Positions 1 to 32,290 of a stretch of DNA of 32,290 nucleotides are shown here, piece by piece (position 1 is the first letter of the stretch; each line of letters begins with the position of its first letter). The notes beneath the pieces are model-generated. The model was not told the DNA's origin. It made no database searches and was given only the letters and a program-made list of their open reading frames with translations. The position numbers were made by a program, and so were the translations under genes. Location: assembly GCA_017694275.1 (NCBI GenBank), contig JADINB010000066.1, positions 1 to 32,290 on the forward strand. Direction: 5' to 3'. This stretch comes from Candidatus Egerieousia excrementavium. GTDB taxonomy: Bacteria; Bacteroidota; Bacteroidia; Bacteroidales; UBA932.

Positions 1-4
1 CAAA

Positions 5-838
5 TCAATCACCTGGCCGGACTCCCTTCTTACACATAGACCTGTATTGCGAGGGCGATATCCCTTCAGATTTTTTGAACAGCCTGGCAAAATAGGACTG
101 ATCGTACACCCCGATGCTCTCAGCAACGGCCCCGAGCGGCATGTCTGTATTGCGCAACAGCATCCTGGCCTCCTTCATAAGCGCCTCACCTATCCAGTGC
201 GAAGGAGATTTGGAAGTGAGCCTTTTCACCATTTTGTTCAGATGGTTGGGAGAGACATTCAGCATCCTGGCATAATCGGCAACATTACGCTTTATCTGCC
301 TTTCTCCGAAAAGCAGGTCAAGGAACTTGTGAGCGACACTGTTCAGGTTTTCGGAAAAATTCTCTTCCGCGCTTTTTCTGTAGACTATATCGGCCTCAAG
401 CAGAATGGCCATAAGGTATACCTTTATAATCTCTTCGCTGCCGGAAGAAGATGCGTGCTCTTCAAGAATCCTCTCAAAAAGCCTGGCAATGCCCTCCGCC
501 CTTGCCTCGCAAAACTCCATTACCGGATAACCCCACACCTTGAGGAAATCGAACCTTTTGAAGATATTCATTTCCAGAGTCTGTTCTCCAAAATAGCCGG
601 GAGAAAAACTGCCCATATAGCCTTCGCTCCTGTCGAAATATTTTATTGAAAAATATTGTCCGACAGGTATTATAACCAGTTCACCCGGCTTTATGAGATA
701 TCCCTTTTCTCCTATTTCGGCCAGAACGGTTCCGCCGAGCAGGAAAAAGAAAGAACAGGCCTGCAGCCGGGTAGGATGCTGCGGAATGTCGGCAGCATGG
801 TAACGCTTGTCTAACTTTCTGATTGTAAACGGGAGCAT
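5..838 (-). CDS. AraC family transcriptional regulator (C-terminal HTH, N-terminal cupin-like sensor)
   Basis: 277 aa ORF; C-terminus 'RNVADYARMLNVSPNHLNKMVKRLTSKSPSHWIGEALMKEARMLLRNTDMPLGAVAESIGVYDQSYFARLFKKSEGISPSQYR' is a typical AraC HTH pair. Confidence 0.93.
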   Translation of the reverse strand: MLPFTIRKLDKRYHAADIPQHPTRLQACSFFFLLGGTVLAEIGEKGYLIKPGELVIIPVGQYFSIKYFDRSEGYMGSFSPGYFGEQTLEMNIFKRFDFLKVWGYPVMEFCEARAEGIARLFERILEEHASSSGSEEIIKVYLMAILLEADIVYRKSAEENFSENLNSVAHKFLDLLFGERQIKRNVADYARMLNVSPNHLNKMVKRLTSKSPSHWIGEALMKEARMLLRNTDMPLGAVAESIGVYDQSYFARLFKKSEGISPSQYRSMCKKGVRPGD

Positions 839-858
839 CGGAAGAACAGTCTATAATG

Positions 859-2580
859 CTAAAACAGGCCTGAAATCACTCCGTTTTCATCTATGTCTAT
901 CCTCTCTGCGGCCGGTTCTTCCGGAAGGCCCGGCATTCGCATTATCTCTCCCGTAATGGGGATTATGAATCCGGCACCGGAAGCCACCTCTATTTCACGC
1001 ACTGTAACCACAAAGTCCTTGGGCCGGCCCAGCAATTCCGGATTGTCGGAAAGCGACTTCTGCGTCTTGGCCATACAGATAGCCAGATGCTCGAGGCCCA
1101 GATCTGCAATTTTCTTCAAATCGGCTCTGGCTTTAGCCGTATAATCTACAGCCTGCGCCCCGTATATCTTCTTGGCTATTATCTCAATTTTCTCTCTTAC
1201 TGGCAGATTCAGGTCATAAAGAGGTTTGTATGTATGGTCTGCAGGATTCATGGCAATCTGCTCCATAAGAAGTTCCGCCAGTTCAATGGCTCCGGCCCCT
1301 CCCTTGCTCCACACATCCACTATAGAGGCCCTGACTCCCATAGAAGCGCAGTACTCCTTGATAAGTTCAAGTTCCTGTGGCGCGTCCGTGACAAACCTGT
1401 TGATGGCCACGACCGGCACGAGATTGAACTGCCTTATGTTCTCTATATGCTTCTGGAGATTTTCCATTCCTCTTTTCAGAGACTCTATCCGGCCTGAAAG
1501 CTCTTCTGGCGAGCAGTGTCCGTCTGCACAGGCATCGGTCTCCTCCCTGAGAGCTCCAAGCGACATTCCGCCATGATATTTCATGGCTCTTACCGTTGCC
1601 ACAAGCACTACGGCCTGAGGATTGAGCGACGCGGCGCGGCATTTGATGTCGAGGAACTTTTCCGCGCCCAAGTCAAACCCGAATCCTGCCTCGGTAATGG
1701 CATATTCAGATGTTGCCATTGCCGTCTTCGTTGCTATTACAGTATTTGTCCCCTGGGCTATATTTGCAAACGGGCCTCCATGCACAAAGGCTGCCGTTCC
1801 TTCCAGAGTCTGGACCAGATTGGGTTTTATTGCATCTTTCAGTAGCGCTGCCATTGCTCCGTTGGCATTCAGGTCACGGGCATAGACCGGTTTTCTGTCG
1901 AACGTATATCCGACAAATATATTTCCAAGCCTCTCCTTGAGATCTTTTATATCTGATGCAAGGCACAGTATGGCCATCACCTCTGAGGCTGCAGTAATAT
2001 CGAACCCTGTCTCCCGCGGCACGCCCGAAGAGGTGCCGCCAAGCCCTGCCACAATTTTCCTGAGCGACCTGTCATTCATGTCCATCACCCTTTTCCATGA
2101 AATTGTACGGGGATCCAGATGAAGCGAACGTCTCTTGCTCTGGATGTTGTTGTCAATCATGGCTGCAAGCAGATTGTGCGCCTTTTCCACAGCAGCAAAA
2201 TCTCCAGTAAAATGAAGGTTAATATCTTCCATGGGGACAACTTGGGAATACCCGCCTCCGGTAGCGCCTCCCTTGATTCCAAACACAGGGCCCAACGACG
2301 GTTCCCTGAGTGCCAAAACAGCATTTTTGCCCAGACGGTTGAAAGCCTGTGCAAGGCCGATTGAGACTGTTGTCTTCCCTTCTCCCGCCGGAGTGGGAGA
2401 GATTGCCGAAACCAGAATCAGTTTTGACCTTGAAATATCCCTGTCTTTATAGGAGAGCGGGACTTTTGCCTTATATTTCCCGTACAGTTCCAGGTCTTCC
2501 TCGGGAATACCTATCTTTTTAGCAACCTCCACTATTGGAAGAAGCCTGCTTTCCTGTGCTATCTGAATGTCGCTCTTCAT
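859..2580 (-). CDS. fhs: Formate--tetrahydrofolate ligase
   Basis: 573 aa; 'SAISPTPAGEGKTTVSIGLAQAF' P-loop-like motif and 'REPSLGPVFGIKGGATGGGYSQVVPMEDINLHFTGD' are signatures of the family. Confidence 0.97.
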   Translation of the reverse strand: MKSDIQIAQESRLLPIVEVAKKIGIPEEDLELYGKYKAKVPLSYKDRDISRSKLILVSAISPTPAGEGKTTVSIGLAQAFNRLGKNAVLALREPSLGPVFGIKGGATGGGYSQVVPMEDINLHFTGDFAAVEKAHNLLAAMIDNNIQSKRRSLHLDPRTISWKRVMDMNDRSLRKIVAGLGGTSSGVPRETGFDITAASEVMAILCLASDIKDLKERLGNIFVGYTFDRKPVYARDLNANGAMAALLKDAIKPNLVQTLEGTAAFVHGGPFANIAQGTNTVIATKTAMATSEYAITEAGFGFDLGAEKFLDIKCRAASLNPQAVVLVATVRAMKYHGGMSLGALREETDACADGHCSPEELSGRIESLKRGMENLQKHIENIRQFNLVPVVAINRFVTDAPQELELIKEYCASMGVRASIVDVWSKGGAGAIELAELLMEQIAMNPADHTYKPLYDLNLPVREKIEIIAKKIYGAQAVDYTAKARADLKKIADLGLEHLAICMAKTQKSLSDNPELLGRPKDFVVTVREIEVASGAGFIIPITGEIMRMPGLPEEPAAERIDIDENGVISGLF

Positions 2581-2601
2581 AATAATATCCGGTTTTTATG
2601 A

Positions 2602-2633
2602 CAAAGATAGCAGCCGGGCACGATAAAGCCAAA
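2602..2633 (-). promoter_or_regulatory. Bacteroidetes-type promoter upstream of fhs (TTTG-N20-TATCTTTG)
   Basis: Minus strand reads TTTG (2633-2630), 20 nt spacer, TATCTTTG (2609-2602), 21 bp before the fhs ATG; matches the Bacteroides consensus TTTG/TAnnTTTG. Confidence 0.75.
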
Positions 2634-2658
2634 TCGCACCGCCGCATCTGTCATAAAA

Positions 2659-4689
2659 TCATTCAAGGATATATTTTCCGGCAACCATATCTTCGTAGGT
2701 AGGGTTATAGGCACAATTCGTCACGCTCCATCTCTCTCCGGATATGGAATCCAATATATTCTTCAGCCCGGAAAAATCGGTAAGATTCCCGCAATACTCG
2801 ATTGTTACCGAACCGGCAACTTTAAGTGAACTGAGAAAATCCAGATCCGTAATTGAAACCCGGCTCTGATTGTACGACGATACTCCGCTTATTAGCAGCG
2901 ATTCGGTAACCTCTTCCAATCTGGGAACATTTATACTCTCTACATCCAACGGCGTTTTTATCTCGAATATCCCTATCTTCTCCAGAGATGGCATTTCAAG
3001 ATTCTTCAAAGTAGAAGAAAAAGAGAGTGAAAGTTTTCCCAATGTCTTTATGTCCGGCATTGAAATTCTGCTTGCATAGGCAGCACTTATCTTAAGTTCG
3101 CCCTTTATTGCCGTTGCATAACCTTCCAGCGTCAGTTCCGTGTTCCTGAAATTGCTCAATGTAAAATTTTCCACCTCTTCCAGTCCCTCCATGGGAATAG
3201 CCTCTGCCACCTGGCTGGCCGCATTAATCACTATCTCTCCTACTTTTGCGGGGACCTTGCATTTTTTTATTGCAGGTGAACCTGTTATCGACAGTTCAGA
3301 CAGATTTTCGACAGTTGAAATATCCAATATCTCCGGCCCTTCCATATAATAGAGGTAAAATGTCCCGTTGCATGTTTTAAGAAGAGGCAAATCCAACTCC
3401 TTGAGCGATTGCATGTAACGCAAATCAAATGTTCCATCCACAGAGAACAGGGATGTCAGAGAAAGCGATGCGATATTCAGATACGAGAGCGCAAAAGCTC
3501 CGTTTACCTGCTCGAGCGAAGAGAAATCGAGAGTTTCGATTATGGGAGCGTTGTTTCTTCCGTCTATATCTATGGCCCCGGCCTCTTTCAGCCCCGGCAT
3601 TTGCAGACTCTTCAACCCGCTCATGTCATAAGGGACTGCAATAGTCCCTCCGACGCGCTCCAGAGCAGGAAAAGAGATAATCTCTACCAAAGGCAGCAAT
3701 TTAAAATTGAGTTTTCCCGATATGGTTTTCAGCACCGGCAAGGAGAGGGAGGAGAGATTGGACAAAGTTTGCAGAGTAAGGTTACCTCCTACATTCTCCA
3801 GTGCCGGCAGTGAAAACTCCGTAATTTCGCCATTTGCACCAGAAGCAGTCGTCCCAGACGAAACTGTAAGATTTCCATATACTGTTTTCAGAAGGGGCAG
3901 GGAAATTTCATTGACACTCTTGCCGTTTACATATAAAGACATGACTTCCGAAAGGGCATTCAGACAAATCCGGCCGACCTTTTCCGAATTTACCGTTATC
4001 TGGCCGGCAACCGTTTCAAGGGCAGGCAGTTCAATGGAAAGGAGGCTCTCTTTTCCGTTGTCGAAAGCATTCTCCTCATCGCCTATATAAAGATTTCCCG
4101 CATACCTGACATTATGCAGCCCGTCGAGGTTCATTCCTCCGAAAGAATTGTTGATTACTATATTTCCCCTGACCTCCGTAAGAGAAGCCAGAGAAGAGAG
4201 GTTCTTTACGGTATCGTATTCCGTTGCCGGAACCGTTTTTTCGCCTATTATAAGATTGCCTTCAAGGATCTTTACCTTCTCTGCGGCAAAGGCCTCCAGT
4301 TCCGCCTGCGTGGCCAGTATCACATTTCCGCCGGAAACCTTTTCGTCACGCACCACGGAATAGTTATAGTTCCTTGCCTGTCCGCTATACGAGGTAACGG
4401 TAAAAAGGCATGCCTGATTCCATTCCTCAACGGTTGCAGGGTCCGGCGATATCGTAGCCAGTTCGCATATCTCATATCTGGCAGTTGCACCCTGCAAATC
4501 CGCCTCCTGAGGAACTGTCAGGGTAATAAGATTGTTTATGATTTCTGCATGGTACACAACTCCGTCTTTTTCCAGAGAGAACGAATTCAAATAGTTGTCG
4601 CTGCCGATAAAATCATTGTTTTCTTTGTCGCAAGCTGTAAAAAGAGAGGCAGCGAGCGACAAAAACATTATTATTGATATCTTTTTCAT
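2659..4689 (-). CDS. Surface lipoprotein with N-terminal Ig-like (DUF5018-type) domain and leucine-rich/receptor-L-like repeat solenoid
   Basis: 676 aa; signal peptide ending 'SLFTAC' with acidic 'CDKENNDF'; many repeats of about 20-25 aa such as 'SLPVLKTISGKLNF', 'SFPALERVGGTIAV'; paralogous to the adjacent ORF. Confidence 0.8.
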   Translation of the reverse strand: MKKISIIMFLSLAASLFTACDKENNDFIGSDNYLNSFSLEKDGVVYHAEIINNLITLTVPQEADLQGATARYEICELATISPDPATVEEWNQACLFTVTSYSGQARNYNYSVVRDEKVSGGNVILATQAELEAFAAEKVKILEGNLIIGEKTVPATEYDTVKNLSSLASLTEVRGNIVINNSFGGMNLDGLHNVRYAGNLYIGDEENAFDNGKESLLSIELPALETVAGQITVNSEKVGRICLNALSEVMSLYVNGKSVNEISLPLLKTVYGNLTVSSGTTASGANGEITEFSLPALENVGGNLTLQTLSNLSSLSLPVLKTISGKLNFKLLPLVEIISFPALERVGGTIAVPYDMSGLKSLQMPGLKEAGAIDIDGRNNAPIIETLDFSSLEQVNGAFALSYLNIASLSLTSLFSVDGTFDLRYMQSLKELDLPLLKTCNGTFYLYYMEGPEILDISTVENLSELSITGSPAIKKCKVPAKVGEIVINAASQVAEAIPMEGLEEVENFTLSNFRNTELTLEGYATAIKGELKISAAYASRISMPDIKTLGKLSLSFSSTLKNLEMPSLEKIGIFEIKTPLDVESINVPRLEEVTESLLISGVSSYNQSRVSITDLDFLSSLKVAGSVTIEYCGNLTDFSGLKNILDSISGERWSVTNCAYNPTYEDMVAGKYILE

Positions 4690-4699
4690 CTTGTCTGTT

Positions 4700-6760
4700 C
4701 TATTGCATGGTATATTTTCCGTTTTTCATATCTGCAAGGGTGGGATTGTATCTGTTTCCGCTTACCGCCCATGCGCTTTCATCCGAAAGGTTGTCTGCCA
4801 AAGAGGAGAGTCCGGTAAAGTCCGTAAGGTTTCCGCAATAGCGGACTTCGACCCTGTCTGCCTTTTTTAGGGAGGCGAACCAGTCCAATTTTGTAACCGC
4901 ACTTCGCGAAGCCGTCGATGAGGAGCTCCCCCCGTAAAATTTGAACAGTGTGCCGGCAGACTCCAAAAGCGGCACATTGATATTTTCAATCTTTTGCAGA
5001 TTGCTCATCGAAAACGAACCGGCACATCTGAGCACAGGCGCCTCGAATGTTGTCAATGCAGTAAGGTTGCTTAACGTAAGAGTGCCTATGGTATCTGCAT
5101 CGGGCAGGCGCAAGGCCGCAAGTTTTGTTCCGCTTGTATGTGAAAACGCTCCTATCGATTTTATATGGGGAATCTCTATTTCGGTAAAGTTGGCCGCTGT
5201 AATCCTGAGAGTTCCCCTTACGGTATCGAGCCCCGTCATTTCTGTCAGGAACATATCCTCCGCATTTGCAGATGCATTGGTAATGGAAAGATTGCCTGTC
5301 ACGATCTTCGGAGAGTTCATCCTCACCAGCCCAGTGCAGCCGCTTAACGCAATGGCCCCTGTCTGCGCCACCTTTGAAAAATCCAGTTCCCTTACATTGG
5401 CAATGGATGTAATCGAAAGTTCTCCGCACTCTTCCAAAGAGCCAAAAGAGAGGGTTTCCAAAAAATAAAAGGTAGAAAGCTCGAGTTTTCCTGCAATTTT
5501 CCTCAATTTTGGAAACGAGAGATTCTCCATTGAGCCGTATTTAATGGAAAAATTGCCATTGACTTCTTCAATGGAACCAAGCACAATATCTGTCAGATTT
5601 ATGTATGAGCTCCCCGACGAGGCAACGGAAAGCGACCCTGCGCCTTTAAGCAATGGCGCAGAGAATGAAACCATTGCATCATTGGAAGTTATTTTCATAT
5701 CTCCGCCTGTCATCCGCAGCGATGGAAGTTCCAGCTCTTTAAGACCGTACAGATATGTAAGGGAGAGCGAACCTTTCACCTCTGAAAGCAGAGGGAAATC
5801 CGCACAGGAAAGGCTCCATATATTATTTACCGAGAGGTTTCCGTAAACGGTTTCCAAAGCGGGAAACGAAAGTTCCGCAAGTTTTCGGTTCACATTCGTT
5901 CCGCTACCGGATGAAGCACCTTGCGACTTGCCTTCGACCGTAATATCTCCGAAACACTCCTGCAACAGACCGGCTTCAATCTCCTCCACCGACCTGGAGT
6001 TTACATAAAATGCATTGTTCACTGTTTCAAGAGAGGGAAAAGAGATTTTGGCAATGCTGTCGCTGACTATGACTATATCTGTTGCAGAAGCCAATTTCGG
6101 GAGAGAAAGGCTGAAACCGCCTTCAAGGGCGCATTTTTCATCTTCCCTGCCTGCATGGATGCCGCCGGCCTTCTCGAGATTTGCCAGCCCGTCGATATTG
6201 CTCCCCTTGTAAGTGTCTCTTATGACAAGGTTGGCGCCTATCTCCTTCAAGGAGGCGAGCGCATCCACGTTTTTGATTGTATCATATTGGAAAGAGGGCT
6301 CCTTTTCCGCACCGATTATAACTGAACCGCTGACAGTTGTCGTACCGGATGAGGCAAAGGCGTCTACCTCTTCCTGCGTTGTAAAGAGAAGTGTTCCGCT
6401 CTCTATGTTTTCCGTGTATTTCACGCTATACCTGTAGCTTTCATAACTTCCGCCATACGCCTCGACCCTGAACAGATGGTCGTTGCCCCAGTCGGAAATT
6501 GAAGCGGGGTCCGGATTTATGCTTGCATTTTCACACAACATGTACTCCGCCGCCGCTCCTGAAAGCGAAACGCCGTAAGGCACTGCAAGCAGGATATTGC
6601 CGGCATCTATGGACGCAACGTATCTTGCGCCATCGGCAGTTGTAAGCGCAAAAGAGAGGATATGTGTATCGCTTCCCTCAAAAGGAGATTCTTCCTTGTC
6701 ACACCCTGCAAAGAGAGAGAGAATTGCACAGAGAAGCATAATGTTGAATGTCTGTTTCAT
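4700..6760 (-). CDS. Surface lipoprotein with N-terminal Ig-like domain and leucine-rich/receptor-L-like repeat solenoid (tandem paralogue)
   Basis: 686 aa; lipobox 'LSLFAGCDKEESPFEGSD'; repeats 'SFPALETVYGNLSVNN', 'DFPLLSEVKGSLSLTY'; shares N-terminal '..ISPDPA...W...LF.V..Y.G....Y.YSV' and C-terminal 'YCGNLTDFxGL..YNPTxxDMxxGKY' with the next ORF. Confidence 0.8.
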   Translation of the reverse strand: MKQTFNIMLLCAILSLFAGCDKEESPFEGSDTHILSFALTTADGARYVASIDAGNILLAVPYGVSLSGAAAEYMLCENASINPDPASISDWGNDHLFRVEAYGGSYESYRYSVKYTENIESGTLLFTTQEEVDAFASSGTTTVSGSVIIGAEKEPSFQYDTIKNVDALASLKEIGANLVIRDTYKGSNIDGLANLEKAGGIHAGREDEKCALEGGFSLSLPKLASATDIVIVSDSIAKISFPSLETVNNAFYVNSRSVEEIEAGLLQECFGDITVEGKSQGASSGSGTNVNRKLAELSFPALETVYGNLSVNNIWSLSCADFPLLSEVKGSLSLTYLYGLKELELPSLRMTGGDMKITSNDAMVSFSAPLLKGAGSLSVASSGSSYINLTDIVLGSIEEVNGNFSIKYGSMENLSFPKLRKIAGKLELSTFYFLETLSFGSLEECGELSITSIANVRELDFSKVAQTGAIALSGCTGLVRMNSPKIVTGNLSITNASANAEDMFLTEMTGLDTVRGTLRITAANFTEIEIPHIKSIGAFSHTSGTKLAALRLPDADTIGTLTLSNLTALTTFEAPVLRCAGSFSMSNLQKIENINVPLLESAGTLFKFYGGSSSSTASRSAVTKLDWFASLKKADRVEVRYCGNLTDFTGLSSLADNLSDESAWAVSGNRYNPTLADMKNGKYTMQ

Positions 6761-6783
6761 AAAATCATGTTTTAGTAAATCTT

Positions 6784-8517
6784 TCAGTTCTTCAGCAGAT
6801 TGAAATCATTGAAATCCAAAACCTCGGTAGAGATTTCTCCCAACCAGCCCGATTTGGCGTTTACCGCACACTGGACCTTTACAAAGTCTATATATTTCAG
6901 ATTTGCCGGTTGCCCGTCAAAAGTTACCGCATCGCTTATCCTGAAATGGTTGCCATTGGCGGCAGCAGCATAATTGTCATCGTCGGTCAGCCTGTCGGAT
7001 CCGAAATTGTCTGCGTATCCCCATTCGAAATCTCCGTTAAACCAGTATCCTGGGCGAACCTCCTCGTTCTTTGGAGAGATACATGTCCCGCGCAAGGTAT
7101 AGGAATCCTCCTCGACCCATTCAGGATAATAATAATCCTGCCTGTGGAAAGAGCCCAGATAATCTATATAGCCGCTGCCGCCCTGGTTGTCCTCCCATAA
7201 AACGGGCATCTGGGCACCCTTCGGTCTGTAATAGGTAATGCAGTAGTCGCGAATCTCCGTACCGGTTCCGAATTCGCTTCCTTTAAGCTCATACCATGTA
7301 TCGTTGGGAAGGCCGTCTCCGTTCTCATCCTGCATGACCCATACTATGCCGGGTTCCGATGAACCGGAAAAGGAGTTTCCCTTTATCTGGATGTTGTAGT
7401 CCCCGTCATTCTCTATACTGTGGTCGAACCCTACCACTATATAGCCGCCAAAACCGCCAAGGCTTACATAGGAGTTCCCTGACTGCAGCCTGCTTTCTGC
7501 ATACTCTGTCGCTTCATCCATGGTTTGTGCAACATAACCTTCATTTATGAACTGGCCTGGAGCCGGCAAAAATTCATAAACCCTGTTGAACTTGGCATTG
7601 CTCGCCCCGGTTGCCGTTCTCTTGTACTCTCCTTCTGCAGGACAGTTGTTTACCTTCAGTTCTTTGGTAACCTCCGCATACGGATTTTTCATGGTTACGG
7701 AAACGGCTGTAACACTGCCGGATTTTGTTTCAGAGGCCGATGGAGCAGTATAGAGATACTCCGTAGAGGTTCCGCGCTGGACTTCTGTCCCGTCTACCTT
7801 CCATATATATTCGGCTCCAAAATCGTTTTTCACGTCAAATGCCTTGATACGTATCGTACGTCCTGCCGAAACATTGAACGTATCATATTCGAAATTCCAG
7901 CTGAACGGCATTTCCTCCGCAGTACAGACCCTCACCGCAAATTCTGCTTCCGAAGAACCGTCTTCGGAACTTGCCACCAGTTTCAGATTATAAGTACCCG
8001 CCTTTTCGGCCACAAAGGAGAAGCTCCGGGTCGAGGCTGTTTCAACTCCGTCTACATACCAGACAAATGTTGCTCCTTCTCCGTTTTCTATGACAGGTTC
8101 CAGCAGAAGCGTTCCCCCCTCTATGGTAACATATCCGTCTTGCGGCACGGCAAGCGAAATTTGCGGCACGGCAAGCTCCACTACGGAAATCTGAACTTCA
8201 GAATAAGCCGTGCCGCAACCATTGGCTACACATAACTCTATGTAATATACCCCAGTCTCTGCAGAAGAGAATACGAGCGAGGGCTCGGTAGAGATAATGT
8301 TTCCGTCTAATTTCCAAGCGAAGACAGCATCTTCCGCATTCTCATACTCAGGAACAATCGTTATCTGCCTGCCGGCCTTTACGCTGTAGGATGCTTCCTG
8401 GTTGTCTAAAGAAATTACGGGAGGTTTCCCTCCGGCGGGTTCATCCTCGCAACAGGTGAGGAGAATTCCCAAAAACAATGACATTACTATAATGCCGGAT
8501 TTCATGATTCTTTTCAT
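6784..8517 (-). CDS. PKD/Ig-like multidomain surface lipoprotein with a C-terminal domain typical of Bacteroidetes cell-surface proteins
   Basis: Trimmed from the 607 aa ORF to internal Met31 (ATG at 8517), because the signal peptide 'MKRIMKSGIIVMSLFLGILLTCCEDEP' starts there and the longer start overlaps the upstream gene; three PKD-like domains ('VFAWKLDGN', 'TFVWYVDGVE', 'EYIWKVDGTE'). Confidence 0.8.
   Translation of the reverse strand: MKRIMKSGIIVMSLFLGILLTCCEDEPAGGKPPVISLDNQEASYSVKAGRQITIVPEYENAEDAVFAWKLDGNIISTEPSLVFSSAETGVYYIELCVANGCGTAYSEVQISVVELAVPQISLAVPQDGYVTIEGGTLLLEPVIENGEGATFVWYVDGVETASTRSFSFVAEKAGTYNLKLVASSEDGSSEAEFAVRVCTAEEMPFSWNFEYDTFNVSAGRTIRIKAFDVKNDFGAEYIWKVDGTEVQRGTSTEYLYTAPSASETKSGSVTAVSVTMKNPYAEVTKELKVNNCPAEGEYKRTATGASNAKFNRVYEFLPAPGQFINEGYVAQTMDEATEYAESRLQSGNSYVSLGGFGGYIVVGFDHSIENDGDYNIQIKGNSFSGSSEPGIVWVMQDENGDGLPNDTWYELKGSEFGTGTEIRDYCITYYRPKGAQMPVLWEDNQGGSGYIDYLGSFHRQDYYYPEWVEEDSYTLRGTCISPKNEEVRPGYWFNGDFEWGYADNFGSDRLTDDDNYAAAANGNHFRISDAVTFDGQPANLKYIDFVKVQCAVNAKSGWLGEISTEVLDFNDFNLLKN
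8140..8218. repeat. Two direct copies and one inverted copy of ttgcggcacggc inside the PKD gene
   Basis: ttgcggcacggc(aagc) at 8140 and 8161 (21 bp period, encoding LAVPQ twice); the exact reverse complement gccgtgccgcaa is at 8207-8218. Confidence 0.9.
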
Positions 8518-8534
8518 TTCTATTGTGTTTATGG

Positions 8535-9716
8535 TTAACTGTCTAAATCCACCTTCGATTCTGTAAATGCAAAATGGGCCGGTATGTCTCCAGTAACTGC
8601 AGTCCATTTCAGTTTGCCGTATCTGTCGAAACAGTAAAGCACTCCCGGAGTTACATAGTCTCCGGCATCTGTCACGAAAATCTCCCTTGTCTGAGGATTG
8701 ACTGCCAGCCCGTACGGGGTCTTTATCTTCTTTTCGGTGCCGTCAGATATGAAATTTCTTGAAACAATGCGCTTCTGCACCATATCGTAAATCGCATACG
8801 AAATCGTGTAACTATTTGTAGTATAATTAAATTCATTACCCAGCACATAAAGCGAATCTCCTCCTGCAACCATATTGCTGTTTGGCAGAGTATGCAGGGT
8901 ATCTGTCACAATATCTCTGTTGGAATCTATGATAAAGGTTTTCGACGGTGTTCCGTAATAATCGCCACGCGAGGAGATATAGATATTGCCATAGGCATCC
9001 TGCACCATTCTGTGCAGGTTTATCCCGACCTCCATAGTTTTGACTACCTGAAAACTCTCCAGATCTATAACAAAGACCCTGTTGTCGTAGTCTGGCACCC
9101 GGTATCCACCCGAATTGGCCACATAGAGTTTGCCGTTGCATATAACCATATCTTCCGGCTGATAACCCACCGTACACTCCGCTACCACTTCAAGCGTGGC
9201 CGTATCGACTTTGGCAACATACCCCAGACGGGCATTGGGGTCTATCTCCACCGGACCGGCATAAGATGTAACATAGGCATATCTGCCTTCAAACTCTATA
9301 TACCGGCAGTTGGGAATCGGGATAGTGGCAATGTGTTTTGCTGTCTTTGAATCCATTACCTCAACAAAATGGGAACAGTTTACGACTACATACAACTTGT
9401 TTCCGTAAATCTGAATATCATTGCCCACATCTCCCAATTCCTTCACTACACCGGGATTTCTCTCTGCGAAAATGTTTTTGGAATAAATGCCCGATTCGTA
9501 ATCGAAGTAATCTATGGTAGCCTTGTTGCTGCCCATATTGCCTTCGTTCAGAAGATAAAAGCCGGTTATTTCGTTGCCCTCGCCGCCAGGTGCAACCGGT
9601 TTCTCTTCCGGCGGAACAATCACATCTGCTTTTCTGCATGAAAAAAGAAGCAACAATGCTAAAATAAATGTCGGAACTCTGTTAATCATTATCATATTCA
9701 TTTCGTACAAATTCAC
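8535..9716 (-). CDS. YncE/DUF5074-like beta-propeller surface lipoprotein, BtuG-like
   Basis: 393 aa; lipoprotein signal 'TFILALLLLFSCRKAD'; 'GFYLLNEGNMGSNKATIDYFD' and propeller motifs 'VMDSKTAKHIATIPIPNCRYIEFEGRYAYVTSY', 'GYQPEDMVICNGKLYVANSG'; directly follows the btuB-like gene behind a cobalamin riboswitch. Confidence 0.85.
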   Translation of the reverse strand: MNLYEMNMIMINRVPTFILALLLLFSCRKADVIVPPEEKPVAPGGEGNEITGFYLLNEGNMGSNKATIDYFDYESGIYSKNIFAERNPGVVKELGDVGNDIQIYGNKLYVVVNCSHFVEVMDSKTAKHIATIPIPNCRYIEFEGRYAYVTSYAGPVEIDPNARLGYVAKVDTATLEVVAECTVGYQPEDMVICNGKLYVANSGGYRVPDYDNRVFVIDLESFQVVKTMEVGINLHRMVQDAYGNIYISSRGDYYGTPSKTFIIDSNRDIVTDTLHTLPNSNMVAGGDSLYVLGNEFNYTTNSYTISYAIYDMVQKRIVSRNFISDGTEKKIKTPYGLAVNPQTREIFVTDAGDYVTPGVLYCFDRYGKLKWTAVTGDIPAHFAFTESKVDLDS

Positions 9717-9717
9717 A

Positions 9718-11808
9718 TTAAAACATAACCGATGCCGTTATCCTGAAATTGGTTCCCGGCATGGGGTAACACTGCACTACTTCATACTGCTGGTCGAATA
9801 TATTGTTTACCTCTGCCGAGAGATGCAACCTGCATTTTTTGATTTCAAAGCCTTTTGAGAGAGACAGGTCGCTCGTGTACCATGGCTGGGCATAATTTTC
9901 CGGTATATTCGCAGACGACTCATACCTTTCACCCGTATAGATAAAACTGTAGTTAAAACTCCACGACCTGTATGCTGCGCCCAATATCAGAGAACCGCTG
10001 TGCCACGGAATATACGGAATCTGCCCGCCATAATAGCTGCTTTCGCGGTCTGTAAAATCCTGTGCCTTCTGATATGTGTAGCTCGCAAGCAAGTTGAGGG
10101 AAACCTTAGCTATACTGGCTGAAATTTCCGCCGAAACATCTGCACCGCGAATCTCCACATAGCCCAGATTCAGCATCGTCCACCGGAACTGGTTCGATGC
10201 AGGCACTGCAATTATCTTGTCTTCAACTTCATTGTAATAGAGATCCGCCTGTACCTTTACTTTTTTCCAGAATCTGCCGTTCAGGCTCTTTTCATAGCAG
10301 GCGCCGATATTATATTGGGTAGTATATTCGGGATTGAGCTGTTTGTTTCCGATAAAGGTATAGTAGAGATCATTCAGGGTAGGCATCCTGAATATCCGCT
10401 TATAGAAGGCCCTGAAAGTGAGACCGCTATTATCGAACGGTCTGTAAGAGGCTACAACTGTCGGGGTCAGTTCGCTTTTATCAGGAGCCGGTTTCCCCCT
10501 TTTCACGCTCTCCGTAACAAAGGTATTGAGCAGGCTTCCCTGAACCTTTAATTTTCCCCAATCGAATGAGGTGGCAAGAGCTGCAAGGAGGGTATATCTG
10601 TCGGGATAGGCAAAATCCGTCAAGTCTGCATTGAGAGTATTGTATTGCAGGTCTGCCGACAGATTCATGCTCCACCATTCAAAAAGCCTGAACCCGTTTA
10701 CCGATGAAAAATAGAGTTCCTGCTGCCTGTATCGGTTGTCTACATACATTGTGGTAACGTCCAGCCTCGGGTCCGACAGATAATGCAGATAATCGTATGC
10801 ATATTTGGCATTCAGCTGCATTCTGTAAAACCTGGAAATCTCTTTATGGAATCTCCCCTGCAGGAAAAAATTCCTGTCCCATTGCCGGTCCTGATGCCTG
10901 TATTTACCCGGCTCTTCCCTTACGGACGCTCCGGGATACCCTCTTTCGGAATCATAAAAGTAGGCTTTCGCCTGCCATCTTCCGTCTTCTATATTCCCAA
11001 AGAGAGAGGCTTCCGCCCTGTAATACCTGACATCGCCGTTTTTTCTTACCTCGGTGGTATCATAACCGTCTCTCTTTGAATAGCTGAATTTATATTTGCC
11101 AGTTGTATAAAGATACTCCGTACTTATCTGCATGGAGAGATTCTCCCCGATTCTCCTCTCCCACAACAATGACGGGTTTACGGTCCCGAACGACCCGCCT
11201 TTGACCGCAGCCTTGAAATTATTCTTCTTTCCCTCCCCGAAGAACGGAGTCCTGGATTGCAGATAAATGGAGCCGGCCGATGCAAAGTCCTTTGCGCTTT
11301 GGAATATGGAGCTTTTCTGGCCATTGTAGAGGGAGACCGCTTCCATATTGTCCAATGAAAATTTGCCCAAATCGACTATCCCGTTCTGGGCATTCCCTAT
11401 CTCCACTCCGTCATAAAAAACTCCTACATGCTGGCTTCCCAGACTGCGGATATTTACGCTTTTGAGACCGCCCACACCTCCGTAGTCCTTTATCTGCACG
11501 CCGGAAAAATAGCGTATGGCATCTGCTACCGAATGGGCGCTTAACCTCTGGAGCCGCTCTCCGGCCAGCCTTTGGGCCGGTATGATTTTAGGTACGCTCT
11601 TATGCGCCGTGACATATACGCTTTCCAGCTGCTGCACCGAATCCGCATCAAAGCCGTCCGGCATGGTATGCCCTTCATAAACCGGCACGGAAGCAGCAGA
11701 TATTGTTGCAGCCAACGGCACAACAGACAAAAAAAGGGCGAATGACAATCCTCTGCAATCAGGCATAACAATTAATTTTAAATCAATCATTACACCTGCG
11801 GATAACAT
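9718..11808 (-). CDS. btuB: TonB-dependent outer membrane receptor, BtuB-like (cobalamin)
   Basis: Up to 696 aa; plug domain 'HSVADAIRYFSGVQIKDYGGVGGLKSVNIRSLGSQHVGVFYDGVEIGNAQNGIVDLGKFSLDNMEAVSLYNG'; C-terminal barrel ending 'NIFDQQYEVVQCYPMPGTNFRITASVMF'. Start uncertain: Met at 11808, 11790 or 11766. Confidence 0.9.
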   Translation of the reverse strand: MLSAGVMIDLKLIVMPDCRGLSFALFLSVVPLAATISAASVPVYEGHTMPDGFDADSVQQLESVYVTAHKSVPKIIPAQRLAGERLQRLSAHSVADAIRYFSGVQIKDYGGVGGLKSVNIRSLGSQHVGVFYDGVEIGNAQNGIVDLGKFSLDNMEAVSLYNGQKSSIFQSAKDFASAGSIYLQSRTPFFGEGKKNNFKAAVKGGSFGTVNPSLLWERRIGENLSMQISTEYLYTTGKYKFSYSKRDGYDTTEVRKNGDVRYYRAEASLFGNIEDGRWQAKAYFYDSERGYPGASVREEPGKYRHQDRQWDRNFFLQGRFHKEISRFYRMQLNAKYAYDYLHYLSDPRLDVTTMYVDNRYRQQELYFSSVNGFRLFEWWSMNLSADLQYNTLNADLTDFAYPDRYTLLAALATSFDWGKLKVQGSLLNTFVTESVKRGKPAPDKSELTPTVVASYRPFDNSGLTFRAFYKRIFRMPTLNDLYYTFIGNKQLNPEYTTQYNIGACYEKSLNGRFWKKVKVQADLYYNEVEDKIIAVPASNQFRWTMLNLGYVEIRGADVSAEISASIAKVSLNLLASYTYQKAQDFTDRESSYYGGQIPYIPWHSGSLILGAAYRSWSFNYSFIYTGERYESSANIPENYAQPWYTSDLSLSKGFEIKKCRLHLSAEVNNIFDQQYEVVQCYPMPGTNFRITASVMF

Positions 11809-11954
11809 TCACCTCTCATTTGCGTCCGTAACAGTACCGCACATTCGGCAATACTGCGCCGGAGCGCATATCATAAGACAAATCAAAAGAGAAACCTACG
11901 ATTCAACTCTATTGTTCTCATTCCTCCCATTCTCCGCAGGAGTAACTTTTAAAC

Positions 11955-12128
11955 CGTAACGGCAGGTCTTCTGACTTGTCCCTGTTTAGCGCCTTCCCGG
12001 TTTGATCCAGTGGCAAAGAGTGCTAAACACATTAAGGAACTCACAGCAGCGGGAACTGTTGCAGATTTTCACTGCATTCCCTTTTAATTCCGGTCATGAG
12101 ACTAAATTGACATGACCAGGAAACCAAT
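11955..12128 (-). promoter_or_regulatory. Cobalamin (AdoCbl) riboswitch controlling the btuB-like operon
   Basis: Minus strand contains AAAAGGGAATGCAGTGAAAATCTGCAACAGTTCCCGCTGCTGTGA, GCCACTGG, CGGGAAGGC and the B12 box AAGTCAGAAGACCTGCC, in canonical order. Confidence 0.96.
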
Positions 12129-12136
12129 TACGCTTG

Positions 12137-12166
12137 CAAATGTACTATTTTTATAGTTCCGACAAA
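12137..12166 (-). promoter_or_regulatory. Promoter of the B12 riboswitch/btuB operon
   Basis: Minus strand TTTG, 18 nt spacer, TACATTTG (12144-12137), just upstream of the riboswitch 5' end. Confidence 0.6.
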
Positions 12167-12201
12167 ATTTTTGATTTATTTTTTTTTATATAAAATTTTA
12201 C

Positions 12202-12209
12202 TATCTTTG
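12202..12209 (+). promoter_or_regulatory. -7 element (TATCTTTG) of tRNA-Glu promoter
   Basis: TATCTTTG 11 nt upstream of the tRNA 5' end; T-rich upstream region but no clear -33 TTTG at the expected spacing. Confidence 0.5.
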
Positions 12210-12220
12210 CAGTCCCAAAC

Positions 12221-12292
12221 GCAGGATTCGTCTAACGGTTAGGACAGAAGATTCTCAATCTTCAAATAGGAGTTCGATTCTCCTATCCTGTA
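12221..12292 (+). tRNA. tRNA-Glu (anticodon CTC)
   Basis: GCAGGAT acceptor pairs with ATCCTGT; anticodon arm GAAGA-TTCTCAA-TCTTC; T arm AGGAG-TTCGATT-CTCCT; CCA not encoded. Confidence 0.93.
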
Positions 12293-12324
12293 CAGAAGTT
12301 TTCATATGTTTTAAGTTTTATACC

Positions 12325-12362
12325 AAAAATCCGGATCGGCTCTGGCCAATCCGGATTTTTTT
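12325..12362. terminator. Bidirectional intrinsic terminator between tRNA-Glu (+) and the serine hydrolase gene (-)
   Basis: 12 bp perfect stem aaaaatccggat...atccggattttt with T-tracts on both strands. Confidence 0.85.
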
Positions 12363-12391
12363 TACCGGTTTCCGGTTGTCAAACCTGTGCC

Positions 12392-13519
12392 TTATTCTTC
12401 TCCGATTTCATCTCTCACCCATGAAGAGAGGGCGAACGGCTCGCTGTCGTCGAAGAAAAGGGCAGTCATTCTATCTACGATATCATGCCCGTGATTACTG
12501 TTTGTAAAGTATAAAAGATAGGTCTGCTCCTGAGGTATAAGAATGAACAGCGCCCTGAAGGTGTCGTTGTCACCCCAGTGCCATAGTATGTTGCCATGTC
12601 TTGCATTCTTCTCCACGCCTATGCCAAGCCCCCAGAATATTGAAGAATCGCATGGTCTTTCCAAACCTGCAAACCTTACCGCCCTGTTTGTATCAGGAGT
12701 AAACATCATCTCTTTTATTTCGGGCCTTAGGGTGGTGCCGGTCATAAGTTCATTGAGGAATTTGGCATAATCTTCTGCCGTGGTTCTCAGGGTATAGCCT
12801 ACATTTGCCCTGGGATGGCGTCTGAGCCCCTCGCAAACTCTGTCTTTATATCCGTAGACGGCCAGCGTGTCATACTCGCTTCGCCATGCATAACTGCTGT
12901 TTGTCATTCCAAGCGGGTTGAAGACCTCCTCCTCTGCTATGGTTTCGATATCCTTTCCCTTTATGGCTTCAATGGCTCTTTGCAGAAAGGCAAAGCCTTC
13001 TCCAGAATAGTCATAGCAGGAATCCGGCGGGAACTTGAACGTTATTTCAGAAGTCGGCCACTCTGCAGACGATGCGGCCACACTCCAGTTGGGAAGGCCG
13101 CTTCTATGCCTTAGCACCATTCTGGCCGTAAGTTTCCTTGCAGTCTCCTTGTCTTTGAACCTGTCGATATCGGTATATTTGTATAAAGGTGTATCCAAAT
13201 CTATTTCGCCATTCTGGACAGCCTTCATCACTATATAGGAGAAGACAACCTTGCTGAGTGACGCGGCCTGCATTATGGGCGGCTGTTTTATTGCCGTTCC
13301 GTCTGCAATCCTGGTTGAGTCATAAAAATCGGGGTTTATACACTGAATTCTGTAATCAGTCTCGGGAGAATGGTAAATCAGATCTATAAAAGGAATATCT
13401 GCATCCTTTATCATCTGCGAAATCTGAGAATCGTACTTTTCCCTGGTATTCTCCCCCTGTGAACATGAAACCGAAATGGTTGAAAAGATAACTGCGCACA
13501 TAATAAAAAACTTTCTCAT
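12392..13519 (-). CDS. Beta-lactamase/penicillin-binding-protein-family serine hydrolase, lipoprotein
   Basis: 375 aa; signal 'MRKFFIMCAVIFSTISVSCSQ'; 'QAASLSKVVFSYIVMKAVQNGEIDLDTPL' with SxxK; 'YDYSGEGFAFLQRAIEAIKGKDIETIAEEEVFNPLGMTNS'. Confidence 0.9.
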   Translation of the reverse strand: MRKFFIMCAVIFSTISVSCSQGENTREKYDSQISQMIKDADIPFIDLIYHSPETDYRIQCINPDFYDSTRIADGTAIKQPPIMQAASLSKVVFSYIVMKAVQNGEIDLDTPLYKYTDIDRFKDKETARKLTARMVLRHRSGLPNWSVAASSAEWPTSEITFKFPPDSCYDYSGEGFAFLQRAIEAIKGKDIETIAEEEVFNPLGMTNSSYAWRSEYDTLAVYGYKDRVCEGLRRHPRANVGYTLRTTAEDYAKFLNELMTGTTLRPEIKEMMFTPDTNRAVRFAGLERPCDSSIFWGLGIGVEKNARHGNILWHWGDNDTFRALFILIPQEQTYLLYFTNSNHGHDIVDRMTALFFDDSEPFALSSWVRDEIGEE

Positions 13520-13598
13520 GATAACCTCCGTAGGCTAAAACATAAGCAAAGTTAATATTTTTAAGATACATTTTTTATTTTTGTATGATTTTTAGAAT

Positions 13599-14315
13599 AT
13601 GGAACCGTTGCATATCATAACCCCCGTAAAAGACTCACTGGACCTGACTGTCCAAACAATAAAATCCATATTGGGGTCTGAGACAAATTTCCCGTTCAAA
13701 TATACGGTATACAACGATTTCTCAACTCAAGAGAATACCGCACGGCTCTCATCCCTTTCAAAAGAACTGGGGTTTGAACTTGTAAACCTGCAGGAGATAA
13801 CCTCCACTCCCTCTCCAAATTACCGCCTTACCCTGAGGCTTGCGCAAAAAAAGGCGCTGGAGGAGGGTGCATCGCTTCTTATAGTCGAGAGCGACGTTGT
13901 CGTAAGGGCTGATACAGTCCAGAAACTGTACGACGGTTCCAAAGAAAAGCCCGACTGTGCCATTGCGGCATCAGTAACAGTAGACGGGAACGGAGAGATA
14001 AACTATCCTTACCTTTTTGCAAAGAAAATCAGAAAAGATGTTGTTCCGGTAAGGAACCATTGCAGTTTCTGCTGTTCGATACTTACAAACAGATTCCTGA
14101 AAGAGTACGACTTCAACCGGCTCGACCCTTCGAAAAACTGGTATGACGTTTCAATCTCACAGACGGCGCTCAAAATGGGGTACAGGAACTATCTGTTTCT
14201 TTCACTTCCTGTCTGGCACAGACCTCATGCAAGCAGACCATGGAAGCAGCTCAAGTACAGTTCTCCTTTAAAATATTATTGGTACAAGATAGTCAAGGGG
14301 CTGGACAAAATATAG
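13599..14315 (+). CDS. Family 2-like glycosyltransferase
   Basis: 238 aa; 'MEPLHIITPVKDSLDLTVQTIKSILGSE..FKYTVYNDFSTQENTARL' GT-A N-terminus, 'ASLLIVESDVVVRADTVQKL' DxD-like region. Confidence 0.75.
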   Translation: MEPLHIITPVKDSLDLTVQTIKSILGSETNFPFKYTVYNDFSTQENTARLSSLSKELGFELVNLQEITSTPSPNYRLTLRLAQKKALEEGASLLIVESDVVVRADTVQKLYDGSKEKPDCAIAASVTVDGNGEINYPYLFAKKIRKDVVPVRNHCSFCCSILTNRFLKEYDFNRLDPSKNWYDVSISQTALKMGYRNYLFLSLPVWHRPHASRPWKQLKYSSPLKYYWYKIVKGLDKI

Positions 14316-14350
14316 AACCGGCATATTGCGCTGCATGCTACTGTATGCAT

Positions 14351-14388
14351 AAAAAAAAGGACTTCGCTGCAACGAAGTCCCCTTTTTT
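14351..14388. terminator. Bidirectional intrinsic terminator (CAT tRNA on -, glycosyltransferase on +)
   Basis: ggacttcg-ctgcaa-cgaagtcc stem (14359-14380), A8 on the left (U8 on minus) and T6 on the right. Confidence 0.85.
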
Positions 14389-14389
14389 G

Positions 14390-14464
14390 TGGGCCCAACA
14401 GGGCTTGAACCTGTGACCCCCTGATTATGAGTCAGGTGCTACTAACCAACTGAGCTATGGGCCC
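14390..14464 (-). tRNA. tRNA with CAT anticodon (elongator Met, or Ile2 with lysidine; not resolved)
   Basis: Minus strand GGGCCCATAGCTCAGTTGGTTAGTAGCACCTGACTCATAATCAGGGGGTCACAGGTTCAAGCCCTGTTGGGCCCA; acceptor GGGCCCA/TGGGCCC; anticodon loop CTCATAA. Confidence 0.93.
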
Positions 14465-14510
14465 TTGCCACATCTAAGCGGCTGCAACCCCCTTTCGGGA
14501 ATTGCAGATG

Positions 14511-14541
14511 CAAAGATAGTGAATATTTTTATTTATCAAAA
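14511..14541 (-). promoter_or_regulatory. Promoter of the CAT tRNA (TTTG-N19-TATCTTTG)
   Basis: Minus strand TTTG (14541-14538), 19 nt, TATCTTTG (14518-14511). Confidence 0.75.
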
Positions 14542-14847
14542 TCAGACCTTGATTTCTACCTCAACTCCGCTCGGAAGTTCAAGCTTCATAAGGGCATCCA
14601 CAGTCTTTGGAGTAGAACTGTAAATATCCAGCAAGCGGCGGAAAGAATTCAATTCGAACTGCTCGCGTGATTTCTTGTTCACAAAAGTAGAGCGGTTCAC
14701 GGTAAAGATCTTTTTGTCGGTCGGAAGGGGAATAGGCCCGCTTACAACCGCGCCAGTAGCCTTTACTGTTTTTACAATCTTGTCGGCAGACTTGTCTACC
14801 AGAGCATGATCGTAAGATTTCAATTTTATTCTTATTTTTTGGCTCAT
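14542..14847 (-). CDS. rpsJ: 30S ribosomal protein S10
   Basis: 101 aa; '[62 protein letters not shown]'. Confidence 0.98.
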
Positions 14848-14873
14848 TTTCTTATACCAGTTTAAATCGTAAA

Positions 14874-16991
14874 TTATTCCTCATCGTCGGCTACTCTTCT
14901 GTTACCTGATTTCTCGATAACCTCCTTGGCCAATGTAGCAGGCAACTCTGCATAATGAGAGAATGTCATTGTACTTGTTGCCCTTCCAGACGTAAGAGTT
15001 CTCAATATAGTTACATAACCAAACTGCTCTGAGAGCGGAACTTTGGCATTTACAATTCTCGCATTACCCTTGGAATCCATGCTGGTAATCTGTCCGCGGC
15101 GCTTGTTCAAGTCACCGATAACGTCACCCATATACTCCTCGGGAGTTACAACTTCAAGAGACATGATAGGCTCCATGATTACGGGAGATGCCTTTGGCAG
15201 TGCCTTTCTGAAGGCCTGGCGGGCACATATCTCGAATGAGAGCGCATCTGAATCCACAGGGTGGAACGAACCGTCCTTAAGCACAACCTTCATTGAAGTC
15301 ACCTCATAACCTGCAAGCACACCGTTTGCCATTGCAGACTTGAATCCTTTCTCTACGGCAGGAATAAACTCCTTGGGAATATTTCCGCCCTTGACCTCGT
15401 CTACGAACTGCAATCCGGTAACGCCTTCGTCTGCGGGACCTATCTCTACGATGATATCGGCAAACTTACCTCTACCACCGGTCTGTTTCTTGAACACCTC
15501 TCTATGCTGCACGGTTGAGAGAATAGCCTCCTTATAGTTAACCTGAGGCGCACCCTGGTTAATCTCCACGCCAAACTCCCTCTTGAGACGGTCTACGATA
15601 ATATCGAGGTGAAGCTCACCCATACCGCTTATGATTGTCTGGCCAGTCTCATGGTCTGACTTTACGGTAAACGTAGGGTCTTCCTCTGCGAGCTTGCCCA
15701 AAGCGATTCCGAGCTTGTCAAGATCTTTCTGGGTCTTGGGCTCTACCGCCAGTCCGATGACCGGATCGGGGAAAGTCATAGACTCCAGAACTATAGGATG
15801 GTTTTCGTCGCAAATCGTATCTCCGGTTCTCAAATCCTTGAAGCCCACTGCGGCACATATATCGCCAGCCTCTACAAAATCTATCGGATTCTGCTTGTTT
15901 GAGTGCATCTGATAAAGACGGGCCACACGCTCTTTTTTGTCGGAACGGGTATTGAGCACATAACTTCCAGCATCCAGTTTTCCCGAATAGGCTCTCATGA
16001 ATGCAAGTCTTCCCACAAACGGGTCTGTTGCAATCTTGAAAACCAGAGCGCAGAACGGCTCCTTAACGGTAGAATGACGGACCTCAGGCTCGTTTGTCTT
16101 GGGATTTACACCCTCCACCGCATTTTTGTCGAGAGGAGAAGGAAGATACCTTATAATTGCGTCAAGCAGGAACTGAACACCTTTGTTCTTGAATGAAGAA
16201 CCGCAGCAAACCGGAACGGCGGCCATATCTATGGTAGCCTTTCTCAAGGCTGCAATAATCTCCTCGTCCGTAATTTTTGCAGGATCATCAAAGAACTTCT
16301 CCATCAGAGCGTCGTCATACTCCGCAACAGACTCTATAAGTTTGCCCCTCCACTCTTCTGCCTCTGCGCGAAGATGCTCGGGAATCTCTCTCACTTCATA
16401 ATTTACCAGATCCTTGCTCTCCTGATCGTAGAAATAGCCCTTCATGGCTATAAGGTCTATAATACCCTGGAACTTGTCTTCCGCTCCGATAGGAAGGCAG
16501 ATAGGAACAGCATTTGCACCAAGCTTCTCTTTTATTTCGCTTACAACTGCAAGAAAATCGGCACCGATACGGTCCATCTTGTTCACGTAGGCGATTTTGG
16601 GAACCTTGTATTTGTCGGCCTGTCTCCATACTGTCTCAGACTGCGGCTGTACGCGGCCTACAGCACAGAATGTGGCAACAGTTCCGTCCAATACACGCAA
16701 AGACCTCTCTACTTCGACCGTAAAGTCTACGTGGCCCGGAGTGTCAATCAGGTTGATCTGATATGTCTCGTTCAGATAGTGCCAGAATGCTGTAGTTGCA
16801 GCAGAAGTGATTGTAATGCCTCTCTCCTGCTCCTGAACCATCCAGTCCATTGTAGCGGCACCTTCATGAACCTCTCCGATTTTGTGGGTCTTTCCGGTGT
16901 AGTACAAAATTCTCTCTGAAGTTGTAGTTTTACCGGCATCAATATGGGCCATGATACCGATATTTCTGGTGTATTTTAAATCTCTTGCCAT
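14874..16991 (-). CDS. fusA: Elongation factor G
   Basis: 705 aa; '[58 protein letters not shown]'. Confidence 0.98.
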
Positions 16992-17002
16992 TTAATTTTT
17001 AA

Positions 17003-17479
17003 TTAAAAACGGAAATGAGCAAATGCTTTGTTGGCCTCAGCCATCTTGTGCATGTCCTCCTTTCTCTTGAAGGCAGCACCTTCGTTATTGTATGCAGCCA
17101 GTATCTCTGCAGCTAATTTTTCAGCCATTGAGTGGCCCGAGCGTTTACGAGCATAAAGTATCATATTCTTCATACTCAATGAAATCTTCCTTTCGGGACG
17201 CACCTCTGTAGGAACCTGGAAGTTTGCACCACCCACCCTGCGGCTCTTTACCTCTACCTGGGGGGTTACGTTTTCCAATGCCTTCTTCCAAATTTCCAGT
17301 GGAGCCTTGTCAGAATCTTTCATCTTCTCGCCAATCAAGTCGATTGATTTGTAAAAAATAGCGTAAGCGATACTCTTCTTCCCCTGCAACATAAGATTGT
17401 TCACGAAACGGGTAACCATTACATCGTGAAATTTCGGATCAGGAAGTAGAATCCTTCTTTTCGGCTTCGTTTTTCTCAT
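17003..17479 (-). CDS. rpsG: 30S ribosomal protein S7
   Basis: 158 aa; '[43 protein letters not shown]'. Confidence 0.98.
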
Positions 17480-17507
17480 TTTTTTGAAATTTTAAATGAT
17501 TAATGAC

Positions 17508-17891
17508 TTACTTCTTAGCCGGCTTCGGTCTCTTTGCACCGTAAAGCGAACGCGACTGTTTGCGCCCGTCTACGCCTGCAGTATCCAACGCCCCTCTAAG
17601 AATGTGATAACGTACTCCGGGAAGGTCCTTTACACGACCGCCACGAACAAGAACAATAGAGTGTTCCTGCAAGTTGTGTCCTTCTCCCGGGATGTAGGCA
17701 TTCACCTCTTTCTGATTTGTCAACCTCACGCGGGCAACCTTGCGCATTGCCGAGTTAGGCTTCTTGGGAGTTGTAGTGTAAACACGTACACATACTCCGC
17801 GTCTTTGAGGACATGCATCCAGCGCACGAGACTTTGATTTCTCTACGATAGTCTCGCGACCGTTGCGTACTAACTGTTGAATTGTTGGCAT
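17508..17891 (-). CDS. rpsL: 30S ribosomal protein S12
   Basis: 127 aa; '[12 protein letters not shown]...[40 protein letters not shown]'. Confidence 0.98.
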
Positions 17892-17943
17892 AATTAATTG
17901 TTAATCTTTATTTTACCTAAACATCCGTATATAAAACGGGTTG

Positions 17944-17974
17944 CAAAGATACAATTAATTTCTTGAATGCCAAA
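17944..17974 (-). promoter_or_regulatory. Promoter of the rpsL-rpsG-fusA-rpsJ operon (TTTG-N19-TATCTTTG)
   Basis: Minus strand TTTG (17974-17971), 19 nt, TATCTTTG (17951-17944), about 50 nt upstream of the rpsL ATG. Confidence 0.8.
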
Positions 17975-17988
17975 ATTCAAAGAAATTT

Positions 17989-19656
17989 TTACAGGGCATA
18001 CAGGACTATCAGCTGGGCCGTAAGCACCCTCAAGAACATTACGAGAGGATATACGGTAGCATAAGCCACAGCCGGATAGTTGCTTGCAGATATGGAGTTT
18101 GAATAGGCAAGTGCAGGGGGGTCAGTGGTGCTTCCCGCTATCAGACCTATGATTGTAAAGTAATTCTGCTTGTATATGAACCTGGCCAGAACGGAAACTA
18201 TCAGCAAAGGTATCACGGTTATCATAAAACCGTATCCTACCCATTTATATCCTCCCTCGAGCAGAGTCTCCACAAAGTTTTCTCCCGCTCCCAGACCGAC
18301 AGCCGCAAGGAAAAGCGATATGCCCACCTCACGCAACATTATGTTGGCGCTTTGTGTAGTATATGTTATAAAACCTAGCTTGTAGCCGAAACGGCTTATG
18401 AGAATGGCGATTATCAGAGGTCCGCCGGCCAGTCCGAGTTTGACGGGCTGAGGAATTCCGGGCAGCATGAAAGGAATCGAACCGAACAGCACTCCCACCG
18501 CTATGCCAAAGAAAATCGTAATCAGATGAGGCTCTCTCAACCTTTTCAGCGAGTTGCCGAAATAGCGGGCCAGCCCCTCCACGCTCGATTCGTCGCCCAC
18601 AACCAGGACCCTGTCTCCTATCTGCAGTTCCAGTTCTCCGTCGGCCACAAGGTCTACGCCAGAACGGGTAACACGGGTTATGTTCACCCCGAACAGAGAA
18701 CGCACCTTGAGTTCGCTCAATGTCTTTCCGTTTATCTCGGAACGGGTTATGACAACCTTCTTCATTATAAGCTGCGAATCCAGATCAAGCCACTGGTCGA
18801 ATGTCATGTCAATGGATTTCCCGATAAATGAGGTTATTGCCTCTACCGAATCTGACGAGGTTATTATCAGCAGCTTGTCGCCCTCGCTCAATACAGATTG
18901 CGAGGTAGGGATTTCTATCCTGCCGCTTGAATGGTACATGCGTGATATTACAAAACTCTTTTCTATCAGACCGTGAAGCTGCTCAATACTTTTCCCGAAT
19001 ATCGCATTGTTATGCACCTCTACAGATATTTTGGTCGTGACCCCGCCTGCCTTTGCGCTCTCCTGGTCGATCTTATAATTCTCCCTGTCGAGCTTTATCC
19101 TGAAAATATACCTTATGGCCACCATGGAGCCTATGATGCCAAGCACACCAAGCGGATAAGCCATTGCGTAGCCCAGCGCTATGTCTGGATTTGCAGAACC
19201 CATGACATCGCTGTATGTCTGCTGCGCCGCACCAAGACCGGGCGTATTTGTAACGGCGCCGCACAGAATGCCGGTCATCACAACCAGGTCTTCTCCAGTT
19301 ACAAAATGAATTATTATGGCTGTGGCACAACCGAGCAGCACTATCATTGTTGCCAGCAGGTTCATTGTCACCCCGCCCTTTTTAAATGAGGAAAAGAATC
19401 CGGGCCCCACCTGCATTCCTATGGAAAACACAAACAATATGAGACCGAACTCCTTTACGAAATCCAGAATGGCCGCATCTACCAGAATCTTGAAGTGGCT
19501 CAGGGCAATTCCGGTAAAGAGAATCAGCGTGACACCAAGAGAGATTCCGCCGATTTTTATTTTACCCAATAATATTCCGACAGCAATGGTTATAGCTATA
19601 ATAAAGATAGAATGCGCTATTCCACTGCCTGTTACCAATTGTAAAAACCAACTCAT
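17989..19656 (-). CDS. AspT/YidE/YbjL-family putative transporter with two TrkA-C domains
   Basis: 555 aa; duplicated membrane halves, central RCK_C-like 'NNAIFGKSIEQLHGLIEKSFVISRMYHSSGRIEIPTSQSVLSEGDKLLIITSSDSVEAI' and 'EINGKTLSELKVRSLFGVNITRVTRSGVDLVADGELELQIGDRVLVVGDE'. Confidence 0.88.
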   Translation of the reverse strand: MSWFLQLVTGSGIAHSIFIIAITIAVGILLGKIKIGGISLGVTLILFTGIALSHFKILVDAAILDFVKEFGLILFVFSIGMQVGPGFFSSFKKGGVTMNLLATMIVLLGCATAIIIHFVTGEDLVVMTGILCGAVTNTPGLGAAQQTYSDVMGSANPDIALGYAMAYPLGVLGIIGSMVAIRYIFRIKLDRENYKIDQESAKAGGVTTKISVEVHNNAIFGKSIEQLHGLIEKSFVISRMYHSSGRIEIPTSQSVLSEGDKLLIITSSDSVEAITSFIGKSIDMTFDQWLDLDSQLIMKKVVITRSEINGKTLSELKVRSLFGVNITRVTRSGVDLVADGELELQIGDRVLVVGDESSVEGLARYFGNSLKRLREPHLITIFFGIAVGVLFGSIPFMLPGIPQPVKLGLAGGPLIIAILISRFGYKLGFITYTTQSANIMLREVGISLFLAAVGLGAGENFVETLLEGGYKWVGYGFMITVIPLLIVSVLARFIYKQNYFTIIGLIAGSTTDPPALAYSNSISASNYPAVAYATVYPLVMFLRVLTAQLIVLYAL

Positions 19657-19675
19657 CCTTATTCCTTTTGCGCGG

Positions 19676-19706
19676 CAAAAGTAATATTATTTATTTTCTT
19701 ATCAAA
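19676..19706 (-). promoter_or_regulatory. Promoter of the transporter gene, overlapping the 3' end of fbp (TTTG-N19-TACTTTTG)
   Basis: Minus strand TTTG (19706-19703), 19 nt, TACTTTTG (19683-19676); the fbp stop is at 19691. Confidence 0.6.
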
Positions 19707-21649
19707 CCGTTTCTATATGCGCGCAAAAGTTGTTTGAGATCTTCTATCTGTTCTATAAGGCTTTTCCCTATGTCTGTATCCCTTACAAGTTTCCTGTTTT
19801 CGGCAAATTCCACCACCTTGGTCTCCGAAATAATGTCAATGCCCTCTTCTATGGCTTTTTCTATGGATTCAAACGGCACATGCTGTACAAGTTTAAGCCC
19901 GTAAGAGTTGTATATCAAGGTATAGCCGGCAATACCGGTCTCTTCTCTATATGGTTTTGAAAAGCCACCGTCTATGACAAGCAGTTTCCCTCCAGCCTTT
20001 ATGGGGGTCTCACCCTTCTTTGTCTTGACCGGTATGTGACCGTTTATTATATGCGAATTTTCGAGCTGGGTTATTCCGAACTCCAGCAGAATCTTCTCGC
20101 ATATTTCCCTGTTGTTCTTCAAGGTGTAGTAAACTCCCTTGTTTTCCTTCTGCAACTCTTTTTCCGCAAGGAAATATCTTTCAAAAGTGGCCATTCTGTC
20201 TTTGTCGAACGGAGGAGAAGCCGGGCCGCACCACAGGTACCAAATGAAATCCTTGCCGTAATTTTTGGCTACGGAGCCCTCATCACCGAAATAGGCGCTG
20301 CGCACAAGCTGCTCGATCTTGTCGAAAAGGCTCTTTCCCGAATAGTCGCGCCCCTCTATTCTTACCACCTTGAAAGAACCGTCTTCATTCAATGGCACGG
20401 AGCCGTGATAGAGCAGGTTGGAATTCCTCACAAGATAGAGTGAACCATGGTCATAGAGACAATGCATGTGCCTTGCAAGCTTTGAACTTGTTGTAAAGCT
20501 GTGGGTCAGCTGCTCAATGACATCTCTCTCTTCTGCCGTAAGCTCGTAAGGCCTTTCAGGGTCTATTGTAGGGAAATTCGCATCCTTAAGCCGGTACTCC
20601 GCGCCGTTTATTGATATGGTTCCCCTGTCATAGTCTATAAGATGCAGAAGGCGCCTGTCTTCCATCCCGAACTCTTCCCTGCGTGCGATAATCTGTCCTT
20701 CCAGCTTGAACTGTATTACCGATATTGCCTTGTGCATTTTTGACACAAGATGTTCCTGACGCGAGTTGATAGGTTCGTCTTCATTGATTTTCGGACGGAA
20801 AACCGTACATGGATCATCTTTGTAAATATCCATTGCAAAGGTAGCCAGCGGCAGCAGGTTGATGCCGTACCCCTCTTCCAGTGTCGCGAAATTCGCATAC
20901 CTGAAACACATTCTCAACACGTTTGCGACACAGGCTTCGCTTCCGCAGGCGGCCCCCATCCATACAAGGTCATGGTTTCCCCACTGAATGTCGAAATTAT
21001 GGTAATTACATAGCGTATCCAGGATTATGTGCGCACCCGGGCCACGGTCATAAATATCACCTATTATATGGAGCGAATCTATCGTAAGTCTCTTTATGAG
21101 ATTGCAGATTGCTATGATGAAATGGTCTGCCCTCCCTGTCGAGACTATTGTCTCGAGTATTGCCATTATATAGGCATGCTTGTTTGCCTCTTCTGCCTTG
21201 GATTCATGCAACAGCTCCTCTATTATATAGGAGTATTCTGGCGGAAGGGCTTTCCTTACCTTGGAGCGGGTATATTTTGAGGAGACTACTGCACACACCT
21301 TGATAAGCCTCATCAACTCTACCTTATACCACTCGGTCATGGCCTTTTCCTTCTGCTTCACTATTTTGAGTTTCCCTTCGGGATAGTATATAAGAGTGCA
21401 CAGGTCTCGCTTCTCAACCTCTCTAAGAGTATTGCCGAACAGTTCCTCCACCTTCCGCTTTATAACTCCCGATGCAGTTCTGAGCACATGGTCAAAGGCT
21501 TCGTTTTCACCATGCAGATCGGTAACAAAGTGCTCCGTACCCTTGGGGAGGTTCAATATTGCCTCCAGATTTATGATTTCAGTACTTGCTGCCTGAACGG
21601 TCGGGAAGCTTTTCGCCAACAGTTGCAGATATTTCAAATCTCGTTTCAT
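19691..21649 (-). CDS. fbp: Fructose-1,6-bisphosphatase class III
   Basis: 652 aa; 'HFVTDLHGENEAFDHVLR', 'LHIIGDIYDRGPGAHIILDTL', 'IQWGNHDLVWMGAACGSEACVANVLR', 'SHIINGHIPVKTKKGETPIKAGGKLLVIDGGFSKPY'. Confidence 0.96.
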   Translation of the reverse strand: MKRDLKYLQLLAKSFPTVQAASTEIINLEAILNLPKGTEHFVTDLHGENEAFDHVLRTASGVIKRKVEELFGNTLREVEKRDLCTLIYYPEGKLKIVKQKEKAMTEWYKVELMRLIKVCAVVSSKYTRSKVRKALPPEYSYIIEELLHESKAEEANKHAYIMAILETIVSTGRADHFIIAICNLIKRLTIDSLHIIGDIYDRGPGAHIILDTLCNYHNFDIQWGNHDLVWMGAACGSEACVANVLRMCFRYANFATLEEGYGINLLPLATFAMDIYKDDPCTVFRPKINEDEPINSRQEHLVSKMHKAISVIQFKLEGQIIARREEFGMEDRRLLHLIDYDRGTISINGAEYRLKDANFPTIDPERPYELTAEERDVIEQLTHSFTTSSKLARHMHCLYDHGSLYLVRNSNLLYHGSVPLNEDGSFKVVRIEGRDYSGKSLFDKIEQLVRSAYFGDEGSVAKNYGKDFIWYLWCGPASPPFDKDRMATFERYFLAEKELQKENKGVYYTLKNNREICEKILLEFGITQLENSHIINGHIPVKTKKGETPIKAGGKLLVIDGGFSKPYREETGIAGYTLIYNSYGLKLVQHVPFESIEKAIEEGIDIISETKVVEFAENRKLVRDTDIGKSLIEQIEDLKQLLRAYRNGLIRK

Positions 21650-21718
21650 CTGAAAAATTCCAAAAATGCAAAACTAATATAAACATTATTTTTATATTTG
21701 TATATAAAATTTACTGCC

Positions 21719-22297
21719 ATGAAATTCAAATTACCAGAATTGCCGTACGCACAGGGAAGTCTTGAGCCGGCAATATCCAGACAAACCATGGAATTCCATT
21801 ACGGAAAGCACCTGCAGACCTACATCGACAACCTTAACAAGCTTATCGAGGGCACACCTTTCGCAGAAATGCCGTTGGAGCAGATTGTAAAGCAGTCCGA
21901 CGGAGGAATTTTCAACAATGCAGCCCAGACGTTCAACCACACTTTCTACTTTGAGACATTCTCTCCGAACGGGCAAAGACATCCGGAGGGGAAACTGGCA
22001 AAAGCCATCGAAAAGAAATGGGGAAACTTTGAAGCCTTCAGGGAGGAGTTCTCTGCCGCTGCCGTATCGCTCTTCGGAAGCGGATGGTCATGGCTCAGCA
22101 AAAATGCAGACGGGGAGCTGACAATAACCAAGGAATCCAATGCGGGCTGCCCGCTGACATCTGGGCTTGTGCCCCTTCTCACAATAGACGTATGGGAACA
22201 TGCCTATTATCTCGACTGCCAGAACAGGCGTGCCGAATATGTAAAGAAACTCTGGGACATTATTGACTGGAGCATTGTAGAGAAGAGATTCGAATAG
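21719..22297 (+). CDS. sodB: Superoxide dismutase (Fe/Mn family)
   Basis: 'MKFKLPELPYAQGSLEPAISRQTMEFHYGKHLQTYIDNLNKL', 'GIFNNAAQTFNHTFYFETFSP', 'LLTIDVWEHAYYLDCQNRRAEYVKKLWDIIDW'. Start moved from 21698 to the homologous Met at 21719. Confidence 0.96.
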   Translation: MKFKLPELPYAQGSLEPAISRQTMEFHYGKHLQTYIDNLNKLIEGTPFAEMPLEQIVKQSDGGIFNNAAQTFNHTFYFETFSPNGQRHPEGKLAKAIEKKWGNFEAFREEFSAAAVSLFGSGWSWLSKNADGELTITKESNAGCPLTSGLVPLLTIDVWEHAYYLDCQNRRAEYVKKLWDIIDWSIVEKRFE

Positions 22298-22308
22298 CAC
22301 GATGCCTG

Positions 22309-23631
22309 TCAGGCCCCTATATGAAACACCTTTCTTTTTGCAAACATGGAAAGGTAAAGACTTCTGACCAATAGGTGTACCATGAACGCAACCATAAGCG
22401 CCTGGACACCTATTGAGTTTTTAAGCAGGAAATATGCGGCAAAAAAACCTACCACAGAATATATCATACTGTTTCTGATAGTTTTTGAAGCTGTGGCCCC
22501 TATGAAGATTCCGTCCCATGTAAAGGCAATGCAACTCATCAGAGGCATTATAAGCAGCCAGGGCATGAAGGGGCCGGTAGCCTCTATTACCTGGGTATCG
22601 TTCGTAAGAATCCTGACAAACATCTCTCCTTCCAGAGCGTAAGCCAATGTAGAGACCGCAGCTATCGAAAGGCACCATATAAAAATCACCTTTACGGCCT
22701 TCCTGAGTGACTGGCCATCGTTTGCTCCTGTATATCTTCCTACCAGGGCCTCGCCTGCATAGGCGAACCCATCTATAAAATATGAGTAGAGCAACAGGAG
22801 TTTCATCATTATCGTACATACTGCCAGCATAAGATCTCCGAACGTGGCTGAAAGTGCCGTAAACCCTGAGTAGATGCACAGGAAACAGATGGAGCGTACG
22901 AAAAGATCTGTATTGAGAGAGAAAAACTTCTTTACGCTCTTCATCTGTATGCTGGATTTGAGACTTATATATTTGAAGAGTTTTCTGTAGTAAACCGCCA
23001 TCAGGATTATTGAGAGTACAAGTCCGGTATATTGCGCCACGACCGTACCCATGGCAATGCCCGCAAATCCCATATCTGTATAGAGCGCAAAAAAGACGCT
23101 CGCCACAAAATTGACTCCGTTAACCACAAGATCTACTGTCATCGGGCTTACTGCATTCTGCATTCCTATAAAGAAACCCTTGAACACATAAAGGCCCAGT
23201 GTTGCGGGAGCTGCCCATATTCTTACATAGTAATAGGAGCGGGCCAGCTGCTCCACCTCCGGAGAACATTCTATAAGTGCGAAGGAAGCATTGACATAGA
23301 GCATCTGGATAATCCATATAAGGAAGGCTATCGCGGTAGAGGTGAATATTCCCTGTACAAAGACGCGCATTGCCTCCCTGAAATCCCTGCGTCCATAAGC
23401 CTGCGCCACCATTCCGCTTGTACCCACCCTGAGAAAGCTCATGTTCCAGTAGAGCAGGTCAAAGAGCATTGTGGCAATGGCCACACCCCCTATCATAGCA
23501 GCGTCACCCAATCTTCCGGCTATTGCAAGATCTACCATTCCCACCAATGGCACGGTAATGGTCGCCAGTATGCTGGGAACGGCAATCCTCAATACGTTCC
23601 TGTTCATTGACCCGTTTACGACTAAACTCAT
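22309..23631 (-). CDS. MATE family efflux transporter (DinF-like)
   Basis: 440 aa; 'RIAVPSILATITVPLVGMVDLAIAGRLGDAAMIGGVAIATMLFDLLYWNMSFLRVGTSGMVAQAYG'. Confidence 0.93.
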   Translation of the reverse strand: MSLVVNGSMNRNVLRIAVPSILATITVPLVGMVDLAIAGRLGDAAMIGGVAIATMLFDLLYWNMSFLRVGTSGMVAQAYGRRDFREAMRVFVQGIFTSTAIAFLIWIIQMLYVNASFALIECSPEVEQLARSYYYVRIWAAPATLGLYVFKGFFIGMQNAVSPMTVDLVVNGVNFVASVFFALYTDMGFAGIAMGTVVAQYTGLVLSIILMAVYYRKLFKYISLKSSIQMKSVKKFFSLNTDLFVRSICFLCIYSGFTALSATFGDLMLAVCTIMMKLLLLYSYFIDGFAYAGEALVGRYTGANDGQSLRKAVKVIFIWCLSIAAVSTLAYALEGEMFVRILTNDTQVIEATGPFMPWLLIMPLMSCIAFTWDGIFIGATASKTIRNSMIYSVVGFFAAYFLLKNSIGVQALMVAFMVHLLVRSLYLSMFAKRKVFHIGA

Positions 23632-24563
23632 ATTCTGTATTTTCCCTCCTCTTCCAACATTCCCAAATAAGACTCATATCTTTCTGCCGAAATATCTCCG
23701 TTCTCCAACGCTTCCTTTACGGCACAGCCTGGTTCATGGGTATGCGTACATGGGACAAACCTGCAATTGTCCTCAACCTTGAGCATCTCCGGGAAATAGG
23801 CGCTCAGTTCGTATTTGTTGAAATCTACAAGCCCGAACCCGCGGATACCCGGTGAATCTATCAAAAATCCGCCTCCTGAGAGCGGATGCATCTGATAAAA
23901 GGTGGTCGTATGCCTGCCCTGTCTGTGTGAGAGAGAGATTTCGCCTATCTTAAGGTCCAAAGAGGGATCCAGAGCCTTTATGAGAGATGATTTCCCTACA
24001 CCGGACTGCCCCGAAAAAAGCACTATCCTCGCTTTGCACATCTCACGCAACTGCCATATTCCCTCTCCGCCAACCGCAGAACATTCCAGCACCATGTAAC
24101 CAGCCTTTTCATATATATTGCGCAGATGCCCGGCCATCTCTGTCTCATCGGCATTGTAAAGATCCATTTTGTTGATTACCAATGTTACCGGAACACCATA
24201 TGCCTGACATGTTACCAGAAACCTGTCTACAAACGGGAGCTTGATTTGCGGCATGCTTACCGTTACAACCAAAAAGGTCATATCAATATTCGCCGCTATC
24301 ACATGTGCCTGCCGGCTCAGATTTGCAGATTTGCGGATTATGCAGTTCTTGCGCGGCATCACGGCCGATATGACCGCTGCCCCCGAGGCATCGCGTCTGT
24401 ACTCTACCCTGTCTCCCACTGCTACAGGATTGGTGGAATTGAAATCCTTAAGGCGCAATTTTCCCTTTATTACGGCAGGGAAAAGGTTCCATTCCGGCAA
24501 TTCCGTAAGCAGATAATGACTTCCGGTATGTTTCACAACCGTCGCACAGCCTGAAATATTCAT
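23628..24563 (-). CDS. rsgA: Ribosome small subunit-dependent GTPase A
   Basis: 'VVTVSMPQIKLPFVDRFLVTCQAYGVPVTLVINKMDLY', 'VLFSGQSGVGKSSLIKALDPS', 'GRHTTTFYQMHPLSGGGFLIDSPGIRGFGL', CxxxxHxxxxxC zinc region. Start trimmed to Met32 (24563); overlaps MATE by 4 bp. Confidence 0.93.
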   Translation of the reverse strand: MNISGCATVVKHTGSHYLLTELPEWNLFPAVIKGKLRLKDFNSTNPVAVGDRVEYRRDASGAAVISAVMPRKNCIIRKSANLSRQAHVIAANIDMTFLVVTVSMPQIKLPFVDRFLVTCQAYGVPVTLVINKMDLYNADETEMAGHLRNIYEKAGYMVLECSAVGGEGIWQLREMCKARIVLFSGQSGVGKSSLIKALDPSLDLKIGEISLSHRQGRHTTTFYQMHPLSGGGFLIDSPGIRGFGLVDFNKYELSAYFPEMLKVEDNCRFVPCTHTHEPGCAVKEALENGDISAERYESYLGMLEEEGKYRI

Positions 24564-24646
24564 AAAAGCGGAGAAATTTTTAGCCTCCGCGAATATACAA
24601 ATTTGTACAAAATCCATTACCTTTGTTATAGTATAATTCTTGAAAA

Positions 24647-25624
24647 ATGTATTCACTCGACCAACTGCAAGGCATAATAGAGAAAGGTCTCTCCTCGCTC
24701 GAATTCAGACGCGATCCGGCAGACCTCTATGACCCGATTCGATATATGATTTCGATAGGAGGCAAAAGAATCAGGCCGCTCGCATGCCTGATCTCTTACA
24801 CCCTGTTCAACGACAACATAGACAAGTCAATCCTCCACCCGGCCCTTGCAATAGAGATTTTCCACGGCTTCACCCTCATACATGATGACATAATGGACAA
24901 GGCATCGATAAGGAGAGGGCAGCCTACTATCCATACGAAATGGAACAGCAACGTTGCCATCCTTTCCGGCGACGTAATGTCAATCATGGCCTACCGCCTG
25001 CTTGCAGAGTGCAAAAGGGAAAAACTGCCGGAAGTGCTCAACCTCTTTTCTGAGACAGTGCAGCAGGTTTGTGAAGGGCAGCAGTACGACATGGATTTTG
25101 AAACCATGCCCTACATAACAATGGAAGATTACATGAAAATGATAGGGCTGAAGACGGCAGTCCTGCTTGCCTGCTCTGCAAAGACAGGAGCCATGATTGC
25201 CGGCGCATCACCCGAAACATGCAATGCCCTTTACGAATTCTGCTACAAGATAGGTCTCGCATTCCAGATTCAGGATGACTATATGGATACCTTTTCAAAA
25301 AGTGCCATCTTCGGAAAAAAAATAGGCGGAGACATTGTAAACAACAAGAAGACATGGCTTCTGGTGCAGGCATTCAAGAAAGTGCCCTCAACGGAGAGGG
25401 AAAGGCTCGACTCTCTTCTCTCACTTACCGAAGAGCAGGCAGCGCAGAAAATAGAAGGAATGCGCAACCTCTACATTGAATATGGCATTAAAGATGATGC
25501 GGAGCTGGCAATAAGGGAATATTATACAAGTGCCGCAGAATCATTGGGGAAAATCTCTCTTTCAGAGAGTCAGAACGAGTTGCTCATGCAGTACGCCGAC
25601 AGGCTGATAACCAGAATCAAATAA
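24647..25624 (+). CDS. Polyprenyl synthetase (long-chain isoprenyl diphosphate synthase)
   Basis: 325 aa; 'GGKRIRPLACLISYTLF', 'FTLIHDDIMDKASIRRGQPTIHTKWNSNVAILSGDVM', 'FQIQDDYMD'. Confidence 0.95.
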   Translation: MYSLDQLQGIIEKGLSSLEFRRDPADLYDPIRYMISIGGKRIRPLACLISYTLFNDNIDKSILHPALAIEIFHGFTLIHDDIMDKASIRRGQPTIHTKWNSNVAILSGDVMSIMAYRLLAECKREKLPEVLNLFSETVQQVCEGQQYDMDFETMPYITMEDYMKMIGLKTAVLLACSAKTGAMIAGASPETCNALYEFCYKIGLAFQIQDDYMDTFSKSAIFGKKIGGDIVNNKKTWLLVQAFKKVPSTERERLDSLLSLTEEQAAQKIEGMRNLYIEYGIKDDAELAIREYYTSAAESLGKISLSESQNELLMQYADRLITRIK

Positions 25625-25705
25625 ACCGCAAGCACCCCGGGAGCCGTGGCGGAACTTGTCGGGCAATGCCATGACGCAGTGTAATTGTAAACGAAGTAAA
25701 CAGAA

Positions 25706-26935
25706 ATGCATGATTTGGAAATAATGGCGCCTGCCGGCAATTTCGAGGCCCTCATGGCTGCTATCCAGGGCGGAGCGGATTCCGTCTACTTTGGCGTGGG
25801 CAATCTTAACATGCGCTCCCACTCTGCCAACAATTTCAGCAGTTCCGACATTGAAGAAATTGTCAGAATCTGCAAAGAACATGGCGTACGCACATATCTT
25901 ACTCTCAATATCGTACTTTACGATTCAGACATTGCACCCATGCAGGAGGCACTCTCGGCAGCCGCAAAGGCTGGCGTAAGCGCTGTCATAGCATCAGACA
26001 TGGCGGCAATCTCGTATGCCCGCTCCATAGGCATGGAGGTGCATGTCTCAACCCAGCTCAATATCTCCAACAGGGAGAGCCTGAAATTCTTTGCACAGTT
26101 TGCAGACGTAATAGTACTTGCCCGCGAACTTACACTTGTCCAGGTAAAAGAGATAAGCGACTTTATCAGGCGGGAAAACATTACAGGGCCTTCCGGAGAG
26201 AGGGTTCGCATTGAAATGTTCTGTCACGGCGCGCTCTGCATGGCCATTTCCGGCAAATGCTACCTTAGCCTGCACGAATACAACGCCTCTGCCAACAGAG
26301 GTTCATGTTTTCAGCTCTGCAGAAGAGGCTATCGGGTAACAGACCTTGAAACAGGAACACAACTTGACATAGACAACAAATATATCATGTCTCCCAAAGA
26401 TTTGTGTACCATTGAATTCATAGACAAAATGGCTCAGGCCGGCGTCAGTGTCTTCAAAATTGAAGGAAGGGCCCGCAGTGCAGAATATGTAAAGAAAGTG
26501 GCATCGGCCTACAGAAAGGCGGCAGATGCCGTTGAGGAAGGGCGTTTCACGCCCCAACTTGGAAGTTCACTCAAGTCAGAACTGGAACAGGTATTCAACA
26601 GGGGGTTCTGGGACGGGTACTACCAGGGCGCCAGACTTGGAGAATGGAGCAGTGTCTACGGCAACAAGGCAACACGCAAGAAAACATATATAGGAAAGAT
26701 TACCAACTATTTTTCCAATATAGGGGTAGCAGAGGTACTCATAGAGACAGGCACTCTTTCCGTTGGAAACAATATTCTCATAATAGGGCCGTCGACAGGG
26801 GTGGCAGAGATGAAGATTCCTGAAATCAGGGTGGAACTCAAACCTGTGGAAAGAGCCGGAAAAGGCGTCTGTTCAATTCCGGTAAAGGAAAAACTGCGCC
26901 GCTCAGACAAAGTATACCTTTTCGAAGAGGCCTGA
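25706..26935 (+). CDS. Peptidase U32 family protein (TrhP/RlhA-like)
   Basis: 409 aa; 'LEIMAPAGNFEALMAAIQGGADSVYFG', 'EMFCHGALCMAISGKCYLSLHEYNASANRGSCFQLCRR', 'FKIEGRARSAEYV'. Confidence 0.94.
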   Translation: MHDLEIMAPAGNFEALMAAIQGGADSVYFGVGNLNMRSHSANNFSSSDIEEIVRICKEHGVRTYLTLNIVLYDSDIAPMQEALSAAAKAGVSAVIASDMAAISYARSIGMEVHVSTQLNISNRESLKFFAQFADVIVLARELTLVQVKEISDFIRRENITGPSGERVRIEMFCHGALCMAISGKCYLSLHEYNASANRGSCFQLCRRGYRVTDLETGTQLDIDNKYIMSPKDLCTIEFIDKMAQAGVSVFKIEGRARSAEYVKKVASAYRKAADAVEEGRFTPQLGSSLKSELEQVFNRGFWDGYYQGARLGEWSSVYGNKATRKKTYIGKITNYFSNIGVAEVLIETGTLSVGNNILIIGPSTGVAEMKIPEIRVELKPVERAGKGVCSIPVKEKLRRSDKVYLFEEA

Positions 26936-26959
26936 TCAAGCAGCCGTTGCCCGCAAGTG

Positions 26960-28747
26960 TCAGTCGAGTTTGAGCACTGCCATAAAGGCGCTCTGGGGAA
27001 CCTCGACATTGCCTACCTGCCTCATGCGGCGTTTGCCCCGCTTCTGTTTTTCCAGCAGTTTTCTTTTACGGGTAATGTCTCCTCCGTAACATTTTGCAGT
27101 CACGTCTTTCCTTACGGCCTTGACTGTCTCGCGTGCAATTATTTTTGCGCCTATCGCAGCCTGAATTGCAATATCGAACTGCTGGCGGGGTATAAGTTCC
27201 TTCAACTTCTCGCACATCCTGCGTCCGAAATCATATGCATGGTCACGATGTATGAGGCTTGAAAGCGCATCTACCTGTTCACCGTTAAGCAGTATATCCA
27301 GCTTTACAAGGTCTGAGTCGCGGTAATCTATGATATGATAGTCGAACGAGGCATACCCTTTCGATATCGACTTGAGCTTGTCGTAAAAGTCAAAGACAAT
27401 CTCCGCAAGAGGAATGTCGAAATTGAGCTCCACTCTGTCGCTTGTCAGAAAGTGCTGGCTTACAAGCAGCCCGCGCTTGTCGAGACACAACTTCATTATG
27501 GCTCCGAAAAACTCGCTTTTCGAGATAATCTGAGCCCTTATGTACGGCTCCTCTATATGATCTATGAGGGTGATTGCAGGCAGTCCGCTGGGATTATGCA
27601 CATCCAGGACTTCCCCCTGTGTGGTATGCACCTTATATGAGACGTTGGGGACAGTCGTTATGCAGTCCATGTTGAACTCCCTGAAAAGCCGTTCCTGTAC
27701 AATCTCCAGATGAAGCAGCCCCAAAAAGCCGCAACGGAAACCGAACCCGAGCGCCAGTGAAGATTCCGGCTCAAAAACAAGCGAAGCATCATTCAGCCTC
27801 AGTTTTTCCAAAGAGGCCCGCAAATCTTCGTACTCATCGCTCTCGATTGGGTATACACCTGCAAAAACCATCGGCTTTACCTCTTCGAATCCTGCAATGG
27901 CGGCCTCGCACGGTTCGCTGCATTTGGTAATGGTATCTCCCACTTTTACCTCAACGGCACTCTTTATTCCTGAAATAATATATCCCACATCGCCTGTGGT
28001 AATCTCATCCTTTGGACACAGCCTCATTCGCAAGACTCCGACCTCTTCAGCCACATACTCTTTGCCCGTATTGAAAAATTTCACCTTGTCGCCCTTGCGG
28101 ACAGAACCGTTCACAACCTTGAAATAGGCAATGATTCCGCGGAACGAATTGAATACCGAATCAAATATCAGGGCCTGCAAGGGCTTGGAAGGATCCCCCA
28201 CAGGAGCGGGAATCCGCTCCACAATAGCCTCCAATATCTGCGGTACGCCTTCGCCGGTCTTGCCGCTGGCCAGCAGAACCTCCTCCTCCTTGCATCCGAG
28301 GAGCTCTACCACCTGGTCTCTGACCACATCCACCATTGCGGCATCCATATCTATTTTGTTAAGAACCGGTATTATCTCCAGATTATGGTTGATGGCCAGA
28401 TAGAGGTTGGATATGGTCTGTGCCTGTATTCCCTGCGTGGCATCCACCACAAGCAAGGCACCCTCACATGAGGCAATGGCCCTTGAAACTTCGTATGAGA
28501 AGTCTACATGCCCCGGAGTGTCTATAAGGTTCAGAATATACTTCTCTCCTTTGTGCCCGTATTCCATCTGGATGGCATGACTTTTTATTGTTATGCCCTT
28601 CTCCTTCTCCAAATCCATGGAATCAAGAACCTGGTTCTCCATTTCACGTGCCGAAAGGGTATTTGTAGCCTCCAGCAGCCGGTCGGCAAGAGTGCTCTTG
28701 CCATGATCTATATGGGCAATAATGCAAAAATTCCGGATATTTTTCAT
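26960..28747 (-). CDS. lepA: Elongation factor 4
   Basis: 595 aa; '[61 protein letters not shown]'; C-terminus '[45 protein letters not shown]'. Confidence 0.98.
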
Positions 28748-28768
28748 AGCGCAAAGATAAGAATTTTA

Positions 28769-29791
28769 TCAAAGCAGCGGACCCAGAAACTTGGCAAGCA
28801 GATAACCGCCTCCCATCAACCATATAAAAAGGAGCGCAGCAAGCAAAAAGGGTCTGGCTCCTGCCTGCCTGAACTTTTCGATACTTGTTTCGGCTCCCAG
28901 AGCCGTCATGGCCATTGTCAGCAGGAACGTATCAAACCCGTTGATAAAAGCCACTACCGGCAAAGGCAGCAGGTTCAGTGAATTGAAACCGATTACGGCA
29001 ATAAAGCCGAATGCGAACCACGGGACAGCTATCTTTCTTTTGCCACCTTCGTTTCCATCCTGCCTGCCTCTTATGAAAAAACTCATTATCAGCAGGACGG
29101 GGGCAAGTAGCATGACACGTATCATCTTCACTATGACTGCAGTGTCGGAAATGGTCTCGCCCATGGCATTCCCGGCCCCTACGACATGTGCCACCTCGTG
29201 CAGAGTGGAGCCTGTATAGACACCCATTTCAGTCTCTTCCAAAGAGAAGAATCCTGAAGAGTAGAGGAGCGGATAGACAAACATTGCACCCGTACCGAAT
29301 ATCACTACGGTAGAGACGGCCACCGCACTCTTGTAAGGCTGAGGCTTGATAACGGATTCTGCTCCCAATACAGCCGCGGCGCCGCAAATGGCGCTTCCTG
29401 TTGCAGTAAGCAACGTAATATCTTTATCCATTTTAAAAAGCCTTCCGAAAGCCAGGCCGAGAAACAGCGTCACGGCAACAATTATAACGTCTATGACCAC
29501 CGCTTCCATACCTACGGCTATCACACTCTGGAATGTCAGCCTGAATCCGTACAATATGATGCCGAGCCTGAGTATCTGCTTCGAACAGAATTTTATTCCC
29601 GGCACCCATGTATCAGGCAAATTGTTTCTCAGAGAATTTGCATAAAGCATTCCCAGGATGATGCCGACTATCAGCGGACTTAAAGAAAGGCTTTTTACAA
29701 ATTCTGATTCTGCTATGTAAAACGCAGCGCATGAAAATAGTGCCACAAGCAGCACCCCGTGCAGCATACTTTTCCTCGACTCTGTTGCCAT
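28769..29791 (-). CDS. YeiH/UPF0324 family putative sulfate exporter
   Basis: 340 aa; 'LSPLIVGIILGMLYANSLR', 'KQILRLGIILYGFRLTFQSV', 'ATGSAICGAAAVLGAESVIK', 'YTGSTLHEVAHVVGAGNAM'. Confidence 0.93.
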   Translation of the reverse strand: MATESRKSMLHGVLLVALFSCAAFYIAESEFVKSLSLSPLIVGIILGMLYANSLRNNLPDTWVPGIKFCSKQILRLGIILYGFRLTFQSVIAVGMEAVVIDVIIVAVTLFLGLAFGRLFKMDKDITLLTATGSAICGAAAVLGAESVIKPQPYKSAVAVSTVVIFGTGAMFVYPLLYSSGFFSLEETEMGVYTGSTLHEVAHVVGAGNAMGETISDTAVIVKMIRVMLLAPVLLIMSFFIRGRQDGNEGGKRKIAVPWFAFGFIAVIGFNSLNLLPLPVVAFINGFDTFLLTMAMTALGAETSIEKFRQAGARPFLLAALLFIWLMGGGYLLAKFLGPLL

Positions 29792-29851
29792 TATTCAGTA
29801 ATTTATTGAAAATAACCCCATTGTTAAAACGAAGGCGCAAAGATAAAAGAT

Positions 29852-29882
29852 TTTGCCTTTTCTCTAAAAAAAACTACATTTG
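29852..29882 (+). promoter_or_regulatory. Promoter of the transketolase operon (TTTG-N19-TACATTTG)
   Basis: TTTG 29852-29855, 19 nt spacer, TACATTTG 29875-29882, 26 nt upstream of the ATG. Confidence 0.75.
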
Positions 29883-29908
29883 CTATACTGAAACCAATCT
29901 TTTTTACA

Positions 29909-30757
29909 ATGCGACAAATACAAGACCTCAAGAATATAGCCTCTCAGGTCAGAAGGGATATCATTAAAATGGTAACCCTTGCACAGAGCGGCCACCCGGG
30001 AGGGAGTCTGAGCAGCACTGATTTTGTAACTGCCCTGTTTTTCAATGATTTGAACTGTGCTGCAAAAAACTGGAGAAAAGACGGCAAGGGTAACGACATG
30101 TTTTTTCTCTCGGCAGGCCACATGACCCCGATGTATTACAGCATCCTGGCCAGGGCCGGATATTTTCCCGTAAAGGAACTGGCTTCGTTCAGGAAACTTG
30201 GTAGCCGGCTTCAGGGGCATCCTTCCACTGAAGTGAACCTGCCTGGTGTCCACTGCGCTTCCGGCTCCCTTGGGCAGGGGCTCTCGGTTGCAATAGGAGC
30301 AGCCCTTGCAAAAAAGGCCAATGGCGAGGATAATTTCGTATATGTACTTGTAGGAGACGGAGAAAGTGAAGAGGGGCAGATTTGGGAAGCCGCAATGTTT
30401 GCAGCACACAACAAGGTTGGCAACCTTATTGCAATTACAGACTGGAACAGGCAGCAGATAGACGGCAATGTAGACGATGTTGCCGGCCTGGGTGACCTTA
30501 AGACAAAATGGAAGGCATTTGGATGGGAGGTAATAGTGGCAGACGGCCATGATTTCACATCTATCCTTGATGCCTATTCAAAAGCACGCAAATTTGCCCG
30601 TGAGAACAGCTCCCCCGTAATGATCCTCATGGAGACATGCATGGGAAAAGGAGTGGATTTTATGGAAGGGACATGCGAATGGCACGGAAAGGCTCCCAAG
30701 CCAGATCAGGCCGAAAAAGCTCTTGCACAGCTGGAAGAGACTCTCGGAGATTTTTAA
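29909..30757 (+). CDS. Transketolase, N-terminal (TPP-binding) subunit
   Basis: 282 aa; 'LAQSGHPGGSLSSTDFVTALFF', 'GSLGQGLSVAIGAALAKK', 'YVLVGDGESEEGQIWEAAMFAAHNKVGNLIAITDWNRQQIDG'. Confidence 0.95.
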   Translation: MRQIQDLKNIASQVRRDIIKMVTLAQSGHPGGSLSSTDFVTALFFNDLNCAAKNWRKDGKGNDMFFLSAGHMTPMYYSILARAGYFPVKELASFRKLGSRLQGHPSTEVNLPGVHCASGSLGQGLSVAIGAALAKKANGEDNFVYVLVGDGESEEGQIWEAAMFAAHNKVGNLIAITDWNRQQIDGNVDDVAGLGDLKTKWKAFGWEVIVADGHDFTSILDAYSKARKFARENSSPVMILMETCMGKGVDFMEGTCEWHGKAPKPDQAEKALAQLEETLGDF

Positions 30758-30781
30758 TTATCCATTCTAAAAAGCACAGAG

Positions 30782-31735
30782 ATGACAACATATACCAACA
30801 GCGGAAATAAAGATACAAGGTCTGGGTTCGGAGCAGGGCTTTACGAGGCCGGACAGAAAAACGGCAATATAATGGCACTTTGCGCAGACCTTACCGGGTC
30901 GCTCAAAATGGATGCCTTTGCAAAAGCCTTCCCCGACCGTTTTTTTGAAGCAGGAATAGCAGAAGCCAACATGATTGGCACAGCCGCCGGATTGGCCCTG
31001 AGCGGCAAATGCGTTTTCGCAGGCTCGTTTGCAGCATTTGTTACCGGCCGTGTCTACGACCAGATAAGGCAGGCAGTAGCCTACTCAAACACCAATGTGA
31101 AAATCTGCGCCTCCCATGCAGGAATAACTTTAGGTGAAGACGGGGCCACACACCAGATTCTGGAAGACATAGGGCTCATGAAAATGCTGCCAAACATGGT
31201 CGTCATAAATCCGTGCGATTATAACCAGACCAAAGCGGCGACACTTGCCGTAGCAGAATATGAGGGGCCGGTATATCTGAGGTTCGGAAGACCGTCTGTC
31301 CCCAATTTCACACCGGAAGGAATCAGGTTTGAGATAGGGAAAGCACTCACTCTCTCTGAAGGCAGTGACGTTACCCTGTTTGCAACCGGACATCTGGTAT
31401 GGGAAGCACTGGAGGCATGCAAGGCTCTGGCACAGGAGGGTATCTCTGCCGAAGTCATAGACATCCATACGATAAAGCCTCTTGACAAAGAAAGTATTCT
31501 GACCTCTGTTGCAAAAACAGGCGCTGCGGTCTGCGCCGAAGAGCATCTCATTGCAGGCGGTTTGGGAGAGAGCATCGCCCAGACACTTGTAACGAACCAT
31601 CCGGTTCCCATGGAATTTGTTGCAGTCGACGACAGATTCGGGCAGAGCGGGACGCCGGCGGAACTTATGAAAAACTACGGGCTTGATGCCGTCTATATTG
31701 TTGAAGCTGCAAAAAAAGCCATCTCCAGAAAATAG
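30782..31735 (+). CDS. Transketolase, C-terminal (pyrimidine-binding) subunit
   Basis: 317 aa; 'TRSGFGAGLYEAGQKNGNIMALCADLTGSLKMDAFAKAFPDRFFEAGIAEANMIGTAAGLALSGK', 'GLGESIAQTLV'. Confidence 0.95.
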   Translation: MTTYTNSGNKDTRSGFGAGLYEAGQKNGNIMALCADLTGSLKMDAFAKAFPDRFFEAGIAEANMIGTAAGLALSGKCVFAGSFAAFVTGRVYDQIRQAVAYSNTNVKICASHAGITLGEDGATHQILEDIGLMKMLPNMVVINPCDYNQTKAATLAVAEYEGPVYLRFGRPSVPNFTPEGIRFEIGKALTLSEGSDVTLFATGHLVWEALEACKALAQEGISAEVIDIHTIKPLDKESILTSVAKTGAAVCAEEHLIAGGLGESIAQTLVTNHPVPMEFVAVDDRFGQSGTPAELMKNYGLDAVYIVEAAKKAISRK

Positions 31736-32281
31736 ATGGCAGACGAAAGGCAAATACTGGAACTGTACCGGCAGGAAGGGAAGGAGGAGCTAGCCTTTAA
31801 TCTGATTGTAAGAGAGTACGGCGAAAGGCTCTACTGGCACATACGCGAGATGGTATGTACGCATGAAGATACCAACGATTTGCTTCAGAGTACCCTGATG
31901 CGCGTATGGAAAGGGCTGCCCACCTTCCGTGAAGAGTCCAATCTGTATACATGGCTCTACAGGATAGCAACTAACGAGGCGCTGACTTTCCTGAAAAAGA
32001 AACGTATAGAAAAAATCCTGCTCTTCAGCAACTATACGTCGGCCATGGAAAAGAGACTGAAGGCAGACCCTTCATTCGATGGAGACAAACTACAGATTGC
32101 AATCAGAAGGGAGATTCTCAAGCTTCCCGACAAGCAGAGAGCCATTTTTTCTCTCCGTTACTTTCAGGAATTGAAGTATGAAGAGATTTCGCAGATAATG
32201 AACACTTCGGTAGGCGCGTTGAAGGCCTCCTATCACCTCGCCTGTCAAAAAATAAAAAAGGCACTGGAAGAGCAATTTTAA
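31736..32281 (+). CDS. RNA polymerase sigma-70 factor, ECF type
   Basis: 181 aa; region 2 'DTNDLLQSTLMRVWKGLPTFREESNLYTWLYRIATNEALTFLKKKR'; region 4 'LPDKQRAIFSLRYFQELKYEEISQIMNTSVGALKASYHLACQKIKKAL'. Confidence 0.95.
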   Translation: MADERQILELYRQEGKEELAFNLIVREYGERLYWHIREMVCTHEDTNDLLQSTLMRVWKGLPTFREESNLYTWLYRIATNEALTFLKKKRIEKILLFSNYTSAMEKRLKADPSFDGDKLQIAIRREILKLPDKQRAIFSLRYFQELKYEEISQIMNTSVGALKASYHLACQKIKKALEEQF

Positions 32282-32290
32282 ATACAGGCT

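Follow-up and report, generated by a model that had tools for sequence, protein, structure and literature searches.

Why should an operon for vitamin B12 uptake encode two repeat-built lipoproteins beside its receptor, and what would they do there? The window analysed here (32,290 nucleotides of Candidatus Egerieousia excrementavium) contains such an operon, headed by a cobalamin riboswitch. The features that bear on the question are as follows.

12137–12166, minus strand: putative sigma-ABfr-like (Bacteroides-type) promoter, TTTG-N18-TACATTTG, a consensus match only, abutting the riboswitch
11944–12143, minus strand: cobalamin riboswitch aptamer RF00174 (104.1 bits, E = 2.7e-25, full model 1–189)
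9718–11808, minus strand: open reading frame of btuB, probable TonB-dependent cobalamin receptor (best model NCBIfam TonB-B12)
8535–9716, minus strand: btuG, seven-bladed propeller surface lipoprotein (DUF5074, E = 4e-22; PDB matches)
6784–8517, minus strand: btuH, PKD-domain lipoprotein with a C-terminal B12-binding BtuH domain (about residues 296–575)
4700–6760, minus strand: btuL1, lipoprotein with an Ig-like N-domain (about residues 31–117) and a receptor-L/LRR solenoid (about residues 124–686)
2659–4689, minus strand: btuL2, paralogue of btuL1 (34–36% identical) with the same architecture
2602–2633, minus strand: next Bacteroides-type promoter (consensus pattern), after btuL2 and before the folate-ligase gene
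859–2580: formate–tetrahydrofolate ligase (FTHFS) gene, preceded by the promoter at 2602–2633

The riboswitch scores far above the RF00174 gathering score of 31.5, and syntenic copies lie in two close relatives (genomes G020 and G015). Behind it stand five genes on the same strand with intergenic gaps of 1, 17, 23 and 10 bp. These are the gaps that the preliminary description gave, and the riboswitch-headed operon that it proposed is real. The promoter at 12137–12166 likely drives the operon, as judged from its match to the consensus. Six sites in the window fit the pattern TTTG-N17..23-TAnnTTTG, where 0.85 would be expected, and none of them is inside the operon; the site at 2602–2633 probably marks the operon boundary. 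The intergenic gaps of the operon contain no terminator-like site, in agreement with the earlier statement that no terminator was seen between the genes; such sites are barely more frequent than in shuffled sequence (14 versus 9.3 ± 2.6). Neither an internal promoter nor a terminator that would uncouple the LRR genes from B12 control was thus found in the operon. A metH gene that seemed to contain internal stops proved on checking to be intact and is followed by metF.

The likely start codon of btuB is at 11766, ahead of a signal peptide. Its product matches TonB-B12 with E = 1.2e-30 and 106.7 bits, under the family cut-off of 599.7, and its identity as a cobalamin receptor is supported by the riboswitch and the BtuG context; the gene is 94–97% identical in G020 and G015. 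The adjoining btuG encodes a propeller whose top PDB matches are 8BLW (the BtuB1G1 complex) and other BtuG chains. The view of a BtuB–BtuG-type operon with additional surface lipoproteins is supported. The true start of btuH sits within the open reading frame 6784–8607. Its product had been called a PKD lipoprotein, which is correct as far as it goes (PKD_3, E = 2e-41) but misses its identity as BtuH: residues 296–575 match the B12-bound structure of BtuH2 (7BIZ) with E = 7e-107, and the protein is about 40% identical to BtuH2 across 494 alignment columns. The same residues also match 8BLW (E = 3e-62). In that BtuB1G1 structure, BtuG1 itself bears a BtuH domain.

The two LRR proteins had been taken for an undescribed surface module. 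By sequence they are homologues of BtuL, a protein named in 2025 (PMC12751083), and not an undescribed family. Both align over their full length with the protein that fills the btuL slot (8225–10315) of L138, a locus of the B. thetaiotaomicron locus 2 type, BtuL1 at 27% identity (E = 4e-57) and BtuL2 at 29% (E = 3e-67). The identity of this slot is placed by neighbours identical to solved BtuG2 and BtuH2, not by the BT_1955 sequence: the flanking BtuH is 100% identical to 7BIZ/BtuH2, the flanking BtuG is 100% identical to 8BMX/BtuG2, and BtuJ, two genes upstream of the LRR gene, is identical to 9I2L at 303 of 305 positions and was taken as BtuJ2. The locus order J-H-L-G-B-F-C-D-X is that of BT_1957 to BT_1949 in PMC12751083.

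The label LRR-like lipoprotein holds for both proteins, as each exceeds the cut-off of the Pfam Recep_L_domain (47 bits for btuL1 and 41 bits for btuL2, against 21.8). The lipobox cysteine is residue 20 in each and is followed by DKEES or DKENN, acidic residues that are consistent with surface export. The AF2 model of BtuL1 has a mean pLDDT of 88.6, and that of the N-domain alone 91. BtuL is predicted, newly here, to consist of an Ig-like N-domain and a receptor-L/LRR solenoid, with repeats of 22–23 residues in BtuL1. The N-domain model matches the N-domain of the surface glycan-binding protein (SGBP) of the levan utilisome (8AA2_G, E = 1.6e-5; 8A9Y_G, TM 0.77–0.79); it also matches a chain of the BAM complex from P. 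gingivalis, with a weaker E-value. Structures annotated as glycoside hydrolases contain the fold as well, so it may be no more than a generic stalk. A direct sequence search of the PDB gave only a weak match for the first LRR protein, to the uncharacterised protein 4FS7, and nothing significant for the second. For the solenoid, Foldseek with the full model gave nothing beyond LRR matches of low TM, so that the fold assignment draws on Pfam and the model rather than on a close structural homologue. DUF4465 is absent from both proteins in Pfam, which gives them no Pfam relation to BtuJ. Conservation is highest in the N-domain (0.39) and the C-cap (0.38) and lower in the middle of the solenoid (0.19–0.23); the solenoid is variable and recombining. 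Purifying selection acts on both genes (dN/dS 0.14–0.19).

Where BtuL occurs is informative about its partner. Among 39 BtuL loci, 37 carry btuH, 35 BtuB and 33 BtuG, and btuJ is present in only 19. The homologues thus do sit in B12 loci elsewhere, and the case that the preliminary description named as refuting, homologues that never co-occur with btuB/btuG or cobalamin riboswitches, did not arise. The btuH gene is directly adjacent to btuL in all 37 loci that have it, upstream by 0–39 bp in 36 and downstream in one; in the window it lies 23 bp upstream of btuL1, which btuL2 follows. A cobalamin riboswitch was found in 13 of 13 tested loci of other species that were not cut off upstream. One locus (L131) is a stand-alone riboswitch–btuH–btuL unit with neither btuB nor btuG nearby. 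The members come from a range of families, and their linkage to B12 loci is nearly exclusive; three weak generic LRR matches (L142–L144, 44–57 bits) lie outside such loci. The order-wide profile search scored two candidates per genome, so its count of at least 6 of 393 genomes is a lower bound and not a frequency. Within the genus of the window, the LRR pair is found in the btuB operon in 3 of 39 genomes. In the tree, btuL1 falls in a clade with support 100/99 and btuL2 in a group with support 89/87. The two form an ancient paralogue pair whose order is kept in three lineages, which suggests distinct roles, and Proteiniphilum has up to four copies. No BtuJ (DUF4465) was detected in the genome of the window or in G015 and G020, which are 82–92% complete.

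We favour, tentatively and with a little less than even confidence, the reading that the operon encodes a B12-repressed cobamide-uptake complex in which BtuL1 and BtuL2 are docking partners of BtuH and not corrinoid binders. What the DNA shows directly is the riboswitch, the order of the genes, the domain that identifies BtuH and the BtuL homology of both repeat proteins; that the two BtuL proteins are surface-exposed partners which bind no corrinoid is what we infer. The outer-membrane complex would comprise the BtuB channel, the BtuG lid, the capture lipoprotein BtuH and the two paralogous BtuL lipoproteins. The Ig-like N-domain would be held near the membrane and pack on an outer-membrane partner (BtuB/BtuG or BtuH), by analogy with the like-folded levan SGBP N-domain on SusC; in the levan utilisome, that N-domain makes up a single rigid unit with SusC and the levanase (PMC7618045). 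The variable solenoid would then hold or steer BtuH and so let the B12 that BtuH has captured pass to BtuBG. Docking is proposed with BtuH because btuH is the near-constant and always adjacent neighbour, whereas btuJ is present in only about half of the loci. The scaffolding role that the preliminary description listed as an option thus becomes the favoured one, in which BtuH is the more constant partner. A bolder form, which we consider doubtful, casts BtuL as the factor for docking or assembly in a 'B12 utilisome': its SGBP-like N-domain would anchor the variable LRR solenoid, the solenoid would bring BtuH to BtuBG, and the L1–L2 pair would build a larger, BtuJ-independent capture array. Against docking, BtuH is not stably associated with BtuBG in B. 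thetaiotaomicron (PMC10404256), and the adjacency of btuH may stem from operon descent rather than contact.

The main rival to docking is that BtuL1 and BtuL2 promote the early-growth release of outer-membrane vesicles that trap and return B12, carrying BtuH instead of BtuJ, which we hold to be possible but somewhat unlikely. The sole published BtuL phenotype is of this kind: vesicle output of the B. thetaiotaomicron btuL mutant is reduced in early growth, and vesicles are enriched in BtuL (PMC12751083). The homology of both window proteins to the btuL-slot protein runs over the full length. In the same paper only BtuJ vesicles delivered B12, yet the window genome and its two relatives have no detectable DUF4465 gene and about half of the BtuL loci lack btuJ; nor does vesiculation obviously need two ancient paralogues. 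Direct binding of corrinoids, perhaps other than cyanocobalamin, would suit a B12-repressed operon whose known surface proteins are mostly cobamide binders (PMC12751083). It is very unlikely, and the direct corrinoid capture offered by the preliminary description is disfavoured, because the assay that found ten binders showed no retention of cobalamin by B. thetaiotaomicron BtuL; binding of other corrinoids by BtuL is not reported in the accessible part of that paper (PMC12751083).

The solenoids might instead recognise a different protein, for example a corrinoid carrier of host or bacterial origin, whose B12 they would strip off or present, as in the scavenging option of the preliminary description. 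Proteins are the usual ligands of LRR/receptor-L folds, and the solenoid is variable and recombining; removal of B12 from intrinsic factor is already a property of BtuG2 (PMC6143338). Yet it is btuH that the loci share as a conserved partner, a carrier ligand for BtuL is not known, and the spread of BtuL over a range of families makes a single host carrier improbable, so we regard this reading as distinctly unlikely, if less so than direct binding. LRR lipoproteins of a generic kind are often met in Bacteroidales, and the rarity of the pair within the genus of the window would fit surface proteins swept into the operon without a role in B12 uptake. Near-exclusive linkage to B12 loci across families, the position of the generic LRR matches elsewhere, purifying selection and the lack of a detected internal promoter in the operon make this highly improbable. 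Overall, the genome comparison favours BtuL as a partner or docking protein over a new B12-binding family.

An open question is the route by which B12 held by free surface lipoproteins, BtuH among them, gets to BtuBG (PMC10404256). BtuL now gains a predicted fold, a constant partner in BtuH and an occurrence without BtuJ, and we name here the minimal riboswitch–btuH–btuL unit and the two-paralogue form of BtuL. With these in hand, the docking and vesicle models become separable.

Set against known systems, the window proteins are closest to BtuL (BT_1955) of B. thetaiotaomicron locus 2 (PMC12751083): a lipoprotein of the same operon type, adjacent to btuH and under B12-riboswitch control, with the full-length homology given above as measured on the L138 protein. 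BT_1955 is a single copy between btuH and btuG, whereas the window has two tandem paralogues downstream of btuB-btuG-btuH, and no btuJ in the operon. BtuJ/DUF4465 and BtuK (PMC12751083 and PMC13398666) are, like BtuL, accessory surface lipoproteins of B12 loci, BtuJ differing as a jelly-roll B12 binder. The levan SGBP (Bt1761; PMC7618045) shares a lipidated Ig-like N-domain of, by the model, the same fold, but carries a glycan-binding domain where BtuL has its LRR/receptor-L solenoid, and docking by BtuL is a proposal. The window BtuH resembles BT_1956 (7BIZ; PMC8941943) in its PKD-rich N-terminal part and C-terminal B12-binding domain and differs in sequence, at the identity given above, and in its setting, the order BtuB-BtuG-BtuH-BtuL-BtuL.

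Five minus-strand genes, btuB, btuG, btuH, btuL1 and btuL2, lie downstream of a cobalamin riboswitch (104 bits, whole model covered), with intergenic gaps of 1, 17, 23 and 10 bp. A match to the Bacteroides-type promoter pattern, TTTG-N18-TACATTTG, abuts the riboswitch; this pattern occurs at 6 sites in the window versus 0.85 expected by chance. The next same-strand site lies just past the last LRR gene, before the formate-tetrahydrofolate ligase gene. Because a promoter is present at the riboswitch, a window-wide pattern scan found none inside the operon, and no terminator-like site was found in the intergenic gaps, a single five-gene unit is the simplest reading of the DNA. Every element of the preliminary description was present here, as was the lack of a terminator between the genes it had noted, and the operon is real. 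The two repeat-protein genes, and three features elsewhere in the window, are as follows.

2659-4689, minus strand: btuL2 (LRR2)
4700-6760, minus strand: btuL1 (LRR1)
12392-13519: beta-lactamase-fold lipoprotein gene, beside the 238-aa ORF
13599-14315, plus strand: 238-aa ORF with no Pfam match
14390-14464: tRNA gene, downstream of the 238-aa ORF

By sequence, the receptor is BtuB-like, the propeller lipoprotein is BtuG and the lipoprotein initially described by its PKD domain is BtuH. Over residues 296-575 the last aligns with the B12-binding domain of BtuH2, whose structure is solved (7BIZ, E 7e-107), and with the BtuH domain carried by BtuG1 (8BLW, E 3e-62). At the btuG position of a same-genus genome (L048:3815-5905) there is a 696-aa ORF that exceeds BtuG in length and might be a fusion of BtuG with BtuH, like B. 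thetaiotaomicron BtuG1. The window's own genome (G000) has a second cobalamin riboswitch, on contig 110 (L155:1982-5264); behind it lie genes for a BtuB-like receptor, divergent at 26% to a Bacteroides BtuB, and for a BtuG-like lipoprotein.

LRR1 and LRR2 are 34-36% identical and carry receptor-L/LRR repeats scoring above the Pfam cut-off. Their alignment, scanned against 84,980 species genomes, returned 13 loci: two in sister species, one same-genus contig, nine in B12-type loci and one weak match outside any B12 locus (L075). The Bacteroides faecis locus reads riboswitch, DUF4465 (BtuJ), BtuH, LRR, BtuG, BtuB, and its LRR protein, used as query, is present in 24/121 Bacteroides genomes. At the Bacteroides locus L138, BtuH, like those of L133, L139 and L145, is 100% identical to 7BIZ, BtuG is 100% identical to 8BMX (BtuG2-CNCbl; PMC10404256) and BtuJ matches 9I2L at 303/305 positions; its gene order, J-H-L-G-B-F-C-D and then a 196-aa protein, matches that of BT_1957 to BT_1949 in PMC12751083. 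Since an LRR protein fills the btuL slot of L138, tied to BT_1955 by its neighbouring genes, and both repeat proteins of the window align with it over their full length (27% and 29% identity), we assign them as BtuL homologues. The extra operon lipoproteins were rightly noted, but the two LRR proteins are not undescribed, as first proposed; they belong to a known, barely characterised accessory family. We found no description of the BtuL fold in the main text of PMC12751083, where the word 'leucine' is absent.

We examined linkage across 39 loci, which together contain 47 BtuL genes falling into 32 clusters at 80% identity. BtuH was present at 37/39, BtuB at 35/39, BtuG at 33/39 and BtuJ at 19/39, counts that are non-independent as several loci are near-identical and one (L154) was retrieved via its BtuG. 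In 36 of 37 loci btuH immediately precedes the first btuL, in the same orientation and with 0-39 bp between them; in the other it lies directly downstream. Of the two btuH-less loci, L045 is a truncated contig and L069 an Odoribacteraceae contig that stops after the LRR gene. At L131:6877-11034 a lone cobalamin riboswitch heads just two genes, btuH and btuL; neither btuB nor btuG occurs in the 18-kb stretch around it. As a control, weak generic LRR matches (44-57 bits) fall outside B12 loci. The suggested search for these families near cobalamin riboswitches elsewhere found one at all 13 tested other-species loci with intact upstream sequence, and in both sister species.

Within the window's genus, btuB was detected in 28/39 genomes at the threshold used, and the btuL pair lies inside the operon only in this genome and its two sister species (G000, G015, G020); in another genome (G001) a BtuL gene lies on a separate contig, at its end. 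BtuH commonly occurs in this genus unaccompanied by BtuL, so BtuL appears to depend on BtuH and not vice versa. In two other species (L052:6877-9213, L057:5535-7982), the same-strand gene after btuH is not btuL but encodes a second TonB-dependent receptor, with a Plug domain.

The tree places window LRR1 with the first copies of L065 and L068 (support 100/99), and LRR2 with their second copies and others (89/87); as first and second copies split, the L1-L2 order is preserved in three lineages. In Proteiniphilum (L068:2060-17425) one riboswitch precedes btuB, btuG, btuH, four tandem btuL and a second btuH. Compared with sister species, both LRR genes have dN/dS of 0.14-0.19, and across 2659-6760 their nucleotide identity switches sharply between blocks at 95-100% and blocks at 74-83%, a mosaic of recombination. 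LRR1 of G015 lacks ~90 solenoid residues in frame. A near-identical B12 locus occurs in five Bacteroides species genomes (L130, L133, L138, L139, L145; BtuH 99.8-100% to 7BIZ), with recombinase-like ORFs upstream in L138, and appears horizontally transferred.

B12 binding by BtuG and BtuH and the BtuBG complex are established, and BtuL, which does not bind cobalamin, promotes early vesicle release (PMC10404256, PMC8941943, PMC12751083). A vesicle role is the main rival reading of BtuL function. Only BtuJ vesicles delivered B12 (PMC12751083), however, and the vesicle role fits less well here because BtuJ was not detected in G000, G015 or G020 (genomes 82-92% complete). MetH and a BtuC-like permease were found, so the organism can make use of B12 and has a route for it across the inner membrane. 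Going beyond what sequence comparison, gene linkage and the fold prediction show here, we infer that BtuL may be the surface partner of BtuH. Four points are new: the tandem L1-L2 arrangement, the fold prediction, the linkage to BtuH and the independence of BtuL from BtuJ.

The AlphaFold2 model of LRR1 (mean pLDDT 88.6) predicts an N-terminal Ig-like domain that leads into a long beta-solenoid; the N-domain modelled alone reached 91.1. Conservation is highest in the N-domain and C-cap and lowest mid-solenoid. The N-domain would hold BtuL near the transporter. Its predicted structure matches one chain of the P. gingivalis BAM complex and also resembles the N-domain of the levan SGBP (8AA2_G, E 1.6e-5; 8A9Y_G, TM 0.77-0.79), which in the levan utilisome forms a rigid unit with SusC and the levanase (PMC7618045).
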